From: Fodinicola acaciae
GTDB lineage: Bacteria; Actinomycetota; Actinomycetes; Mycobacteriales; HKI-0501
Length of the DNA: 64,000 bases
Assembly (NCBI RefSeq): GCF_010993745.1
Contig: NZ_WOTN01000003.1
Location: 1,116,001 to 1,180,000, forward strand
Direction: 5' to 3'
The notes beneath the pieces were generated by a model. The model searched no databases and was not told the origin of the DNA. It worked only from the letters and a program-made list of their open reading frames with translations. Position numbers and translations under genes: made by a program. The number at the start of each line of letters is the position of its first letter. Within the stretch, counting starts at the first letter, position 1. Below, piece by piece: positions 1-64,000 of this stretch.

Positions 1-175
1 GGGTCAGCGTGCCGCTGGCGACCAGCTCGTCGGTCAGCGCGGCCCATTCCGCGTCGGAACCGTCGCACCAGTGGATCCGGTCCGGAGTGGTCAGCTCGGC
101 CACCTCGCGCACCCATTCCAGCAGCTTGGAATGCTTTGTGGGGGCCTGTTCGAGGCCGGGAACGGTGGCGGTCAT
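1..175 (-). CDS. pckG: Phosphoenolpyruvate carboxykinase (GTP), N-terminal fragment
   Basis: Only the first 58 codons lie in the window; the gene runs off the left edge. The reading from ATG at 175 begins MTATVPGLEQAPTKHSKLL and continues through WVREVAELTTPDRIHWCDGS and EWAALTDELVASGTL. That is the recognisable N-terminus of actinobacterial GTP-dependent PEP carboxykinase, which converts oxaloacetate and GTP to PEP, GDP and CO2 in the cytosol and starts gluconeogenesis. The catalytic GTP, PEP and metal-binding loops lie outside the window, so activity cannot be judged. The 359-bp divergent gap to the next gene should contain its promoter. Confidence 0.9.
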   Translation of the reverse strand, partial: MTATVPGLEQAPTKHSKLLEWVREVAELTTPDRIHWCDGSDAEWAALTDELVASGTLT

Positions 176-534
176 GACGCGGGTCCTCTCATCCGGTCGA
201 CGCTGACCGGCGGTTGGCGACAGTGGATCTGGCAACGGGTCGACCCCCGTGCGAGACCACTTCTGCACGGGAATTTTCCGTGGGGATTCTCGGCAGCTTA
301 GTGGGCCGGCCGGGACTGTGCCGGTTCCAGCATGTGAGAACGTGCATAGAAATCGGTTCAGAAGGCGTGACTCACATCTCGGTTTGCCGCGCGATTTTGT
401 TTTTCCTATAGGCCTTTCGAGCAATACTGCAAATTGCCACGTTGTAAATGCAGCAAACGAATCCGGCGCAGGTCACACCGTGACGTACGCCCGGCCACTG
501 GCACCCCAAACCTACGGTCCCGTAACCTTGGTGC
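176..534. other. Divergent intergenic region, pckG / trhA-like
   Basis: This gap separates two divergently transcribed genes. The part at about 380-440 is distinctly AT-richer than its surroundings (runs such as ttttgtttttcctatagg), as expected for a promoter region. A short imperfect inverted repeat, gcaat...attgc, lies near 420-436. I see no convincing ORF, RNA gene or strong operator. The short ORFs here lack coding character. Confidence 0.5.
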
Positions 535-1230
535 GTGCCCAACTCGCTGACCTCCGCGCGAGCCGACCTGTCCGAGGTCGTGCCGCATCTGTTGACCCGG
601 CCGCGGATGCGCGGCTGGCTGCATCTTTACGCGTTCGGCGTGGCGATCGTCGGCGGCATCGTGCTGGTCGGCCTCGCGGCCAGCCGGCCCGGCTGGCTGC
701 CGGCGGTGTCCTGCGCGGTGTACGCGGTGACCGTCTGCGGGCTGTTCGGCGTCAGCGCGCTCTATCACCGGCGGCTGTGGCGGCCGCGCGGCTATGCGGT
801 GATGCGGCGGCTCGACCACTCGATGATCTTCGTGTTCATCGCCGGCACGTACACGCCGTTCTGCCTACTTTTGTTGAAACCCCCGACATCCGTCGTGCTG
901 CTCTCGGTGGTGTGGGCCGGCGCACTCGCCGGCGTCGGGCTGAAGATGTGCTGGCCGTCGGCGCCGCGCTGGCTCGGCGTGCCGCTCTACGTCGGCCTCG
1001 GCTGGGCGGCGGCATTCGTCCTGCCGGACATCCTGCGGATCGGCGGCGTCACCTCTTTGGTGCTGCTGATCGTCGGCGGCGCCGCCTACACACTCGGCGG
1101 CGTGTCGTACGCGCTCAAGTGGCCGGACCCGTGGCCGCGGACGTTTGGCTTCCACGAGATTTTCCACGCCTGCACGCTGATCGCCGCGATCTGCCACCAG
1201 ATCGCCATCTATTTCGCCCTCTTCGCCTGA
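535..1230 (+). CDS. TrhA/hemolysin III (YqfA) family membrane protein
   Basis: A 231-residue polytopic membrane protein with about seven hydrophobic segments. Family features are visible: an early histidine-containing stretch (SALYHRRLW, near residue 75), the block RLDHSMIFVFIAGTYTPF (near 92-109), and a C-terminal histidine pair (FHEIFHACTLIAAICHQ). These histidines are the putative metal-binding residues of the PAQR-like hemolysin III superfamily. Bacterial members are linked to membrane lipid and energy homeostasis; haemolytic activity is not implied. GTG at 535 is preferred because the frame becomes protein-like from there. It stands alone, convergent with the two small genes that follow. 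Confidence 0.85.
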   Translation: MPNSLTSARADLSEVVPHLLTRPRMRGWLHLYAFGVAIVGGIVLVGLAASRPGWLPAVSCAVYAVTVCGLFGVSALYHRRLWRPRGYAVMRRLDHSMIFVFIAGTYTPFCLLLLKPPTSVVLLSVVWAGALAGVGLKMCWPSAPRWLGVPLYVGLGWAAAFVLPDILRIGGVTSLVLLIVGGAAYTLGGVSYALKWPDPWPRTFGFHEIFHACTLIAAICHQIAIYFALFA

Positions 1231-1232
1231 CC

Positions 1233-1391
1233 TCAGGCCGCGTCGATGACCTCGACGCGCTCAGGGCGGTAACCACCAATCACGGGCTCGTCCAGATCCG
1301 TCCGCAGGACAATCCCATCGGCGAAACCCGAACCGTATGGGACACGCACTCGATCGCCGGGCATCAGCCTCGGCCGCCCCCGCTTCACCAT
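1233..1391 (-). CDS. Small basic conserved-type protein (52 aa), partner of the HEPN-like gene
   Basis: This 52-codon frame begins MVKRGRPRLMPGDRVRVPYG and ends PERVEVIDAA. Its ATG at 1391 follows a strong Shine-Dalgarno, GGAGG, seven bases upstream, which supports translation. It overlaps the 3' end of the HEPN-like frame (1261-1764) by about 130 bases in another phase and ends three bases from the convergent TrhA-like stop. The sequence looks like a small beta-rich protein (PGDRVRVPYGSGFADGIVL). I recognise no family. The RBS and the clean start suggest that it, rather than the overlapping tail of its neighbour, is the real coding frame in this stretch. Confidence 0.6.
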   Translation of the reverse strand: MVKRGRPRLMPGDRVRVPYGSGFADGIVLRTDLDEPVIGGYRPERVEVIDAA

Positions 1392-1764
1392 GCGTGGTCC
1401 TCCAAACATCCCGCACTTTCTGCTTTACCAAACGATCCATGGCAACCGCCAGGCCGGCAAGACTCGACCGCCAGCGTCGAACCGAGGCCAACGTCAACGG
1501 CCAGCCCAGCACCGCGATCTTCGCCACCTTGTCGTAGTCATCATGCGCAATGCCATTTCTCGCACTGTTGAGCAGCTCGAGATTCTGCCGCCACAGCTTG
1601 CCTTTTACCGGACACTGAGCTGTCGCGTTGACGGCTTCGTTATGCAGGTCGCGGCAGAAGCCTCGGAATTCACTGGCCATGCGAAGGACGATGGCGTGGT
1701 TGAGCTCTTCGGTGGCCCATCGGCGGCCCGCTCCGGAACCGCCGACGACGACATGCGCCCGCAT
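1261..1764 (-). CDS. HEPN-like protein, possibly N-terminally truncated
   Basis: Residues 14-121 read as a real helical protein: RRWATEELNHAIVLRM, then FRGFCRDLHNE, then LLNSARNGIAHDDYDK. R69-x4-H74 (RNGIAH) matches the R-x4-6-H signature of HEPN-domain RNases, but that assignment is inferred from the motif and helical character only. The frame is open only from ATG 1764. The same phase continues upstream (SKWRHQRSARLDKL) for about 14 codons to an in-frame TGA with no start codon and no good RBS, so the 5' end may be lost. The last about 45 codons overlap the RBS-supported small gene and look non-native, so the true C-terminus is uncertain. The region is less GC-rich than its neighbours, hinting at transfer. 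Confidence 0.55.
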   Translation of the reverse strand: MRAHVVVGGSGAGRRWATEELNHAIVLRMASEFRGFCRDLHNEAVNATAQCPVKGKLWRQNLELLNSARNGIAHDDYDKVAKIAVLGWPLTLASVRRWRSSLAGLAVAMDRLVKQKVRDVWRTTHGEAGAAEADARRSSACPIRFGFRRWDCPADGSGRARDWWLPP

Positions 1765-1948
1765 GAGCTTGTCGAGCCGAGCCGACCGCTGATGGCGCCA
1801 TTTTGAACAGGGATGTCGAGGTCATGAAGAAATCGTATGACCGCGCGACCCCGGTTTTTCGGTTGTCCACAGAGCGAAATCCAGCTGGAAACCCTGTGGA
1901 AACGCGTCACGGTCCCGGCGCCGCAGCACCGGGACCGTGACCGGGAAA

Positions 1949-2686
1949 TCAGACGCTCGGGCCTTCCGCGCGGAGGCGGTCGACCTCGGCCATCGCGCCG
2001 CGCAGGCCCTGCAGCCAGTCGTCGGTGTGTTGGCCGACCAGCTTCACGCACCACGCCAACGCCTCGGACCGCGACCGCGCCACGCCGGCGTCGACGAGTG
2101 TGTCGAGCACCTGACGCTCGCGCTGCCGCAACCGGGTCATCACCGGCACCGACAGGTTGGTGAACAGCTGCCGCGTGCCGCCGCAGGCGGCGCCCCACGA
2201 GACCTTGCGGCCGTAGCGGTGCTCGACCTGCTGGCTGATATAGATCCGCGCGTTGCGCGTGTCCTCGCGAAAGCGCGTGATCCGGCCGTTCTCGGCGGCC
2301 GCGCGCTCAGCGCGCGAGGAGGCGTCGTCAGCCGGCGGAGCGCTGTCGATGGCCTCCGACAAGGTGATCGTCTGGTCCTCGGCCCCTTCCTCCGGCTTAC
2401 GGAAGTCGACCGGCGTCGTCTCACCTTCGGCCGTTTCCTCGCTCGGCGCGTCCTTTGGCCGGTCCGCGGCGGCTTCCTTGCCGCCGGCAGGCTTCACCTC
2501 CGGCTCGGCGATCCGGCCGACGATGACGATCTCCTCACGGTCGACCGACACCTCCACCGGCTCGGTGAACCAGCCGTCCGGCATCCGGCCGCGGATCCAC
2601 GCCGCCGCGTCGTCGGCAACCGGAAGATCCGCCTGCTGCCATCCACCCTGCCGGCCGAACCCGGGGTGCCTGCGCTGTCCAGACAT
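1949..2686 (-). CDS. Conserved actinobacterial protein with a ribbon-helix-helix-like C-terminus
   Basis: This 245-residue protein starts at ATG 2686 after an AGGAG six bases upstream. The N-terminal 60 residues are basic, then folded-looking (WIRGRMPDGWFTEPVEV). Residues 60-130 are acidic, low-complexity linker. The C-terminal about 100 residues carry LSVPVMTRLRQRERQVLDTL followed by VDAGVARSRSEALAWCVKLV. This is a strand, a helix, a turn and RSxSEAL, closely resembling ribbon-helix-helix (CopG/MetJ-like) DNA-binding folds. I recognise the overall type as conserved in actinomycetes but know no function. A DNA-binding or DNA-associated role is an inference from the last domain. It is monocistronic, between unrelated genes. 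Confidence 0.7.
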   Translation of the reverse strand: MSGQRRHPGFGRQGGWQQADLPVADDAAAWIRGRMPDGWFTEPVEVSVDREEIVIVGRIAEPEVKPAGGKEAAADRPKDAPSEETAEGETTPVDFRKPEEGAEDQTITLSEAIDSAPPADDASSRAERAAAENGRITRFREDTRNARIYISQQVEHRYGRKVSWGAACGGTRQLFTNLSVPVMTRLRQRERQVLDTLVDAGVARSRSEALAWCVKLVGQHTDDWLQGLRGAMAEVDRLRAEGPSV

Positions 2687-2826
2687 GTGTTGCTCCTACT
2701 TCTCCACCCAGGCCCATCTGCACTGGTGACATACATGATTACACCGTTACGGCGTTACGTCGATACACCGTCAGGATGACTTTAGGTGGACGTGGCAAAC
2801 CGGTCGTTATGACGCGGCGATGAGGG

Positions 2827-5064
2827 TCAGCTGGCCGGTACGGCCACCGCGAGTGGCGTCTGCTCGGAGCCCTGGCCGAGCGGGTTGTCGGCGAACAGCT
2901 TCTCGAAGAACGCGTCCGGCCGGTCGGCGGCGGAGCCGAGTACGTTACGGCCGATGTCGTTGGCGTCGATGATCACCACACCGGCCAGCTTGTCGGCGAT
3001 CGCCTCTTCCCCCGCCTCGCGCAGCGCGGCGCGTACGGCCGTGGTGAGCGCGGTTGCGGCCTGTTTCGGCTTGGCCGGCGCCAGCTTCGCGGACACGTTG
3101 GACGGATACGCCGAATACTCGGTCGGCCCGTCGATCGCGCGTACGGAGTGGCCGGCGACCTGGTAGAACAGGCCGCGCCGGCCGATCACCTTGCCGGCCG
3201 CGCCGGCCGCCGACGCGACCAGGATGCGCGGCAGGCCGGCCTCCTGGATCGCCAGCTGCATCGTCCACGGACTGCCCAGGCCGATGCCGTACGGTGTCTT
3301 CACCACGAACCTGGACAGCGTGCGGGCCCACCAGTTGGGCTGGATGTCCCAGATGAAGTACGACCGGCCCTGCGCGATCGCCACCACCTTCTCGCTGACC
3401 AGCAGATACCACGGCCGCTCGAACCGGCCGGTGTGCCGGCCGTCGGCGCGTACGGCCGCCACGAAGCCGGTCACATAGCCGGAGATCAGCTTCTGGTAGT
3501 CGTCGCCGCGCGCGAAGAGCTCGGTGCGCACCGGAAAGCGCAGCCACCGCTCACCGTCGATGGCGATCTCCAGCTCCTTGCCGCTGTTGGCCTCCAGCGG
3601 CCCCTTGACCGCCGGCGCCGGCTGCTCCTCCGGCTTGGGGTCGACGAAGGCGGCCATCCACAGCTCGACGTTGAGCAGCCGCCAGAAGATCGCGGCGTCG
3701 GCGTTGCGGCCCTTGATGAAATCCTCGAAGGCGACCAGGATCTCCTGCTGCGCGAACCACGGTCGCGTCGTGAACGACTCCGACAGGAACGTGCCGTAGA
3801 CCCGGTTTTTCAACCGCAGCAACCATTCGCGCACCGGTCCGGCCGGTCGTACGGCGCCGGCGGCGGCTCGTACCCGGGGCGTCAGCCTGGCCGCCAGCTG
3901 CTCGCCGTCCGGGATTTCCTGGCCGGCGAACGGAAGCCGGACGCGGACGCCGGTGTGCGCGCCGACCCGGTCGGCGACCCGCAGCGCCGCCGCGACGGCG
4001 TCCGGCCGGCCAGCCGGCTCACCGTCCACATTGGACAGGAGGGTGGCGATGTCCACCGTACGCTTGGCTTTCGGCTGCTCGACGGCGATGCCGAGCGCCT
4101 GCTCGGCACCGGCCGGATCGACCAGCACCTCGACACCGGCGGCGGCCTTGGCGACCGCCAGGGTCGCGTACGCGGCGAGATCCGGGACCGGCTCGCCGAG
4201 GATGCGCACCAGGTCGGCCAGGTCGGTGCCGAGCTGATCGCCGGAGGCCACGACGGAGGCAGGCGTGCGGCCGAGCGCGGTCGCGGTCGCCTGGCTGGTC
4301 GGCGCGGTCGAGGTGGGGCCGCCGGTCAGCACGAAGACCTCCGCGTCCGGCAGCCGGCTGGCCAGATAGGCCGCTGGCGCGCCAAGGCCGAGGTGCACGC
4401 CGACCTTGCGTCCGCGCAGGCCAGCCAGCGTGTCGTCGACGGTCGTCGGCGTGACCCCGGCCGTCTCGTACGCCTCGGTGGTCGCCTCCACGACGCCGTC
4501 GGCCGGCCGGAGCGTGGTGACATGGCCGGCCGGCACGCGCGAGACGCCGGCGAAGAACGTGCGCTCGCCGCTGTCGGTCGCGCCGGTGCGCAGATAGTCG
4601 CGGACCGCCTGGTCGTCGGCCGCCGCCGTCAGGCCCGGCGCGGCCAGCAGAGCGGTGGGCTCCGACGCGTACGCGTGGCTGCCGGCGGTGATGCCGGCGT
4701 GGTAGAGCGTTCCCCCGCCGATCCGGTCGACGGCCAGGTGCGTACGGCCGTCCCGCCGGTCGGTGATCGCCACCGCCCAGACGCCGGCCAGCCCGCCGAG
4801 CGCGGCCAGGCCGTCGGCACGGTAGGCGGCCAGCACGGCCTCCGCATCGGTCACGCCGTCGGCGCGCTCGGACAGCTCCCCGTCGAAGGCGACGCTGACC
4901 TCGTCGTCGGCGGCCCGCTGGCCGGCCGGCCGGTGCGCCTGCGCGGCGGCGATGTTGGCGGCGACCACCGCCGGGCCGGCGACATCGCCACGTACACCGG
5001 CGAGACCGTGCGTGGTGTCGGCCAGCTCACTGATGTCATGCGAGTCGCTGGTTGCGCCGCTCAT
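2827..5064 (-). CDS. Degenerate asparagine-synthetase-like domain fused to a CofE-like (F420-0:gamma-glutamyl ligase-like) domain
   Basis: 745 residues from ATG 5064 (GGAGA about 10 bases upstream; the frame is open further but looks non-coding). Residues about 10-190 follow class II glutamine amidotransferase architecture (LGGLAGVWAVAITDRRDG), but the start reads THGLAGVRGD without the catalytic N-terminal Cys. Residues about 190-430 resemble the asparagine-synthase ATP-pyrophosphatase domain, yet the expected SGGxDS loop is GVHLGLGAPAAYLASRL. Residues about 500-745 carry CofE-like blocks: YLLVSEKVVAIAQGRS, KTPYGIGLGSPWTMQL and GVVIIDANDIGRNVLG. CofE adds L-glutamate to coenzyme F420-0. The likely picture is a ligase with an inactive, possibly binding-only, AsnB-like half. 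The substrate is unknown and no F420 biosynthesis genes adjoin. Confidence 0.7.
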   Translation of the reverse strand: MSGATSDSHDISELADTTHGLAGVRGDVAGPAVVAANIAAAQAHRPAGQRAADDEVSVAFDGELSERADGVTDAEAVLAAYRADGLAALGGLAGVWAVAITDRRDGRTHLAVDRIGGGTLYHAGITAGSHAYASEPTALLAAPGLTAAADDQAVRDYLRTGATDSGERTFFAGVSRVPAGHVTTLRPADGVVEATTEAYETAGVTPTTVDDTLAGLRGRKVGVHLGLGAPAAYLASRLPDAEVFVLTGGPTSTAPTSQATATALGRTPASVVASGDQLGTDLADLVRILGEPVPDLAAYATLAVAKAAAGVEVLVDPAGAEQALGIAVEQPKAKRTVDIATLLSNVDGEPAGRPDAVAAALRVADRVGAHTGVRVRLPFAGQEIPDGEQLAARLTPRVRAAAGAVRPAGPVREWLLRLKNRVYGTFLSESFTTRPWFAQQEILVAFEDFIKGRNADAAIFWRLLNVELWMAAFVDPKPEEQPAPAVKGPLEANSGKELEIAIDGERWLRFPVRTELFARGDDYQKLISGYVTGFVAAVRADGRHTGRFERPWYLLVSEKVVAIAQGRSYFIWDIQPNWWARTLSRFVVKTPYGIGLGSPWTMQLAIQEAGLPRILVASAAGAAGKVIGRRGLFYQVAGHSVRAIDGPTEYSAYPSNVSAKLAPAKPKQAATALTTAVRAALREAGEEAIADKLAGVVIIDANDIGRNVLGSAADRPDAFFEKLFADNPLGQGSEQTPLAVAVPAS

Positions 5065-5160
5065 CGGTCGGGATTCTCCGGATCTGGTTGCCAGCAACGA
5101 CTCCCGGATGGTAGCCAGCCGCCGCCGACCCACACCGCACCGGCCTCCGCCTGCCCGGCG

Positions 5161-5278
5161 TTACCCGCTACAGCGCGAAACTGTCGTACCCCCACGCCAG
5201 GATTGGCCCCCACCCAGTAGCGGGTGGGGGGGGGTGGGTTCGCGTGGTTTCTTACATATGAAGAGAAGTTGATCTTGG
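5161..5278 (+). repeat. Interspersed palindromic element, family 1, copy A
   Basis: First of five related intergenic elements. It runs from a head, acccgctacagcgcgaaactg, through tcgtaccc and a C-rich/G-rich hairpin (ccccaccc ... gggtgggg), then gggttcgcgtgg, an AT-rich stretch (cttacata) and a tail aagttgatcttgg. It is the only unpaired copy. It lies in the gap between two minus-strand genes, ending just before the stop codon of the downstream gene at 5283. Compare 21124-21236, 21403-21503, 54839-54935 and 55045-55158. Confidence 0.8.
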
Positions 5279-5282
5279 AGGC

Positions 5283-6107
5283 TCAGCGCGGAGGATAGGG
5301 ACCCGACGGCGGCTGCGGCGGCGCGTAGTGCTGCGGTGGTCCGGCCGGCGGCGGCACGTACGGCTGTGGCGGCGCGCCAGGCGGTGGACCGGCAGGTGGA
5401 CCAGCGGGCGGACCGGACTGCGGACCAGCCGGCGGGTACGGCGGCTGCGGCGGCATCCCGGCCGGCGGACCGGCATGTGGACCCGGCGGCGGACCGGCAT
5501 ACGGACCGGGCGGTGGTCCGGCGGCCGGACCAGGCTGCGGCCCAGCGGGCTGGCCGGCAGGCGGACCACCCGGCGCGCCGAACTGCCGCAGGTCCTGCTC
5601 GGCCTGCGGCGGCGGCGGGAACGACGCCTGTGCGCGGCCCTTGATCATCCCCTGCAGCGCCATGCCATAGAACTTCGTGCCGGTGAACATGTGCACCTGG
5701 CCGGAGCTCAGGTCCACCACCACCGGCCGGATCTCGCCACCCCACACGTTCTTCGGCTTGGCGGTCGCGGCGGCGACCGCGTCCGGCCGTACGACCGGCG
5801 AGACCAGGCCCACGAGCGTGATGACCGCCGTCCCCAGCCCGCGTACGCCGTTGGTCGCCTGGTGCGCGTGTTGCGCCGCGTGCTGGCTGAAGTCGCCGAC
5901 GATGAACGCGTTGACCTCCGGGAAGCTCGCCGCGACCAGGCAGAAGTGCACCTGCCCCATCACCGCGCCGGCACCGTCGTACATGTTGGCCACGAAGGCG
6001 TTCATCGGCCCCACCTGGGCCTGGTAACCCTGCGCGTTCACCCTGGCCACCCGCATGGCTACGGCCTGCAGGTATTCCTCACCGGTCAGCACCGAGCCAG
6101 TATGCAC
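5283..6107 (-). CDS. Fifth conservon-operon protein with a Pro/Gly-rich tail, function unknown
   Basis: 274 residues from GTG 6107, two bases after the TGA of the upstream GTPase, so translationally coupled and certainly in the conservon operon. Residues 1-165 form a soluble alpha/beta-looking domain (GEEYLQAVAMRVARVNAQG, YDGAGAVMGQVHFCLVAASF, VVVDLSSGQVHMFTGTKFYG). Residues about 175-274 are low-complexity repeats of Pro, Gly, Ala and Gln (PPGPYAGPPPGPHAGPPAG). There is no signal peptide or membrane segment. I do not recognise the N-terminal family. Its position suggests it is an effector or scaffold for the roadblock/GTPase complex. The tail reads as open frame in several phases because of its repeats, but only this phase gives a structured N-terminus. 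Confidence 0.75.
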   Translation of the reverse strand: MHTGSVLTGEEYLQAVAMRVARVNAQGYQAQVGPMNAFVANMYDGAGAVMGQVHFCLVAASFPEVNAFIVGDFSQHAAQHAHQATNGVRGLGTAVITLVGLVSPVVRPDAVAAATAKPKNVWGGEIRPVVVDLSSGQVHMFTGTKFYGMALQGMIKGRAQASFPPPPQAEQDLRQFGAPGGPPAGQPAGPQPGPAAGPPPGPYAGPPPGPHAGPPAGMPPQPPYPPAGPQSGPPAGPPAGPPPGAPPQPYVPPPAGPPQHYAPPQPPSGPYPPR

Positions 6108-6109
6108 GC

Positions 6110-6697
6110 TCAGGCCGGAGCGGTGTCCATCGTCCTGGTCATCGCGTGCTCGACCAGCCGGATCAGCGTCTCCTTGGCCGACTCCAGGCTGCGCGCGTCG
6201 CAGGAGACCACCGGCACGGCCGGCTCCACGGTCATCGCCTCGCGTACGTCGGCCAGCGTGTGCGACATCCGTCCGTCGAAGCGGTTGACCGCGACCACGT
6301 ACGGGACACCGTGCTCCTCGAAGAAGTCGACCGCGGAGAACGAGTCGGCCAGCCGCCTGGTGTCGACGAGTACGACCGCGCCGATCGCGCCGCGCACCAG
6401 GTCGTCCCACATGAACCAGAAGCGTTGCTGTCCCGGCGTGCCGAACAGGTAGAGGATCAGGTCGTCGGCGAGCGTACGGCGGCCGAAGTCCATCGCCACC
6501 GTGGTGGTCACCTTGTCCGGGGTCGCGGCCAGGTCGTCCACCCCGATGCTGGCGTCGGTGATCTGCGCCTCGGTGGTGAGCGGCGGGATCTCCGACACCG
6601 CCCCGACGAACGTGGTCTTGCCGGCGCCGAAGCCGCCGGCGACCACGATCTTCGCCGAGATCACCTGCTGGATGGCTCTAGATGCGGCGGAGTCCAC
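6110..6697 (-). CDS. Conservon small GTPase (CvnD-type, MglA/Ras-like)
   Basis: A 195-residue cytosolic GTP-binding protein. The P-loop GGFGAGKTT lies at residues 21-29, the switch II/G3-like FGTPGQQRFW at about 85-94, and the NRFD specificity motif (NKxD-like) at 138-141. This matches the last protein of actinobacterial conservons, where the GTPase works with the roadblock and DUF742 proteins downstream of an orphan sensor kinase to modulate development and secondary metabolism. It overlaps the DUF742 gene by 20 bases and ends two bases before the next gene. G3 reads TPGQ rather than the DxxG of Ras, as is usual in this group. Confidence 0.92.
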   Translation of the reverse strand: MDSAASRAIQQVISAKIVVAGGFGAGKTTFVGAVSEIPPLTTEAQITDASIGVDDLAATPDKVTTTVAMDFGRRTLADDLILYLFGTPGQQRFWFMWDDLVRGAIGAVVLVDTRRLADSFSAVDFFEEHGVPYVVAVNRFDGRMSHTLADVREAMTVEPAVPVVSCDARSLESAKETLIRLVEHAMTRTMDTAPA

Positions 6698-7328
6698 TCA
6701 GCACCCTTTCCATGAGCTGCATACGCGCGGTCCGGTCGGTCGGCGCCGCACTGCGGTGCACCGCGATCAGGCCAGCGTCGGCGAGGTCCCCGATCAACAC
6801 CTTGGCCACGCCGAGCGGCACGCCGATGCCGGCGGCCACCTCGGCCACCGACCGCGGCCGTACGCACAACCGCACGATCGAGCGGTGCTCCACGCGCGGC
6901 ACCGCTGCCTGGCCGGCCGGCGGCACGGTCGAGGACACCAACGTCTCGATCTCCAGGTCGACGGACGCCTTGGTGCGTCCGCTGGTCAGCGTGTACGGAC
7001 GTACGACGGTAGCGGCGGTGTCCACCGTGATCGACTCCGCCGGGCTGACCGGCTCCGGCGGTGGCGCCGGTTCGGCCGGTCTGACCTGCTCTTTCGTCCG
7101 CCCGCCCCGGCGCCTTTTCCGGCCGCCGAAGCTGACCGAGTTGACCACGTCGCCGAAGGTCGCCTCGGCGTGCGCCGGCACGTGACCGGCGTCCGGTCCG
7201 ATCCGGATGTGACCGCCGACCGGGCGCTGGTGCGTGGTGTCCAGCAGTGGGTCCAGGAGTGGGTCCAGGAGTGGGTCCGGCACTCTGGGCAGTTCGCCGG
7301 AGCCGCGCTCCGGCTCCTCGCGGCTCAC
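6678..7328 (-). CDS. DUF742 protein (CvnC-type)
   Basis: 216 residues. An N-terminal Pro/Arg-rich linker of about 100 residues is followed by the DUF742 domain. Its typical start is VVRPYTLTSGRTKAS and it ends RMQLMERVLSGLRRI, with an inner winged-helix-like segment (RPRSVAEVAAGIGVPLGVAKVLI). The linker holds a tandem PDPLLDPLLDPLLD repeat matching a short DNA direct repeat near 7240-7280. In conservons this protein bridges the sensor kinase/roadblock pair and the GTPase. It begins three bases after the roadblock stop and overlaps the GTPase start, consistent with one tightly coupled operon. Confidence 0.9.
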   Translation of the reverse strand: MSREEPERGSGELPRVPDPLLDPLLDPLLDTTHQRPVGGHIRIGPDAGHVPAHAEATFGDVVNSVSFGGRKRRRGGRTKEQVRPAEPAPPPEPVSPAESITVDTAATVVRPYTLTSGRTKASVDLEIETLVSSTVPPAGQAAVPRVEHRSIVRLCVRPRSVAEVAAGIGVPLGVAKVLIGDLADAGLIAVHRSAAPTDRTARMQLMERVLSGLRRI

Positions 7329-7331
7329 GGC

Positions 7332-7772
7332 CTACGCCGAACGGTAGGCGGTGCCCTGCAGCTGCGCGCGCAGCTGCGGCGTGAGGATCTGGCCGACCCG
7401 CTCGACCAGCAGCGCCATCTCGTACGCGACCTGACCCATGTCGCAGTTCGGGGCGGCGAGCACGGCCAGGCAGGAGCCCTCGCCGATGGCCATCAGCATC
7501 AGCAGGCCGTGGTCCATCTGGACGACCGTCTCGCGTACCCGGCCGGCCTCGAAGCACCGCGCCGCGCCCTGCGCCAGGCTGAGCAGGCCGGAGGTGGCGG
7601 CGGCCAGCTGGTCGGCGCGGTCGGCCGGCAGCCGGGAGGACGAGGTGAGCAGCAGGCCGTCGCTGGACACGACGATGGCGTGCGCGACACCAGGCACGCG
7701 CTCGGTGAAGGTGGTCACCAGCCAGCCGAACTGGGCCACGGGAGACTCGCCGCCGGTCATCCGCTCTCCCAT
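7332..7772 (-). CDS. Roadblock/LC7 domain protein (CvnB-type)
   Basis: 146 residues, essentially one roadblock/LC7 domain. Typical blocks are FTERVPGVAHAIVVSSDGLL, ADQLAAATSGLLSLAQGA, and a final strand set (GLLMLMAIGEGSCLAVLAAP). Roadblock proteins act as dimeric GTPase regulators, like MglB for MglA, so the CvnD-type GTPase two genes downstream is the expected partner. The start at 7772 overlaps the kinase stop by 16 bases. An internal Met (MTGG, four codons in) is an alternative start. Confidence 0.92.
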   Translation of the reverse strand: MGERMTGGESPVAQFGWLVTTFTERVPGVAHAIVVSSDGLLLTSSSRLPADRADQLAAATSGLLSLAQGAARCFEAGRVRETVVQMDHGLLMLMAIGEGSCLAVLAAPNCDMGQVAYEMALLVERVGQILTPQLRAQLQGTAYRSA

Positions 7773-10561
7773 CCCGAACCGTCCGCCGCCGACCTGCCGG
7801 CCCTGACACCCCGCTGATAGCTGCCGAACCGGTCGCGCAGGCTTTCCGCGCTCTCTCGTGCCGTCGCGGTGAGCGGCCCGACCGGTCCCATCGGTGCCAC
7901 CGTAGCCGGTGTGACCGGCGCGGTCACGGGTGTGGGGTCGGCGGATTCGGTGGATGGAACGCTGCCGGGGACGAGCCTGGCGCGCGGCGTACGTTTGGGC
8001 AGTCCGGCGGCCGTACGCTCGGTCGGCTCCACGGACGCGCGGCTGGCCGCCTCGAAGCCGGCGTCGGCGGCGAACCGCCAGGCCTGCGGCTGCGGCTGCG
8101 CCGGCGGCCGGTCGCCGAACCAGGCCGAGGAGACCTCCGGGATCTGGCCCTGCATCTGGTTGAAGATCGGCGTGCCGGTCGGTGGCACCGACTCGGCGGC
8201 CGGCGGCTCCGGCGTCGCCACCGGCTCCGGCTCCGGCTCCGGCTCCGGCGTGCGGCCACGCCGCCGCGGCAACGCCGGCAGGTCACCACCTTCGTCGACC
8301 TCGACCACCCCCGCCGAGGGTGACGTTTTGACCGTCTCCGGCGGCGTGTCGACCGGCGAAACGTCGCCCTCGCGACGCTCGAACGTCACGGTGCCCGGCA
8401 CGCCGAGCGCGACCACCGCCACCGGCGGTCCGGCCGGCTGAGGCTCGGGCTCCGGCACGTTGGCCTCGGCCGGCGCCGCCGACCCCAGCGGCGCGTCGGC
8501 CTCCACCGGCGGCGGCACCGTACGCGGCGGCTTGGCCAGCCGGCGCGGCCGCCGCTTCGGCAGCGACGCCATCAGGTCGTTGCGGCCGGTGCCGTTCAGC
8601 AGCTTCTGCCGCGGGATCGGACCGCGGTCGGGCGCCGGCTCCTCCGGTGCCTCCGGGGTCAGCAACGCCGCCGGCAACGTGACCGTCGCGCGTACGCCAC
8701 CGATCTCCGGACCGCTGTTGAGCAGCACGCGTACGCCATGGCGGCGGGACAGCCGGCCGACCACGAACAGTCCCATCCGCCGCGACGTACTCGGATCGAC
8801 CTCGCGCGCCGACGACAGCTGTGCGTTCATCGCCATCAGCTGCGCGTCCGGGATGCCGATGCCCTGGTCCAGGATGTCGATCGCCACGCTCTCGTCGCGC
8901 GCCGTCGAGCACGTCACGGTGACGCGCGTACCAGGCGGGGAAAAGGCCGTCGCGTTGTCCAGCAGCTCCGCCAGCAGCCGTACGACATCACCGACCGCAT
9001 AGCCGGCGACCGCCACCGCGGCCGGCTGGTCGAGCACTACGCGCTGGTAGTGCTCGATCTCCGACACCGCCGCGCGCAGCACGTCACCGAGACCGACCGG
9101 CTCGGCGAACTGCCTGGCCACGTCGGTGCCGGAGAGCACCATCAGGTTTTCGTTATTACGCCGCATCCGGGTCGCCAGATGGTCCAGCTGGAACAGGATG
9201 GACAGCTGCTCGGAGTCGGTCTCGTCGCGCTCCAGCTGCTCGATCAGGCCGAGCTGGCGCTGCACCAGCGTCTCGCTGCGGCGCGACAGGTTGACGAAGA
9301 TCTCCGCGTAGTTGCGCCGCAACCGGGTCTGCTCGACGGCGAGCCGCAGCGCCTGTCCGTGCATCGCGTCGAAAGCGGCGCCGAGCTGGCCGATCTCGTC
9401 CGGTCCCGGCTTGGACGACACGGCCGTGTCCACCTGCCGGCCGGCGCGCAGCTCGGCGACGGCGGCAGGCAGCCGGCGCGCGGCGACGTCCTCGGCCCGC
9501 CGGCGCAGCCGGCCCAGCGACCGTACGAGCTGGCGGGCGATCGCGATCATCACGCCGGCCGCGGTGATCAGCGCGACGAACAGCACCACCGAGGCCAGTC
9601 CGGCGAGGTTGCTGGCGTCCTCGCGGAGCTGCGCGACCGTCGCCTGCAGCTGCTGCGTGAGGCTCCTGCTCACCGACCGCAGCGCGGCCTCCGCCGGCGC
9701 CGAGGCGGCCGACCAGTCGGCGGCGGTGACCGTGCCGCCACCGAGCACGACGTTTTTCAACTGCGTACGACTGGACGCCGCCGGAATGCCGACCGCCTTC
9801 TTGTACGCCTCCGCGGCGGCCGGGCTCGCGACCGCCAGGAAGTCGGTGGCGCGCGCCGCCATCCGCGCGTCCGACGCGCGCAGCAGGTCACGCTGCTGGG
9901 TGGTCACCGAGCCGTTGGTGCCCGCCATGGCGGCCGCCTGGAGTGCGACCTCCTCCTGCACCGACTGCAGGTCGAACAACGCGAGCGCGGCCGAGGCCAG
10001 TTTCGGGTCGGCCAGGCCGGACGCGAGCTCCTGGTCGACGAGCAGCAAGGAGCCGATGACCGGCGTGTACGTCTCGATCGGGGTCGCCGAGCCGCCGCGC
10101 ATCCCCGGCAGCTTCGCGAGCGCGTCGGTGACGGTCGTGGTCGCCGGCAACGCGCCGGCCTGCGACAACGCGGCGGTGAAAGCGGCCACCGCGAGGTCGG
10201 TGGCGTGATAGCGCGCGGACAGCCCGCTGCCGGTGGCCGCGGCCGTACGCTCCTGCTGCAGCGCGGTCAGCAGGTCGCCGAGCGACGCGGTCACCGCGAC
10301 CAGCTTCTGCACGCGCGCGTACTCGCTGGTCTGCAGCACCGCGCCACGGATCTGCCAACCGCCGAGGGCGAACAGGAACAGCAGCGGGACGCAGATGACG
10401 GCGACCAGCTTGGTGGTCACCTTCCAGTCGCGCCACTGGAACAGGCCAGCCCGAGGCGCCGGCGTCACCACCGGCAGGATGATCTCGGCGGTGCCCGGCT
10501 CGGTGCGCCGCGGCGCCGGCAGGTCAGGTCGAGGTCCGGCGGCCGGCCGCATCAACACCAC
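7757..10561 (-). CDS. Conservon sensor histidine kinase (CvnA-type, NIT/HAMP)
   Basis: 934 residues. The first membrane helix is near 49-68 (KLVAVICVPLLFLFALGGWQ). A large helical extracytoplasmic region of the nitrate/nitrite-sensor (NIT) type spans about 70-315, with a second helix near 316-340. A HAMP segment, a coiled phosphoacceptor-like region (NLSRRSETLVQRQLGLIEQL) and an HATPase domain follow, with N-box LLAELLDNATAFSPPGTRV, DQGIGIP and MGLFVVGRLSRRHG. The last 300 residues are Pro/Glu-rich and may dock the roadblock and DUF742 proteins. No response regulator is nearby, as usual for conservons. The start is one of GTG 10561, GTG 10558 or ATG 10552; none has a strong RBS. Confidence 0.9.
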   Translation of the reverse strand: MVLMRPAAGPRPDLPAPRRTEPGTAEIILPVVTPAPRAGLFQWRDWKVTTKLVAVICVPLLFLFALGGWQIRGAVLQTSEYARVQKLVAVTASLGDLLTALQQERTAAATGSGLSARYHATDLAVAAFTAALSQAGALPATTTVTDALAKLPGMRGGSATPIETYTPVIGSLLLVDQELASGLADPKLASAALALFDLQSVQEEVALQAAAMAGTNGSVTTQQRDLLRASDARMAARATDFLAVASPAAAEAYKKAVGIPAASSRTQLKNVVLGGGTVTAADWSAASAPAEAALRSVSRSLTQQLQATVAQLREDASNLAGLASVVLFVALITAAGVMIAIARQLVRSLGRLRRRAEDVAARRLPAAVAELRAGRQVDTAVSSKPGPDEIGQLGAAFDAMHGQALRLAVEQTRLRRNYAEIFVNLSRRSETLVQRQLGLIEQLERDETDSEQLSILFQLDHLATRMRRNNENLMVLSGTDVARQFAEPVGLGDVLRAAVSEIEHYQRVVLDQPAAVAVAGYAVGDVVRLLAELLDNATAFSPPGTRVTVTCSTARDESVAIDILDQGIGIPDAQLMAMNAQLSSAREVDPSTSRRMGLFVVGRLSRRHGVRVLLNSGPEIGGVRATVTLPAALLTPEAPEEPAPDRGPIPRQKLLNGTGRNDLMASLPKRRPRRLAKPPRTVPPPVEADAPLGSAAPAEANVPEPEPQPAGPPVAVVALGVPGTVTFERREGDVSPVDTPPETVKTSPSAGVVEVDEGGDLPALPRRRGRTPEPEPEPEPVATPEPPAAESVPPTGTPIFNQMQGQIPEVSSAWFGDRPPAQPQPQAWRFAADAGFEAASRASVEPTERTAAGLPKRTPRARLVPGSVPSTESADPTPVTAPVTPATVAPMGPVGPLTATARESAESLRDRFGSYQRGVRAGRSAADGSGWESG

Positions 10562-10986
10562 CCACTCGGACCATCACGCCACCGTATTCCCGGCAACATC
10601 CCCGGCAACCTCCGCAGTCCCCCTCGCGGCCACCCGATTTCTCTCCGACGTCCGCGCGCTCACACCACATCCGGCGCACATTTGTGCCGCGGCCGGAAAA
10701 ACACCGCGGAACCACGACGCGTACCGGCATCGGCAGCCGCTCTCTGGCTCAACCCCTACTCGCCGGCAGGCATTCTTATGGAATGCCGGCTGCTACGATG
10801 CGACGCAACTTTACACCACGTGCTCAGGCGTTCCGTACCCCAGGAATATCCTCTGCAGACGAGTGCTGCGCCACGACCGGAAATGATCCTTCCGGCTGGT
10901 TTGCATGAGCAACGCGCATAAAGCAGCGCCAGCGGTGAGTTGTCTCGTGAACTTGACGGTGGATTCGGGCCGCGCCGGGAGGATTT
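10562..10986. other. Divergent control region, conservon / DUF485-symporter
   Basis: This 425-bp gap separates the divergent conservon and symporter operons, so it should hold both promoters. It contains a palindrome at 10769-10787, GGCATTC-TTATG-GAATGCC, whose match extends imperfectly outward (gccggc/gccggc-like). It is a candidate operator or stem. GGGAGG just upstream of ATG 10987 is the RBS of the DUF485 gene. I see no credible small gene; the open frames through this region lack codon bias and are antisense extensions of neighbours. Confidence 0.5.
10769..10787. promoter_or_regulatory. Candidate operator palindrome
   Basis: A perfect 7-bp inverted repeat, GGCATTC / GAATGCC, around a 5-bp TTATG centre, in the divergent region about 200 bp from each flanking start. 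Position and symmetry suit a dimeric regulator, but no consensus is recognised and a weak RNA stem is equally possible. Confidence 0.35.
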
Positions 10987-11397
10987 ATGACACACCCCAC
11001 GTTCGGCGGACCGCCGTCCCCGTGGCGCGACGACCCGTTTCTGCCGCCGCCGCTGGAGCCGCCGCCTCCGGACTATCCGGCGATCCAGGCCAGTCCGGAG
11101 TTCGCCGACCTGCGCCGCCGGCTGCGCCGGTTCGTCTTCCCGATGACCGCGCTGTTTCTCGGCTGGTATCTGGCGTTCGTGCTGCTCGCCGCGTATCTGC
11201 CCGAGGTGATGAGCCGCCGGGTCTACGGCACCATCACGGTCGGCCTGCTGCTCGGCGTGGCGCAGTTCGTGTCGACGTTGCTGATCACCACCTGGTACGT
11301 ACGGTTTGCCAGGAAGCGGATCGACCCGCGGGTCGCCGAGATCCGCCGGGCCGCCGGCCAGGACACCGGGCTGGAGGACTGGCAGGACGTACGATGA
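10987..11397 (+). CDS. DUF485 membrane protein, symporter partner (copy 1)
   Basis: 136 residues. A Pro-rich cytosolic N-terminus of about 35 residues is followed by the DUF485 core: ADLRRRLRRFVFPMTALFLG, two membrane helices (about 48-70 and 80-100) and a basic tail. DUF485 proteins (YjcH-like) are encoded directly upstream of acetate/solute:sodium symporters and are thought to be accessory to them. The RBS GGGAGG sits about five bases before ATG 10987, and the TGA overlaps the next ATG (ATGA), coupling translation. A second DUF485/symporter pair lies at 44662-46664. Confidence 0.9.
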   Translation: MTHPTFGGPPSPWRDDPFLPPPLEPPPPDYPAIQASPEFADLRRRLRRFVFPMTALFLGWYLAFVLLAAYLPEVMSRRVYGTITVGLLLGVAQFVSTLLITTWYVRFARKRIDPRVAEIRRAAGQDTGLEDWQDVR

Positions 11398-12959
11398 CCG
11401 GTGACCCGCTGATCAACACCGGAGTTTTCGTCGCGTTTCTGATCGTTACGCTGTTCGTGGTCTACCGCGCCGGAAACCGGAACAGCACGACCATCGACTA
11501 TTACGCGGCCGGCCGGGGGCTGAGCGGTCCGCAAAACGGCCTCGCGATGGCCGGCGACTACCTGTCCGCCGCGTCCTTCCTCGGCATCGCCGGCGCGATC
11601 GCGGTCAACGGCTATGACGGTTTTCTCTACTCCATCGGCTTCCTGGTGGCCTGGCTGGTCAACCTGCTGCTGGTCGGCGAGCTGCTGCGCAACACCGGCC
11701 GCTTCACGATGGGTGACGTCCTCAGCTTCCGGATGCGCCAGCGGCCGGTCCGCGCCGCCGCCGCCACCTCGACGATGGCGATCTCGTTCTTTTACATGGT
11801 CGCGCAGATGGCCGGCGCCGGCGGCCTGGTCGCACTGCTGCTCAACATCCACGACAAGCTCGGCCAGTCGCTGGTGATCGCCGGCGTCGGCCTGGTGATG
11901 ATTTTCTACGTACTGGTCGGCGGCATGCGCGGCACGACCTGGGTGCAGATCATCAAGGCCGCGCTGCTGATGCTCTGCATCACGCTGATGACCGTGTTCC
12001 TGCTCGGAAAGTTCGGCTTCAGCATCTCGGCCATCATGGAGCAGGCCGCCGCGCACAACCCCAAAGGCACCCAGATTCTCAGTCCTGGCGTGGAATACGG
12101 CCGTACGGACCTGACCAAGCTCGACTTCGTGTCGCTCTCGCTGGCGCTGGTGCTCGGCGTCGCCGGCCTGCCGCACATCCTGATGCGTTTCTACACGGTG
12201 CCAAACGCACGCGAGGCCCGCCGGTCGGTCGTGTGGGCCACCTGGACGATGTCGATTTTCTACCTGGCCACGCTGGTGATCGGCTTCGGCGCCGCCGCAC
12301 TGGTCGGCACCGACACGATTCTTGCCGCTCCCGGCGGCCAGAACTCGGCCGCTCCGCTGCTGGCACTGCGGATCGGCGGGACCGTACTGCTGGCCGTCGT
12401 CGCGGCGGTCGCCTTCGCCACCATTCTCGCCGTCGTCGCCGGCCTGACACTGACGGCGTCCGCGTCTTTTGCGCATGACGTCTACGCAAACATCATCACG
12501 CGCGGTCGCGCCCGGCCTGGCGTGGAAATCCGCGTCGCGCGCGTCTCGGCGGTCGTTTTCGGCGTACTTTCCATCATCGGCGGCATCCTGGCCAACGGCC
12601 AGAACATCGCCTTCCTGGTCGCGCTGGCTTTCGCCTTCGCCGCCTCGGCGAACCTGTCGACGATCCTGTATTCGCTGTTCTGGAAGCGTTTCAACACCAG
12701 CGGCACGTTGTGGGGGATCTACAGCGGCCTGATTTCGTGTTTCGCGTTGGTCGTGCTGTCGCCGACGGTGTCCGGCTCGCCGTCGGCGATTTTTCCAGGA
12801 CTGGACTTCGCGTACTTTCCGTTGACCAACCCGGGGATCGTGTCGATCCCGGTGTCGTTCCTGTTCGCCTTCCTGGGCACGTTCCTGTCCCGCAAACGCT
12901 CCGATCCGCGCCGCCAGGCCGAAATGGAGGTGCGGTCACTCACCGGCCTTGGCTCCTAG
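11394..12959 (+). CDS. Sodium:solute symporter, acetate permease-like (copy 1)
   Basis: 521 residues, about 13 hydrophobic helices, sodium:solute symporter family. Family blocks are TIDYYAAGRGLSGPQNGLAM (about 36-55), SAASFLGIAGAIAVNGYDGF, the long AQMAGAGG helix and GLPHILMRFYTVPNA. It most resembles ActP-type monocarboxylate carriers (acetate, pyruvate or propionate with Na+), but the substrate is inferred. The start ATG 11394 overlaps the DUF485 stop; the frame is open far upstream without coding character. Its 3' end overlaps the convergent YyaL-type gene by 24 bases. Confidence 0.9.
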   Translation: MTGDPLINTGVFVAFLIVTLFVVYRAGNRNSTTIDYYAAGRGLSGPQNGLAMAGDYLSAASFLGIAGAIAVNGYDGFLYSIGFLVAWLVNLLLVGELLRNTGRFTMGDVLSFRMRQRPVRAAAATSTMAISFFYMVAQMAGAGGLVALLLNIHDKLGQSLVIAGVGLVMIFYVLVGGMRGTTWVQIIKAALLMLCITLMTVFLLGKFGFSISAIMEQAAAHNPKGTQILSPGVEYGRTDLTKLDFVSLSLALVLGVAGLPHILMRFYTVPNAREARRSVVWATWTMSIFYLATLVIGFGAAALVGTDTILAAPGGQNSAAPLLALRIGGTVLLAVVAAVAFATILAVVAGLTLTASASFAHDVYANIITRGRARPGVEIRVARVSAVVFGVLSIIGGILANGQNIAFLVALAFAFAASANLSTILYSLFWKRFNTSGTLWGIYSGLISCFALVVLSPTVSGSPSAIFPGLDFAYFPLTNPGIVSIPVSFLFAFLGTFLSRKRSDPRRQAEMEVRSLTGLGS

Positions 12960-14753
12960 TTTCTCGCTGAGCTCTTTCGCGTCAGTGACCGGAAGATCGC
13001 AAACGAAGCCCTTGCACGGATAGGCCGCCGGCTGCCCGTTGACGAGCGTACGGTCCCTGAGCAGCGCGACACCCGGCTTGTCTGGCTCTCCCTGGACGAT
13101 CACCGCGCCCGGTGAGCACGCCTCCCAGGCCGCCTTTGCCAGTGCATTTCCGTCGCCGACGATCGCGATTTCGTACGGCCCGGCCAATGCCGCCTCGGCG
13201 ACCGCCAGCGCGTACCCGGCGAACCTCGGCGCCCGGCTCATCAGTGCACTCAGCCGCTCGATCGCTTTTTCCGTGATTTCACGGTGTTTCGTGGATCCGG
13301 TGAGCGCCGCGTAGGTGAGCAGCGCGGCAGCAGTGAGCGACGTGCCCGACGGCGTGGCGCCATCGGTGACGTCCGACGGACGTACGACCAAGGACTCGGC
13401 ATCGTCTGCGGTGTCGTAAAAGCCGCCGTCGCCATCCGCGAAGCGATCGAGGACGACGTCGAGCAGTTTTTCCGCGCGGCTCAACCATGTCACGTCACCG
13501 GTCGCCTGGTGCAGCACGAGAAAGCCCTCGGCCAACGCACCGTAGTCGTCCAGCACGCCCGCCGGACTGCCGACATTTCCGTGCCGTGACGCTCTGCGCA
13601 ACCGCCCGTCGACGAAATGCACGCGCCACAGCATCTCGGCGGCCGTTTCCACGCTGTCCAACGGATGTCCGGTCAACACCGCATGCTCGGTCAACGCCGT
13701 GATCGTCAGCCCGTTCCACGACGCGATCACCTTGTCATCGAGCCCCGGCTGCGGTCGTTTCCTTCTCTCCTCGGCAAGCTTCGCGCGAAGCTGCGACCAC
13801 CGCCGCGGGTCGTCGGGATCCTTCCGCAGCTGCAACACACTCGCGCCGTGCTCGAACGTACCTTTCTCGGTGACGTCGAGCAGATCCGCGGCCCACCGGC
13901 CATCCTCCTCGCCGAGGACGTCCACGAGCTGCTGTGGCGTCCAGACGTACGTCAGCCCTTCGACCCCATCGGTGTCCGCATCGAGCGACGCCGCGAAACC
14001 ACCTTCCGGCGTCAGGAGATCGTTATACAGAAAGGCAACCGTCTCGTCGACGACTCGTTTTGCCAGTTGTGAGCCCGTACGCTGCCAGAGCTGCGTATAG
14101 ACTCGCAGCAGCAACGCGTTGTCGTACAACATCTTCTCGAAATGCGGCACGGTCCAAGTGCCGTCCACCGCGTAGCGCGCGAATCCGCCGTTGAGCTGGT
14201 CGTACATCCCTCCGCGCGCCATCGCCTCAGCCGTACCGTCGACCATGTCCAGCGCCGCCGCGTTGCCGGTCCGATGATGGTTGCGCAGCAGGAACTGCAA
14301 CACCGACGACGGCGGAAACTTAGGCGCACCGCCAAAACCGCCGTTGGTGTCATCGTATTCTCTTCGCAGGATGGAAACCGCCTGGTCGACCGCCGCCACA
14401 TCCAGCCGGCCACCACTCGGCAGCCGGCCACCCAGCGCGCGTACCACCTCGGCCCCCTGCTTGACCACCGCGTCCCGCCGCTCACGCCACGCCTCCGCGA
14501 CCGCCACCACCAGCCGTGCGAAGTTGGCCTTCGGGAAGTAAGTACCACAGAAGAACGGCTGGCCATCCGGAGTCGCGAACACGGTCATCGGCCAGCCACC
14601 CTGGCCGGTCATCGCCTGCGTGGCCTCCATGTACACCGCGTCAACATCCGGCCGCTCCTCGCGGTCGACCTTGACCGGCACACAATGCTCATTCACCAAC
14701 GCCGCGATCTCGTCGTCCTCGAACGACTCATGCGCCATCACATGACACCAGTG
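12936..14753 (-). pseudogene. YyaL-type thioredoxin-domain protein, 3' portion of an interrupted gene
   Basis: This is the main body of a gene of the YyaL/spermatogenesis-associated protein 20 family: thioredoxin-like N-terminal domain (DUF255) and a cellobiose-epimerase-like alpha/alpha barrel. It reads in frame from TGTCATGTGATGGCG (C-H-V-M-A-H-E-S-F) to 12936, including MTGQGGWPMTVFATPDGQPF and a C-terminal GYALAVAEAAL. The normal upstream residues, MNRLE...CHW, are displaced: an 878-bp insertion splits the gene inside the Trp codon of the CHWC active-site motif. Rejoining this part with 15632-15783 gives a clean 654-residue protein of normal family length. As it stands, translation could only begin at GTG 14741 and would lack the redox motif. 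Confidence 0.85.
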
Positions 14754-14924
14754 TTATGTCAGAGGGTGTAACCAATGGCAGGATGCGTACCCCACTGAGA
14801 TCAACATGGGTACGTCCCGCCTTCTTGCCTCTGACATCGCCTCCTCTCCCCACTCCCACCAGTCAACCGGGTTGCTGGCGTGCTGCAGGAGGTAGGGCGA
14901 CGTAGCTCGCTCCAACCTGTTCAT
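14754..14924 (-). pseudogene. Insert-borne mimic of the YyaL-type 5' end (56 codons)
   Basis: From ATG 14924 this frame reads [20 protein letters not shown] then [18 protein letters not shown] and ends [12 protein letters not shown] before TAA at the very edge of the insert. It matches the native N-terminal fragment at 15632-15783 in nearly every residue, but many codons differ synonymously and towards lower GC, so it is a diverged homologue, not a fresh duplication. Homology also covers the RBS and about 16 bp upstream, then stops. It ends 24 bp short of fusing to the native 3' half. If those 24 bp were skipped between two TGG codons the CHWC motif would be restored. Confidence 0.75.
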
Positions 14925-14957
14925 CCCTCCATCCTCACACAGAACCGTACGTGCTTG

Positions 14958-15485
14958 ATGGATGATGATGTCGTGGCTGATCTTCACGGCTCTGGTGACC
15001 GCGTATCCTCCTGGGTGGCGACCCGGGAAGAGCAGCTCGAACGACAGCAGCACGCCCGCAGGGTCGTCGGCTTGGAGTTGGTGAACGTCCGGTACGTGGA
15101 CATCGACTATCGGCGTCACGAATTCGCTCCCCAGCACACCGGCTGGCGTACGATCAGCGCCGACGCCGAATGGACAAACCCCATTTGGCGCCTCTCCGGG
15201 TTCGACTCGATTGATTACGGCGTGGAATTAGCCTTTGCCGGAGATCGGACCTTCTCTGTATCCTGGGATTCGCCCGGTTCTCATGAGGGCATCGGCATCC
15301 GCGAAGTTGGCCTTGCCGGTTACGCCGTCGCCGAGGATGCGGACATCGCAGTCTGGTCGGTGGCCTCTCGGAGCAGCTGGTCACAGTATATCGGCAACAC
15401 TGTTCGGGACGTGATGATGCATTACACCGCTTGGCTTGGCGAAAAGTCAGGCTTCTGGGTGTCCGAGAATCTCACTCATTTTTGA
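14958..15485 (+). CDS. Cargo gene of the insertion, unknown function, frameshifted at its 3' end
   Basis: 175 codons from ATG 14958. The protein is acidic, Trp/Asp-rich and soluble: [81 protein letters not shown] recognise no family; the look recalls immunity-type or SUKH-like small proteins, but that is impression only. The frame stops at TGA 15483-15485 directly after a run of five T (15479-15483). In the adjacent phase it continues as [20 protein letters not shown] to TGA 15609, in clear coding style. A one-base slip in the T run therefore joins both parts into a protein of about 216 residues. It is either a recent frameshift or slippage. Confidence 0.6.
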
Positions 15486-15631
15486 TGACACTGTCGTCGA
15501 GTTCCTCCTCGGCGAGGCGGACCTCACCGGCGTCCTGTCCCCGTCTGCCGACAATGTGGCCGTCGTCTTTCCGCCTACGCCGCTACCAGCCTGGGTATCA
15601 GCAGGTTGACCTTGGCTACGTGCCATGCCAG

Positions 15632-15783
15632 CAGTGGCAGGCCGCGTAGCCGACGGAGATCAACAACGGCACGTCCCGCCGCCGCGCCTCCGCCATCGCC
15701 TCCTCTCCCCACTCCCACCAGTCCACCGGGTTGCCGGCATGCTGCAGGAGGTAGGGCGACGCAGCCCGCTCCAACCTGTTCAT
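15632..15783 (-). pseudogene. YyaL-type gene, native 5' fragment
   Basis: ATG 15783 starts [20 protein letters not shown], continues [20 protein letters not shown] and [10 protein letters not shown], and breaks after TG of the Trp codon in CHWC, exactly 50 codons plus two bases. Codon usage is GC-rich like the 3' body at 12936-14753, so this is the original 5' end. Read through, it meets the insertion and stops within a few codons (WHGT then TAG). It retains the native RBS and upstream DNA. Confidence 0.85.
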
Positions 15784-15833
15784 CCCCCATCCTCACACGC
15801 GATGCGCTCGAACGCTGGGAGGATGTCCGGATC

Positions 15834-15889
15834 GAATGTGCTAACTAGGCCCACTTTTCGCGGCGGCGGTGGGCCTAATTAGCACATTC
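15834..15889. terminator. 21-bp inverted repeat hairpin
   Basis: Two 21-base arms (15834-15854 and 15869-15889) are reverse complements except for one position (CTAAC versus CTAAT), around a 14-base GC-rich loop. The arms begin gaatgtgct and end ggcccac. They lie between the stop of the DUF6891 gene (16021) and the start of the YyaL-type gene, both on the minus strand. A terminator for the DUF6891/cyclophilin operon is plausible; there is no T tract. The AT-rich stem tips and perfect length could also mark a mobile or binding site. Confidence 0.55.
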
Positions 15890-16020
15890 GACGGCGTGGA
15901 TGCCCCAGGAGTCACGGCAGCCGCAGGGACCGTCGCCCGGAAGGCGTCTCCGCAACGAATGTGGAAAACTGGGGGCACTTTCGCCGCGACAGGTGCCCTT
16001 CCGCACTCGATTTCCTGACG

Positions 16021-16953
16021 TCACCATGGCCTGACCTCCAGCTCGCCGAGCTCGTGCAGGGCGACCCGGTCCTCGCGAGCGAGAACGTCAACCATACGAA
16101 CGACTTCGGCCACCGTGGCATAGCGGCCGCGGCTGACGCGGGCGGTTGGGTCGGGGCTGTCGAGCCAAAGACGGGGCTCATAATAAATCTGTACGATGTC
16201 GCCGGAGCGTCCCCGGAAAGTGGCGAAGTTTCCTTCGCCTGCTGGCAAGCGGTCCAGCAACGACTTGCAGTCGGCAAACGACAACAGCAATTCCACGTCG
16301 GCGTTGTTACGCACTCGGTCGAAATATGTCACCACCAGCCGATCGTCGGCCGATTCGTTGTACGCGGCCGGGCCTGGGTCACCGAGCCAGCGACGGTGCC
16401 AGGTCAGCGGGACGCGGATTCGCTTGGCGGCGTCGCCGTTCCAGTCGACCCGCAGGCCGTGCTGGCGCAGCGTCGCGGTGATCTCGGTGCCGATAGCGGC
16501 GGTGTCGGCCGGGTCGGGCGTCCTCAGGCCGTCGTGCAGAATGCCGTACGCCAGGTCCAACCCGTCGCCTCGAGCCGCGGCCTCGGCGTCCTGGTGGTGA
16601 TAGAAGGCGTATCCGCGCGGCTTCGAGCCCTCGGCGGCCTCGGCTCCGATCTCGGCGGTCCCGCAGTTCTGGCAGCAGGTGAAGTTTTCCCTGGCGACGA
16701 TGCCGGCGCGGTCCAGGTCGCGGAACGCGGCGGTGAGCCGGTCCGGCTCGGTGACCGGCGGCCAGCTGGCCTGCTCGGTGAGGTGTCGGCGCAGCTCGGC
16801 CACCGCCAGTTCCTCGGCGAGCTCGGTCACCTCGGCCGAGTCACCGTAGGCCTCAAGCGTCCACCTGAGGATGTCGCGGAAATCTCCGTCCGCGATGTCC
16901 ACCCGTACGCGTACGAAGTCCGACACCTTGGTACGCAAGGATTCTTCGATCAC
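16021..16953 (-). CDS. DUF6891-type protein
   Basis: 310 residues from GTG 16953, whose GTG overlaps the TGA of the cyclophilin gene (GTGA). The N-terminal half is helical (DILRWTLEAYGDSAEVTELA, LTAAFRDLDRAGIVARENF). The family-typical core has a cysteine cluster, TCCQNCGTAEIG, followed by GYAFYHHQDAEAAARG. The C-terminal half (VDWNGDAAKRIRVPLTWHRR, ADDRLVVTYFDRVRNNADVE) looks like an additional small domain. The protein is cytosolic. The CC..C cluster could bind metal, but function is unknown. The frame is open upstream inside the cyclophilin gene without coding character, which fixes the start. Confidence 0.75.
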   Translation of the reverse strand: MIEESLRTKVSDFVRVRVDIADGDFRDILRWTLEAYGDSAEVTELAEELAVAELRRHLTEQASWPPVTEPDRLTAAFRDLDRAGIVARENFTCCQNCGTAEIGAEAAEGSKPRGYAFYHHQDAEAAARGDGLDLAYGILHDGLRTPDPADTAAIGTEITATLRQHGLRVDWNGDAAKRIRVPLTWHRRWLGDPGPAAYNESADDRLVVTYFDRVRNNADVELLLSFADCKSLLDRLPAGEGNFATFRGRSGDIVQIYYEPRLWLDSPDPTARVSRGRYATVAEVVRMVDVLAREDRVALHELGELEVRPW

Positions 16954-17609
16954 CGCGAGAACAAGCCAAAACTGGTCCGGTCGATGACGACCGGCTTGGC
17001 CGGCAGGCCGTCGAGCGGGTTGCCGTCCCGCGGGATGATGCCGGCGGCGACGATCCGGTCGAGTACGTCCATGCCGCGCACGACCTTCCCCATCACCGAG
17101 TAGTTTTTCGGGATGTGCGCGAAAGAATGCACGATGAAGAACTCGCTGCCGTTGGTGCCGGGCCCCTGGTTGCCCATCGCTATGGTGCCGCGCTCGTACG
17201 TCTCGGTGCCGTCGACCTCGTCGGCGAACTTGTAGCCGGGGCCGCCTTTCTCCACCTCGATCAGGTCGCCGCACTGCAGCACACCGAGCCGCGCGCTGTT
17301 GGTCAGCCGCCAACACCGGCTGTGGTCATAGAAATGCTGCAGCGCGAGGCTCGCCAGGTTGTGCACGGCACATGGCGCGGCGCCGGCGCGGTTGAGGCGT
17401 ACGGTCACCGGACCGTAGTTGAGACGGAACGTGACGTCGACAGTCCCGACGGTCAGCGCGTACGGCGTCGGCCGCAGCACCGGTCGCGCGGCCGGGTTTT
17501 CCGGTGTTGGCGTGAAAGTGCACCTGACGACAGGCGCGGACGCCGACGCCGGAGTGGCGGCGATCAGCGGCACACAGAGCAAAAGTACGAGAATCCAACG
17601 GCGTCTCAT
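16950..17609 (-). CDS. Secreted cyclophilin-type peptidyl-prolyl isomerase
   Basis: 219 residues. Residues 1-24 are a classical signal peptide (RRR, hydrophobic LVLLLCVPLIAATP, ASA cleavage). The cyclophilin domain follows: YGPVTVRLNRAGAAPCAVHN, FYDHSRCWRL, GNQGPGTNGSEFFIVHSF, and VMGKVVRGMDVLDRI. It catalyses cis-trans isomerisation of X-Pro bonds outside the membrane, assisting folding of exported proteins. Two Cys pairs are consistent with an extracellular location. Parts of the canonical active site (FHRv, QGGD) are altered to RCWRLT and LQCGDL, as in actinobacterial secreted cyclophilins. It is first gene of a pair with the DUF6891 gene. Confidence 0.88.
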   Translation of the reverse strand: MRRRWILVLLLCVPLIAATPASASAPVVRCTFTPTPENPAARPVLRPTPYALTVGTVDVTFRLNYGPVTVRLNRAGAAPCAVHNLASLALQHFYDHSRCWRLTNSARLGVLQCGDLIEVEKGGPGYKFADEVDGTETYERGTIAMGNQGPGTNGSEFFIVHSFAHIPKNYSVMGKVVRGMDVLDRIVAAGIIPRDGNPLDGLPAKPVVIDRTSFGLFSR

Positions 17610-17619
17610 GCGCGGTAAG

Positions 17620-17804
17620 CTACCCCACGTTTCGTAACTGGTGAAGCATCCGCAGCTGGCCGATCTCCGCCGCGTTCTTCATCAGCTCGGCGTTGACCCC
17701 GGCGACCATGCGCGCGACCGTCTTTCCCGCGCCAGGTGGATCTCGAAGAGCGGTCAGGTCAGCTCGAACTGCCATCGCAACAGGTCGCCGCGCGATACGG
17801 ACAT
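17620..17804 (-). pseudogene. Remnant of a DinB-family gene
   Basis: Reading from ATG 17804 gives MSVSRGDLLRWQFELT, a typical N-terminus of actinobacterial DinB-like (four-helix bundle) proteins, then TGA where Trp is expected, then PLFEIHLA in the same phase. After a gap, another phase gives NAELMKNAAEIGQLRMLHQL, the typical C-terminal helix of the same family. The central about 100 codons are missing. This is a decayed gene with a nonsense codon and a large internal deletion, between the cyclophilin operon and the MFS gene, both also on the minus strand. The family assignment rests on memory of the terminal motifs. Confidence 0.6.
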
Positions 17805-17844
17805 GGCCGGATCGTGACACAACGGCGGCGTGTGCAAACCCGTT

Positions 17845-19068
17845 TTAGTTTTCTGGTGCGACACGGAAAGTACGCAACGGTGAGCCGGCCGCGAGCACTG
17901 TGCCGGCGAGAATGCCGACGCTGGCGATGAGGAGCGTGGTACGCAGACCGAGCGCGGAGCCGAGCAGGCCACCCAGCAACGCACCGAGGGCTTGCATGCC
18001 GTAGACCAGAAAACGCCAGGTCGCGTTGGCGCCGGACAGCCGGTCGGCGGAAATCAGCGACTGCCGCAGGGTTTGCTGGTTGACGCCATACAAAGACGGC
18101 CCGACTCCGCGCAACATCTGTGCCAGCACGGCGATCGCGAAGGCCACCAGCACCGGACCGGTGGCCGCGGCGAGTACGACGCCGGCGGCGGCCGTCAAAG
18201 CCATGCCGGCGACGACGACCGCACCTGGCCCGGAACGCCGCGTGAACCAGCCCGTCACCAGGGCGCCGAGGACGCCGGCCGCACCGCCGGCGGCGATGAC
18301 GATGCCGACGAGCCCGGCAGGCAGGCCGAGATCGCGTACGAGATAGATGACCAGGATGACCATCTGCATCTGGTTGCACATCGCGCCGATGGTGGCCGCG
18401 AGGATCAGCGCACGCAGCACCGGGTGCCGAAAAACCGTGTGGATGCCCCGGAAAACGCCCGCCGCCAGCGGCCGCTTCGGCCGGCCGCCACCGTACGCGC
18501 GGACCCGCGCGGTGAAAAACGCCGCCACGACAAAGGAAAACGCGTCGACCGCGATGGCGATCGGCGCGGTGAGCAGGGTGACCAGCAGGCCGCCGACCGC
18601 CGATCCGCTGGTGTTGACCGCGGCGTTGCTCATCGCCAGCGCGCCATTGGCCGTCAGCAGCTGCTCGCGGGGCACCAGGCAGGGAAGATACGACTGTGCC
18701 GTCACCGTCTCGAAGAGACTCCCCAGGCCGGCAAGCAAAATCACCACGTACAGATGCCACAGCCGCAACAGTCCGCAGGCCGCCAGGACCGGAACCGTGC
18801 CCAGCACCACCGCCTGGCCGAGGTTGGTGGCGACCAGCAGCCGGCGATAAGGCAGCCGGTCGACCCAGACACCAGCCGGCAGACCGAGCACGAGATGCGG
18901 CGCGAGCGCGAGCGCGCCGAGAACCCCCATCTGCGCGGCGGAGGCGTGCAGATAGGCGACGGCGGTCAGCGGCAGCGCCACGGTCGTCACGCTGGAGCCG
19001 AGCAAGGAGACCGAGCTGCCAGCGAAAAACCGGCGAAAGTCTGGGAAACGTACGAGGACCGGCACCAT
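17845..19068 (-). CDS. MFS transporter (enterobactin-exporter/EntS-like class)
   Basis: 407 residues from ATG 19068; the frame is open upstream but non-coding. It starts MVPVLVRFPDFRRFFAGSSV, typical of the EntS/DHA3-like subgroup, with about 12 membrane helices. An MFS motif-A-like loop sits after helix 2 (AGVWVDRLPYRRLLVATNLG), and a conserved SNAAVNTSGSAVGGLL helix follows. Substrate is unknown; such proteins export drugs or siderophore-like compounds. It is monocistronic and divergent from the debranching enzyme gene 75 bp away. Confidence 0.85.
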   Translation of the reverse strand: MVPVLVRFPDFRRFFAGSSVSLLGSSVTTVALPLTAVAYLHASAAQMGVLGALALAPHLVLGLPAGVWVDRLPYRRLLVATNLGQAVVLGTVPVLAACGLLRLWHLYVVILLAGLGSLFETVTAQSYLPCLVPREQLLTANGALAMSNAAVNTSGSAVGGLLVTLLTAPIAIAVDAFSFVVAAFFTARVRAYGGGRPKRPLAAGVFRGIHTVFRHPVLRALILAATIGAMCNQMQMVILVIYLVRDLGLPAGLVGIVIAAGGAAGVLGALVTGWFTRRSGPGAVVVAGMALTAAAGVVLAAATGPVLVAFAIAVLAQMLRGVGPSLYGVNQQTLRQSLISADRLSGANATWRFLVYGMQALGALLGGLLGSALGLRTTLLIASVGILAGTVLAAGSPLRTFRVAPEN

Positions 19069-19143
19069 GGAGGCCAACGTTAGGCGGCCGTGGGGTGACC
19101 GATCGGCGTTCAGCTCAGCGCGTACATGTGAGAATGTCCAGCC

Positions 19144-21123
19144 ATGCGGCAGCCGCTCCTGCACGAGCTCACCACCTGCGTACGCGCACCGACGGTCGCG
19201 CTGTCCGGCGCGGACGGCCAGATCGGTCCGGCGACCGGACCGGAGAACGCGCACGGGGTCCTGCACGCGGACATCCGCGTCTTGGCCGAGGCCCTGCTGA
19301 CCGTCGACGGCCAGCCGCCGGAGCACCTGGCCGGCGGGCTGACCGGCGCGGCGACGGCGACCTTCGTCGGGACCGTACGGCTGGACGACGACTCGGCGTT
19401 GCGGCTCGTCCGGGAGCGTGAGGTCACCGCGGCCGGGATGCGTGAGCGCGTACGGCTGGTCAACCAGACCGGCGAGAAGGTCGAGGCGAGCGTCGCGCTG
19501 CGGCTGGCGACCGACGGCGCGCCGATCACCGAGATCCGAGCCGGCCGCCGCGGCACCGCGCTGCCGATCGAGGCGCATGGCGCGACGCTGGCCTGGAAGG
19601 CCGGCACGACGTCGGTGTGGGTCACCGCGGAGGCTGGTACGGCGTGGCAGTTGCGCGTGGAGCCGGCCGGGTTGACCTGGTCGGTCGCCGTACCAGCCGG
19701 CCAGGCCGGCGAGATGGGGTGGCAGCTGCGCTGCACCGACCCGTCGTCGGTGGTCGGGCCGGCGCCGGTCGGGCCGTCGTGGGTCACACCGGAGGTGCGG
19801 GCCGGCGACTCTCGGCTCGCCGCGTGGCTCGCGCGCGCGGTCGACGACCTCGACGGCCTGCGGATGACGGCCGGCGGCGAGGTCTTCATCGCGGCCGGCG
19901 CTCCGTGGTTTTTCACGCTGTTCGGCCGGGACAGCCTGATCTCGGCGCGGATGTTACTGCCGCTGGGCACCGAGCTCGCCGCCGGTACGCTCCGCGCCCT
20001 CGCCGCGCGACAGGGCCGGCGGACCGACGCCGGGTCGGCCGAGGAGCCCGGCAAGATCCTGCACGAGCTGCGGCGAGGTACGTCGTCGTACGGCGGCGGA
20101 CTGTCCCTGCCGCCGGTCTACTACGGCACGGTCGACGCGACCTGTCTGTGGGTCGTCCTGCTCAACGACGCCTGGCGCTGGGGCCTGCCGGCCGACCAGG
20201 TGGCGGCGCTGCTGCCGGCGGCCGAGGCTGCGCTGGAGTGGATGGCCGCCAACGCGGCCGCCGGCGGCGGTTTCCTGCGCTATCTCGACACGTCCGGGCA
20301 CGGCCTGGCCAACCAGGGGTGGAAGGACTCCGGTGACGCGATCCGGTTCGGCGACGGCAGCATGGCGTCGGGTCCGGTGGCGTTGTGCGAGGTGCAGGCG
20401 TACGCGTATGACGCGGCCGTACGCGGTGCCGAGCTGCTGGACGCCTTCGGCCGACCTGGCAGTGCGCGCTGGCGGTCGTGGGCGGACGAGCTGGCGATGG
20501 CCTTCCGGTCGCGGTTCTGGGTCGGCGGCGGCTATCCGGCGGTCGCGCTGGACGGCGAGGACCGGCCGGTCGACACGGTCACCAGCAACATCGGCCATCT
20601 GCTCGGCACCGGCCTGCTGGACGACGCCGAGTCGGAGCTGGTGGCGCGGCGGCTGGCCGAGCTGAGCTCCGGTTACGGCCTGCGTACGTTGTCGGCGGAC
20701 GCGGTGGCCTATGGCCCGGACACGTATCACTGCGGCACGGTGTGGGCTCACGACACGGCGATCGCGATCGACGGGCTCGTACGCACCGGTCACCACGATG
20801 TCGCCGCCGGCCTGGTCGAGGGTCTGCTCGCGGCGGCCGAGAGCTTCGGCTTCCGGATGCCTGAGCTGCACGCCGGCGACACGCGCGGGGCGTGGCCGGC
20901 GGCCATCCCGTACCCGACCGCGTGCCAGCCGCAGGGCTGGTCGGCGGCCGCCGCCGTGTCGGTGCTGTCGTCGATCCTCGGCCTGCGCGTACACGTGCCG
21001 GCCAAGCGCGTGTCACTGGAGCCGATGCGGCCAAGCCCGGTCGGCGCGCTGACGGCGGCGGGGTTGCGGGTCGCCGGCCGCACCTTCACGGCTACCATCG
21101 ACGCGGCCGGCCGCCCCGGCTGA
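19144..21123 (+). CDS. Glycogen debranching-type enzyme (amylo-alpha-1,6-glucosidase family)
   Basis: 659 residues. Residues about 15-200 form the N-terminal glycogen-debranching beta domain (ENAHGVLHADIRVLAEALLT). The alpha/alpha-barrel catalytic domain follows, with the family landmarks APWFFTLFGRDSLISARMLL (near 250), EEPGKILHELRRG, YYGTVDATCLWVVLLNDAW, NQGWKDSGDAIRF and YHCGTVWAHDTAIAIDGLVR (near 530). Acidic residues in the GRDS, KDSGD and WAHD blocks fit a GH-type hydrolase acting on alpha-1,6-linked glucans or related glycosides. There is no signal peptide, so it is intracellular. A family-1 repeat follows the stop codon directly. Confidence 0.88.
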   Translation: MRQPLLHELTTCVRAPTVALSGADGQIGPATGPENAHGVLHADIRVLAEALLTVDGQPPEHLAGGLTGAATATFVGTVRLDDDSALRLVREREVTAAGMRERVRLVNQTGEKVEASVALRLATDGAPITEIRAGRRGTALPIEAHGATLAWKAGTTSVWVTAEAGTAWQLRVEPAGLTWSVAVPAGQAGEMGWQLRCTDPSSVVGPAPVGPSWVTPEVRAGDSRLAAWLARAVDDLDGLRMTAGGEVFIAAGAPWFFTLFGRDSLISARMLLPLGTELAAGTLRALAARQGRRTDAGSAEEPGKILHELRRGTSSYGGGLSLPPVYYGTVDATCLWVVLLNDAWRWGLPADQVAALLPAAEAALEWMAANAAAGGGFLRYLDTSGHGLANQGWKDSGDAIRFGDGSMASGPVALCEVQAYAYDAAVRGAELLDAFGRPGSARWRSWADELAMAFRSRFWVGGGYPAVALDGEDRPVDTVTSNIGHLLGTGLLDDAESELVARRLAELSSGYGLRTLSADAVAYGPDTYHCGTVWAHDTAIAIDGLVRTGHHDVAAGLVEGLLAAAESFGFRMPELHAGDTRGAWPAAIPYPTACQPQGWSAAAAVSVLSSILGLRVHVPAKRVSLEPMRPSPVGALTAAGLRVAGRTFTATIDAAGRPG

Positions 21124-21236
21124 TTACCCGCTACGGCGCGAAACTGTCGTACCCCGGTGGCAATTTTGGCCCCCACCCAGATCGGGTGGGGGGTGGGTTC
21201 GCGTGGAAACTTACATAAGTTCGAAAGTTGATCTTG
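21124..21236 (+). repeat. Palindromic element family 1, copy B
   Basis: It begins directly after the TGA of the debranching gene with the head ttacccgctacggcgcgaaa, then ctgtcgtacccc. The hairpin arms are cccccaccc / gggtggggg around agatc. Then come ggttcgcgtgg, cttacataag and a tail aagttgatcttga. It faces copy C (21403-21503) in inverted orientation, forming a pair around about 165 bp of central DNA. Confidence 0.85.
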
Positions 21237-21303
21237 ACTTTCTGTCGCGTGCGCCTCTTTCGCCGCTCTGACCTCTCTAGTCACATCAGCCACACGACGC
21301 GAT

Positions 21304-21357
21304 GCACGCATGGGGGCCTTGCTTGCGCTGGACGCACGCAAGGGGGCCTTGCGTGCG
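21304..21357. repeat. Tandem direct repeat inside the B/C pair
   Basis: Two 24-base units with a 30-base period, both of form GCACGCAnGGGGGCCTTGCnTGCG, occupy the centre between inverted copies B and C. Base composition and the GCACGCA start relate them to the family-2 units at 48664, 60300 and 62654. Two units are too few for a CRISPR and there is no spacer-repeat periodicity beyond them. Confidence 0.6.
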
Positions 21358-21402
21358 TTCGCCAACCAGACAAAGACCGCATTTAGCGCTCCAATTGTGG
21401 CG

Positions 21403-21503
21403 ACCAAGATCAACTTTGCATTACATAGGCAACCTCTCAGACCCACCCCCCACCCGACCACTGGGTGGGGGCAATTTTTCGGGGAGGGTATGACAGTTTT
21501 GCG
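21403..21503 (-). repeat. Palindromic element family 1, copy C
   Basis: Inverted relative to copy B. It starts with the tail accaagatcaacttt, then attacatag, then the hairpin core (accccccacccgaccactgggtgggggc), and ends in a degenerate head (gacagttttgcg instead of gacagtttcgcg). It lies just downstream of the EAL gene stop (21527, minus strand), so each copy of the pair abuts a convergent gene end. Confidence 0.8.
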
Positions 21504-21526
21504 TTGGTCTCGGTGTGTCGCGGTGG

Positions 21527-23986
21527 TCAGTGGTTGGAGGCGAGTGACGACGAGCCGCCGTCGGCGGCTTCCTCGACCAGGGCGGTCACCGCGTCGGCGG
21601 ACATCGGTGGGTAGAGGCCATAGCCCTGGCCGCCGGTGCATCCCAGGCCGGCCAGTTCCTCGCGTTGCAGGGCTGTCTCGATGCCCTCGGCGATGACGCG
21701 CAGGCCGAGGCTGGTCGCCAGGGTGATGGTGCTGCTGACGATCGCGTACGCCTCGACCGAGTGGTGCATGGCCTTCACGAACGACTGGTCGATCTTCACC
21801 TCGTCGACGCGTACGCGCGCGAGGAAGGTGAGCGACGAATAGCCGGTGCCGAAGTCGTCGACGGCGATCTGCACGCCGATCCGGCGCAGGCCGTCGAGCA
21901 CCTCCTCGACCACCTCCAGCTCGCTCATGATCACCGTCTCGGTGATCTCCAGTACGAGCGCGCTCGCCGGCAGCCGGTATTTGCGCAGCATCCGGTCGAT
22001 GTCCTCCGGCAGCCGTCGGTCCAGCAGGCTGCGCGCGGACAGGTTGACCGCGACCGGCACGTCCAGGTCGCCGGTGTCCCAGTTGCAGATGATCGACAGC
22101 GCCTCGTCCAGCACCCACTGCGTGAACGGATGGATCAGCTCGCTGCGCTCGATGACCGGGATGAACTCCGCCGGCCCGAGCAGGCCACGCCGCGGATGCC
22201 GCCAGCGGACCAGCGCCTCGGCCCCGAGCGGTACGCCGGTCGACAGGTCGACCAGCGGCTGCAGCTCCAGGAACAGCTGATCGTCCTGGCTGAGCGCATA
22301 GCGCAGCTCGGCGGCCAGCGACAGCCGGTCGAGCCGGCCGCCGTCGCGCTCCGGCGAATACATCACCAGGCTGCGGCCACTGCTCTTCGCCTCGTACATG
22401 GCGATGTCCGCGCGCCGCAGCAGCTCCGCGTGCGGACAGCCGTCGGCGACCTCGGTGATCGCCAGGCCGACGCGCACCTCGACGGTCAGCGTCACGCCTT
22501 CCACGACGATCGGCTCGGCGAGCGCGCTCTGCAACGCGCCGGCCCGCTCCTTGGCCGCTCGCGCCGCCGCCTCCGAGTCCAGCTCCGGCGCCATCAGCAG
22601 CGCGAACTTGTCGCTGTCCAGCCGGCCCAGCTGCTCGCCGAGCGCCAGGCCGTCGGCCATCCGCTCGGCCACGCGTACGAGCAGCGCGTCGCCGGCGGTG
22701 TGGCCGAGCGTGTCGTTGACCTCCTTGAAATGCGAGAGGTCGAAGAGCAGCAACGCGAAGGCGGCATCCGGGCTGTCGTTGACCGGATGCGTACGCCGCA
22801 GGTCGATCAGGTCCAGCAGCCGGTCGCGGTTGATCAGGCCGGTCAGCGTGTCATGCGACGCTTCGTAGCGGGTGCGGTCGGCCAGCTCGCGGATCCGCTG
22901 GTGGGCGCTCGCGTTGGCCAGCGCTGCGGCCACCGCGTCCGCGTACGTCGACAAGGCCAGCCGTTCGCGCTCGCCCAGATCGACCTGGTTCTTGAAGCAC
23001 AGCCGCAGCTCACCGACGACCTCGCCATCATGCGCGAGCGTCGACGGCACCACCAGCGGCTCACTTCGTACGAGCGCGCCCGGGGCGCCACGCCAACGCG
23101 AGCCGCGCCGGTCGCCGCGGGTCAGCCGCCATTGCGGTGGCGCGTACGCCGAGTCGATCTCGACGACGTCGGCGGCGAACATCTCGGCGGCGCCGGTGAT
23201 CGCCGCGTCGATGACCTGGTCCTGGTCGAGCTGGTTGAGCGCGCGCGTGGCCGCTGCCAGCTGGTGCCAGGTGCGGCGCTCCTGCCTCGTGCGCGTACGC
23301 CCCACGTGGCCCTGGTGCACCAGCCACAGCACCGGCGGCACCGCAAGCAGGCCCCACGGCTGCAGCTGGCCGATCTCGATCACGCCGACCGCGACGGCGA
23401 TGTTGCCGATCATCGCCACCATGGAGATCGGCCGGCCCTCGGTGAGCACCCGAAGCGGCGAGATCTGCTGCGCCATGCCGATCGCGACGCCGATGAGTAC
23501 GTTGCTGACCAGCCAGCCGCAGATCGCCGCGGCCGCCAGCAGCGGCAGCGTGCCGAGCTCGACATGGTTGTCGGCGGTGCCGCCGAGCAGCCGGAACAGC
23601 CCACTGGCAGCGCTTACCGCGATCGCGGTCGCCGACACGTTCATCAGCATCTTCAACGGCGGACGGCGCCGGGCGAGGTCGACGATCACCATGCCGGCGA
23701 CGCTGGCCAGCACCACCCACGGCCCGGCGACCAGCACCAGCGTGACGACGACGGCGGCCTCGCTCCAGTCGGCCATCAGCCGCTGACTGCCGAACCGTAC
23801 GGTCACGAAGATCCACCGGCAGGCGATCGCCAGCGCGAACGCCACCGCCACCCGTGGCCACTCCTGCGCCGCACCGGCGGCCGCCTGGCTGGCCGCGAGC
23901 AGGACCAGGCCCGCGGCCACCACGGCGACACCGCCGACGTACAGTCGCAGCGGCTGCGTGCCGGTCGTCCCAGCCGCAGCGGTCAC
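21527..23986 (-). CDS. Membrane GGDEF-EAL protein, predicted c-di-GMP phosphodiesterase
   Basis: 819 residues. The N-terminal about 200 residues hold seven or eight membrane helices. A GAF-like segment (AATRALNQLDQDQVIDAAIT ...) follows. A GGDEF domain (YEASHDTLTGLINRDRLLDL onward) has signature LDSDKF where GGDEF is expected (near 455), so no cyclase activity is predicted. The C-terminal EAL domain has intact motifs: EALVRWRHP (near 590), LVLEITETVIM, DDFGTGYSS (near 710), VKIDQSFV and AEGIET. It should hydrolyse c-di-GMP to pGpG at the membrane, with the degenerate GGDEF probably a GTP-sensing or structural module. Monocistronic. Confidence 0.9.
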   Translation of the reverse strand: MTAAAGTTGTQPLRLYVGGVAVVAAGLVLLAASQAAAGAAQEWPRVAVAFALAIACRWIFVTVRFGSQRLMADWSEAAVVVTLVLVAGPWVVLASVAGMVIVDLARRRPPLKMLMNVSATAIAVSAASGLFRLLGGTADNHVELGTLPLLAAAAICGWLVSNVLIGVAIGMAQQISPLRVLTEGRPISMVAMIGNIAVAVGVIEIGQLQPWGLLAVPPVLWLVHQGHVGRTRTRQERRTWHQLAAATRALNQLDQDQVIDAAITGAAEMFAADVVEIDSAYAPPQWRLTRGDRRGSRWRGAPGALVRSEPLVVPSTLAHDGEVVGELRLCFKNQVDLGERERLALSTYADAVAAALANASAHQRIRELADRTRYEASHDTLTGLINRDRLLDLIDLRRTHPVNDSPDAAFALLLFDLSHFKEVNDTLGHTAGDALLVRVAERMADGLALGEQLGRLDSDKFALLMAPELDSEAAARAAKERAGALQSALAEPIVVEGVTLTVEVRVGLAITEVADGCPHAELLRRADIAMYEAKSSGRSLVMYSPERDGGRLDRLSLAAELRYALSQDDQLFLELQPLVDLSTGVPLGAEALVRWRHPRRGLLGPAEFIPVIERSELIHPFTQWVLDEALSIICNWDTGDLDVPVAVNLSARSLLDRRLPEDIDRMLRKYRLPASALVLEITETVIMSELEVVEEVLDGLRRIGVQIAVDDFGTGYSSLTFLARVRVDEVKIDQSFVKAMHHSVEAYAIVSSTITLATSLGLRVIAEGIETALQREELAGLGCTGGQGYGLYPPMSADAVTALVEEAADGGSSSLASNH

Positions 23987-24218
23987 CCTGCCACCCCCCA
24001 GCCTGCCGATCCCCGTGCAGGTCGAAAGCAGGTCACGACGGTCTCGTCCAGCCCAGCCATTGGGCTAACGCCAAATTTCCGCGACCCCAGCGCCACTAGT
24101 GTCGCAGACGCGGCGTATCCGCCTGACGTCCGTCGAGGATGTCAGACAAGACGACGAGAAACTAGTCATTGACATAACTAAATGCTCAGCCCCACTGGTC
24201 TCCGCGCTCCACGACACT

Positions 24219-24242
24219 CACCCCCTATCTATTCAGGGGGTG
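24219..24242. terminator. CACCCCC/GGGGGTG hairpin
   Basis: A perfect 7-bp stem with a 10-base AT-rich loop (tatctattca), about 35 bp downstream of the stop of the minus-strand gene at 24277. No U tract follows on either strand, as is common for actinobacterial terminators. The remaining DNA between 23987 and 24276 holds the promoter side of the EAL gene and no credible gene. Confidence 0.5.
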
Positions 24243-24276
24243 GATCTGGCCACCAGACCGGGAAACATTTACGGAC

Positions 24277-24579
24277 TCAACGTGCCTCGGAGTCCTTTTT
24301 ACCCGCTTTTACGTCCGAAATGTCGGATTCGACCTCGGCTTCGCGGGAATCTTGGCCGGATTGTTCATCAAAACTGGCCGGCAGTCGCTTAATTCGCTTG
24401 TTCATGTTCCTTACCAGCAGAACAGTCGCAATAACGAGCAGCAGAATGACGAACAGACCCAGCGGTCCGGCGACGCCACCTGGCAGCGTGTCACCGAAAT
24501 TGTTGGCGGCCAGAATCGGCGAACTCACGTCCGCATCCGGCCCGACGTGTGCGTTGATGACATCCACCACAACTGCCAT
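24277..24579 (-). CDS. Small single-span membrane protein adjoining mca
   Basis: 100 residues from ATG 24579; GTG 24612 would add 11 residues. There is a short extracytoplasmic segment, the conserved-looking LPGGVAGPLGLFVILLLVIA, one membrane helix, then RNMNKRIKRLPASFDE and a charged tail. Small membrane proteins of this shape sit beside mca in many actinomycetes. No function is established that I know of. It lies 84 bp downstream of mca on the same strand, so it may be co-transcribed. Confidence 0.7.
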   Translation of the reverse strand: MAVVVDVINAHVGPDADVSSPILAANNFGDTLPGGVAGPLGLFVILLLVIATVLLVRNMNKRIKRLPASFDEQSGQDSREAEVESDISDVKAGKKDSEAR

Positions 24580-24663
24580 GAAACTCAGCCAATCCCTGGA
24601 GACCGCGGCCACTCTAACGTACGCGGATTTTCCGTCGCCGACGGTCTTGGACTTACCATTCGT

Positions 24664-25551
24664 TCATACGCGTACACGTTCGGTGATGCCGGCGAAAAGG
24701 TCGTCCTCCGGCAGCCGCGTGTCGACCAGCGACCTGGCCAGCTCGAAGTCCTCGGTCGGCCAGGCCCGGCGCTGCACCTCCAGCGGGGTCTGGAACCACC
24801 GTCCGGTCGGGTCGACCTGCGTCGCGTGCGCGCGCAACGCGTCGTCGCGTACGCCGAAATACTCACCGCACGGCACTTTCGTGGTCACCCGCGCCGAACT
24901 CGTGTCCTCCTCGCCGCTTTCCGCCCATTTCTTCAGCCATTCCTCGTACGGCGACTCCAGGCCGGCGGCGACCGACTCCAGGTGAAGCGCTTCGACCCGC
25001 TGGCGGCTGAACCCCATGTGGTAGTAGAGCTTCAGCGGCTGCCACGGCTCGCCGGCGTCTGGATAGCGGTCCGGGTCGCCAGCCGCGTCGTACGCGGCGA
25101 CCGAGATGTTGTGGCACATGATGTGGTCGGGGTGCGGATAGCCGCCCTTCTCGTCGTACGTGGTGACCACGTGCGGCCGGAACTCGCGGATCAGCCGGAC
25201 CAGCGGCGCGGCGGCCGTCTCGACCGGCTGCAACGCGAAGCAGCCCTCCGGCAGCGGCGGCAGCGGGTCGCCTTCGGGCAGGCCGGAGTCGACGAAGCCG
25301 AGCCAGGCCTGCTCGATGCCGAGGATGTCGCGCGCGGTGGCCATCTCCTCACGGCGGATCTCGCTCAGGCGCTCCCACACCTCCGGCCGGTCCATCGCCG
25401 GGTTGAGTACGCTGCCGCGCTCGCCGCCGGTGCAGGTGGCGACCAGGACGCGCACCCCTTCCCGCACGTACTTGGCCATGGAGGCCGCACCCTTGCTGGA
25501 CTCGTCGTCGGGATGCGCGTGGACGGCCATCAGCCGCAACTGTTCTGACAC
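24664..25551 (-). CDS. mca: Mycothiol S-conjugate amidase
   Basis: 295 residues, LmbE/PIG-L metal-dependent deacetylase fold. The zinc-binding AHPDDE motif lies at residues 12-17 and the second histidine block [11 protein letters not shown] near residue 143. [20 protein letters not shown] and the C-terminal [20 protein letters not shown] are typical of Mca rather than the deacetylase MshB. Mca cleaves the amide of mycothiol-toxin conjugates, giving a mercapturic acid for export plus GlcN-Ins for mycothiol recycling. Its presence shows a mycothiol-based redox system. It is divergent from greA across a 271-bp gap, an arrangement conserved in actinomycetes. Confidence 0.95.
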
Positions 25552-25822
25552 GCTGGTCGTGCTCCTTGCTGGACGGGGAAGGAGCGCGGCACCGCGCGTG
25601 CCGCACCACTCCTATTGTCCCTCGCCGCCGGTGCGTCGCGGGCACAGGCCCCTACCGGCCATGAGCTGGCCGGCAAACGGAAAGTAACACCCCGCGTACG
25701 CCGGAGAGGCGGTAGCGTGTTGGGACCGCGAACGGATGGCCCCGTTCCGCGGACCGGCCACGCCGGTCACACCGATGGTAACGTCGGTAGTTCGTCCTGA
25801 TCCGTCCACCGAGGAGCAAGCC

Positions 25823-26326
25823 GTGTCCACGACCGACCCCAAGGCCCGCGCCACCTGGCTCACCCAGGAGGCGTACGACCGCCTGAAGGCCGAGCTGGAC
25901 GGTCTCATAGCGAACCGCCCCGCCATGGCCGCGGAGATCAACGAACGCCGCGAGGAAGGCGACCTCAAGGAGAACGGCGGCTATCACGCGGCGCGCGAGG
26001 AGCAAGGCAAACAGGAAGGCCGGATCCGCGAGCTGCAGGAGCTGCTGCGCACCGCGGAGGTGCACGACGCGCCGGAGAAGACCGACAAGATCGACCTCGG
26101 CGTGGTGGTGAGCATCCACTTCGACGGCGACAAGAGCGACTGCGAGACGTTCCTGCTCGGCTCGCGCGAGATCGCCAAGACCACCGAGCTCACCGTCTAC
26201 TCTCCCGAGTCGGCGCTCGGCGCCGCGATCATCGGCCACCGCGCCGGCGACACCGTCACCTACACGACGCCGACCGGCGCCGAGATCAAGGTGACCATCG
26301 ACAAGATCGAGCCGTTCACCGGCTAG
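25823..26326 (+). CDS. greA: Transcription elongation factor GreA
   Basis: 167 residues from GTG 25823 (GAGGAG seven bases upstream; the open frame further upstream is not coding). The N-terminal coiled-coil hairpin contains REEGDLKENGGYHAAREEQ, the GreA signature region. The C-terminal FKBP-like domain holds SPESALGAAIIGHRAGDTV. GreA enters the RNA polymerase secondary channel and stimulates cleavage of backtracked transcripts. Paired divergently with mca. Confidence 0.95.
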   Translation: MSTTDPKARATWLTQEAYDRLKAELDGLIANRPAMAAEINERREEGDLKENGGYHAAREEQGKQEGRIRELQELLRTAEVHDAPEKTDKIDLGVVVSIHFDGDKSDCETFLLGSREIAKTTELTVYSPESALGAAIIGHRAGDTVTYTTPTGAEIKVTIDKIEPFTG

Positions 26327-26390
26327 CCGCGCGTGTCGTAGGTAATAAAACTCAGGCACAACCCGCTGGCTGTTGGCAGACTCTCAACAC

Positions 26391-28262
26391 GTGTATGCCT
26401 ATCGCCGCAACGTGGCGGCTGCGCTCGCGATTGTGCTGGTCGCCGGGGTCGCCGGCTGCGGGTTGTTCGGCGACTCGCCGCCGGTGGCCGCCGCCAAGGC
26501 CTTCCTGACCGCCTGGAACGACGGCAGGTACGACGACGCGGCGGCGCAGACCGACGCCGGGTCGGCCGCGAAGGACCTGCTCACCGCCACCGCCAGCCAG
26601 ACCGGCGCGAAGGCGTCGGTGAAGGCCGGCTCGGTCACCGAGAAGGACGGCGTCGCGACCGCCAGCTACACGGTCACCTGGCCGCTCGACGGCGGCACGC
26701 ATCCGTGGTCGTACGCCGGGACGCTGAAGACCGCCAAGAGCGGCGACAACGACCGCGTGCACTGGACGCCCGCGGTCGTACAACCGACGCTGACCGCCGG
26801 CCAGCGGCTGCAGGTGTCGCGTACGCTGCCGCTGCGCGCGCCGCTGACCGACCGTACGGGACGCGAGCTCTACGCCAAGCTGCCGGTGGTGACCATCGGC
26901 CTGGAGCCGCAGAAGGTCACCGACCTGGCCGGCGAGGCGAACACCCTGGCCAGCGTGCTCAAGCCGGAGGGCGTCGTCGCCGCCGACATCGTCAGGGACG
27001 TGCGGAAGGCCAAGCCGAGCGACTTCGTACCGGTGATCACCCTGCGCCAGGACCGCTACAACGAGGTCAAGCCGCAGATCTACGACCTGCCCGGCGCGAG
27101 CTTCCAGACCGGCCAGCGTACGCTCGCCGTGGACAAGGACTTCGCGCCGGCGCTGCTCGGCCGGGTCGGCGCGCCGACCGCCGAGGTGTTGAAGGAGAGC
27201 GGTCTGGGCAAGGTGACCGGTGACATCGGGATCTCCGGCCTGCAGCGCGCGCTCAACGACAAGCTGACCGGTACGCCGTCGACGGTCGTGTCGCGTGTCG
27301 ACGCCGCCGGCAACGCCACGAAACTGGCCACTTTCAACGGAAAGTCCGGCACTCCGGTGAAGCTGACGCTGGATCCGAAGGTGCAACAGGCGGCGCAGTC
27401 GGCGTTGTCCAGCGTGTCGCTGCCGGCCACCATCGTCGCGGTGCGGCCGTCCACCGGTGAGATCCTGGCGGTGGCGCAGACCAGCGCTTTGGCGTACGAC
27501 ATCGGCGTCAACGGCTCCTATCCGGCCGGTTCGACGTTCAAGATGATCACCGCGGCAGCGCTGCTGGAGACCGGAAAGTTCACAGAGGACACCGTCGTGC
27601 CGTGCCCGGGGTCGACGGTGATCGGCGGCAAGAAGTTCATCAACGAGAACTCCTTCGACCTCGGCAACGTACCGTTGCGAACGGCGTTCGCGCAGTCCTG
27701 CAACACGACTTTCGGTGGCCAGGCGGCGAAACTGCCGGCCGCCGACTTCATGAAGGCGGTCAGCCAGTTCGGCGTCGGCGCCGGTTGGACGCTGCCGGGG
27801 CCGGCCTTCTCCGGCTCGCTGCCGGCGCCGGCCAGCCAGACCGAGCAGGCCGCCGACGCGATCGGCCAGGGCAAGGTCGAGGTCAGTCCGCTGACGATGG
27901 CACTGGTGGCCGGCGCGATCCAGCGCGGCAGCCTGCCGACGCCGTCGCTGGTGGCCGGCCAGCCGGCGACTGCCAAGAAGCCGCCGCCACCGATCCCGTC
28001 CGCGGTGATCGGACCGCTGCGCGACCTGACCCGCGCCGTCGTCACGTCCGGCACCGGCAAGGCCGACCTGTCGGGTTTCGCCGGCGTCGGTGGAAAAACC
28101 GGCACCGCCGAGTACGGCACGGACACGCCGCCGCGTACGCACTCGTGGTTCGCCGGCTACAGCGGCGACCTGTCCTTCGCGGTGTTCGCGTACGACGGTG
28201 CCACCGACGCTCAGGCCAAGGGCACCACCATCGCCGCCAGGTTCCTCAGCGGCCTGCGCTGA
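26391..28262 (+). CDS. Lipoprotein penicillin-binding protein (transpeptidase)
   Basis: 623 residues from GTG 26391; TTG 26373 would add six. A lipoprotein signal ends at VAGVAGC. Next comes an NTF2/MecA-N-like domain (AAKAFLTAWNDGRYDDAAAQ) and a PBP dimerisation region. The transpeptidase domain has all three motifs: S381-TFK384, S436-CN and K569-TG571. It should cross-link peptidoglycan stems outside the membrane and be beta-lactam sensitive unless the allosteric-type N-terminus confers tolerance, as in MecA-like PBPs. No transglycosylase domain is present, so it is class B. It is monocistronic, ending 12 bp from the convergent ilvA stop. Confidence 0.9.
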   Translation: MYAYRRNVAAALAIVLVAGVAGCGLFGDSPPVAAAKAFLTAWNDGRYDDAAAQTDAGSAAKDLLTATASQTGAKASVKAGSVTEKDGVATASYTVTWPLDGGTHPWSYAGTLKTAKSGDNDRVHWTPAVVQPTLTAGQRLQVSRTLPLRAPLTDRTGRELYAKLPVVTIGLEPQKVTDLAGEANTLASVLKPEGVVAADIVRDVRKAKPSDFVPVITLRQDRYNEVKPQIYDLPGASFQTGQRTLAVDKDFAPALLGRVGAPTAEVLKESGLGKVTGDIGISGLQRALNDKLTGTPSTVVSRVDAAGNATKLATFNGKSGTPVKLTLDPKVQQAAQSALSSVSLPATIVAVRPSTGEILAVAQTSALAYDIGVNGSYPAGSTFKMITAAALLETGKFTEDTVVPCPGSTVIGGKKFINENSFDLGNVPLRTAFAQSCNTTFGGQAAKLPAADFMKAVSQFGVGAGWTLPGPAFSGSLPAPASQTEQAADAIGQGKVEVSPLTMALVAGAIQRGSLPTPSLVAGQPATAKKPPPPIPSAVIGPLRDLTRAVVTSGTGKADLSGFAGVGGKTGTAEYGTDTPPRTHSWFAGYSGDLSFAVFAYDGATDAQAKGTTIAARFLSGLR

Positions 28263-28274
28263 ATGGCCGCGGGC

Positions 28275-29504
28275 TCACGACCCGATCTGTACGCGATAGC
28301 CGGCGGCGCGCAGAGCCGTCAGCAGCTGCGCCGAATGGTCGGTCCCCTTGGTCTCGACGCGCAGCTCCACGTCGACCTCACCGAGGTGCAGGTGCGGATC
28401 GGCGCGCAGGTGCGACACGTCGAGCACGTTCGCGCCCTGCTCGCCGACCAGCGTCAACATCGCCGCCAGCGACCCCGGCCGGTCGTCGAACTTCACCGTG
28501 AACGACAGGTAACGGCCGGCGGCGGCCATGCCGTGCTCGATGACGCGCAGCAGCAGGAGCGGGTCGATGTTGCCGCCCGAGAGCACGGCGACGACCGGCG
28601 GTGTGAAGCGGTGCGGCTCTGCCATCAGCGCGGCCACGGCGGCGGCGCCGGCGGGCTCGACAACCAGCTTGGAGCGCTCCAGCAACAGCAGCAGCGCGCG
28701 TGAGATGTCCTCGTCGGACACCGTGACGACGTCGTCGACCAGCTCGCGTACGTGCGCCAGCGTCACCTCGCCAGGCAGGCCGACCGCGATGCCGTCCGCG
28801 ATCGTCGCGATCTCACTGAGCGCGACCGGCTGACCGGCCGCGATCGAGCCGGGAAAGGCCGCGGCTCCCTCGGCCTGCACGCCGACGACGCGTACGTGCG
28901 GATGCGTCGCCTTCACCGCCGCCGCGACACCCGACAGCAGCCCGCCGCCGCCGGTGGCAACCGCGATGGTGGCGACCTCCGGACAGGCCTCCAGGATCTC
29001 CAGGCCGACCGTGCCCTGGCCGGCCACCACGTCCGGATGGTTGAACGGATGCACGAAAACCGCGCCGGTGTCCTCGGCGAACCGCGCGGCCGCGGCCAGC
29101 GCGTGCTCGACCGTCTCACCGCGCAGCCGCACCTGCGCGCCGTACCCCTTGGTCGCGGCGACCTTCGGCAACGCCGCGCTGGTCGGCATGAACACGGTGG
29201 CGCGGATGCCGAGCAGCTGCGCCGCGAGCGCCACACCTTGTGCGTGGTTGCCGGCACTGGCCGCGACCACCCCGCGCGAGCGCTCGTTCTCCGAGAGCCG
29301 CGCGATCCGCGTGTACGCGCCGCGGATCTTGAACGAGCCGGTGCGCTGCTTGTTCTCGCACTTGAGATAGGCCGGACCGGCCAGCCGCGCGGCCAGCGGC
29401 CGGGAGTCGTCCAGCGGAGTCACCCGTACGACTCCGGACAGCAGCTTCTGAGCCGCCTGGATGTCGGCCAGGGTCACCAGCGCGTCTGCATCCACGTACC
29501 GCAT
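28275..29504 (-). CDS. ilvA: Threonine ammonia-lyase (threonine dehydratase)
   Basis: 409 residues from ATG 29504. PLP-fold type II enzyme with the lysine in RTGSFKIRGA (K59), AASAGNHAQGVALAA and the phosphate-binding ATGGGGLLSG loop. An ACT-like regulatory domain occupies about 330-409 (SFTVKFDDRPGSLAAMLTLV). It deaminates L-threonine to 2-oxobutanoate, the first step to isoleucine, or serves catabolically. The single ACT domain resembles the short forms annotated as catabolic/biosynthetic IlvA of actinobacteria. The long open frame upstream of 29504 lacks family homology. Confidence 0.92.
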   Translation of the reverse strand: MRYVDADALVTLADIQAAQKLLSGVVRVTPLDDSRPLAARLAGPAYLKCENKQRTGSFKIRGAYTRIARLSENERSRGVVAASAGNHAQGVALAAQLLGIRATVFMPTSAALPKVAATKGYGAQVRLRGETVEHALAAAARFAEDTGAVFVHPFNHPDVVAGQGTVGLEILEACPEVATIAVATGGGGLLSGVAAAVKATHPHVRVVGVQAEGAAAFPGSIAAGQPVALSEIATIADGIAVGLPGEVTLAHVRELVDDVVTVSDEDISRALLLLLERSKLVVEPAGAAAVAALMAEPHRFTPPVVAVLSGGNIDPLLLLRVIEHGMAAAGRYLSFTVKFDDRPGSLAAMLTLVGEQGANVLDVSHLRADPHLHLGEVDVELRVETKGTDHSAQLLTALRAAGYRVQIGS

Positions 29505-29828
29505 CGTCGCAGACCGCCGGCCATTCCTCAGCGCGAGGTCACCGGCCGTACGCGCGCAGGACGGCTGGTCGATGCCGGCTGTCACGGCGTTGATCACGTG
29601 TGGCGGTTTCGGGCGGGGCGGGGCTAGGTTAGTCACAACAGCATTACCAGCCTCAACAGTCACGCCAGTCCCAGCGTCCGCCGGTGATGCGGATGCGAAA
29701 GCCCTATTTCTTGCTTCTAGCGCCATAGTCGACCTCCACGCCGAGGCCGGCCGGCACGTGAGCAATCCGTCACGTTCTGTGATGCCGGCGTCAGAAAACT
29801 CCAATGAGATTGTCGGAGCCTCGCGTTA
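29505..29828. other. Divergent intergenic region, ilvA / ABC exporter
   Basis: 324 bp between divergent starts, with AT-richer stretches around 29630-29720 and 29790-29825, which fit promoter DNA for both units. I see short symmetric pieces (for example ctcc...ggag around 29799-29818) but no strong operator, riboswitch or T-box-like structure. Open frames here are extensions of ilvA without coding bias. Confidence 0.4.
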
Positions 29829-30791
29829 GTGTCGGTCTTCGTGGAGACCGATGACCTTGCCGTGACGGAGGCGCCGCTGATCCAGGCGCGGGGACTGACC
29901 AAGCGGTTCGGCGAGTTCACCGCGGTCGACGGCATCGACGTGTCGGTACGCAAAGGCGAGGCGTTCGGCTTCCTCGGCCCCAACGGCGCCGGCAAGTCCT
30001 CCACGATGCGGATGATCGCCTCGGTGTCGCCGCCGTCCGGAGGCACGCTGCGCATCCTCGGCATGGACCCGCGCACCGACGGCCCGAAGATCCGCGCCAA
30101 GCTCGGCGTGGTGCCGCAGCTGGACACGCTGGACGGCGAGCTGTCGGTACGCGAAAACCTGGTCATCTACGCGCGCTATTTCGGCCTCTCCCGCAAGATC
30201 GCCAACGAGCGCGCCACCGAGTTGCTGGAGTTCGCGCAGCTCACCGAGCGCGCCGACAGCGTGGTCGAGCCGCTGTCCGGCGGCATGAAGCGGCGGCTGA
30301 CGATCGCGCGCGGCCTGGTCAACGAGCCGGAGATCCTGCTGCTGGACGAGCCGACCACCGGCCTGGACCCGCAGGCCCGGCACATCCTGTGGGACCGGCT
30401 GTTCCGGCTCAAGCGCTCCGGCGTGACGTTGGTGATCACGACGCATTACATGGACGAGGCCGAGCAGCTGTGCGACCGGCTGGTGGTGATGGACGGCGGC
30501 AGGATCGCCGCCGAAGGCAGTCCGCGCGAGCTGATCGACCGCTATTCCAGCCGCGAGGTGCTGGAGCTGCGGTTCGCCGACGACGACCACGCGCCGTACG
30601 CGGAGAAGGTCGAAGGGCTGGCCGAGCGGGTCGAGGTGCTGCCGGACCGGCTGTTGCTCTACACCGAAGACGGCGAGAGCGCGCTGGCCGGCGTCTATCG
30701 GCGCGGCATGACGCCGCTGTCCAGCCTGGTCCGCCGGTCGACGCTGGAAGACGTGTTCCTGCACCTCACCGGCCGGACGCTGGTCGACTGA
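29829..30791 (+). CDS. ABC exporter ATP-binding protein (DrrA/NodI-like)
   Basis: 320 residues. The nucleotide-binding domain has Walker A GPNGAGKSS, signature LSGGMKRR, Walker B LLLDEPTTGLDP and switch TTHYMDEAEQLCD. A C-terminal about 90-residue extension (EVLELRFADDDHAPYAEKVE ...) is typical of DrrA/NodI ATPases. It powers the two following permeases, with which it overlaps by one to four bases. GTG 29829 is used; a second GTG five codons later is possible. Such exporters move drugs, polyketides or lipo-oligosaccharides; the substrate here is unknown. Confidence 0.92.
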   Translation: MSVFVETDDLAVTEAPLIQARGLTKRFGEFTAVDGIDVSVRKGEAFGFLGPNGAGKSSTMRMIASVSPPSGGTLRILGMDPRTDGPKIRAKLGVVPQLDTLDGELSVRENLVIYARYFGLSRKIANERATELLEFAQLTERADSVVEPLSGGMKRRLTIARGLVNEPEILLLDEPTTGLDPQARHILWDRLFRLKRSGVTLVITTHYMDEAEQLCDRLVVMDGGRIAAEGSPRELIDRYSSREVLELRFADDDHAPYAEKVEGLAERVEVLPDRLLLYTEDGESALAGVYRRGMTPLSSLVRRSTLEDVFLHLTGRTLVD

Positions 30792-31570
30792 TGGTCACCG
30801 CACCGTACGCGCACCGCGCGCTGCGCTTCTGGCTGGTCAACTACAAGCGCACCTGGAAAGGCAGCGTCTTCTCCAGTTTCCTGTCACCGCTGCTGTTCCT
30901 CGGCGCGCTCGGCTTCGGCCTCGGCTCGCTGATCAGCCGCAGCGGCCATCCGACCATCGACGGCATCGCCTATCCGGTCTACGTGGCCGGCGGCGTGCTG
31001 GCGGCCAACGCGATGATGAGCGGCGTCGGCGAGGCGACCTGGCCGGTGATGGGTGCGATCAAGTGGTGGCGGCAGTACGAGGCGATGCTCGCGACCCCGC
31101 TCGGCGTCACCGACGTGCTGCTCGGCCACCTCGGCATCATCGTCGTCCGTACGTCCATCTCGGCGGCGGCCTTCGTGCTGGTCGCGGCCCTGCTCGGCGC
31201 GGTGCCGTCGCTGTGGGGGATCCTCGGCGTGTTCGCCGCGATCCTGGTGACGCTCGCGCACGCCGCGCCGATCATGGCGTTCAGCGCCACGCAGCAAACC
31301 GAGACCGGGTTCAGCCTGATCTTCCGGATCGGAGCCACGCCGATGTTCCTGTTCTCCGGCACATTCTTCCCGGTGCACCAGCTGCCGGCGGTGCTGCAGC
31401 CGATCGCGTACGCGACACCGCTCTATCACGGCGTCGAGCTGTGCCGCGGCCTGGTCGCCGGCACGGTGGCGCCGCTGCCGGCGCTCGGCCACATCGGTTA
31501 TCTGCTGCTGTTCCTGGTCGTCGGCCTGGTCCTCGCGCGGATCAGCTATCACCGCCGGCTGGTGATCTGA
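30791..31570 (+). CDS. ABC-2 type permease, exporter subunit 1 (NodJ/DrrB-like)
   Basis: 259 residues from ATG 30791, which overlaps the ATPase TGA by one base. Six membrane helices of the ABC-2 family. The conserved region FLFSGTFFPVHQLPAVLQPI precedes the last helices, with ATPLYHGVELCRGLVAGT following, as in NodJ. It forms a heterodimer with the next gene product in the exporter. Confidence 0.9.
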   Translation: MVTAPYAHRALRFWLVNYKRTWKGSVFSSFLSPLLFLGALGFGLGSLISRSGHPTIDGIAYPVYVAGGVLAANAMMSGVGEATWPVMGAIKWWRQYEAMLATPLGVTDVLLGHLGIIVVRTSISAAAFVLVAALLGAVPSLWGILGVFAAILVTLAHAAPIMAFSATQQTETGFSLIFRIGATPMFLFSGTFFPVHQLPAVLQPIAYATPLYHGVELCRGLVAGTVAPLPALGHIGYLLLFLVVGLVLARISYHRRLVI

Positions 31571-32376
31571 TGGGGGCCGCGCGGCTGGTGGCACGGCTGA
31601 TCCCGGTCCCGGCCGGTGCCGGACTGGCCAGGATGTTGTTCGAGCGCAACGTTCTGGTCTATCGGCGCGCCTGGATCGCCTTCGTCACCGGCTTCATGGA
31701 GCCGGTGTTCTATCTTTTCTCGCTGGGGATCGGCATCGGAGCGCTGGTCGGCACCGTCAGCTACGGCGGCGAGCAGGTGTCGTACGCGTCGTTCGTGGCG
31801 CCGGCGATGCTGGCGACCTCGGCGATGAACGGCGTCGTCTTCGACATGGTCTTCATGCTGTTTTTCAAGCTGAAATACAACAAGGTCTACGAGTCGGTGC
31901 TCAACACGCCGCTCGGCGTACGCGACATCGCGGTCGGCGAGTCGGCGTGGGCTTTGGTGCGCAGCACGATTTACGCCACGGGTTTCCTGGTCGTCGCGAC
32001 CATCGCCGGCTTCGTGCACAGCTGGTGGGCGGTGCTGGCGGTGCCGGTGGCGGTGCTGATCGGTTTCTGCTGCGGCTCGCTGGCGATGGCCGGCACCACC
32101 TGGATGCGTACGCACCAGGACTTCGACTATCTGAGCCTGGTCCTGATGCCGCTTTTCCTGCTGTCGGCGACCTTCTATCCGCTGGACACCTATCCGCCGG
32201 CGCTGCGCTGGCTCGTCCAGCTCTCGCCGCTCTATCACGGCGTCACCCTTGAGCGCGACCTGATGCTCGGCCATCTGCACGCCGGCCTGCTGGTCAACGC
32301 GCTCGTGCTCGCGCTCGTCGGTCTGCTCGGCCTGGCGATCGCCGGCCGCCGGCTGGAAAAACTGCTGCTGTCGTAA
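31570..32376 (+). CDS. ABC-2 type permease, exporter subunit 2
   Basis: 268 residues from ATG 31570, again overlapping the previous TGA by one base. Paralogous to subunit 1: RNVLVYRRAWIAFVTGFMEP, six helices, FLLSATFYPLDTYPPALRWL and SPLYHGVTLERDLMLG. Two different permeases with one ATPase suggest an A2BC complex. The operon appears to end here; the next gene has its own RBS 80 bp downstream. Confidence 0.9.
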   Translation: MGAARLVARLIPVPAGAGLARMLFERNVLVYRRAWIAFVTGFMEPVFYLFSLGIGIGALVGTVSYGGEQVSYASFVAPAMLATSAMNGVVFDMVFMLFFKLKYNKVYESVLNTPLGVRDIAVGESAWALVRSTIYATGFLVVATIAGFVHSWWAVLAVPVAVLIGFCCGSLAMAGTTWMRTHQDFDYLSLVLMPLFLLSATFYPLDTYPPALRWLVQLSPLYHGVTLERDLMLGHLHAGLLVNALVLALVGLLGLAIAGRRLEKLLLS

Positions 32377-32456
32377 GAGGGCGTCCTCGCGCCGTTGCCA
32401 GCCGAGATAACCGCGGGTAGGTTTCCGGAGACATCCAGTCAGGGAGGAAACCGCCG

Positions 32457-33344
32457 ATGCGTGGTCGCGCCGTGCTGCTGTTTTCCGTGTTGTTGGTCGC
32501 GTTGTTTGTCTCGCCGGCCGGCGCCGCCACCGGCTATCGCGAGTACGTGGCGCTCGGCGACTCCTGGACCGCCGACGTCAACATTCTCAACGTCGCGACC
32601 ACGTTCGTGCCGTACGGTTGCGTGCAGAGCGCGGCGGACTATCCGCACCAGGTCGCGAAAACGCTGGGGATCGCGACGTTCACCGACGCGAGCTGCGGCG
32701 GTGCCACCACCGACCACATGACCAAGCCGCAGTCGGCGCCGCTCGGCGGCACCAACCCACCGCAGTTCGACCGGCTCACCCCGACGACCGACTTGGTGAC
32801 CGTCGGCATCGGCGGCAACGACGCCGGCCTGGTCGGCGTAGTCACCAGCTGCATCCGGCTGCTGCCGCTGGGAAAGACCTGCCAGTCCACGTACGTCTCC
32901 GGCGGTGTCGACAAGGTGTCGCAGGCGATCGCCGCCGCCGCACCGAAAATCGCCGCGACGGTCGCCGGCATCAAGGCCCGGTCGCCACACGCGCGGATCG
33001 TGCTGGTCAACTACATGAACCCGATTCCGAGCGTCGGCTGCTATCCCTACATCCAGATCTCCAACAAGGATGTCCCATGGCTGCGCGCCAAACTCGCCGA
33101 GATGAACGCGGCGATCGCGACGGTCGCGGCCAACGCTCAGGTCGGCGTGGCCAACACCGATGTCGGCATGGCCGGACACGATGTGTGCCAGCTGCCCAAC
33201 AAGCAGTACGTGACGGCCTTGTTGCCGTTGTCGACGGATCCGCTCGTCGCGGTGCCGTTCCATCCGACGCAGCTCGGCGCCGACCACCAGGCGGCGGTCG
33301 TGTCCGCTTACCTCACCGGCGGCTCGTACTCAGCACGTACGTGA
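32457..33344 (+). CDS. Secreted SGNH/GDSL lipase or esterase
   Basis: 295 residues. Residues 1-23 are a signal peptide (VLLFSVLLVALFVSPAGA). The SGNH blocks are present: nucleophile ALGDSW (S36), Gly in DASCGGATTDHM, GGNDAGLV, and the catalytic-His block near the C-terminus (FHPTQLGADHQAAV). Cysteine pairs suggest disulfides. The closest type is the secreted actinobacterial SGNH lipase/esterase family (Streptomyces-type). It releases fatty acids or other acyl groups from extracellular substrates. Its 3' end overlaps the convergent hydrolase gene by 32 bases. Confidence 0.88.
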   Translation: MRGRAVLLFSVLLVALFVSPAGAATGYREYVALGDSWTADVNILNVATTFVPYGCVQSAADYPHQVAKTLGIATFTDASCGGATTDHMTKPQSAPLGGTNPPQFDRLTPTTDLVTVGIGGNDAGLVGVVTSCIRLLPLGKTCQSTYVSGGVDKVSQAIAAAAPKIAATVAGIKARSPHARIVLVNYMNPIPSVGCYPYIQISNKDVPWLRAKLAEMNAAIATVAANAQVGVANTDVGMAGHDVCQLPNKQYVTALLPLSTDPLVAVPFHPTQLGADHQAAVVSAYLTGGSYSART

Positions 33345-34137
33345 AGAAGTCCCGCACGGCCGGCACCATCTTCAGGCCCTCGTGCGCCGCACCGGCGATG
33401 AGGTCCTGACGTACGTCAAGGCCGCGCTCCCCCAGTTTTTCCTTCAGCACGGCCATCTTCGTCAGCCGCGTGACCCCGACGTCGTTGACCCCGGCGATCC
33501 AGCCGGGAGTGTCCGGTGTCAGGCTGATCTCCCACGTCTCGGTGTCCCGGTCCCCGATCACCAGCTGCACCGGCACCTGCCGGATCGCGTCCCAGTCCGG
33601 CCGGACGCCGAGCACCTCGTCCACATTGGACAGTCCGGCCGGCCATGGCAGCGTGTCGTCCGGCAGCGTCACCACGCCTGGCGCGCCGATCGCGGCGCCG
33701 AGCAGCCGCTCCGGATGCAGATAGAGAAAGCGGTGGGTGAAGTGGCCGCCGCCGGAAAAACCGAAGAGCAGAAAGCGATCCGTGCGTACGTTGTAGCGCT
33801 CGGCCACCTCGTCGACCATCGCCATCGCGACCTCGTCGAAGCGGATGCCGGCGTACGCGAAATACTTGAAGTTGTTGATCTCGCCTGGTGTCGCGATGCC
33901 GGCCGGAAACAGCGGCAGCAGCACGATCGCCCCGGTCTGCTCGGCGAAATCCTCGAAACAGTCCCGATACTGCTCGGCCGACCGGCCAGTGCCGTGCATG
34001 ACCATCGCCAGCGGCGCCCGCCGGCTGTGGTCGTACGTGGCCGGCACGTACAGGTAATACGACAGCCGCTGGTCGGCCTGGCAGGCGGTCAGCGGGATCC
34101 GGCCGGTCTGGTGAGCTGCGAGATGCGTCGGCAACAA
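33313..34137 (-). CDS. Alpha/beta hydrolase, last gene of the C45/Dpp cluster (paralogue 1)
   Basis: 274 residues, PHB-depolymerase/esterase-like alpha/beta hydrolase. The oxyanion region is VMHGTGRSAEQY, the nucleophile GFSGGGHF (S128), the acid probably in VIGDRDTETWE, and the histidine GAAHE near 255. No signal peptide, so it acts inside the cell. It is clearly paralogous to 39619-40428: YYLYVPATYDH versus YCLYVPRGYED, FPAGIATPGEINNFKYFAY versus FPCGIGEPGELNNYKFIAY. It starts at TTG 34137 (AAGGA just upstream), six bases after the DppF-like stop, so it closes the importer operon. It probably hydrolyses an ester or amide product derived from the imported compound. Confidence 0.85.
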   Translation of the reverse strand: MLPTHLAAHQTGRIPLTACQADQRLSYYLYVPATYDHSRRAPLAMVMHGTGRSAEQYRDCFEDFAEQTGAIVLLPLFPAGIATPGEINNFKYFAYAGIRFDEVAMAMVDEVAERYNVRTDRFLLFGFSGGGHFTHRFLYLHPERLLGAAIGAPGVVTLPDDTLPWPAGLSNVDEVLGVRPDWDAIRQVPVQLVIGDRDTETWEISLTPDTPGWIAGVNDVGVTRLTKMAVLKEKLGERGLDVRQDLIAGAAHEGLKMVPAVRDFFTYVLSTSRR

Positions 34138-34143
34138 GAATCC

Positions 34144-35121
34144 TTACGTGACGAGGTCGAAGTGGTGGCAGGCGACCAAGCGGTCGTCGCCGGCCGGCAC
34201 GAGTTTTGGCTCGGTGGCGCAGATGTCGGTGGCCAGCGGGCACCGGCCACGAAACCGGCAGCCGGCCGGCGGGTCCTTCGGACTCGGGATCTCGCCGGAG
34301 AGCACGACACGTTGCCGGCCGCTCTCCCGCACCGGATCCGGAATCGGTACGGCGGAAAGCAAAGCGCGCGTGTACGGATGGCGCGGCCGCTCGGCGAGCT
34401 CGACCGCCGGCCCGATTTCCACCAGGCGGCCCAGATACATGACCGCGATCCGGTCGGCGAGGTGCCGCGCCATCGCCAGGTCGTGTGTGATGAACAGATA
34501 CGTCAGGCCGAGCTCGTCGCGCAGATCCTGCAGGAGGTTGACGATCTGCGCCTGGATCGACACGTCCAGCGCCGCGATCGCCTCGTCCGCGACGACAAAA
34601 CTCGGCTCGGTGGCCAGCGCTCGCGCGATGCCGACGCGCTGGCGCTGGCCGCCGGAAAGTTCGTGCGGATAGCGGTCGACAAGGCGGCGGCTCAGGCCGA
34701 CGAGGTCGAAAAGCCCGGCCACCTTGGAGGCACGCGAACCATGGTCGCCGAGGTGGTGCACGGCCATCGCCTCGGTGATGATCGCGCCGACGGTCATCCG
34801 CGGGTTGAGCGAGGCGTACGGATCCTGGAAGACCATCTGCATCCGCGGCCGCACCTTGCGCAGAGCGGAAGCGTCGTACGAGGTGATATCGGTGTTGTCA
34901 AAGACAATCGCGCCGGCGGTCGGGCGTACGAGGCGGAGCAACGCACGTCCGGTGGTGGATTTCCCTGAGCCGCTCTCCCCCACCAGAGCAACCGTCTCGC
35001 CGCGGCGGATGTCCAGGCTCACCTCGTCGACGGCGCGGATCGCGCCGACCTGCCGGCGCAGGATCCCTCGCCGCACCGGGAAATGTACGCTCAGGCCGGT
35101 GGCGCTCACGATCGCTGTCAT
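34144..35121 (-). CDS. Dpp/Opp-type ABC importer ATPase (DppF-like)
   Basis: 325 residues from ATG 35121, overlapping the TGA of the preceding ATPase (ATGA). Walker A GESGSGKST, signature ELSGGQRQR, Walker B-like VVADEAIAALD. The usual DEPTSALD reads DEAIAALD, an unusual substitution in the D-loop region. The C-terminal oligopeptide-transporter extension contains the CRFRGRCPLATDIC cysteine cluster, which in this family can bind an Fe-S cluster. It forms the ATPase heterodimer with the next-upstream gene product. Confidence 0.9.
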   Translation of the reverse strand: MTAIVSATGLSVHFPVRRGILRRQVGAIRAVDEVSLDIRRGETVALVGESGSGKSTTGRALLRLVRPTAGAIVFDNTDITSYDASALRKVRPRMQMVFQDPYASLNPRMTVGAIITEAMAVHHLGDHGSRASKVAGLFDLVGLSRRLVDRYPHELSGGQRQRVGIARALATEPSFVVADEAIAALDVSIQAQIVNLLQDLRDELGLTYLFITHDLAMARHLADRIAVMYLGRLVEIGPAVELAERPRHPYTRALLSAVPIPDPVRESGRQRVVLSGEIPSPKDPPAGCRFRGRCPLATDICATEPKLVPAGDDRLVACHHFDLVT

Positions 35122-36101
35122 GACGCGTCCCGCACCAGCTCGGCGTGCCGGAAACACGCGGTGTCATGCCGGTCGGCCACGGTGACCAGCGGCGGAGCGC
35201 TTTCGCCGCAGGCCGCTCGAGCGTGCTCGCAGCGGGGGCCGAACGGGCAGCCGGGGCCGAGCCTGGCCAGGTCCGGCGGCGAGCCGGCGATCGGCACCAG
35301 CCGGCTGCGTTCTCCGGTCGCCGGCGGCAGCGACCGCAGCAGACCGGCCGTGTACGGATGGCGCGGCTGCGCGAACAGTGGTCGCACATCGGCCTGCTCG
35401 ACGATGTGGCCGGCGTACATGACGGCGACCCGGTCGACCAGGCCGGCGACCACGCCGAGGTCGTGCGTGATCCAGACGATCGCGGTGTCGAACTCGTCGC
35501 GCAGTTTGCGCACCAGCTCGATGATCTGCGCCTGCACGGTCACGTCGAGTGCGGTCGTCGGCTCGTCGGCGATCAGCAGCGCCGGATTGCACGACAATGC
35601 CAGCGCGATGACCAGCCGCTGCCGCTGACCGCCGGAAAACTGGTGCGGATAGTCGGAAAGTCGCTGCTTCGGGTCCGGGATCCCCACCAGCGTCAGCAGT
35701 TCCACGGCCCGCTCGAACGCCTCGCGGCGACCGAGCCGGAGGTGATGGCGCAGCACCTGGGTGAGCTGCCGGCCGACCGCGATGACCGGGTTGAGCGCGG
35801 TCATCGGATCCTGGTAGACCATCGCGATCTGCCGGCCACGAATGCCGCGCAGCTCCGGTTCTGTCGCCGCGACCAGGTCTTTTCCGCGAAACCGTACGGA
35901 TCCGGTGACGGTCGCCGACTGGTTGGTGAGCAGCCGCATGACGGTCAGCGCGGTCACCGACTTTCCGGATCCGCTCTCGCCGACGATTCCCAGCGTTTCG
36001 CGCTCGCGTACGACCAGGTTGAGGCCGTCGACCGCGGTCACCGGGCCGTCGTCGGTGTCGAAGGTGACGGTCAGGTTTTCCAGCTCCAGCAATGCAACCA
36101 T
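35118..36101 (-). CDS. Dpp/Opp-type ABC importer ATPase (DppD-like)
   Basis: 327 residues from ATG 36101. Walker A GESGSGKSV, signature QFSGGQRQR, Walker B LLIADEPTTALD, and the C-terminal Cys cluster GCPFGPRCEHARAAC typical of peptide/nickel transporters. The frame is open upstream through the DppC gene without coding character. It starts five bases after the DppC stop. Energises import of the substrate captured by the lipoprotein at 37960-39612. Confidence 0.92.
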   Translation of the reverse strand: MVALLELENLTVTFDTDDGPVTAVDGLNLVVRERETLGIVGESGSGKSVTALTVMRLLTNQSATVTGSVRFRGKDLVAATEPELRGIRGRQIAMVYQDPMTALNPVIAVGRQLTQVLRHHLRLGRREAFERAVELLTLVGIPDPKQRLSDYPHQFSGGQRQRLVIALALSCNPALLIADEPTTALDVTVQAQIIELVRKLRDEFDTAIVWITHDLGVVAGLVDRVAVMYAGHIVEQADVRPLFAQPRHPYTAGLLRSLPPATGERSRLVPIAGSPPDLARLGPGCPFGPRCEHARAACGESAPPLVTVADRHDTACFRHAELVRDAS

Positions 36102-36106
36102 TGTCG

Positions 36107-36997
36107 CTACCTCCGCCGCCGGCGTGGGTCGACCGCGTCGCGCAGGCCGTCGCCGATGAAGTTGACGCACAGCACGATCAGGAAGATCGTGAGTCCGGGA
36201 AACAGGCCGAGCCACCACTGGCCCTGCGCGATCACCGGGCGTTTCGCCTCGTTGAGCAGCGCACCGAGGGTCGCCTGCGGCGGCTGGAAACCCAGCCCCA
36301 GAAACGAAAGCGCCGACTCGACCATGATCGCCGCGGCGATGCCGAGGGTCGCCGCGACGATGACCGGTCCGAGCGCGCCGGGCAGGATGTGCCTGACCGC
36401 GATGCGGAAGTCGCCGACGCCGGTGGCCCTGGCCGCCTCGATGTATTCCTGGCCCTTCAGGCTCAGATAGCTGGCGCGCACCAGGCGCGCGGTGTTCATC
36501 CAGCTGAACAGCGCGATCGCCGCGACGATGGCCGGGAAGCTCGGCCCGACCAGCGCGACCAGCAGGATGACGACGAAAAGCGCCGGGATCGAATAGAAAA
36601 CGTCGACGAAACGCATCAGCGCGTTGTCGACAAATCCTCCGACATATCCAGCGAGCGCCCCGATAACGACACCGAGTGCGAGCGCGGCGAGGACGGCTGA
36701 GGCCGCCACCGCGATGGTCAGCCGGCCGCCGTCGAGCACCCGCGCCAACTCGTCGCGACCGAGCTGGTCGGTGCCCATCGGATGCGTCCAGGACGGCGCG
36801 AGCGTACGCGCGGCGAGATCGATGGCATCGGCCTGATACGGCCAGACCAACGGTCCGACGAGGACGGCCAGGACGATCAGGCCGAGCGCGCCGACCGCCG
36901 CGACGGCGAGCCGGTGCCGGCGAAACCGCGACCACGCGTCGGCGCGCAACGACCGTGCTTTCACCGGAAGTTCGATGCTGCCGGCCAGACTAGTCAT
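36107..36997 (-). CDS. Dpp/Opp-type ABC importer permease (DppC-like)
   Basis: 296 residues with six membrane helices, preceded by a cytosolic N-terminus and the OppC-type HPMGTDQLGRDELARVL segment. The EAA-loop-like coupling region AARATGVGDFRIAVRHILPG marks the binding-protein-dependent permease family. It ends in DGLRDAVDPRRRRR as typical DppC proteins do. Overlaps the DppB stop by eight bases. Confidence 0.92.
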   Translation of the reverse strand: MTSLAGSIELPVKARSLRADAWSRFRRHRLAVAAVGALGLIVLAVLVGPLVWPYQADAIDLAARTLAPSWTHPMGTDQLGRDELARVLDGGRLTIAVAASAVLAALALGVVIGALAGYVGGFVDNALMRFVDVFYSIPALFVVILLVALVGPSFPAIVAAIALFSWMNTARLVRASYLSLKGQEYIEAARATGVGDFRIAVRHILPGALGPVIVAATLGIAAAIMVESALSFLGLGFQPPQATLGALLNEAKRPVIAQGQWWLGLFPGLTIFLIVLCVNFIGDGLRDAVDPRRRRR

Positions 36998-37955
36998 AGC
37001 TGATCCTCGGGTTGAGCCACGCGTAGAGCACGTCCGCGAGCAGGTTGGCCAGCACGACCAGCACCGCCGCGATCATCAGGATCCCCAGCAGGACGGGATA
37101 GTCGCGCAGGTTGGCGGAGTCGACGAACAGCCGTCCCATGCCGGACAGGCTGAAGATCGACTCGGTGATCACCGCGCCGAGGAACAGCTCGGGGATCGAC
37201 AGGACGGCGATGGTGACCACCGGTGCCGCCGCGTTTTTCAGCGCGTGGTGCAAAACGACCGTACGCTCGGGCAGGCCGCTGCCTCTGGCCGTACGCACGT
37301 AATCCTGGTCCAGGACCTCGATCATCGACGACCGCACGTACCTTGTCAGGTGTGCCACCGAAATCAGCGACAGCACCGCGACTGGCAGGATGAGGTGCAG
37401 GGCCAGGTCACCGATCGCGCCGACACCCTGGTGTTCCTGGCGCAGGTCGGTCAGGCCGGAGGAGGGCAGCCAGCGCAGCTGGAAAGCGAAGACATACAAC
37501 AACATCAGGCCAAACCAGAAGCTCGGCGTGGCCAGGCCGGCGAAGGCGGCGCCGGTCGCCGCGTAGTCGAACACCGAGTTTCGCTTGTACGCCGAGAAAA
37601 CTCCGACTGGCAGCGAGACCAGCAGGGCGACCACCAGCGCGAGGCCGGTGATCAGCAACGTCACCGGCACCCGCTCGCCGATCATCGACAGCACGGAGTC
37701 GCCGGTGTTGTAGGAAGTCCCCCAGTCGCCGGTCAACAGGCCGCCGATCCAGTGCAGATACTGCACCGGCAGCGGCTGGTCCAGGCCGTATTGCTCGCGC
37801 AGTTTCGCCACCTGTTCCGGACTCATCTGCGTCGCGCCCTCGCCGCTGACCAACGGGCCGCCGGGAGTCATCTGCAACAGCAGGAAAACGATGATGCTGA
37901 TGCCGAGCAGCAGCGGCACCGCCTGCACCAACCGGCGCAACACATAGGAGATCAT
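36990..37955 (-). CDS. Dpp/Opp-type ABC importer permease (DppB-like)
   Basis: 321 residues from ATG 37955 (MISYVLRRLVQAVPLL, a textbook DppB start; TTG 37967 would add four residues). Six membrane helices and the coupling loop RTARGSGLPERTVVLHHAL. The C-terminus AWLNPRISYD is typical. Follows the SBP gene with four bases between stop and start. Forms the channel with the DppC-like subunit. Confidence 0.92.
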   Translation of the reverse strand: MISYVLRRLVQAVPLLLGISIIVFLLLQMTPGGPLVSGEGATQMSPEQVAKLREQYGLDQPLPVQYLHWIGGLLTGDWGTSYNTGDSVLSMIGERVPVTLLITGLALVVALLVSLPVGVFSAYKRNSVFDYAATGAAFAGLATPSFWFGLMLLYVFAFQLRWLPSSGLTDLRQEHQGVGAIGDLALHLILPVAVLSLISVAHLTRYVRSSMIEVLDQDYVRTARGSGLPERTVVLHHALKNAAAPVVTIAVLSIPELFLGAVITESIFSLSGMGRLFVDSANLRDYPVLLGILMIAAVLVVLANLLADVLYAWLNPRISYD

Positions 37956-37959
37956 GGCG

Positions 37960-39612
37960 TCATCCAAAATGCCAGTAGGCCGAGCTCGCGGTGGTCCACA
38001 TTCCGTCCCAGAAGTCGGTGCGTACGCCGCGCAGGTGGCTGTTCCAGGCCCAGCCCCGCACCGTACCGTACAACGGCAACGCGACGCGCGTGCCGGTGAA
38101 GATCGTCCCCATCTGCTGGAAAAGCCGCAGCCGCTTGCCGCGGTCCACTTCGGACGCCGCCGCGGTGTAGAGCCTGTCGTAGTGCGGATTGCTCCAGTGC
38201 GAGTAGGTGAAGCCGTCCGGACTTTTCCTGGTAGGAATGGAAGCCGTGGTGAAGACCTGCGTCCAGGCGCCGGGATCGGGCGAGTCGGCGCCGGCGCGGC
38301 TCATCATGATGTCGTAGTTTCCGGTCGCCAGCAGGCCGCCGTCCTGATAGCCGCCGAGCATGATGTTGGACGGCACGTTCTGGATTTTCAGCTCGATGCC
38401 GATCTTTCGCAGGTCGAACTGGACGAGCTGTTGGTAGAGCACACGCGTCTGGTCGCCGCTGATCGTCTGGAACTTCATCCTGGCGCGTACGCCGTTTTTC
38501 ACCCGGATGCCGTCCGGCCCGCGTTTCCAGCCGTCCGCGTCCAGAAGTCTGTTTGCGCGCGCCGGATCGTACGGTGTCGGCGGCACTTTCGCGCCGGCCC
38601 AACCGGTGTAGACGAAAGCGCCGCTGGCCGTGCCGAAGCCGCCGAGGACGCCGTTGATGATGGCGTTTCGGTCGATGCCGCGGTCGATCGCCTCGCGTAC
38701 GACCGGATCTGCGAGCACCGGGTGCGGTCTGGTGTCGTCGCCGTGGTCGGCGAGGTTGAACCACAGCCATTCCACCGACCCGACGTGGCCGCGGTCGGTC
38801 ACGACCGTCAGCGGCAGGCCCTGGTCGGCGCCGGCCTGCACGTCCTGCAGGTCGTTGCCGGTGAAGAAATAGACCGCGTCGGCCTCGCCGTTGATGAACG
38901 CGCTCATCGTCGACTGTTTGTCCGGTGTCACCTTGATCGTGATGCCGTCCAGCTTTGGCAGCGACGGATCGCGCCAGTAGTGCGGATTGCGCTTCAAGGT
39001 GATCCGGTCGCCGGTGTTCCACGAGACGTAGACGAACGGTCCGGTGCCCAGCGGCAGCCGGGCCTGCGGGTCGCCGGCGGTGACGGCGGTCGAGGAGAAC
39101 TTGTGTTTTGGCAGCACCTGCTGGAAAAGACTGAGGAAGGCCGGATTCGGCTCCTTCATCAGCACCTCGGCGGTGTAAGGATCGACGACGTTGACGCGGT
39201 CGACGAGCTCGTACTCCGGCTCGGTTTGCGTTGCGCTCTTCGGATTCTGGAAGACCCGCACGGTGAAGGCCAGGTCCTGCGCGGTGAACGGCGCGCCGTC
39301 GGACCAGGTGATGCCGTGCCGGAGGTGGATGGTGACCCGCCGGCCGTCCGCGCTGACACCGCCGTTGGCCAGTGTCGGGATGTCGGCGGCCAGATAGGGA
39401 AGGTAGTTTCCGTCCGGCCTGGCAAGGAAAACCGGCTCCACCACGAAGGCGGAGGTGATGTCGGAGCCGCTCTGGTCGTTGAAGAACGGGCTGAGCAGGC
39501 CAGGCTCCTGGATCAGCGCGACCAGCGCGATCCGGCCGGTCGTGGTGGCCGGCGTCGCGCAGCCGGCGAGCAGTGCGACCAGCGCCGCGAGGATGACGAA
39601 CCGCCGGGACAT
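37960..39612 (-). CDS. Family 5 extracellular solute-binding lipoprotein
   Basis: 550 residues from ATG 39612 (AGG five bases upstream; GTG 39618 also possible). Lipoprotein signal with lipobox LLAGC (C18). The family 5 peptide-binding blocks are visible: RRVTIHLRHGITWSDGAPFT, RNPHYWRDPSLPKLDGITIK, and a late SHWSNPHYDRLYTAAASEVD. It sits on the outer face of the membrane and delivers its ligand to the DppBC permease. Family 5 members bind peptides, but also nickel, glycosides, opines and antibiotics, so the neighbouring C45 enzyme is a better clue to ligand type than the family itself. Confidence 0.9.
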   Translation of the reverse strand: MSRRFVILAALVALLAGCATPATTTGRIALVALIQEPGLLSPFFNDQSGSDITSAFVVEPVFLARPDGNYLPYLAADIPTLANGGVSADGRRVTIHLRHGITWSDGAPFTAQDLAFTVRVFQNPKSATQTEPEYELVDRVNVVDPYTAEVLMKEPNPAFLSLFQQVLPKHKFSSTAVTAGDPQARLPLGTGPFVYVSWNTGDRITLKRNPHYWRDPSLPKLDGITIKVTPDKQSTMSAFINGEADAVYFFTGNDLQDVQAGADQGLPLTVVTDRGHVGSVEWLWFNLADHGDDTRPHPVLADPVVREAIDRGIDRNAIINGVLGGFGTASGAFVYTGWAGAKVPPTPYDPARANRLLDADGWKRGPDGIRVKNGVRARMKFQTISGDQTRVLYQQLVQFDLRKIGIELKIQNVPSNIMLGGYQDGGLLATGNYDIMMSRAGADSPDPGAWTQVFTTASIPTRKSPDGFTYSHWSNPHYDRLYTAAASEVDRGKRLRLFQQMGTIFTGTRVALPLYGTVRGWAWNSHLRGVRTDFWDGMWTTASSAYWHFG

Positions 39613-39618
39613 CGGCAC

Positions 39619-40428
39619 CTACCCCAGCACAGAGCCGAAAAACGCACGTACGGGCGGCAGCAACGGAGCCAGCTCGTGGCTCGCGCCCGGGACCAGGTCG
39701 ACCTGGTGGTCGATGCCGTTTTCGGTGTAGCTCTTGGACAGCGCGCGGAGCCGGTCGATACGCGTACGTCCCTGTTTGACCACTCCGGGAAGATAGCGCG
39801 GATCATCCGGCTCCAGGGTGATCTCCCAGGTCTCGGTGTCCGCGTCGCCGACCACCAGGTGGACGGCGACCTCGCGGATCGCGGGGAGGTCGAGCTCATC
39901 GCCGAAACGGTCGGCAAAGTCGGCGGTGCCGACCCACCACGGCTCCTCCGGATCCAGCAGCGTCACCATGCCGGGCGCGGCGATCGAGGCCGCGCGTAAC
40001 CGATCCGGATGCAGATAGAGGAACCGGTGGGTGAAATGGCCGCCGCCGGAAAAGCCGTGCAACAGGAACCTGTCGCTGTCGACCCGCCAGGTGGCCGCGA
40101 CCTCGTCGACAATGCCGAGCAGGACCTTGTCGTAGCGGATGTCCCGATACGCGATGAACTTGTAGTTGTTGAGCTCGCCGGGCTCACCGATGCCACACGG
40201 AAACAGCGGAGCGAGCACGACGCAGCCGTGTTTTTCGGAGAAATCGACGAACTCCTCACGGTAGGTCTCGACCGTACGGTCGGTGCCGTGGACGACCACG
40301 ACGAGCGGATGGCGGCGCTGGTCGTCCTCGTATCCGCGCGGGACGTAGAGACAGTAGGAGAAGCGCTGGTCGACCTGCGCGGCGAAAATCGTCGTGCGGC
40401 CGCGCTGGTAGTAGGAAAGCTGGCTCAC
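39619..40428 (-). CDS. Alpha/beta hydrolase, second gene of the C45/Dpp cluster (paralogue 2)
   Basis: 269 residues, same family as 33313-34137. Oxyanion region VVHGTDRTVETY, nucleophile GFSGGGHF (S127), acid block VVGDADTETWE, histidine GASHE near 250. Cytosolic. Overlaps the upstream C45 gene by four bases and precedes the SBP gene by six. Two diverged copies of one hydrolase bracketing a single importer suggest two successive hydrolytic steps, or two alternative substrates. Confidence 0.87.
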   Translation of the reverse strand: MSQLSYYQRGRTTIFAAQVDQRFSYCLYVPRGYEDDQRRHPLVVVVHGTDRTVETYREEFVDFSEKHGCVVLAPLFPCGIGEPGELNNYKFIAYRDIRYDKVLLGIVDEVAATWRVDSDRFLLHGFSGGGHFTHRFLYLHPDRLRAASIAAPGMVTLLDPEEPWWVGTADFADRFGDELDLPAIREVAVHLVVGDADTETWEITLEPDDPRYLPGVVKQGRTRIDRLRALSKSYTENGIDHQVDLVPGASHELAPLLPPVRAFFGSVLG

Positions 40429-41546
40429 CTTTCCTCCGTCCCATCATAGATGTTCCACGGCAACGTCTCGAACTCGTACTGACACGGCGGCCCGGCGGCG
40501 ACCAGGAACTCGCCGGTCGTCAGGTCCATGACGCAGGAGGCGATCGTCTGGTGCTGGTGGACGGCTTCGAGGCCGTCGTCCGGATGCGCGCACAATGCGT
40601 TTGGATAGCCGAAATGGTCGGACAGTGCTTCCGCGATCAGCTTGCGCGGCTCGGCGCTGTCGCGGCAGCGTGACAGCAGTTTTTCCAGTCGTGGCAGGCG
40701 ATAGAGCGAGCTGGTCGAGCCCGGCCGGTAGTCGGCCTTCAGTTGCTCGGGGACCCAGTCGCGATAGTGGTTGGTGTGCACCAGGAGGTCGTGCTCCGGA
40801 TAGAGCCAGTGGTGCGCTTTTGGTGTGGTTTCCAGGTCGATGCTCATGCCGTCGCGGTGGGTCAGCAGCAGGTTGGCGGCGATCTGTTGCCGCACGGTGA
40901 CGGCGACCCGCATGGCGTCGGTGAAGCGGGCCGAGTCGAGGATTTTCCGCCGAATGAAGGTCTGCGGCACGCCGATGCTGTTGTCGAAGCGGCCACCCAG
41001 ACCGTTGGCGTTGAGCGCGATGCCGGCGGAGTTGGCGCCGTGGCGGCCGATCTGTCCGGCCTCGACAGTCGTGACGATCGTCGGTTTTGGCGGCTGGACA
41101 ATGCGTAATGCGAGTGTCGTGTCGGCGACACCGGCGCGCCAGTCCCAGTTTTGTCCACAGTAGACATGGCCGTCGCCGGACGCCTCCGCGAGCAGCGCGA
41201 ACGACGAGCAGCCGTCGGTCTCGTCGTTTTGCCCCATCGAGGGGAAAGTCTGGTCGTAGACGATCTCGCCGCGAGCGTTGAGCGCCAGGATGTCCAGCGG
41301 ACCGACGCCGGCGCCGGCCGCGACGCCGTGCATCTCGGCCACCACGTCCGGCGCGAAGTCCTCCACCAGCGGCATCCACAGCCGCGCGCGGTCGCACACC
41401 TCGGCCCACGACAAACCGGCCGAGACCGCGAAAAGCTCGGTGTAGTAGGAGATCGCGGCGGCTATCCGGTCGCGGACCTGCTCGCCGTACTGCTCACCGC
41501 GCTCGCGCGGCTCGCCGGAAATCTCGATCAGCGGGATGGCACTCAT
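40425..41546 (-). CDS. C45-family autoproteolytic Ntn hydrolase/acyltransferase (penicillin acyltransferase-like)
   Basis: 373 residues, with an N-terminal pro-segment and the self-cleavage junction DG-CSSF, making C113 the N-terminal nucleophile of the mature beta chain. CGQNWDWRAGVADTTLALRI and GANSAGIALNANGLGG are family hallmarks. Relatives are isopenicillin-N:acyl-CoA acyltransferase and carcinine/N-acyl-beta-alanyl amide hydrolases. They cleave or exchange acyl groups on amides. No signal peptide, hence cytosolic. First gene of the operon, so it likely acts on the imported compound. Divergent from the RpiR regulator across 106 bp containing a palindrome. Confidence 0.87.
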   Translation of the reverse strand: MSAIPLIEISGEPRERGEQYGEQVRDRIAAAISYYTELFAVSAGLSWAEVCDRARLWMPLVEDFAPDVVAEMHGVAAGAGVGPLDILALNARGEIVYDQTFPSMGQNDETDGCSSFALLAEASGDGHVYCGQNWDWRAGVADTTLALRIVQPPKPTIVTTVEAGQIGRHGANSAGIALNANGLGGRFDNSIGVPQTFIRRKILDSARFTDAMRVAVTVRQQIAANLLLTHRDGMSIDLETTPKAHHWLYPEHDLLVHTNHYRDWVPEQLKADYRPGSTSSLYRLPRLEKLLSRCRDSAEPRKLIAEALSDHFGYPNALCAHPDDGLEAVHQHQTIASCVMDLTTGEFLVAAGPPCQYEFETLPWNIYDGTEER

Positions 41547-41559
41547 CGTGGCCTTTGCG

Positions 41560-41577
41560 TTGTAGTGTTGACTACAA
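41560..41577. promoter_or_regulatory. Candidate RpiR operator palindrome
   Basis: TTGTAGT-GTTG-ACTACAA, a perfect 7-bp inverted repeat with a 4-bp centre, lies 13 bp upstream of the C45 start and 75 bp upstream of the divergent regulator. It is AT-rich in a GC-rich genome. Position and symmetry suit binding by the adjacent MurR/RpiR regulator and control of both transcripts. The link to that regulator is inferred. Confidence 0.6.
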
Positions 41578-41652
41578 GAACGTAGCTAGCTGTCATCGAA
41601 TCCACAAGAGGTAAGGTGTGTCCTCCCCCGGACTTCATGGAGCAGGAACGAC

Positions 41653-42567
41653 GTGACCGCCGACGAAAGCACCGCGCCGCTGGCCGAACGGATCACCGAG
41701 CGGCTGGCCGGGCTGTCCCCCGCCGAGCGCAAGGTCGCGGAGTTTCTTCGCAACCAGGCGACCGAAATCCTGTTCGCGTCGGCCGGCGAGATCGGCGAGC
41801 TCACCGGCACCAGCGACGCCACCGTCGTACGCACCGCGAAAGCGCTCGGATATTCCGGACTTCCCGAGCTGAAACGGCAGATCAGCCGCCAGGTCGGCAA
41901 AACCGTACGGCCGGCGCTGCGGCTGCGTAACCGGATCGAACACGCCGGCGACTCGGCCGCGTTGATCGACCGGGTTTTCACCGAAGCGGCCGAGCGCGTC
42001 ACCGAAACGCACCGGATGACCGATCCGGCGGCCTTCAGCAAGGCGGTCGACCTGCTCGCCGGCGCGCGCGAGGTTTTCGTTTTCGGCATTGGCCTTTCCG
42101 GCGTGATCGCCAACTATCTGGCGATGCGCCTGGTCCGCCTCGGCCGGGCCGCGCGCAGCACCGACCACACCGGGTTCCGGCTCGCCGACGAGCTGCTGCC
42201 GTTGCGTGCCGGCGACGCGATGGTCATCTATTCCTCCGGCCGGCTCACCACCGACATCGAGGTGCTTCTGTGGCGCGCAAACGAAGTCGGTGCGCGTACG
42301 ATCCTGGTCACCGACTCGCTCGGCCCGGTCCTCGGCGACCGCGTCGACGTGTGGCTCGCCGCGGCGCACTCACCGAGCGGCTTCACCGGCGAGGCACTGA
42401 GCGCCACCATCGTGACCGACGCGTTGTTGCTGGCCGTCGCCGCACGCGACGACGCGGCGGCGACCGCCACCTCCGACCAGCTCACCGGCATCCGCCGCGA
42501 ACTGCTCGGCCACAACCCCGACCTTTTCGTGCCGAAGCGCGGAAACCGCCGCCGCCGCAAGGAATAA
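41653..42567 (+). CDS. MurR/RpiR-family transcriptional regulator
   Basis: 304 residues from GTG 41653. The N-terminal helix-turn-helix of RpiR type spans about 1-80 (LSPAERKVAEFLRNQATEIL, TSDATVVRTAKALGYSGLPE). The sugar-isomerase (SIS) ligand domain spans about 125-270 (VFVFGIGLSGVIANYLAMRL, GDAMVIYSSGRLTTDIEVLL). SIS domains usually sense phosphosugars, MurNAc-6-P or similar; some family members control unrelated catabolic operons. It is divergent from the C45/Dpp operon and is its obvious local regulator. Confidence 0.9.
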   Translation: MTADESTAPLAERITERLAGLSPAERKVAEFLRNQATEILFASAGEIGELTGTSDATVVRTAKALGYSGLPELKRQISRQVGKTVRPALRLRNRIEHAGDSAALIDRVFTEAAERVTETHRMTDPAAFSKAVDLLAGAREVFVFGIGLSGVIANYLAMRLVRLGRAARSTDHTGFRLADELLPLRAGDAMVIYSSGRLTTDIEVLLWRANEVGARTILVTDSLGPVLGDRVDVWLAAAHSPSGFTGEALSATIVTDALLLAVAARDDAAATATSDQLTGIRRELLGHNPDLFVPKRGNRRRRKE

Positions 42568-42583
42568 CGGTGGTTGCCGCATT

Positions 42584-42964
42584 TCAGGTGGCGGTTAGTT
42601 CGTAGTGGAGGGTCCTGTCGCGGGTGAGCTTGTGCGCCAGCGGCACGACGATCCCGTGCAGCAACGGATGTTTGCGCGCCAGCCGACGCGCTGCCGCCCT
42701 GGCTTCGGCGCCGTCGAGGAGACGAGCGCGAGCGGGTACGAAGTCGCCGGTCGGTTTGCCCCTGGTCGTCGACGGACAAAGCTCCACGTCCGGAAAGTTG
42801 CGCAACCGCTTGCTTTTCCAGGACTTTCCGTACGTCCGGACATAGCCGCGGCCGGCCTCGACGGCGATGTTGACCGGCGTACCGACCCAGCTGCCGTCGC
42901 GTTTGCGGGTCCGCAGGAGCACCGTCTGCTGCCTGGTGAACCGGTCCAGTGGCTGTTCGGTCAT
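42584..42964 (-). CDS. PPOX-class (F420/FMN split-barrel) protein
   Basis: 126 residues from ATG 42964 (MTEQPLDRFTRQQTVLLRTR). Split beta-barrel of the pyridoxamine-5'-phosphate-oxidase-like family: DGSWVGTPVNIAVEAGRGYV, TYGKSWKSKRLRNFPDVELC, RGKPTGDFVPARARLLDG. The phosphate-contacting K-rich KSWKSKR loop is typical of actinobacterial PPOX proteins that bind F420 or FMN. Such proteins reduce various cofactors and xenobiotics; the substrate is unknown. It lies between RpiR and the NCS1 permease as an independent convergent/divergent gene. Confidence 0.82.
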   Translation of the reverse strand: MTEQPLDRFTRQQTVLLRTRKRDGSWVGTPVNIAVEAGRGYVRTYGKSWKSKRLRNFPDVELCPSTTRGKPTGDFVPARARLLDGAEARAAARRLARKHPLLHGIVVPLAHKLTRDRTLHYELTAT

Positions 42965-43039
42965 ACCATCTACAACGAAACAGACAGACCGAGTGTGACG
43001 GTGATGGACAGCGCGGCGGCGACACTGCACTCTTGTCCA

Positions 43040-44521
43040 ATGTCGACAGAGGTCAGCAGCCCGGCGCTCGCCGTGGAACGCAACGGCATCAACGTCATCG
43101 ACGAGTCCGAGCGCAAGGGCCGGCCGGCGGGGTTGTTCTGGCCGTGGTGCGCGGCCAACATCTCCGTGCTGGCGATCAGCTACGGCGCGTTTCTGCTCGG
43201 CTTCGGGGTCAGCCTCTGGCAGGCGGTGGTCGCCGGCGTGCTCGGCTGTGTCGCCTCCTTCCTGCTGGTCGGCCTGGTGTCGCTGGCCGGCAAGCGCGGC
43301 TCGGCGCCGACGATGGTGTTGTCGCGAGCGGCTTTTGGCGTACGTGGCAACGCGTTGCCGGCGGCGGTCTCCTATGTTCTGTTGGTCGGCTGGGAAATCG
43401 TGCTGGTGTCACTGGCGACCCTCGCCACCGCAACGGTTTTCCAGCGCTTCGGCCTCGGCGGCCAGCTGCCGAAGATCGTGGCCTTCGTCGTCGTGGCGGC
43501 GATCATCGTCGGCGCCGGCGTCCTCGGTTTCGACGCGATCATGCGGTTGCAGACCTGGCTGACCATCGCGCTCGCGGTCTTCACGGTCGGCTACATCGCG
43601 CTGACCGCGCACCAGGTCGACTGGCCGGCGCTCGCGGCGCTGCCGGCCGGCGGTTTTGCCGCCACCGTCGGCGCTTTCGTCCTCGCGCTCACCGGTTTCG
43701 GCCTGGGATGGGTCAACTCCGGCGCCGACTACTCACGCTATCTGCCGCGTACGGCCTCCGGCACCGGTGTCGTCGGCTGGACCACCTTCGGCTCGACGGT
43801 GGCTCCGGTCGTGCTGCTGTTCTGGGGGACTTTGCTGGCTGGATCGGACAAAAAGCTGTCCGCGGCGATCGGCCTCGACCCGATCGGCGCACTGACCACA
43901 CTGCTGCCGACCTGGTATCTGGTGCCGTTCGCGATCGTCGCGATCGGCGGCCTGATCGGCGGCGCGGTGCTGGACATCTACTCCTCCGGCCTCACGCTGC
44001 TGACCCTGGGCGTACGGCTGCCGCGCTGGATGGCGGCCGGCATCGACGGCATCCTGATGATCCTCGGGACCGGGTACGTCGTCTGGTTCGCGGCCGACTT
44101 CATCGGCCCGTTCCAGGGTTTTCTCATCACGCTCGGCGTGCCGATGGCCGCCTGGTGCGGGATTTTCCTGGCGGACATGCTGATCCGGCGGCGCGCGTAC
44201 GACGACACCGACCTGTTTTCGCCGGCTGGCCGCTACGGCGGCTTCCACTGGTCGGCAATCGGCACCATGGTGGTGGCGACTGCGATAGGTTGGGGCCTGG
44301 TCGTCAACACGTCCGCGCCGGTGTTTGGCTGGCAGGGATTTCTGCTGGACCCGCTCGGCCTCGGTCCGCGGACGGATGGCCCGTGGACGTACGCAAATCT
44401 CGGTGTGATCGCCGCGCTGGTGCTCGGCGCGGCCGGGCAGCTGCTGTTCGCGCGCGGCCGGATTCGCCGGCAGGAGGCCGGTTTGCCGCCTCGAGAGGCG
44501 GCGGCTGTCAGGACACGGTAA
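43040..44521 (+). CDS. NCS1-family nucleobase permease (CodB/purine-cytosine-like)
   Basis: 493 residues from ATG 43040; ATG 43004 would add 12. Twelve membrane helices of the nucleobase:cation symporter-1 family. NISVLAISYGAFLLGFGVSL, ALTGFGLGWVNSGADYSRYL and VLDIYSSGLTLLTLGV match the purine-cytosine permease branch. Substrate candidates are cytosine, purines, allantoin or thiamine precursors; no catabolic partner gene adjoins. Divergent from the PPOX gene by 75 bp. Confidence 0.88.
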   Translation: MSTEVSSPALAVERNGINVIDESERKGRPAGLFWPWCAANISVLAISYGAFLLGFGVSLWQAVVAGVLGCVASFLLVGLVSLAGKRGSAPTMVLSRAAFGVRGNALPAAVSYVLLVGWEIVLVSLATLATATVFQRFGLGGQLPKIVAFVVVAAIIVGAGVLGFDAIMRLQTWLTIALAVFTVGYIALTAHQVDWPALAALPAGGFAATVGAFVLALTGFGLGWVNSGADYSRYLPRTASGTGVVGWTTFGSTVAPVVLLFWGTLLAGSDKKLSAAIGLDPIGALTTLLPTWYLVPFAIVAIGGLIGGAVLDIYSSGLTLLTLGVRLPRWMAAGIDGILMILGTGYVVWFAADFIGPFQGFLITLGVPMAAWCGIFLADMLIRRRAYDDTDLFSPAGRYGGFHWSAIGTMVVATAIGWGLVVNTSAPVFGWQGFLLDPLGLGPRTDGPWTYANLGVIAALVLGAAGQLLFARGRIRRQEAGLPPREAAAVRTR

Positions 44522-44661
44522 GTTCCCGCGCGCGAAACATTGACTGTTGACCATCGGCGGACCACGATCATTTCACCTCGACGAGGCGGTCGTCGACAGC
44601 GACCGTCCATCGCGCACGTGGCATGGCCGGATGTCTGAGCCCAGGGTCTGAGGAGGACGGC

Positions 44662-45009
44662 GTGAGCCAGACCAATCTCGAGAAACCAAGTGAACCGGAC
44701 GGGGTGAACTGGGAGGAGGTGCAGTCCACCGCGGAGTTCCAGGGTTTGCGGCGGACCCTGCGCAACTTCGTCTTTCCGATGACCGCGCTGTTCCTGATCT
44801 GGTATTTGCTTTATGTCATCCTCGCCGACTACGCGCACGGCTTCATGGCCTTCAAGTTGGTCGGAAACATCAACGTCGGCCTGGTGCTCGGCCTGCTGCA
44901 GTTCGTCTCCACCTTCGTGATCACCGGCCTGTACGTACGGTTTGCCAACCGCAGGCTGGATCCGGTCGCCGACAGGATCCGCGACGAGGTCGAAGGAGAC
45001 CAGAAATGA
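44662..45009 (+). CDS. DUF485 membrane protein, symporter partner (copy 2)
   Basis: 115 residues from GTG 44662, six bases after a strong AGGAGG. Core TLRNFVFPMTALFLIWYLLY and a second helix (VLGLLQFVSTFVITGLYVRF) match copy 1 at 10987. The frame upstream of 44662 is not coding. It overlaps the symporter start (ATGA). TTGACT/TTGACC elements at 44540-44552 may contribute to a promoter in the 140-bp gap after the NCS1 gene. Confidence 0.9.
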   Translation: MSQTNLEKPSEPDGVNWEEVQSTAEFQGLRRTLRNFVFPMTALFLIWYLLYVILADYAHGFMAFKLVGNINVGLVLGLLQFVSTFVITGLYVRFANRRLDPVADRIRDEVEGDQK

Positions 45010-46664
45010 ACGCCGGCATCCTGGCGGAGGCGGCCGGACCGGCCAGCACCAACCCGTGGCTGAACATCGGAATTTTCGCGGTGTTCGTCATCATCACGCT
45101 GGTGATCGTGTTCCGGGCCAGCCGGCGCAGCGGCACGGCGGTCGACTTCTACGCCGCCGGTCACAGCTTTTCCGGCGCCCAGAACGGAATCGCCATCTCC
45201 GGCGACTACCTGTCGGCGGCCTCGTTCCTCGGCATCGCCGGCGCCATCGCGCTGAACGGCTATGACGGATTCCTCTATTCCATCGGATTCCTGGTGGCCT
45301 GGCTGGTGGCGCTGCTGCTGGTCGCCGAGCTGCTGCGGAACACCGGTCGCTACACCATGGGCGACGTGCTGAGCTTCCGGATGCAGCAGCGTCCGGTCCG
45401 CGCGGCGGCCTCGGTGTCCACCTTGGTCGTGTCGTTTTTCTATCTGCTGGCGCAGATGGCCGGCGCCGGCGGACTGGTGGCACTGCTGCTCGGCGTGACC
45501 GGTGCCGGCGGCCAGGCGATCGTGATCGCCGTGGTCGGCATCATCATGATCACGTACGTGCTGGTCGGCGGCATGCGCGGCACCACCTGGGTGCAGATCA
45601 TCAAGGCGGCGCTGCTGCTGGTCGGCGCCGCGGTGATGTTCATCTGGGTCCTCGGCCTGTTCGGCTTCAACCTCTCGGGCCTGCTCGGCGACGCGGCCAC
45701 CAAGGCCGGCGAAGGCGGCCAGGCGCTGCTGGCTCCTGGCAAGCAGTACGGCAAGTCGGCGATCACGCAGCTCGACTTCGTCTCGCTCGGCCTCGCGCTG
45801 GTGCTGGGCACCGCCGGTCTGCCGCACATCCTGATGCGCTTCTACACCGTCCCCAGCGCGAAAGAAGCGCGGAAGTCGGTCGTGTGGGCCATCTGGCTGA
45901 TCGGCATCTTCTATCTGTTCACGCTGGTGCTCGGTTACGGCGCCGCCGCGCTGGTCGGTCCGAAGGTGATCAAGGCGGCGCCCGGCGGGCAGAACTCGGC
46001 CGCTCCGCTGCTGGCCGAGGCGCTCGGCGGGCCCGTACTGCTCGGCCTGATCGCCGCCGTGGCGTTCGCGACGATCCTGGCGGTGGTCGCCGGCCTCACG
46101 ATCACCGCGTCGGCGTCGTTCGCACACGACATCTACGCCAACATCATCAAGAAAGGCGCGGCGGACGACAAGAAACAGGAGGTGCGCGTCGCGCGTATCA
46201 CCGCGGCGGTGATCGGTGTGATCGCGATCCTCGGCGGCATCCTGGCCAACGGTCAGAACATCGCCTTCCTGGTCGCGCTGGCCTTCGCGGTCGCCGCGTC
46301 GGCGAACCTGCCGACGATCCTCTACACGTTGTTCTGGAAGCGGTTCAACACCTCCGGAGCGCTGTGGAGCATCTACGGCGGCCTGGCGATCACCATCATC
46401 CTGATCGTGTTTTCCCCGGCGGTGTCAGGAAAAGTCGATCCGATGACGCACAAGAGCCTGTCGATGCTGCCGGTCGGCATCGACTTCCACTGGTTCCCAC
46501 TGGACAACCCCGGCCTGGTGTCGATCCCGCTGTCGTTCCTGCTCGGCTATCTCGGCACGGTGCTGTCCAAGGAAAGCAACGCGAAGAAATACGCGGAGCT
46601 TGAGGTGCGCGCGCTGACCGGAGCGCACGCACATGGCGCGGTAAAGGAAACTCCGGCGAAGTAA
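45006..46664 (+). CDS. Sodium:solute symporter, acetate permease-like (copy 2)
   Basis: 552 residues, close paralogue of 11394-12959. Shared blocks include SGDYLSAASFLGIAGAIALN, GYDGFLYSIGFLVAWLV, AQMAGAGGLVALLL and GLPHILMRFYTVPSAKEARK. Copy 2 has a longer loop near 485-500 (GKVDPMTHKSLSML) and a longer C-terminus. ActP-like monocarboxylate uptake is the best guess. A strong hairpin terminator follows six bases after the stop. Confidence 0.9.
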   Translation: MNAGILAEAAGPASTNPWLNIGIFAVFVIITLVIVFRASRRSGTAVDFYAAGHSFSGAQNGIAISGDYLSAASFLGIAGAIALNGYDGFLYSIGFLVAWLVALLLVAELLRNTGRYTMGDVLSFRMQQRPVRAAASVSTLVVSFFYLLAQMAGAGGLVALLLGVTGAGGQAIVIAVVGIIMITYVLVGGMRGTTWVQIIKAALLLVGAAVMFIWVLGLFGFNLSGLLGDAATKAGEGGQALLAPGKQYGKSAITQLDFVSLGLALVLGTAGLPHILMRFYTVPSAKEARKSVVWAIWLIGIFYLFTLVLGYGAAALVGPKVIKAAPGGQNSAAPLLAEALGGPVLLGLIAAVAFATILAVVAGLTITASASFAHDIYANIIKKGAADDKKQEVRVARITAAVIGVIAILGGILANGQNIAFLVALAFAVAASANLPTILYTLFWKRFNTSGALWSIYGGLAITIILIVFSPAVSGKVDPMTHKSLSMLPVGIDFHWFPLDNPGLVSIPLSFLLGYLGTVLSKESNAKKYAELEVRALTGAHAHGAVKETPAK

Positions 46665-46669
46665 AACCG

Positions 46670-46706
46670 CGCGAGGGTGACGTTCGGCGCAAACGTCACC
46701 CTCGCG
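46670..46706 (+). terminator. Intrinsic terminator hairpin after the symporter operon
   Basis: Perfect 15-bp stem CGCGAGGGTGACGTT / AACGTCACCCTCGCG with a 7-base loop, beginning six bases after the symporter stop. It lacks a T tract, as usual for GC-rich actinobacteria. Confidence 0.85.
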
Positions 46707-46762
46707 CTGGTCAACTGGTGCGTACGCCTGCGCTGCGCCCGTCCAGATGCCATCCTCGGCAC

Positions 46763-47656
46763 GTGGACACGGAGACTGCACAGCTGCACGTCACGGTCGG
46801 CGACGGACGGCGACTGCGAGTGAGGATCAGCGGCGTACGCGGTGGTCCGTTGGTCATCGCGCACCACGGCACTCCTGGTTCGGGCCTGCCGCTGCCGGCC
46901 GCGATCGAGGACGTGGCGGCCAAGGGCCTGCTGTTGGCGACCGTCGACCGGGCCGGCTTCGGTGAGTCGGACCGGCTGCCGGGCCGGCAGGTCGCGCATG
47001 TCGCCGCCGACACCGCCGCGGTCGCCGACGCGCTCGGGGTGGAACGGTTTCGGGTCTGGGGTTGGTCCGGCGGCGGTCCGCACGCGCTCGCCTGCGCGGC
47101 TCTGCTGCCCGACCGGGTCGAGGCGGTCGCCACGCTCGGCGGCGTGGCGCCCTACGACGGCGAGGGCCTGGACTGGATGGGTGGCATGGGTGAGGCCAAC
47201 CTCGCCGAGTTCGGCGCGGCGGTGGCCAGCGCCGACAAGCTGGAGGAGTTTCTCGCCGAGGAGCGCCGCGAGGTGCTGGCGAGCCGGCCGGAGCAGCTGG
47301 TCGAGCTGCTCGCGAGCCTGCTGTCGCAGCCGGACCGGGACGCGATGGACGAGACCACGTCGGCCTATTTCTACGCGTCTTTCGCGGACGGCCTGTCCGG
47401 CAGCCATCACGGCTGGCTGGACGACGACCTGGCGTTTGTACGCGGGTGGGGCTTCGACCCGGCGACGATCACCGCGCCGACGCTGATCGTGCACGGCCAG
47501 CACGACCTGATGGTGCCGATCAGCCACGCGCGGTGGATGGCGCGGCGGATCCCGCACGCGGTGGTGTGGATCTCCCCGGACGACGGCCACATCAGCCCGC
47601 TGCCGAAAATCAGTCGCGTCCACGAGTGGTTGCTGGGGCAGGATCGGCAGACGTGA
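46763..47656 (+). CDS. Alpha/beta hydrolase
   Basis: 297 residues from GTG 46763; the frame extends upstream to 46718 without coding character. Alpha/beta-hydrolase fold: oxyanion IAHHGTPGSGLPLP, nucleophile elbow GWSGGGPHAL, acid in VHGQHDLMVPI, catalytic His in DDGHISPL. No signal peptide. Substrate unknown. The stop overlaps the GTG of the next gene (GTGA), so the two are translationally coupled. Confidence 0.85.
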   Translation: MDTETAQLHVTVGDGRRLRVRISGVRGGPLVIAHHGTPGSGLPLPAAIEDVAAKGLLLATVDRAGFGESDRLPGRQVAHVAADTAAVADALGVERFRVWGWSGGGPHALACAALLPDRVEAVATLGGVAPYDGEGLDWMGGMGEANLAEFGAAVASADKLEEFLAEERREVLASRPEQLVELLASLLSQPDRDAMDETTSAYFYASFADGLSGSHHGWLDDDLAFVRGWGFDPATITAPTLIVHGQHDLMVPISHARWMARRIPHAVVWISPDDGHISPLPKISRVHEWLLGQDRQT

Positions 47657-48654
47657 CCCTCATCCGTTCGCCGTACCACCTCGAAGACCCGATCCCCGCG
47701 CTCGCCGACGGCGACGTTCACGCGCTGCCCCTCGCCTCGATCCTGGAAGACGTGGCCGCGCGCGTCGCGGTCGCGCGTACGCCCGTGGTGCTGTCCGGCG
47801 ACTGCACCACCGCTCTGGGCACGGCCGCCGGCCTGCACCGGGCCGGCGTGGAGCCGACGCTGTTGTGGCTGGACGCGCACGGCGACTTCAACACGCCGCG
47901 GACGAGTCCGTCCGGCTATCTCGGCGGCATGGTGGTGACGATGCTGACCGGCCGCACCGATCCGCGTGAGCTGGTGCGCGGCCTCGGCCTGCGGCCGCTG
48001 GCCGACGAGCGGACAGTACTCGTCGACGCGCGCGACCTCGATCCCGGTGAGCGCGATGCGTTGGCCGCGGTTGCCGTGCGGCGGTGTGCGCTGGAGGAGC
48101 TGCCGGTGCCGGCCGGGCCGGTGCATCTGCATCTCGACCTGGACATCGCCGGTGACCTGCCGGCGTTTCGCTACAAGGCGCCGGGTGGTCCCGGTTTCGA
48201 TGCGGTGGTCGCCGCGGTCGATCGTGTTTTCGCTGGTGGTGAGGTGTGTGCCTTCGATGTCGCGGTGACGGTGGATCCGTCCGCCGACGGCTGTCTGGAG
48301 GCGATCGAAGCCGTCCGGCGTACCGGTTGGATCGATGACGAGCCGTTGCTCGTACGCCCGGCTCGGTTGTCCGATGTCGACGCGCTCGTGGGGCTGTGGA
48401 CGGCCGCGGGGCTGCGGTTTGACGCGGCCGCCGTGGAGGAGGAGCTGTCGGCGTGCCTGCCCGATGGGCTGGCGTTCGTGATCGCGTCGGAGAAGCGGGT
48501 GGTGGCGTCGGTGTGGGGGACGTACGACCGGCGGCGCGGCTGGATCCAGCGGCTGGCGACCGCGCCGGACTGCCGCGGCCGTGGGTTTGCGCGGCGGTTG
48601 GTCGCGGTGGTGGAGGCTCGGCTGGCCGGGCTCGGTTGTCGGCACCTGGGCTGA
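47653..48654 (+). CDS. Arginase-family domain fused to a truncated GNAT acetyltransferase
   Basis: 333 residues from GTG 47653. Residues 1-225 are an arginase/agmatinase/formimidoylglutamase-type domain: VVLSGDCTTALGTAAGL (first metal region, where family members usually have GGDH), WLDAHGDFNTPRTS (DAHxD) and LHLDLDIAGD (DxDxxD-like). Residues about 235-333 are a GNAT domain: VRPARLSDVDALVGLWTAAG ... RLATAPDCRGRGFARRLVAV, with acetyl-CoA loop CRGRGF. It ends at GCRHLG, before the last strands a GNAT normally has, and a family-2 palindromic repeat begins 9 bp after the stop. Metal-site changes (GDC for GDH, no final DP) leave ureohydrolase activity doubtful. Confidence 0.72.
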   Translation: MTLIRSPYHLEDPIPALADGDVHALPLASILEDVAARVAVARTPVVLSGDCTTALGTAAGLHRAGVEPTLLWLDAHGDFNTPRTSPSGYLGGMVVTMLTGRTDPRELVRGLGLRPLADERTVLVDARDLDPGERDALAAVAVRRCALEELPVPAGPVHLHLDLDIAGDLPAFRYKAPGGPGFDAVVAAVDRVFAGGEVCAFDVAVTVDPSADGCLEAIEAVRRTGWIDDEPLLVRPARLSDVDALVGLWTAAGLRFDAAAVEEELSACLPDGLAFVIASEKRVVASVWGTYDRRRGWIQRLATAPDCRGRGFARRLVAVVEARLAGLGCRHLG

Positions 48655-48663
48655 CCGGATGTC

Positions 48664-48713
48664 CGCATGGCCACCATGCGTGCGCTGATCGCAAGCATGG
48701 CCACCATGCGTGC
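48664..48713. repeat. Palindromic element family 2, direct-repeat form
   Basis: Two copies of GCATGGCCACCATGCGTGC in direct orientation (48665-48683 and 48695-48713), each internally palindromic (GCATGG/CCATGC), follow the stop of the arginase-GNAT gene. The same unit occurs as inverted pairs at 60300-60348 and 62654-62702. Here it sits between two co-oriented genes, the next starting at 48788. Confidence 0.8.
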
Positions 48714-48787
48714 ATGCGGAGCGGCGGCCGGTGGCCGGTCGCGGAAGTGTGGCGCGGTGGATGCGGGGACACGGCATAGTGGCGAGG

Positions 48788-50371
48788 GTGACTGCAGCGA
48801 CAGACGAACAGCTGGACGCGCCGATCGTCGCCGTGACCGTCTATCCCGGTCAGGCCCGCGTCACGCGCCGCGCGCGCGTCGAGTTGGTGCCGGGCGAGCG
48901 GCAGGTACGGCTCGGCGGCCTGCCGGTCAACCTGCATCCCGACTCGGTACGGGTCGCCGGCCGCGGCTCGGCGTCGGTGCTCGGGGTGGACGTACGGATG
49001 GCCCGGCTGGCGCGTACGCCGGACGCGGCGATCACCGCGCTCACCGACCAGAAACGCGGCCTCCAGGCCCGGCTCGACGAGCTGGCCGACGCGGACCGGG
49101 TCGAGGAGGACCGGATCGACTACCTGCGTACGCTGTCGCGGCGCGGCGGCCGCGAGTACGCCGGCACGCTGGCCACCGGCACGGCGCAGGCGCAGCAGGC
49201 GATCGCGCTCGGCCAGACGATCGCCGACGAGCTCGCCACCGCGCTGGCTCGCCGGCGCGACCTCGCCGAGCAGCGACGGCTGGCGCAGGAGGACCACGAC
49301 CGCGTCGAGCGTGAGCTGTCGGCGCGCCGCTCGCCGCGGGCGCCGGACCGCCGCGAGGTGGTGGTCGACCTTGACGTGACCGGCTCGCCGGTCGAGCTGG
49401 AGGTGTCGTATCTGGTCGACGGTGCCCACTGGGACTCCACCTACGACCTGCGGCTGGCCGGCGACCGGCTGACGCTCGCCTGGTTTGGCCTGGTCAGCCA
49501 GAACACCGGCGAGGACTGGCCGGAGTGCGACCTGCGGCTGTCCACGGCGCGGCCGGCGGTCGCCGTGGAGGTGCCGGAGCTGGAGCCGTGGTTCCTGTCC
49601 AAGTACGAGCCGCCGCGGCCGATGCCGCGCGCGCCGATGATGCAGGCGGCCGGCTACGGAGCGGCGCCGGCGGCACCGGGTGGCGCGTACGACGCCGTGG
49701 CCGACATGGACGTGCCCGATGTGCGCACCGAGGTGGCCGCCGTCGAACACGGCGCGACGGCGACGACGTACAAGCCGAGCCGGCCGATCGCGGTGGCGGC
49801 CGATGGCACCGCGCATCGCGCCGCGGTCGCCACCTTCGAACTGCCGGTGCGGCTCGACTACGTCACCGTGCCGCTGCGCGGTGTCGAGGCGTATCTGCGC
49901 GCCACCGCCACCAACAGCTCCGAGCACGCGATCCTGCCCGGTCACGCGGCGCTGTTCCACGAGGCCGAGTACGTCGGCAGCACCGACCTGCCACCGTGGG
50001 CTCCCGGCGAGGAGGTGGAGCTGGCGCTCGGCGTGGACGACCGCGTACGCGTCGAACGCGAGCTGGTCCGCCGGTCGGCGAGCAAGGCGGCGCTCGGCGG
50101 CACCGAGCGGCGCGAGCTCGCATACAAGATCACCATCGGCAACTACAGCCCCGGCGCTGCGCGGATCACCGTGCAGGATCAGGGTCCGGTGTCGCGCGAT
50201 CCGGCGATCACGGTACGCGACGTGACCTGCCAGCCGCGCGAGTCCGAGCGCACCGAGCTCGGCGTCCTGACCTGGCGGTTGGAGGTGCCGGCCGGCGGCA
50301 AGACCGAGATCACCATCGGCTTCCGGGTCGATGTGGCCAAAGGCGTACGGATGGTCGGCTGGCGCGAGTAG
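48788..50371 (+). CDS. DUF4139/DUF4140 (mucoidy-inhibitor MuiA-like) protein
   Basis: 527 residues from GTG 48788. The DUF4140 N-terminal beta domain is at about 10-75 (VAVTVYPGQARVTRRARVEL). A long Arg/Glu/Ala coiled coil occupies about 75-185. The DUF4139 beta domain follows (ELEVSYLVDGAHWDSTYDLR, LTLAWFGLVSQNTGEDWPEC). A flexible Pro/Ala/Met-rich insertion near 265-310 precedes the final beta part (FELPVRLDYVTVPLRGVEAY, GKTEITIGFRVDVAKGVRMV). No signal peptide is visible. Family function is unknown apart from an overexpression link to mucoidy in other bacteria. Confidence 0.85.
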   Translation: MTAATDEQLDAPIVAVTVYPGQARVTRRARVELVPGERQVRLGGLPVNLHPDSVRVAGRGSASVLGVDVRMARLARTPDAAITALTDQKRGLQARLDELADADRVEEDRIDYLRTLSRRGGREYAGTLATGTAQAQQAIALGQTIADELATALARRRDLAEQRRLAQEDHDRVERELSARRSPRAPDRREVVVDLDVTGSPVELEVSYLVDGAHWDSTYDLRLAGDRLTLAWFGLVSQNTGEDWPECDLRLSTARPAVAVEVPELEPWFLSKYEPPRPMPRAPMMQAAGYGAAPAAPGGAYDAVADMDVPDVRTEVAAVEHGATATTYKPSRPIAVAADGTAHRAAVATFELPVRLDYVTVPLRGVEAYLRATATNSSEHAILPGHAALFHEAEYVGSTDLPPWAPGEEVELALGVDDRVRVERELVRRSASKAALGGTERRELAYKITIGNYSPGAARITVQDQGPVSRDPAITVRDVTCQPRESERTELGVLTWRLEVPAGGKTEITIGFRVDVAKGVRMVGWRE

Positions 50372-50428
50372 GGCCGGTGTCGATTCGCCCGGGTGCCGTT
50401 CGTGTAGTCGGTGAAAGGGGTGATCGCG

Positions 50429-51271
50429 ATGAGCGACGTACTACTGACCGGACTGAAGATCGGCGAGTCGGCGCGCTGGCACGACGGCCGGCTGTGGCTG
50501 TGCAACTGGGGTACGCGGCAGGTGCTGGCGGTCGACGACGACGGAAGAGCCGAGGTGATGGCGACCGTACCGACGACGATCCCGTTCTCGATCGACTGGC
50601 TGCCCGACGGCCGGCTGCTGGTCGTCTCCGGCCCGGAGGGCCGGCTGCTGCGGCAGGAGCCGGACGGCTCGCTGGTCGAGCACGCGGACCTGAGCGCGTA
50701 CGGCGGCCTGAACGAGATCGTCGTGGACGGCCGCGGCGACATCTTCGTCAACGGTGGCTCGGATTTTCATCCCGACGAAGGCGTGGCGCCGGGGTTCGTC
50801 CTGGTGGTCCGGGCGGACGGCGAGGTGCGCAAGGTCGCCGAGGACATCGCGTTCCCCAACGGCATGGTCGTGACGCCGGACGGCTCGACGCTGGTCATCG
50901 CGGAGTCCTTCGCCGCGACGCTGACCGCCTTCGACATCGGCGCGGACGGCGGCCTGTCCAACCGCCGCGTGTGGGCCGCGGTCCCCGCTGACGGGATCGT
51001 GATGGACGCCGAAGGAGCCATCTGGACGCCGAGCGGCGCGTCCTGCCTGCGGGTCGCCGAAGGCGGCGAGGTGTTGGCGACCGTGCCGCTGGAGCACTTC
51101 GGCTTCGCGTGCACGCTCGGCGGCGACGACGGCCGTACGTTGTACATGCTGTCGGCCGACTGGCACATGGGGGACGGCTTCGAGGCCAACCTGGAGCGGC
51201 TGGTCGGCGGGCCGGAGACCGGTCGCGTCCTCACCACCCGGGCACCAGCCCCGCACGCCGGCCATCCGTAG
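50429..51271 (+). CDS. SMP-30/gluconolactonase-like beta-propeller protein
   Basis: 280 residues from ATG 50429 (AAAGGGG about nine bases upstream). Six-bladed propeller of the SMP-30/gluconolactonase/LRE family: ESARWHDGRLWLCNWGTRQV, FSIDWLPDGRLLVVSG, YGGLNEIVVDGRGDIFVNGG and AFPNGMVVTPDGSTLVIAES. Glu in GESARW, Asn in GGLNEI and Asn in FPNGM are the usual divalent-metal ligands, so lactonase activity is plausible. Substrate unknown. Confidence 0.87.
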   Translation: MSDVLLTGLKIGESARWHDGRLWLCNWGTRQVLAVDDDGRAEVMATVPTTIPFSIDWLPDGRLLVVSGPEGRLLRQEPDGSLVEHADLSAYGGLNEIVVDGRGDIFVNGGSDFHPDEGVAPGFVLVVRADGEVRKVAEDIAFPNGMVVTPDGSTLVIAESFAATLTAFDIGADGGLSNRRVWAAVPADGIVMDAEGAIWTPSGASCLRVAEGGEVLATVPLEHFGFACTLGGDDGRTLYMLSADWHMGDGFEANLERLVGGPETGRVLTTRAPAPHAGHP

Positions 51272-51275
51272 ACCT

Positions 51276-51388
51276 CGCCGAAACTGTCGGCCGCCGGTGA
51301 GATGCTGGAAATGGGGACCTCGCTCCCCCCGGGGGCTCCTGGGGACCCCCGAATTCCATTCTTCTCCGGGTGGCCGACAGTTTCGGCG
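51276..51388. repeat. Long nested inverted repeat (family 3)
   Basis: Outer 17-bp arms CGCCGAAACTGTCGGCC (51276-51292) and its exact complement (51372-51388) enclose a 79-base centre. The centre itself can fold: ggaaatgggg against ccccgaattcc, and a ctcccccc / gggggctc core. It starts four bases after the SMP-30 stop. A single half-site, cgccgaaactgtcgg, lies at 58654-58668 after the VWA gene. The core cgaaactgtcg is shared with the heads of family-1 elements. Likely terminator and possible mobile repeat. Confidence 0.75.
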
Positions 51389-51488
51389 TGGCCGGGGAGG
51401 TCACGGAAAGTAGTCGGCCGGGAAATGTAGAGATCTGTCGAGGCGCTCCGACCAGTCAGCGAAACCGACGCTGAGAGAGGCACTCGAC

Positions 51489-53009
51489 ATGAGCGACAAG
51501 AAGGCATGGATCGGCCTCGCCGTACTGGCGCTGCCCAGCCTGCTGGTCTCCATAGATGTGTTCGTCATGCTGCTGGCGCTGCCGCGGCTGTCCGCCGATC
51601 TCGGCGCCAGCAGCACCGAGCAGCTGTGGATCATGGACGTGTACGGCTTCCTGCTGTCCGGGTTCATGATCACCATGGGTACGCTCGGCGACCGGATCGG
51701 CCGCCGCAAGCTGCTGCTGATCGGCTCGGCCGCGTTCGCCGCCGCGTCGGTGATGGCCGCGTTCTCGGTCAGTCCGCTGATGCTGATCGCGGCGCGTGCC
51801 GTGCTCGGCATCGCCGGCGCGACGCTGGCGCCGTCGACGTTGGCGCTGATCAGCAACATGTTCCCCAACCCCAAGCAGCGCGGCCTGGCCATCGGCATCT
51901 GGCTGATGTGCTTCATGGGCGGCGCGACGCTCGGACCGCTGGTCGGCGGCGCTCTGCTGCAGCACCTCTGGTGGGGTGCGGTGTTCCTGCTCGGCGTACC
52001 GGTCATGGCCGTCCTGCTGGCGGTCGGTCCGGTGCTGCTGCCGGAATACCGCAACCCGGACGCCGGCAAGCTCGACCTGGTCAGCGTCGCGCTGTCGCTG
52101 GCGGCGATCCTGCCGTTCGTGTACGGCGTGAAGCAGCTCGCGTACGCGGGCTGGCAGCCGGTGCCGGTCGCCGCGGTCCTGGTCGGCGTCGTCGTCGGCG
52201 CGGTGTTCGTACGCCGGCAGACCCGGCTGGAGCATCCGCTGCTGGACCTGCGGCTGTTCACCCGCCGGTCGTTCAGCACGGCGCTGGTGAGCATGCTGGT
52301 CGGCACCATGCTGATGGGGGCGATGATGCTGTTCCAGACCCAGCATCTGGAGCTGGTGCAGGGCCTGTCGCCGCTGCAGAGCGCCTTCTGGATGATCCCG
52401 ATGGCGGTCGCGTCGCTGATCACCTTCCAGGTGTCGCCGCTGCTCGCGCGCCGCTTCCGTCCCGCCTACCTGATCGCCGGCGGCCTGGCCGTGTCGATCA
52501 CCGGCCTGCTGGTGATCACGCAGGTCGGCGCCACCTCCGGACCGGTCCTGCTGGTCACCGGCTGGTCGCTGATCAATCTCGGCTCCGGACCGCTGGTCAC
52601 GCTCGGCACCGACCTGGTGATCGGCTCGGCGCCGGTGGAGAAGGCCGGCTCGGCGGCCGCGATCGGTGAGACCAGCAACGAGTTTGGCTTCGCGCTGGGG
52701 ATCGCGGCGCTCGGCAGCGTTGGTACGGCGGTCTATCGCGCGCTGCTGCCCAGTGGCGTCCCGGCCGCGGCTCGCGACACGCTGGCCAGTGCCACCGAAG
52801 TGGCCGGCACGCTCTCCGGCCAGGCCTCCGACGCCCTGCTCAGCTCCGCGCGCGAGGCTTTCACCAGCGGCATGCATGTCGCCGCGCTGATCAGCGCGGT
52901 GGCGCTGGCCGTCGTCGCGGTCGCCACCGCGATCCTGCTCCGGCACGTACGCCCCACCGCCGAGCCTGCGCCCGCCGACACGACAGACCCCGTCCTGGTC
53001 ACCACCTGA
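51489..53009 (+). CDS. MFS multidrug transporter, DHA2 (14-TMS) type
   Basis: 506 residues, 14 hydrophobic helices. The N-terminus SIDVFVMLLALPRLSADLGA plus WIMDVYGFLLSGFMITMGTL and motif A GDRIGRRKLLLIGS are typical of EmrB/QacA/SmvA-like proton-driven drug exporters. Motif C-like LGIAGATLAPSTLALISNMF follows. It leads a probable operon with the hydrolase at 53034 (24 bp downstream, RBS AGGAGAG) and the thiol transferase at 53842. The set suggests detoxification or export of an electrophilic compound. Confidence 0.9.
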   Translation: MSDKKAWIGLAVLALPSLLVSIDVFVMLLALPRLSADLGASSTEQLWIMDVYGFLLSGFMITMGTLGDRIGRRKLLLIGSAAFAAASVMAAFSVSPLMLIAARAVLGIAGATLAPSTLALISNMFPNPKQRGLAIGIWLMCFMGGATLGPLVGGALLQHLWWGAVFLLGVPVMAVLLAVGPVLLPEYRNPDAGKLDLVSVALSLAAILPFVYGVKQLAYAGWQPVPVAAVLVGVVVGAVFVRRQTRLEHPLLDLRLFTRRSFSTALVSMLVGTMLMGAMMLFQTQHLELVQGLSPLQSAFWMIPMAVASLITFQVSPLLARRFRPAYLIAGGLAVSITGLLVITQVGATSGPVLLVTGWSLINLGSGPLVTLGTDLVIGSAPVEKAGSAAAIGETSNEFGFALGIAALGSVGTAVYRALLPSGVPAAARDTLASATEVAGTLSGQASDALLSSAREAFTSGMHVAALISAVALAVVAVATAILLRHVRPTAEPAPADTTDPVLVTT

Positions 53010-53033
53010 CGACTTTTTCAGAAGGAGAGAGTC

Positions 53034-53837
53034 ATGAGCACAGTCACGTCCACTGACGGCACCACGATCGCGTACACGTACGTCGGCTCCGGCCCCGCCG
53101 TGATCCTGGTCGGCGGCGCCTTCCAGCACCGCGCGATCGACGCCAGTACGCGAGAGGTCGCACAACGGCTCGGCGAGGACTTCACCGTCTTCCATTACGA
53201 CCGGCGGGGGCGCGGCGAGAGCAGCGACACGCAGCCGTACGCGAAGGAGCGCGAGATCGAAGACCTCGCGGCGCTGATCGCCGAGGCCGGCGGCCGCGTG
53301 CACCTGTATGGCATGTCGTCCGGCGCGGCGCTCGCGCTGGACGCGGTCGCCGCCGGTCTCGACGTGGCGTCACTGGCGGTCTACGAGGCGCCCTTCGTCG
53401 TCGACGACAGCCGGCCGCCGTTCCCGGACAACTACCTGGAGCACCTGACCGCACTGTGCCGGGCCGGCGACCGCGACGCGGCTGTCGCGTACTTCCTGAC
53501 CAACATCGGCGTGCCGGCGGACCTGCTCGACGGCATGCGCCAGGCGCCGATCTGGTCGGACTTCGAAGGCGCCGCGCTGACACTGGCGTACGACGCGGCG
53601 TTCATGGACGGCACGACCGCCGGCACGCCGCTGCCGGCCGACCGCTGGTCGAAGGTCACCGTGCCGGCGCTGGTGATGCACGGTGGCGCGAGCCCGGACA
53701 GCATGCGTACGGCCGCCGAGGCGCTGACCGCGCTGCTGCCGGCCGCGCGGCACGAGGTGCTCGCCGGTCAGCAGCACGACGTGGCGACCGACGTACTCGT
53801 GCCGGCGCTTCGACACTGGCTGTCCGTGGAAAAGTAG
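53034..53837 (+). CDS. Alpha/beta hydrolase
   Basis: 267 residues from ATG 53034 (AGGAGAG seven bases upstream). Alpha/beta-hydrolase fold: VILVGGAFQHRA (oxyanion side), FHYDRRGRGESSDTQPY, nucleophile elbow YGMSSGAALALD, acid in MHGGASPD, His in GQQHDV near 253. This type is common beside actinobacterial transporters. Substrate unknown. Four bases before the next gene's start. Confidence 0.87.
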   Translation: MSTVTSTDGTTIAYTYVGSGPAVILVGGAFQHRAIDASTREVAQRLGEDFTVFHYDRRGRGESSDTQPYAKEREIEDLAALIAEAGGRVHLYGMSSGAALALDAVAAGLDVASLAVYEAPFVVDDSRPPFPDNYLEHLTALCRAGDRDAAVAYFLTNIGVPADLLDGMRQAPIWSDFEGAALTLAYDAAFMDGTTAGTPLPADRWSKVTVPALVMHGGASPDSMRTAAEALTALLPAARHEVLAGQQHDVATDVLVPALRHWLSVEK

Positions 53838-53841
53838 GGGC

Positions 53842-54837
53842 ATGAGCGATGACGGCGAGTTCAAGCGGGACCTGAACTACATCTCGACGCGGATCACCGC
53901 CGACGGCCGCGACGGCTATCCGGTGGAGCCGGGACGCTATCGGCTGGTGATCGCGCGGGCGTGTCCGTGGGCCAACCGCGCGGCGATCGTCCGGCGGCTG
54001 CTCGGCCTGGAGCCGGTGCTCTCGATGGGGATCGCCGGCCCGGTCCACGACGTACGCAGCTGGTCCTTCGACCTCGACCCCGGCGGCCGCGACCCGGTGC
54101 TCGGCATCGAGCGGCTGCAGGAGGCGTTTTTCAAGCGCCAGCCGGACTATCCGCGCGGCATCACGGTGCCGGCGATCGTCGACATCCCCACCGGCGCCGT
54201 CGTCACCAATGACTTCAAGCAGATCACCATCGACCTGTCCACGGAATGGACCGCCCACCACCGCGCGGGCGCTCCTGACCTCTATCCGGAGGCGCTGAGC
54301 GACGAGATCGAGGACGTCGCCGAGAAGGTCTTCCGCGATGTCAACAACGGCGTCTACAAATGCGGTTTCGCCAGCTCGCAGAAGGCGTACGAGGAGGCCT
54401 ACCAGCGGCTTTTCGAGCGCCTCGACTGGCTCAGCGACCGGCTGTCCGGCCAGCGATATCTGGTCGGCGACACGATCACCGAGGCGGACGTACGGCTGTG
54501 GACCACGCTGGTCCGCTTCGACGCCGTCTACCACGGCCATTTCAAGTGCAATCGGCAGAAACTCGCCGAGATGCCGGTGTTGTGGGCGTACGCGCGCGAC
54601 CTGTTCCAGACGCCGGGTTTCGGCGACACGATCGACTTCGCGCAGATCAAGGAGCACTACTACGTGGTGCACACGATGATCAACCCGACCCAGATCGTGC
54701 CGGTCGGCCCCGACCCGTCCGGCTGGCTGACCCCGCACCACCGCGAACAACTCGGCGGCCGCCCGTTCGGCGACGGCACCCCGCCCGGCCCGCCACCGGA
54801 GCACGAGATCGTCGCCGACTCCCCCGACCAGCCCTGA
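53842..54837 (+). CDS. Glutathionyl-hydroquinone reductase-like (Xi-class GST) protein
   Basis: 331 residues. Thioredoxin-like N-terminal domain with the Xi-class active-site motif CPWAN (C41; usually CPWAHR), YPRGITVPAIVDIPTGAVVT, and a C-terminal helical domain with NNGVYKCGFASSQKAYEEAY and WLSDRLSGQRYLVGDTITEA. Xi-class enzymes reduce thiol-conjugated hydroquinones. In a mycothiol organism the thiol is presumably mycothiol, which is an inference. A Pro-rich C-terminal tail extends about 30 residues. The start follows the hydrolase stop by four bases. Confidence 0.88.
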   Translation: MSDDGEFKRDLNYISTRITADGRDGYPVEPGRYRLVIARACPWANRAAIVRRLLGLEPVLSMGIAGPVHDVRSWSFDLDPGGRDPVLGIERLQEAFFKRQPDYPRGITVPAIVDIPTGAVVTNDFKQITIDLSTEWTAHHRAGAPDLYPEALSDEIEDVAEKVFRDVNNGVYKCGFASSQKAYEEAYQRLFERLDWLSDRLSGQRYLVGDTITEADVRLWTTLVRFDAVYHGHFKCNRQKLAEMPVLWAYARDLFQTPGFGDTIDFAQIKEHYYVVHTMINPTQIVPVGPDPSGWLTPHHREQLGGRPFGDGTPPGPPPEHEIVADSPDQP

Positions 54838-54838
54838 A

Positions 54839-54935
54839 CTACCCGCTACAGCGCGAAACTGTCGTACCCAGGTGCCAATCTGGCCCCCACCCAAGACGGG
54901 TGGGGGGTGGGTCTGAGAGGTTTTTTTAAATATAA
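54839..54935 (+). repeat. Palindromic element family 1, copy D
   Basis: Begins directly after the TGA of the GST gene: acccgctacagcgcgaaac, then tgtcgtacccaggtgcc. Next is the hairpin cccccaccc / gggtgggggg and gtctgagagg. Its right end is divergent: tttttttaaatataaggg replaces the usual cttacata ... gttgatcttg tail. Pairs in inverted orientation with copy E. The 110 bp between them is GC-rich with no ORF. Confidence 0.85.
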
Positions 54936-55044
54936 GGGAAAACCGACAAAAGCCCCACATTGGCACTTGCCGGCCCCGCCAGCCGGCGCCGCGCGAAGGG
55001 CTCCGCTACCGCCGCGCCGGTTGATCACGGACGGCCGACCAGCG

Positions 55045-55158
55045 ACCAAGATCAACTTTCTATGTATGTAAGTATCCAACGCGAACCCACCCCCCACCCG
55101 ATCTGGGTGGGGGCCAAAACTGTCACAGGGGTACGACAGTTTCGCGCCGTAGCAGGTA
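55045..55158 (-). repeat. Palindromic element family 1, copy E
   Basis: Inverted copy: accaagatcaacttt, atgtatgtaag, ccaacgcgaaccc, the hairpin acccccc ... gggtggggg, then gggtacgacagtttcgcgcc and gtagcaggta. It lies 85 bp upstream of the AAA gene at 55243, so here the element is promoter-proximal rather than at a gene end. Confidence 0.85.
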
Positions 55159-55242
55159 TGTCGATCCGGGCTGCAACGGTGTAACACCCTGGCAACAGCA
55201 GACCCTGTCTCAGCGGTCAGCCGCGGCGTAGGTTCGGAAGGC

Positions 55243-56676
55243 GTGACGGCACCTGAATCGCAGAACACCCCCGCACCACCGGACACCACCCTCGGACAGC
55301 TGCGCGCCAGCGGTCACCTCCACCGCGGCGTCAAAGCCGAGATCCGCGACAACCTGCTGGCCCGGCTGGCCGCCGGCGAGCCCTCCTTCCCCGGCATCGT
55401 CGGCTTCGACGAGACCGTCGGGCCGGAGCTGGAGCGCGCGCTGCTGGCAGGCCACGACGTCGTGCTGCTCGGCGAGCGCGGCCAGGGCAAGACCCGGCTG
55501 ATCCGTACGCTCATCGGCCTGCTCGACGAGTGGACACCGGTCATCGCCGGCAGCGAGACCAACGACCACCCGTACGACCCGGTCAGCGTCTACGGCCAGA
55601 AGCTGGTCGCCGAGAAAGGCGACGACACACCGGTGACCTGGCAGCACCGCAGTCGCCGCTACGGCGAGAAGTTGGCCACCCCGGACACCAGCGTCGGCGA
55701 CCTGGTCGGCGACGTCGACCCGATCAAGGTCGCCGAAGGCCGCACGCTCGGCGACCCGGAGACCATCCACTTCGGCCTGATCCCCCGCACCAACCGCGGC
55801 ATCGTGGCCATCAACGAGCTGCCTGACCTGGCCGAACGCATCCAGGTCGCACTGTTCAACGTGCTGGAGGAGCGCGACCTGCAGGTCCGCGGCTACACGC
55901 TGCGGCTGCCGCTCGACCTGCTGGTGGTCGCCAGCGCCAACCCGGAGGACTACACCAACCGCGGCCGGATCGTCACGCCGCTGAAAGACCGGTTCGGCGC
56001 GGAGATCCGCACGCACTATCCGATCGAGCTCCAGGACGAGGTCGCGCTGCTGCTCCAGGAGGCACGTACGGTCTGGGACGGCAAGTACGGCGAGCCGGTG
56101 ATCCCCAGCCACCTGGTCGAGATCGTGGCGCGCTACACGCGGGTCGTCCGCGAGTCGCCGCAGATCGACGCACGCAGCGGCGTGAGCGCGCGTTTTGCCA
56201 TCTCCGGCTTGGAAACCCTGGCCGCCTCCGCCGTACGCCGCGCCGCGATCACCGGCGAGCCGCCGGTCGCGCGAGTATGTGACCTGCCGGCGCTGGTGCC
56301 GGCCAGCCGCGGCAAGGTCGAGTTCGAGGACACCGAGGAAGGCCGCGAGCTGGAGGTGCTGGAGCACCTGCTGCGCCAGGCGACCGCGGCGACCTACCGG
56401 CTGCGGATGGCCGGCGCCGACACCAGCGGCCTGCAGGCGGTGTTCGAGGACGGCCGTACGGTCGCGGCCGGCGACACCGTGCCGGCCGGCGAGCTGCTGC
56501 GTCAGCTCGGCACTTTCAGCGGCCTGGCGGCGATACTGGAACGCAGCGGCGTCGACGACGGCGCCGAGTCACCGGGCCTGGCCGCCGCGGCGGTCGAGTT
56601 CGTCCTGGAAGGTCTCTATCTCAGCCGCCGGCTCGCCAAGGACGCCGACGGCGGACGTACGGTCTACGGAGCCTGA
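55243..56676 (+). CDS. AAA+ ATPase of the magnesium-chelatase (ChlI-like) type
   Basis: 477 residues. N-terminal helical region, then an AAA+ module with Walker A GERGQGKTRLI (near 75), followed by a Walker-B-like AINELPDLAERIQ in which the usual Asp is Asn. Sensor-like VVASANPEDYTNRGRIVTPL and an arginine-finger DRF follow, with a C-terminal helical lid. It belongs with the MoxR/ChlI ATPases that act with VWA partners. The VWA protein follows after one base. The pair probably remodels or inserts metal into an unknown target; chlorophyll synthesis is not implied. Confidence 0.85.
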   Translation: MTAPESQNTPAPPDTTLGQLRASGHLHRGVKAEIRDNLLARLAAGEPSFPGIVGFDETVGPELERALLAGHDVVLLGERGQGKTRLIRTLIGLLDEWTPVIAGSETNDHPYDPVSVYGQKLVAEKGDDTPVTWQHRSRRYGEKLATPDTSVGDLVGDVDPIKVAEGRTLGDPETIHFGLIPRTNRGIVAINELPDLAERIQVALFNVLEERDLQVRGYTLRLPLDLLVVASANPEDYTNRGRIVTPLKDRFGAEIRTHYPIELQDEVALLLQEARTVWDGKYGEPVIPSHLVEIVARYTRVVRESPQIDARSGVSARFAISGLETLAASAVRRAAITGEPPVARVCDLPALVPASRGKVEFEDTEEGRELEVLEHLLRQATAATYRLRMAGADTSGLQAVFEDGRTVAAGDTVPAGELLRQLGTFSGLAAILERSGVDDGAESPGLAAAAVEFVLEGLYLSRRLAKDADGGRTVYGA

Positions 56677-56677
56677 C

Positions 56678-58639
56678 ATGCCGTTCCGTTATGGAAGATG
56701 GTCCGGCGGACCCGATCCGCTGGCACCGCCGTACGACGTCGCCGAGGCGCTGGACGCGATCGGCGACGAGGTGCTGGCCGGCGGCACGCCGACCGACGCG
56801 CTGCGCCGCCTGATGCGCGAAGGCGCCAACGGCCTGCGCGGACTGGACGACCTGCGCCGCCAGGCGCAGCGGCGGCGCAGGCAGCTGCGCAAGTCCGGCG
56901 AGCTGGACGGCACGCTGGAAGAGGTACGCCGGCTGCTGGAGCAGGCCCTTGAGGCCGAGCGTCGCGAGCTGTTCGCCGATCCGTCCGACGACGCTCGGTT
57001 GGAGGAGGCCGAACTCGACACGCTCCCGGACGAGACCGCCAGTGCCGTACGTGCGCTGGCCGATCGCCAGTGGCGCAGCGCCGCTGCTCGCGAGGCGTAC
57101 GAGCAGATCACCGAGCTGCTGCGCAGCGAGGTGCTGGACAGCCAGTTCGCCGGCATGCGCGACGCGCTGCGCGGCGCCGACGCGGAGGACATGCGGCGGG
57201 TCAAGGACATGATGTCCGACCTCAACGACCTGCTCGACAAGCACGCGCGCGGCGAGGACACCGAGCAGGCGCTCTCGGACTTCCTCGACAAACACGGGGA
57301 CTTCTTCCCGGAGAAACCGTCCACTGTGGACGAGCTGATCGACCAGCTGGCACGCCGCGCGGCGGCGGCGCAGCGGATGATGGCCGGCCTGACACCGCAG
57401 CAGCGCGCCGAGCTGTCCGACCTGATGTCCAACGCTCTCGGCGGCGACCTCGACCTGGCCGCGCAGCTCGACCGGCTCAACGCGCAGCTGCAGGCGGCCC
57501 GGCCCGATCTCGACTGGAACAGCGACCCGCGGATGTCCGGCCGCGGCGAGCTCGGCATGTCCGACGCCACCGCGGCGATCGCCGAGCTCTCCGACCTGGA
57601 GGCGCTGGAGCGTGGCTTCAGCCAGTCGTACGCCGGCGCGTCGCTGGACGACATCGACCCCGAGCAGGTCGCGCGTGCGCTCGGCCGCTCCGCGGTCGAC
57701 GACCTGCAGGCGCTGCGCCGGATCGAACGGGAGCTGACCCGGCAGGGCTGGCTGACACGGCGCGACGGACGGCTTGAGCTGTCACCGCGCGCGTTGCGGC
57801 GGCTCGGTGCGACCGCCCTGAAGCGGGTCTTCGCCGATCTGGCGAGCACCGGGCGCGGCCAGCACGACGTCACTGGCTCCGGCATCGCCGGCGAGCCGAC
57901 CGGCGCCTCGGTGCCGTGGGAGTTCGGCGACACCCGGCCGCTGGACGCCGCGCGTACGGTCCGCAACGCGGTCGTACGCTCCGGGCCTTCTTCGAAGATT
58001 TCGCTCGATGTCGAGGATTTCGAGGTCGTCGAGACCGAGCGGCGGACCCGAGCGGCGGTCGCGTTGCTGGTGGACCTGTCGTACTCGATGGCGCTCAACG
58101 GCACCTGGGCGCCGGCCAAGCAGACCGCGCTGGCGCTGCACTCGCTGGTGACCACGCGGTTTCCGCAGGACTCGATCGAGATCATCGGTTTCAGCCAGTA
58201 CGCGCGGACGCTGAAGCCGACCGACCTCGCCGGCCTGGACTTCGACCCCGTACAGGGGACCAACCTGCAGCACGCGCTCATGCTGGCGCGCCGCCACCTG
58301 ACGAAGCACTCCGGCGCGGAGCCGGTCGTCATGGTCGTCACCGACGGCGAGCCGACCGCTCACCTGGAGCGGGACGGCTCTGCGGTGTTCTGCTGGCCGC
58401 CTCTGCCCGAGACGCTGGAGCTGACGATGGCCGAGGTCGACCGGGCGACCCGCGCCGGCGTCACGCTCAACATGTTCATGCTCGGCGACGACCCGCGGCT
58501 GGTGGAGTTCTGCGGGGAGCTGACCCGGCGCAACGGTGGCCGGCTGTTCACCTCCGACGGCAGCGACCTCGGCGCGTACGTCGTGCGCGACTACCTCCGC
58601 CGCCGCACCGGCACCCCCAGCGGCCGCCGCGCCTCGTAG
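56678..58639 (+). CDS. VWA-domain protein, partner of the AAA+ ATPase
   Basis: 653 residues from ATG 56678. The first about 430 residues are charged, helical and coiled-coil rich (RRQAQRRRRQLRKSGELDGT, MKDMM-type helices). The C-terminal von Willebrand A domain has a complete MIDAS: DLSYS (near 465), the GTN threonine (VQGTNLQHAL), and D in VVTDGEPTAH. Its length and acidic linker match ChlD/CobT-like partners of MoxR/ChlI ATPases. The two genes form a conserved-type operon, followed by a family-3 half-repeat. Target unknown. Confidence 0.88.
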   Translation: MPFRYGRWSGGPDPLAPPYDVAEALDAIGDEVLAGGTPTDALRRLMREGANGLRGLDDLRRQAQRRRRQLRKSGELDGTLEEVRRLLEQALEAERRELFADPSDDARLEEAELDTLPDETASAVRALADRQWRSAAAREAYEQITELLRSEVLDSQFAGMRDALRGADAEDMRRVKDMMSDLNDLLDKHARGEDTEQALSDFLDKHGDFFPEKPSTVDELIDQLARRAAAAQRMMAGLTPQQRAELSDLMSNALGGDLDLAAQLDRLNAQLQAARPDLDWNSDPRMSGRGELGMSDATAAIAELSDLEALERGFSQSYAGASLDDIDPEQVARALGRSAVDDLQALRRIERELTRQGWLTRRDGRLELSPRALRRLGATALKRVFADLASTGRGQHDVTGSGIAGEPTGASVPWEFGDTRPLDAARTVRNAVVRSGPSSKISLDVEDFEVVETERRTRAAVALLVDLSYSMALNGTWAPAKQTALALHSLVTTRFPQDSIEIIGFSQYARTLKPTDLAGLDFDPVQGTNLQHALMLARRHLTKHSGAEPVVMVVTDGEPTAHLERDGSAVFCWPPLPETLELTMAEVDRATRAGVTLNMFMLGDDPRLVEFCGELTRRNGGRLFTSDGSDLGAYVVRDYLRRRTGTPSGRRAS

Positions 58640-58653
58640 GAACCCTTTGGCCG

Positions 58654-58668
58654 CGCCGAAACTGTCGG
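58654..58668 (+). repeat. Family 3 half-site
   Basis: The 15-mer CGCCGAAACTGTCGG, identical to the outer arm of the inverted repeat at 51276-51388, lies 15 bases after the VWA stop between convergent genes. No second arm is found before 58704, so it is a solitary or eroded half. Confidence 0.6.
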
Positions 58669-58703
58669 TGCACCGCGCGAGGCTTGATATCGGGGGCCCA
58701 GAA

Positions 58704-59669
58704 TCAGGCTGGCGGCAACCGTACGGTCGGCGTGCGGTCGTCGGCAAAGGGCACCGTCGGCGTGTCCAACCGCGGCGGAAAGGGGCCGACCGGGTGCGCC
58801 GGCCTTCCCGGGGCTGGCCCCGGCGGCGCGTTCCCGATCGGCGGTCTGGGTCGCACCGGCGGCGCGAGCGCCGCGTCCAGCGCCTTGGCCAGCGCGATCG
58901 CGCCGTCCACGCGTCGCTGGACCGGCGGCGTGCCGCGGCCGAGGTCCTGGTCGTGCACGACGACAGCGGTGCGGTGCACGACGACCCAGCTGTCCGACAG
59001 CGGCAGCAGCGCACGCCGTACGGCCGGATGGTTGAGCAGCCGCATCGCCGCCGGGTCGATCCACCCACCGGTGCAGTCGGCGTCGATCGGCCGCTCCGGA
59101 CGTACGCGCCCGGGGATCAGCAGCACCGGACCGACCCGGCCCGAGCGCGTCGGTCGCAGCAGTTTCACCCGTACGGCACGGAAAGCGGCACGCTGGTCCG
59201 GCACCACCGCGTCGGCCTCGGCCGAACCGATGAGCACCCAGCGGAAGGTGAAGACCGGCACGCCGTGGATCAGGCGGTTGCGAGCGGCGGTCACCAGCAG
59301 CCGCGTCGACCCCGCCACCATCGTCGCCGCCACCGCACGCGCCAGCGGCGCGACCCATTGCGCGCCGACCACCGGCGCGATCGGACCCGGCCTTCGTACG
59401 AGCGGCGGCACTGCCGGAGGCATCGACGCCGGAGCCGCGGTGTAGGCGGCACCGAAACCGACCACGGCCACCAGACCCGCGGTCATCACCAGGAAACTGG
59501 CGACCGCGGCGGCGATGAACGCCGGTGCCTCCGGCAGCGCCTGCGACGCCAGCAGAAAACTGAAAAAGCCGGCGACGCAGGCCGCCGACGCACCCGCCAT
59601 CCCCCACGGCAGCCACGGCCGCGGGCCCGGCAAGGTGCCGACCGACGGCCGTGACCTCCGCATCGCCAT
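58704..59669 (-). CDS. Hypothetical two-span membrane protein with a cytosolic C-terminal domain
   Basis: 321 residues from ATG 59669 (AGGAG 11 bases upstream; ATG 59711 adds 14 residues). Two hydrophobic helices near 25-45 and 50-80, then a soluble region. It contains FTFRWVLIGSAEADAVVPDQ, RPERPIDADCTGGWIDPAAM, HPAVRRALLPLSDSWVVVHR and a heptad-like RVDGAIALAKALDAAL. The last 40 residues are Pro-rich. I recognise no family; the repeated Trp and Arg blocks suggest a genuine folded domain. Convergent with the VWA gene. Confidence 0.65.
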   Translation of the reverse strand: MAMRRSRPSVGTLPGPRPWLPWGMAGASAACVAGFFSFLLASQALPEAPAFIAAAVASFLVMTAGLVAVVGFGAAYTAAPASMPPAVPPLVRRPGPIAPVVGAQWVAPLARAVAATMVAGSTRLLVTAARNRLIHGVPVFTFRWVLIGSAEADAVVPDQRAAFRAVRVKLLRPTRSGRVGPVLLIPGRVRPERPIDADCTGGWIDPAAMRLLNHPAVRRALLPLSDSWVVVHRTAVVVHDQDLGRGTPPVQRRVDGAIALAKALDAALAPPVRPRPPIGNAPPGPAPGRPAHPVGPFPPRLDTPTVPFADDRTPTVRLPPA

Positions 59670-59816
59670 CGGGTCTGGCACTCCTGCATGGTCGCTCACC
59701 CACGCAAGCATTCCCGCAGGACGGCGAAAGACGCCGTACGCGCGTGCGCACTAGTGTGCAGTCTTTCCTGCACGCCTTGCCGGGCCAAGCGGTGACCGAG
59801 GCCCTACAGTCTGCTC

Positions 59817-60296
59817 ATGCGCGTCTTCCTGCTGACCCTGCACGTACTCGCGGCGGTCTTCGTCATCGGTCCCCTGGTCTACTTTCCGATGAACGGCCTG
59901 CGCGGCATCCGCACCGGCGATGTCGACGCGGTACGCTCCGCGGCCCGCCAGACCTTCCTCTACTCGCTGCTCTCGCTGCTGGTCTTCGGCCTCGGCGCGG
60001 CGGTGATCGCGGCAAGCACCAAGATCACCTTCGGCACCGCGTGGCTGACCATCTCGATGACGCTCTACGTGGTCGCCTTCGCCATCACGCTGGCGCTGCT
60101 GGTGCCGGCGCTGCGGCACGCCGTCACGCTCATGGAGGCGAGCCACACCGACCTGGAGAAGGACGAGACGGAGGTGCGTACGCGGTCGAAGCTGGACTCC
60201 GTACGCGGCCGCGCCGCCGCCTCCGCCGGCGTGGTCGCGCTGCTGTTCGTGGTGATCACGATCCTGATGGTCGTCAAGCCCTTCGGCCCGTCCTGA
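59817..60296 (+). CDS. DUF2269-like four-helix membrane protein
   Basis: 159 residues, four membrane helices. The start MRVFLLTLHVLAAVFVIGPL with HVLAAVFVIGP is typical of DUF2269 (YgjV/CopD-like) proteins. A charged loop HTDLEKDETEVRTRSKLDSV separates helices 3 and 4. Function is unknown; relatives recall haem- or copper-linked membrane proteins, but only one His is placed suitably. Its stop is four bases from a perfect hairpin terminator. Confidence 0.8.
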   Translation: MRVFLLTLHVLAAVFVIGPLVYFPMNGLRGIRTGDVDAVRSAARQTFLYSLLSLLVFGLGAAVIAASTKITFGTAWLTISMTLYVVAFAITLALLVPALRHAVTLMEASHTDLEKDETEVRTRSKLDSVRGRAAASAGVVALLFVVITILMVVKPFGPS

Positions 60297-60299
60297 TGT

Positions 60300-60348
60300 C
60301 CGCATGGCCACCATGCGTGCACCCAACGCACGCATGGTGGCCATGCGG
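60300..60348. terminator. Family 2 palindrome as bidirectional terminator
   Basis: A perfect inverted repeat with 21-base arms beginning ccgcatggccaccatgcg and a 7-base loop acccaac. It fills the interval between two convergent genes exactly: the left stop ends at 60296 and the right stop begins at 60349. Each arm is itself palindromic. It must terminate both transcripts. Confidence 0.88.
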
Positions 60349-61206
60349 CTATTCGGTCGACGGGGCCAGCTCGGGACCGATGCCGGCCAGGTGGATGACT
60401 GCGCCGACCAGCATCGCCAGCGACGCGAGCAGCATCGTCACACCACCGCCACCGAAGGACAGCGTCACGCCGGCCGCGGCCGGCGCGGTCACCAGCGGCT
60501 CGAAGACGACCGTCTTCACCGACACGGCATAGCCGGCCATGATCAGGAAGGCCGCGCCGGCGGCGGCCACCGACAGCTGACGCGACCCGAACGGCAGCGG
60601 CACCGAGCCGCTGCCCGGCCGCATGCCGACGCCGACCATCGCCACCACCGCGATGGCCAGCACCACCGGCAACGCGGACAGCGGGAACATGAACGTCCGG
60701 CCGCTCCACGCCGAATATGACACCGGAGCGCCGAGCTTGAGCAGGTTGGGAAACGCGCCACCGTACGCCACGAACGGCGCGAACGAGCCGATCACCAGCA
60801 GGATCGCGGCCAGTGTGGCGACCAGTCCGCCGACCGAGATCCGCCGCACCGGCCAGCCGCGAAACCACGCCACCAGGCCGTCGACGTCGACCACCGGCAC
60901 CTGACGCGTCGGCTGGTAGACCGGCGGCGGGTCCATCCGCGGCACCACGACCGTCTCGGCGACCGGTGCCTCAGGCCGTACGTCCGCCGTCTCGGCGACC
61001 GGCACCTCGCCGGTGTCCGGCTGCCGGTGCCGCGCCTGGCGCTCCGGCAGCTCGCCGGCGGACGGCAGTGGGATGTGCGGCAACGCCTGCGTGTACTGCG
61101 CGGCCGGCCCTCCCCACGCCGGCGGCGGCGTGGCCAGCCGCACCTGACCGGCGCCGGCCTGCTGGTCGGCCGGTTCCGGCGCGGGCTGCGGCCCGTGCGG
61201 ACTCAT
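60349..61206 (-). CDS. Hypothetical four-helix membrane protein with a Pro-rich cytosolic N-terminus
   Basis: 285 residues. The first about 115 residues are Pro/Gln/Glu-rich and disordered-looking. Four membrane helices follow (near 125-145, 165-190, 200-220, 235-275), with a conserved-looking exoplasmic loop AYGGAFPNLLKLGAPVSYSA WSGRT. The architecture (disordered N-terminus, four helices) is common among actinobacterial envelope proteins of unknown function. Divergent from the ECF sigma gene by 121 bp, which may indicate co-regulation. Confidence 0.7.
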   Translation of the reverse strand: MSPHGPQPAPEPADQQAGAGQVRLATPPPAWGGPAAQYTQALPHIPLPSAGELPERQARHRQPDTGEVPVAETADVRPEAPVAETVVVPRMDPPPVYQPTRQVPVVDVDGLVAWFRGWPVRRISVGGLVATLAAILLVIGSFAPFVAYGGAFPNLLKLGAPVSYSAWSGRTFMFPLSALPVVLAIAVVAMVGVGMRPGSGSVPLPFGSRQLSVAAAGAAFLIMAGYAVSVKTVVFEPLVTAPAAAGVTLSFGGGGVTMLLASLAMLVGAVIHLAGIGPELAPSTE

Positions 61207-61327
61207 CGGTTCACCCTCTCGGTCTCTTGCCGCGGGACGGCGGATACGTCGATCCTCGCATCATCGACCGACCGAACAGAACCTTTCGCGGCCACGACCA
61301 CGTCCAGGAAGACATGAAGGACGCCAG

Positions 61328-61849
61328 ATGCTGACCCCCCAGCGGCCGGACTTCGCCGATTTCGTCGGCACGGCCGCGACCCGCCTACTGCGTACCGCCG
61401 AGCTGCTGACCGGTGACCGTCACCAGGCCGAAGACCTGGTGCAGGCCGCGCTGGAGAAGGCCTATCTGCGGTGGCACCGGATCCGCTCTGACGACCCGTA
61501 CGGCTATGTCCGCCGCGTACTGGTCAACACGCACAACGACTGGTGGCGCCGCAAGCCGTGGCGCGAGCGCGCGACCGGCGAGCTGCCGGAGGAGGCGAGC
61601 GCGGACGTGTCGGAAGAGCACGCCAAACGCGACGCGGTGTTCCGCGCGCTGGCGACGCTGACCCCGCGCGAACGTACGGTCGTCGTCCTCCGGTACTACG
61701 AGGACCTGTCGGAGGAGGCGACCGCCACCGCGCTCGGCGTCGCCGTCGGCACGGTCAAGAGCACCGCCGCGCGCGCGTTCGCGAAGCTGCGGATCACCCC
61801 TGACATCGGCGAAGTACGCCTGACCCGGCCAGTGGAGGCACGACCGTGA
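61328..61849 (+). CDS. ECF RNA polymerase sigma factor, SigE family
   Basis: 173 residues. Region 2: TAATRLLRTAELLTGDRHQA EDLVQAALEKAYLRWHRI. Region 4: LTPRERTVVVLRYYEDLSEE ATATALGVAVGTVKSTAARA, the helix-turn-helix for -35 recognition. The short linker between sigma-2 and sigma-4 and the YGYVRRVLVNTHNDWWRRKP segment are the hallmarks of the actinobacterial SigE-like (SigE70) group. Coupled by GTGA overlap to a membrane protein that may regulate it. Confidence 0.92.
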   Translation: MLTPQRPDFADFVGTAATRLLRTAELLTGDRHQAEDLVQAALEKAYLRWHRIRSDDPYGYVRRVLVNTHNDWWRRKPWRERATGELPEEASADVSEEHAKRDAVFRALATLTPRERTVVVLRYYEDLSEEATATALGVAVGTVKSTAARAFAKLRITPDIGEVRLTRPVEARP

Positions 61850-62649
61850 ACACCATCGACGAGCTTCGCCAGGCAATGCACGAGGCGGTCGACCACCAGC
61901 CGACCTCCACCGTCGACACTGTGACGATCACGTCCGGAGCGCTGCGCCGCCAGCGCCGCTGGATGGCGACCGGCGTCACCGCCGTCGCCAGTCTCGCCGT
62001 ACTGACGCTCGGTGCGTCCGCGGAGCAGCCGGTCAACGTCGTCGGCATTGCCGCGAAACCGCCAGCCGGTGACGGACGCGTGTGGGACCTGCTGCATGAC
62101 AAAGGTCTCCGGCTGCTGCCACCTCCGGTCACCGTCCCCGCGGACGGCAAGGCGGCGGCGTTCACCACCGAGCGCGGCGACCGGATCGAGGTCACCAACA
62201 CACCTGGCCGTCGCTCCGGACCGCTGGACGGACTCGGTGCCATCGTCAGAGACGGATCCGACCCGGCCAGAGGGGTCGACCTCAGTCGCGGTGGCTGGGA
62301 AGTCGACGAGGCTCCGGTGGACACGGTCGGAGCGATCAAGGCCGTCCGCGTACGCACCAGCCACGGCGTCCTGCTGATCGCGCTTGGCGGCACGACCACC
62401 GGCGTCGCCGGCTACGCGATAGCCGATCCGGACGCCAGCCAGGTGCCGGCACCGGCGGCTATGAAGCACAAGGAGGTTCGCGGTGACCGGCATGCCATCG
62501 TCATGTGGTCGTACGTGCCTGACGAACCCGAGCTGGGGATCAGCGCGCTCGTCGTGACCGGAAGGGGTGGTCAGCCGCCGTCGCTCACCATCAGCTTCGT
62601 GTCCGTTCCTGACCTGAAGAAGGTGCTGGAGCTCCGGGACCTGCCGTGA
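61846..62649 (+). CDS. Membrane-anchored partner of the ECF sigma factor (possible anti-sigma)
   Basis: 267 residues from GTG 61846, overlapping the sigma TGA. A short cytosolic N-terminus (NTIDELRQAMHEAVDHQPTS), one membrane helix near 37-55 (WMATGVTAVASLAVLTLGA) and a beta-rich extracytoplasmic domain. The topology (N-terminal helix able to bind sigma, one span, outer sensor) fits an anti-sigma factor, but there is no zinc-binding HxxxCxxC motif. The role is inferred from gene order. A family-2 terminator follows. Confidence 0.72.
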   Translation: MNTIDELRQAMHEAVDHQPTSTVDTVTITSGALRRQRRWMATGVTAVASLAVLTLGASAEQPVNVVGIAAKPPAGDGRVWDLLHDKGLRLLPPPVTVPADGKAAAFTTERGDRIEVTNTPGRRSGPLDGLGAIVRDGSDPARGVDLSRGGWEVDEAPVDTVGAIKAVRVRTSHGVLLIALGGTTTGVAGYAIADPDASQVPAPAAMKHKEVRGDRHAIVMWSYVPDEPELGISALVVTGRGGQPPSLTISFVSVPDLKKVLELRDLP

Positions 62650-62653
62650 ATGT

Positions 62654-62702
62654 CCGCATGGCCGCCATGCTTGCGTTGGATGCAAGCATGGTGGCCATGC
62701 GG
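62654..62702. terminator. Family 2 palindrome as bidirectional terminator
   Basis: Arms ccgcatggccgccatgcttgc and its complement (one mismatch) around gttggat, four bases after the stop of the sigma-partner gene and 14 bases before the MetB stop on the other strand. Same unit as 60300-60348 and 48664-48713, with compensating changes (cttgc/gcaag) that preserve pairing. Confidence 0.88.
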
Positions 62703-62716
62703 CCACGGGTACGGGT

Positions 62717-63880
62717 CTAGCCGAGGGCCTGGGTCAGGTCGGCGCGCAGATCCTCGACGCTCTCGATGCCGACCGACAGCCGGACGAGGTCGTCCGGCAC
62801 CTCCAGCTCCGACCCGGCCACGCTGCTGTGCGTCATCAGGCCGGGATGCTCGATCAGCGACTCGACGCCACCCAGCGACTCGGCGAGCGTGAAGACCTTC
62901 GCCTTGTCGCAGACGGCGACGGCGGCGTCCTGGCCACCGCGTACGCGGAAGCTCACCATCCCGCCAAACCGGCGCATCTGCTTGGCGGCGATCTCGTGGC
63001 CGGCGTGGTTTTCCAGTCCCGGATAGAAAACCTCGGTGACGGCCGGGTGGCTGACCAGCAGCTGCACGACACTCTCGGCGTTGGCGCAGTGCCGGTCCAT
63101 CCGTACGGCCAGGGTTTTCAGGCCACGCAAGGCAAGCCACGAGTCGAACGGGCCGGCCACCCCGCCCATCGACTTGAGGTGGAAGGCGATGTCGTCGGCC
63201 AGGTGCGCGTCGCGTACGACCACCGCGCCGCCGACCACATCGGAATGGCCGCCGATGTATTTGGTCGTCGAGTGCACGACCGCGTCCGCGCCGAGGTTGA
63301 GCGGCTGCTGCAGATACGGCGAGGCGAAGGTGTTGTCGACGACCAGCTGCGCGCCGGCCTCGTGCGCGACGCTCGCCAGGCCGGCGATGTCGGCGATCCC
63401 GAGCAGCGGGTTGGTCGGCGTCTCACACCAGATCAGCTTGGTCTCCGGCCGGATCGCCGCGCGTACGGCGGCCAGGTCGGACAGCGGCACCGGTGTGTAG
63501 TCCAGGCCCCACCGCCGCAGCACGCGGTCGACCAGCCGGAAGGTGCCGCCGTACGCGTCGTTGGGGATCAGGATGTGGTCGCCTGGCCGGCAGACCGCGC
63601 GCAGATACGTGTCGGTCGCGGCCATGCCGGACGCGAACGCGAATCCGCGCGTGCCGCCTTCCAGCGCGGCCAGACAGTCCTCCAGCGCCGCCCGCGTCGG
63701 GTTGCCGGCGCGGCTGTAGTCGTATCCGGCCGGCAGCTCGCCGACCGTCGGCTGCCGGAACGTGGAGGTCTGGAAGATCGGCGTGATCACCGCGCCGGTC
63801 GAGGGATCGGCGTCCTGCCCCGCGTGGATCGCCAACGTCTCGAACCCGTGCGCTGTTTCGGCGCCTTTGCCGTCGGTCAT
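62717..63880 (-). CDS. metB: Cystathionine gamma-synthase
   Basis: 387 residues, Cys/Met-metabolism PLP enzyme. FETLAIHAGQDADPSTGAVI and PIFQTSTFRQPTVG open the protein. GFAFASGMAATDTYLRAVCR contacts PLP, and the PLP lysine is in VVHSTTKYIGGHSDVVGGAV. It closes with GGVESLIEHPGLMTHSSV. It condenses O-succinyl- or O-acetyl-homoserine with cysteine to cystathionine; related gamma-lyases have the same fold, so the direction is not certain. The ATG overlaps the TGA of the upstream membrane protein (ATGA). Confidence 0.9.
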   Translation of the reverse strand: MTDGKGAETAHGFETLAIHAGQDADPSTGAVITPIFQTSTFRQPTVGELPAGYDYSRAGNPTRAALEDCLAALEGGTRGFAFASGMAATDTYLRAVCRPGDHILIPNDAYGGTFRLVDRVLRRWGLDYTPVPLSDLAAVRAAIRPETKLIWCETPTNPLLGIADIAGLASVAHEAGAQLVVDNTFASPYLQQPLNLGADAVVHSTTKYIGGHSDVVGGAVVVRDAHLADDIAFHLKSMGGVAGPFDSWLALRGLKTLAVRMDRHCANAESVVQLLVSHPAVTEVFYPGLENHAGHEIAAKQMRRFGGMVSFRVRGGQDAAVAVCDKAKVFTLAESLGGVESLIEHPGLMTHSSVAGSELEVPDDLVRLSVGIESVEDLRADLTQALG

Positions 63881-64000
63881 GACCGCAAGGCTACGACGGT
63901 GTCGGCTTCCCTGTCGGTCCGGACCTTCATCAGCGGCAGGAAGACGTGCACGAGTGGACCAATCGTGAGCGCGTAGAACAGCGTTCCGAAACCGACCGAG
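63877..64000 (-). CDS. YczE/YitT-like membrane protein, C-terminal fragment
   Basis: The last 40 residues of a gene running off the right edge: GFGTLFYALTIGPLVHVFLP LMKVRTD and a short tail to TGA 63877. A Gly-Thr start to a hydrophobic helix ending in GPL(V)HxFLP resembles the last helix of YczE-type integral membrane proteins. It overlaps the metB start, so the two are coupled. Only the end is visible, so the assignment is tentative. Confidence 0.6.
   Translation of the reverse strand, partial: SVGFGTLFYALTIGPLVHVFLPLMKVRTDREADTVVALRS

Follow-up and report, generated by a model that had tools for sequence, protein, structure and literature searches.

The window, which is the whole 64,000-nucleotide stretch of DNA analysed here (G000:C3:1116001-1180000, from the 8.86 Mb genome of Fodinicola acaciae), contains a gene for a two-part protein with a degenerate AsnB half and a CofE-like ligase half (Table 1). 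The gene lies on the minus strand, with its ATG at 5064, a coding sequence that runs from 5064 to 2830 and a stop at 2827-2829, and its product has 745 residues. A sequence-only reading of the same DNA had placed the gene correctly at 2827-5064 and had given no strand. The gene is present in a single copy in its own genome, and each of the three family genomes that were searched has one relative of it. The closest named relative of the genome is Fodinicola feengrottensis, at 71% identity. No RNA family and no terminator-like or promoter-like site was found at the locus, and in a plasmid search for named relatives none of the records reached 80% coverage of the query, the best matches being to the AsnB part only.

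Directly upstream of the gene is a conservon-like operon (6110-10552, minus strand) consisting of genes for a histidine kinase, a roadblock protein, a DUF742-like protein and a PF03029 GTPase, all of which, the GTPase excepted, were recognised by eye. At least the DUF742-like and GTPase genes are in the same order beside the corresponding gene in F. feengrottensis (L001). Between the operon and the gene, at 5283-6092 on the minus strand, is a protein that has no Pfam match and whose C-terminal tail is rich in proline and glycine; F. feengrottensis has one too. In the draft contig of F. feengrottensis, the N-terminal end of its copy (L001, about 3960-4110) is out of frame with the rest and reads MSGDPTGD...ASGIAGA in another frame, which is either a real frameshift or a sequencing error.

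Table 1. Features of the gene for the AsnB/CofE-like fusion protein (positions in the window)
Feature	Residues	Position	Strand	Basis
Whole gene, degenerate AsnB half and CofE-like ligase half, 745 codons and stop		2827..5064	(-)	ORF, translation, codon-score gene call
Glutaminase domain (GATase_7, Ntn-hydrolase)	19-205	4450..5010	(-)	Pfam GATase_7, AF2 model vs 1ct9, family alignment
Asn-synthetase domain (PP-loop ATPase-like)	206-410	3835..4449	(-)	Pfam, alignment, AF2 model
LGLGAPA in place of SGGxDS	225-231	4372-4392	(-)	Alignment
C-terminal helical segment of AsnB fold, hinge to ligase	411-475	3640..3834	(-)	Codon comparison, alignment
CofE-like ligase domain	487-745	2830..3606	(-)	AF2 model, Foldseek and VIA to 2phn/7uld/2g9i, hhalign
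Asp645 codon, aligned with Asp109 of Af-CofE	645	3130..3132	(-)	hhalign, invariant in 16 homologues
Asp700 codon in DANDIG, aligned with Asp150 of Af-CofE	700	2965..2967	(-)	hhalign, invariant in 16 homologues
DNPLGQGSEQTP motif, 26-27 residues after Asp700 (53 in Af-CofE)		2854..2889	(-)	Motif spacing

The AsnB fold extends over residues 19-475 and the CofE fold over residues 487-745. Pfam recognises GATase_7 in the N-terminal half (2e-9), while its match to Asn_synthase (5e-3) is below the gathering score, and NCBIfam gives only sub-threshold asparagine-synthase-type models. In the predicted structure of the whole protein (pLDDT 82.7), residues 19-477 match TsnB9, E. coli AsnB and beta-lactam synthetase in a PDB fold search, with a Z of 25.1 over 424 residues to TsnB9 (7ylz) and of 22-25 to 7ylz, 1ct9 and 1mc1. 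Although the fold of this half is common to AsnB-type synthetases and amidotransferases (TIGR01536; 1CT9, TsnB9 7YLZ, beta-lactam synthetase) over 360-424 residues, the protein differs from these enzymes in the loss of Cys1, NGE and SGGxDS and in the ligase domain fused at its C-terminal end. His19, in a THGLAG stretch (H19-G23), sits at the place of the nucleophile Cys1, where residue 19 of the model pairs with residue 1 of 1ct9. The NGE motif has become DGE and the SGGxDS loop has become GLGAPA. Both the missing catalytic Cys and the replaced synthetase loop had been noted in the sequence-only reading and are indeed there. The AsnB half is also shortened, and the whole protein has 745 residues versus 870-890 in the intact relatives. 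Another start codon that would restore an N-terminal Cys is rejected, because the long open reading frame, which runs to 5133, contributes nothing but further upstream residues, with no MCG start among them, and because family relatives carry a Ser at this place (G395, and the MSGDPT frame of F. feengrottensis). Another AsnB paralogue of the genome (L004:358-2214, contig C1) starts with MSGIAGW, has Ser in place of the catalytic Cys and keeps RGPD; it may be a second AsnB pseudoenzyme here.

The CofE-like half matches F420_ligase (PF01996) at 2.4e-4, with 21.1 bits versus a gathering score of 25. TIGR01916 gives no match to the protein at E values up to 10, and the best relative scanned reaches 34.9 bits versus a cut-off of 180.65. 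An earlier sequence profile search of the PDB reached CofE at an E value of 7e-4 only, and the fold search later supported this match. The AlphaFold2 model of residues 480-745 (pLDDT 87) matches Archaeoglobus CofE (2phn, 7uld, 2g9i) with a Foldseek E value of 1e-7 and a probability of 1.0, and VIA gives a Z of 14.3 over 186 residues at 19% identity, far above the unrelated rows. The CofE fold that had been proposed from the letters is thus found by structure prediction, and the two blocks quoted in its favour, KTPYGIGLGSPWTM at residues 589-602 and VVIIDANDIGRN around residues 697-707, are both present. Chance similarity of the two halves is ruled out by the fold searches (Foldseek E 1e-7 for CofE, Z 25.1 for AsnB).

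In an hhalign alignment to canonical CofE (probability 96.3%), Asp645 and Asp700 correspond to Asp109 and Asp150 of Af-CofE, which we take to be its metal-binding residues, and both are invariant among 16 homologues. The gDDl, qGR and N..P blocks of CofE and of the N-terminal domain of FbiB (F420-0:L-glutamate ligase; PF01996, TIGR01916; 2PHN, 7ULD) align with the protein as well, and the active-site skeleton is conserved. The protein differs from CofE and FbiB, with which it shares about 19-22% identity, in an extra helical stretch (KTPYGIGLG...GRRG) and in the lack of the canonical Thr151 and of the GRPWR stretch. Nucleotide use could therefore differ from that of CofE. CofE uses GTP and two metals to phosphorylate a carboxylate, which is then attacked by the amine of an amino acid, and a long domain-swapped hairpin of the enzyme contacts F420 (PMC10861534). 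The spacing from Asp150 to the ANL/NPL block is 53 residues in canonical CofE, versus 27 in the protein and 25-27 in all homologues in which both motifs were found. Judged by its position, the stretch of about 26 residues that is absent would be the F420-contacting hairpin.

The AsnB and CofE-like pair occurs as neighbouring genes in two taxonomic families (f68 and f37) and as fusions in seven (f1, f21, f37, f47, f58, f111 and f117), with full-length fusions in G305, G230, G190, G443, G432 and G689. Fusions are found in 33 of the 119 genomes sampled in f37, where 37 genomes have a CofE-like match and four of these are unfused. In f47, a CofE-like match is present in 35 of 47 genomes, and nearly all of the 23 loci that were fetched are fused. 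Five f68 loci, G614 among them, and four genomes of f37 (L183, L184, L185 and L187) have an unfused CofE-like gene with asnB directly upstream on the same strand. The AsnB halves of the six intact pairs group in a single clade (100/100) that is separate from the 14 other AsnBs of a small comparison set, whose members were picked by similarity. The tree of the CofE-like proteins unites the Fodinicola family with G305 and G230 in a clade of the same support (100/100). Intact relatives score above the TIGR01536 cut-off. The fusion is an architecture of long standing in actinobacteria, with most of its AsnB halves intact, and the gene in the window is one of several copies that have worn out independently. 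No account of this fusion was found in the open-access literature searched; it is an undescribed architecture family of known enzyme kinds, not a new kind of chemistry.

When 69 fused proteins were scored for Cys1, NGE and SGGxDS, the AsnB half was intact in 49 and damaged in 20. The ATP loop is altered in 16 of the damaged proteins, and in the other four (L167, L169, L170 and L178) only the glutaminase motifs are altered. Placed on the tree, the intact and damaged labels need about eight changes, at least five of which are forced by well-supported branches. The five CofE-like motifs that were tested are preserved in every one of the 20 damaged proteins. Four f37 genomes carry two fused copies with opposite damage (L174/L181, L175/L182, L169/L179 and L170/L186). 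In these genomes, one copy combines sound ligase motifs with damage to the AsnB half, while the other has an intact AsnB half and a ligase half that is changed (QGR to QHR) or frameshifted. This looks like a division of labour, seen in two genera and with sequencing error as a possible cause.

The protein is best regarded, with moderate confidence, as an amide ligase that depends on GTP and metal and works through an acyl phosphate; its partner amidotransferase has lost catalysis on repeated occasions and, in this gene, is left as a shell. By homology to CofE, the ligase half would bind GTP and two divalent metal ions, would phosphorylate the carboxylate of an acceptor other than F420-0 and, like Af-CofE, would join an amino acid to the activated acceptor through its amine. 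The family as a whole probably joins an amino acid to an acid other than F420. In relatives with an intact AsnB half, this half may use ammonia from glutamine to convert a carboxylate into an amide, either elsewhere on that molecule or on the residue that has been added. In F. acaciae, ligation alone would remain, and the AsnB half would be a folded shell that is kept mainly for its junction with the ligase. Tentatively, the intact proteins can be pictured as widespread two-step actinobacterial enzymes that modify carboxyl groups: a GTP ligase of the CofE type attaches an amino acid to an acid other than F420, probably in an envelope precursor, and the fused AsnB amidates it. If this is true, lineages that have each dropped the AsnB step would make chemically different products from the same scaffold.

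A different role of the AsnB half, in which it once made the amino acid for ligation, asparagine or another amide, and became dispensable since another AsnB supplies the compound, would explain why AsnB catalysis has been lost many times while the ligase stays. The genome does have another AsnB with an intact Cys start (L003). Such a role is nevertheless unlikely, since the paired AsnB halves form a clade of their own, and their separation from the other sampled AsnBs points to a special substrate.

The rates of evolution of the two halves bear on what the AsnB half does in the ligase that we favour. Since omega was estimated by a simple method on GC-rich codons, only the contrast in the values is meaningful. 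The AsnB half has an omega of 0.11-0.24 in seven intact pairs versus 0.14-1.10 in degenerate pairs. The CofE-like half, with an omega of 0.04-0.30 in all pairs compared, is always under purifying selection. That the AsnB-fold half is a true substrate-binding or regulatory subunit under selection, as in known pseudoenzymes, is doubtful. The fold is kept in the model, the AsnB half has an omega of 0.35 in the comparison of the two Fodinicola species and of 0.26 in L205/L206, and residues 411-475, the slowest part in the Fodinicola comparison, are 95% identical with an omega of 0.08, all of which would fit such a subunit. However, omega reaches 0.63-1.10 between genera (G000/G395), in G230/L189 and in L176/L178, values that suit a shell under relaxed selection better than a conserved site for binding. 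Residues 411-475 evolve faster in G230/L189. The sequence-only reading had proposed an AsnB-like half that serves as a scaffold or in substrate binding. A ligase with an AsnB-like scaffold largely agrees with the present results, while a dedicated role in substrate binding is not clear: the AsnB half outpaces the ligase half in the degenerate pairs tested (0.14-1.10 versus 0.04-0.30) and is slow only at about residues 411-475 in Fodinicola. The scaffold looks like an eroding relic. AsnB could also have been lost together with its pathway, although the ligase half gives no impression of relaxed selection.

The genome carries adjacent fbiA and fbiB genes on a different contig (C2:882343-884017). 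Six complete or nearly complete genomes (G614, G328, G265, G382, G747 and G476) have a CofE-like protein and no CofD over the cut-off; in the first four, nothing passes the cut-off for canonical CofE either, and TIGR01916 gives no match whatever in G747 and G476. G230 also has no CofD over the cut-off, yet it is ambiguous for F420 because a separate CofE-type match lies just under the cut-off. Since fbiA and fbiB are elsewhere in the genome, the hairpin stretch is shorter and relatives occur in genomes without F420 genes, the CofE-like half is not the F420 enzyme of its own genome, in agreement with its earlier description as a CofE-like protein outside F420 synthesis. A second F420-0:glutamate ligase, which would tune the tail length or act on an F420 variant, would fit the shared fold and the F420 genes of the genome, but is highly improbable given the scores below the TIGR01916 and PF01996 cut-offs, the relatives in four genomes without CofD and canonical CofE, and the absence of about 26 residues where the F420-contacting hairpin lies. 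A bifunctional gene decaying in the genus, with catalysis gone from both halves, could account for the damaged and shortened AsnB half, but is just as improbable, since the reading frames are open in three relatives from two genera and the ligase half is 76-82% identical, with an omega of 0.24-0.30 and invariant site residues.

In the literature searched, no CofE-like ligase outside F420 synthesis had a proven substrate. The names 'coenzyme F420-0:L-glutamate ligase' and 'asparagine synthase' may both mislead for these proteins, and the intact and repeatedly worn-out versions in close relatives are ready matched pairs for finding the substrate. That the acceptor is a cell envelope precursor is speculative, a weak guess for which the hints come only from more distant stand-alone relatives and from QimC. 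QimC belongs to the qim operon of Streptococcus pyogenes, an operon for wall modification, and is CofE-like by HHpred to 2PHN (PMC13059722). Both QimC and the protein are CofE-like, but the qim operon lists no AsnB partner, and the function of QimC is putative. LtsA/AsnB enzymes, which are AsnB family members that act on an envelope precursor, amidate meso-DAP in peptidoglycan (PMC8554201); their likeness to the protein would lie in family membership and in the meso-DAP wall of the host. The peptidoglycan of F. acaciae contains meso-DAP and glycine (PMC7232338), and the glycine beside meso-DAP is compatible with an envelope acceptor and proves nothing.

The neighbours of the AsnB and CofE-like pair vary between families and give no consistent pathway. 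In f37, the neighbourhood contains guaA, LPG_synthase_TM, PIG-L and GT4 genes. LPG_synthase_TM also turns up in f37 genomes that lack the pair and, in other genomes, at a distance from it; because it is not specific to the pair, the f37 neighbourhood was not used as evidence. The rml genes near some f47 copies were too few to serve as a clue. Distant stand-alone CofE-like genes have MurJ-like flippase neighbours in families f23, f72, f80 and f83, and a MurJ-type flippase lies beside such a gene in L045, L046, L048, L049, L093-L095, L098 and L102. Other distant stand-alone relatives have a DegT neighbour (f83) or an ATP-grasp_ST gene and a split alanine racemase (f40). In L037:10483-13331 and similar f40 loci, the alanine racemase is made up of two neighbouring open reading frames, one with the C-domain only and the other with the N-domain and a weak C-domain, and adjoins the sugar-transfer ATP-grasp gene and the stand-alone CofE-like gene.

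Follow-up and report, generated by a model that had tools for sequence, protein, structure and literature searches.

DcsB is an N(omega)-hydroxy-L-arginine amidinohydrolase with a part in D-cycloserine synthesis. REPINs, in turn, are repeats of bacterial genomes that are built as paired palindromes and that, in the available part of one account, carry a GTAG or CGTC tag at one end (PMC3733652). Here we describe a locus in Fodinicola acaciae where a protein related to DcsB is fused to a GNAT domain and ends a few nucleotides ahead of a REPIN-like repeat. The window, i.e., the whole stretch of DNA that was analysed, comprises 64,000 nucleotides of contig NZ_WOTN01000003.1, and positions are given within it. 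Of the two species compared, the one that has lost the end of a domain carries a high-copy palindromic repeat at that place, with the same repeats lying beside intact genes elsewhere.

A rare fusion gene in Fodinicola

The fusion gene (47653-48654, plus strand) is open for 333 codons, from a GTG at 47653 to a TGA at 48652-48654. Its start overlaps the stop codon of an upstream alpha/beta hydrolase gene (46718-47656, plus strand, start uncertain; Pfam Abhydrolase_1), and it is followed by a DUF4140/DUF4139 ORF (48710-50371, plus strand), the true start of which is probably near 48788. Both neighbours have the same position in Fodinicola feengrottensis. In the 333 aa product, Pfam Arginase matches residues 27-212 (62.6 bits against a cut-off of 22) and Acetyltransf_1 matches residues 267-331 (36.1 bits against 20.7). 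A ureohydrolase domain of the arginase fold (residues 1-223; 47653-48321, plus strand), recognized from Pfam and from DcsB and arginase matches by sequence and by the fold of the model, runs without a linker into a truncated YpeA-like GNAT domain (residues 232-333; 48346-48651, plus strand), recognized from Pfam and NCBIfam matches and a GNAT alignment. Among NCBIfam models, arginase and PRK03624 (YpeA) come nearest, each with a score below cut-off. An earlier note, made from the letters of this DNA, had proposed an in-frame fusion of an arginase-type and a GNAT domain. The uninterrupted frame, the two Pfam matches above cut-off, and the presence of the fusion in F. feengrottensis bear this out.

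The fusion, though real, is rare; the searches found it in two genomes only, F. acaciae and F. feengrottensis HKI 0501 (record NZ_WOTO01000015.1; loci L002 and L207, which are the same gene), with conserved gene order and the same neighbours. A scan of contigs returned 315 relatives, and among the best 80 of these, one (L002) matches the whole query; a further fusion could still lie among the 235 others. Across 113 loci, the window locus and both copies of that of F. feengrottensis are the only ones where the GNAT piece adjoins an arginase. The sole other match to the GNAT piece in this set, L096, has no arginase match, and outside Fodinicola no arginase of these loci is adjoined by a similar GNAT or by the upstream alpha/beta hydrolase. 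In a sample of 61 genomes that reaches from the genus to the order, 28 gave a match of some kind and, among the matches listed, both halves occur together only in the two Fodinicola. At the class level, where five candidates were scored per genome, 37 of 394 genomes have a match at 1e-15 and only F. acaciae spans both halves; F. feengrottensis is not among the genomes with a match and was probably not drawn into the sample. Sixty plasmid records match, none across more than 80% of the query. A limited search of the literature found no paper on arginase/GNAT or ureohydrolase/acetyltransferase-domain fusions, nor on DcsB with arginase.

The Cys-type ureohydrolase half

The first metal motif of the window protein is GDCT, with C51 (47803-47805, plus strand) replacing the first His of arginases. 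The remaining motifs, DAHGDF and HLDLDI, supply D74, H76, and D78 (47872-47886, plus strand) and the pair D162 and D164 (48136-48144, plus strand). C51, D74, D78, D162, and D164 are invariant in 95 aligned relatives, and H76 is found in 89 of the 95. These relatives are the 101 loci with an arginase match minus six: the window, both copies of the frameshifted F. feengrottensis gene, L089, L098, and L100. The F. feengrottensis gene likewise reads DC at the ligand position. The closest solved sequence is DcsB (PDB 6lug; 1.4e-17), the alignment to which places C51 on Cys86; both the window protein and DcsB have Gly for the His of arginase HGM (GGM). In alignment to Thermus arginase, the domain departs from a canonical arginase by GDC and GGM, and it scores 71.8 against the NCBIfam arginase equivalog cut-off of 227.6. 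With a Cys at the first ligand position and the other ligands retained, it falls with DcsB.

Judged from the aligned relatives, GDC for GDH is the Cys-type ureohydrolase family's own motif, in which the other metal ligands are kept. The altered metal motifs that had been pointed out as a peculiarity of this protein are in this respect the family norm and known in DcsB. GDC as a sign of decay was considered and rejected, since the Cys is fixed throughout the aligned relatives. The family spans Chloroflexota, Pseudomonadota, Actinomycetota, and others, and its members mostly extend ~190-260 residues from the first matched residue, without a GNAT. GDC marks this broad group, which is not to be taken for broken arginases.

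The model of the ureohydrolase half is good, with ten-residue blocks at pLDDT 75-97 over residues 1-220 and one block at 64, and its best match by Foldseek is an arginase domain (4.0e-12, prob 1.00). In a quick tree of 92 rows, supported by SH-aLRT values with no bootstrap, both fused copies form a branch of their own (SH-aLRT 99), separate from the branch of actinobacterial stand-alone copies (SH-aLRT 100). An Eremiobacterota group neighbours the fused branch, a placement that is only weakly supported (82). The actinobacterial stand-alone branch includes one Cys-type ureohydrolase from each Fodinicola genome (L101 and L023), encoded in addition to the fused copy; that of F. acaciae is at 1501-2217 of L101, corresponding to C2:50264-50980.

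The missing GNAT end and the adjoining repeat

The GNAT half of the window protein ends at GCRHLG and everything beyond is absent. The Acetyltransf_1 profile is covered at positions 28-95 of 116 when the protein ends, in agreement with the stop described in the earlier note. After the common Gly-Cys, there are 46 residues to the stop in F. feengrottensis (P0002) versus 4 in the window, making the F. feengrottensis GNAT longer by 42 residues. P0002 matches YpeA over residues 15-145 of 158 (3.5e-17), i.e., it has a complete GNAT domain, which the window protein does not. When P0002 and the window piece were aligned with 11 further GNATs, the window piece alone ended at GCRHLG; the closest stand-alone GNAT detected, at 47% identity, continues for 43 residues past the Gly-Cys. 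An alignment mixing stand-alone GNATs with arginases misplaced the GNATs at the wrong end and was excluded. Neither the model of the complete GNAT, built from two sequences (mean pLDDT 47), nor the poor GNAT half of the fusion model was used as evidence. Since the longer F. feengrottensis copy has no repeat and all 11 other GNATs continue, the window GNAT is, by sequence comparison, truncated relative to its orthologue and to stand-alone GNATs. The truncation suspected in the earlier note is upheld in this way. The search for homologous fusions that it proposed gave one, in F. feengrottensis, and homologues of equal length without a repeat, which it took to speak against truncation, were not found: the single homologous fusion has a longer C-terminus and no repeat.

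The loss is also seen in the DNA. Between the shared Cys codon and the cggcatagtg that is conserved ahead of the next gene, the window has 132 nt and F. feengrottensis 192 nt. Although shorter, the window's stretch contains 59 bp of repeat, so at least ~119 bp of ancestral sequence are gone or replaced. No remnant of the GNAT tail was detected past the window stop in any of the three frames (score 19.0, equalled by 234 of 500 shuffles) and no second match to the complete GNAT anywhere in the F. acaciae genome at E 0.001. A GNAT remainder behind the repeat or elsewhere in the genome was rejected on the basis of this frame comparison and genome search. The F. feengrottensis gene region is without the repeat, its best match to the 18-mer having 5 mismatches. 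To the right of the repeat, homology between the species is not above chance outside the cggcatagtg stretch (207 of 1000 shuffles are as good), and no clear homology at the right edge of the repeat marks the breakpoint.

The repeat (48661-48719, plus strand) consists of two same-direction units 30 bp apart, with the core GCATGGCCACCATGCGTGC at 48665-48683 and 48695-48713. It does lie right after the stop codon as had been described, but the distance is not 9 bp; we measure 10 nt to the core, or 6 nt counting the frequent left flank gtccg. In the window there are 8 matches at ≤3 mismatches versus 0.23 expected, with other copies at 60303-60345 and 62657-62699. The pattern CATGGCCACCATGCGTGC occurs, at ≤2 mismatches, at 374 sites in the F. 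acaciae genome and its reversed form at none. F. feengrottensis has 6 sites against 2 for the reversed pattern; their core is changed, and two pairs among them share the 25-bp spacing. Another 59 genomes have 0-4 sites each, no more than for the reversed pattern. The 374-site repeat is thus built like a REPIN: its palindromic units are numerous, lie outside genes, and mostly form inverted pairs. No Y1 transposase was found, as PF01797 is without a match in the F. acaciae genome at E 0.01; 6 of 14 control genomes matched.

At ≤3 mismatches, 58 fetched stretches contain 68 repeat clusters, of which 38 are plain inverted pairs 25 bp apart, 14 are single units, and 5 contain same-direction units at a distance of 30 bp, as at the fusion gene. 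Hairpins are strong in three inverted pairs that were folded (z -7.8 to -8.2) and weak in the copy at the fusion gene (z -2.2). By a mechanical ORF call, 31 of the 51 clusters with neighbours on both sides sit between convergent genes and 2 between divergent genes. In the 58 stretches, 57 gene ends are ≤22 bp from a cluster, 34 of them ≤10 bp. Thirty of these 34 were scanned against Pfam (left out were L144 minus, L146 plus, L168 plus, and L195 minus). Among the 25 with a match, the last match reaches ≤15 positions from the end of the profile in 24; the single exception is BcrAD_BadFG in L173, at 231 of 271 and followed by 55 residues. Two transporters in this count were scored by Sugar_tr, with MFS_1 covering only half its profile there, and some domains end well before the end of the protein, so that the comparison shows only that no domain is cut. 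In the F. acaciae genome, a repeat 6-10 nt after a stop is ordinary; a domain cut at a repeat is exceptional, given that 24 of the 25 testable genes beside repeats are intact. Of the proposed truncation by repeat insertion, the truncation stands; insertion as its cause does not follow from the position of the repeat, as repeats usually adjoin intact gene ends.

Two further repeat structures were observed. At 21304-21351 of the window, there is a variant inverted or direct pair with the core AAGGCCCCC(A/T)TGCGTGC, which looks like another version of this repeat design. Moreover, related elements of ~430-630 bp were found in five loci (L145 611-1252, L146 615-1210, L168 617-1072, L186 620-1118, and L151 613-1261). 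They occur in either orientation, some have internal gaps, and their aligned pieces are ~79-94% identical. In 4 of the 5 loci they sit between two opposed repeat units, as if inserted into the spacer of the repeat or carried by it.

Origin of the truncation and comparison with known systems

The explanation that we favour, and consider probable, is that the window gene encodes a working Cys-type ureohydrolase with a dead GNAT stub, made by loss of the GNAT end at the repeat. The fusion would have arisen before the split of the two Fodinicola species. The last 42 residues of the GNAT and their DNA would then have been lost in the window's lineage where the REPIN-like repeat now sits, either because the repeat inserted and sequence was deleted or because recombination took place at its edge. 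Repeat insertion, or deletion at the edge of the repeat, is the likely cause of the truncation; the data from the two genomes would fit as well if the repeat had arrived after an earlier cut. The ureohydrolase half would still hydrolyse a guanidino substrate, perhaps a modified one, e.g. N-hydroxyarginine, at a metal pair held by C51, D74, H76, D78, D162, and D164. The GNAT half, without part of the acetyl-CoA cleft and the closing strands, would be a non-catalytic stub. Judged from the residues kept and lost, a working ureohydrolase half and a dead GNAT half are the most likely state of the protein. Against this explanation count the occurrence of the fusion in only two genomes, with the order of repeat and cut unfixed, the frameshifts of the F. 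feengrottensis copy in its assembly, and the lack of breakpoint homology at the right edge of the repeat. Nor is the retained GNAT less conserved than the arginase half, so the stub may yet have a function.

This conservation is the main argument for an unlikely alternative in which the short GNAT half has been kept as a functional module for ligand binding, oligomerisation, or minimal acetyltransferase activity, and the protein is bifunctional or regulated despite its shortening. Between the two Fodinicola, NG86 dN/dS is 0.17 in the retained GNAT (99 codons) and 0.20 in the arginase half (223 codons), values that are rough since dS is near saturation (1.7 and 1.3, respectively) and ~10 arginase codons near the first frameshift aligned out of frame, slightly raising dN of the arginase half. 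The retained GNAT codons have a third-position G+C of 0.90 and keep the RGRGFA acetyl-CoA motif. Changes are evenly divided between the window and F. feengrottensis, 9 versus 8 in the GNAT and 17 versus 17 in the arginase half (16 versus 18 with another outgroup). That the window's retained GNAT has not outpaced its counterpart speaks for a cut of recent date or for remaining use, and averages over the whole divergence cannot separate the two; the end missing here is present in all 11 other aligned GNATs and in the F. feengrottensis orthologue.

Decay of the entire gene in Fodinicola, truncated in one species and frameshifted in the other, is still less probable. The F. feengrottensis copy does have two frameshifts in the assembly, but the metal ligands are kept and both halves have a dN/dS well under 1. 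Frameshifts likewise split the symporter, hydrolase, and DUF4139 genes adjoining the F. feengrottensis fusion (L002, L207), which suggests a public assembly with many indel errors. The published assembly has 11,978 CDS in 8.71 Mb, compared with 8705 in 8.86 Mb in a sister strain (available part of PMC7232338). Because the neighbours are split too and the published CDS count is inflated, the frameshifts are likely an assembly error. Finally, a reading in which the fusion normally ends this early and the repeat is there by coincidence is scarcely credible and was rejected, for although repeats often lie a few bases past a stop, as at the 57 gene ends above, the profile is left at position 95 and the orthologue, the aligned GNATs, and the nearest stand-alone GNAT are all longer.

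The joining of guanidino and acetyl chemistry that the earlier note suggested may apply to the complete form in F. feengrottensis; the analysis gave no indication of the polyamine-type substrates named there. In a rather doubtful further reading, the complete form is bifunctional, its Cys-type ureohydrolase releasing an amine that the attached GNAT acetylates, and the repeat trimmed the F. acaciae form to a single activity. If so, the product of the complete form is perhaps an N-acetylated compound of specialised metabolism, and the locus would be a rare case of a REPIN-like repeat remodelling the end of a protein.

Compared with known systems, the ureohydrolase half resembles DcsB (6lug) in having a Cys, Cys86 in DcsB, for the first His ligand and GGM for the arginase HGM. 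However, DcsB is a single-domain chain of 281 aa, whereas the window ureohydrolase is fused to a GNAT and its predicted substrate is a guanidino compound. With the arginase of Thermus thermophilus (2ef4), it has in common the arginase fold and the DAHGDF and DxD metal motifs; the first His ligand and the His of HGM in that enzyme are Cys and Gly, respectively, in the window half. The best match of the GNAT half is YpeA/PRK03624 (PDB 2pdo), from which the window copy differs in being fused, in being without 42 C-terminal residues, and in scoring 55.7 against an equivalog cut-off of 124. The F. acaciae repeat differs from REPINs, as far as the available part of PMC3116915 describes them, in having no detected Y1 transposase and in the direct-pair arrangement of the copy at the fusion gene. 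Like the paired palindromes described there, it is made of palindromic units of ~20 bp, present in high copy and mostly at gene ends.
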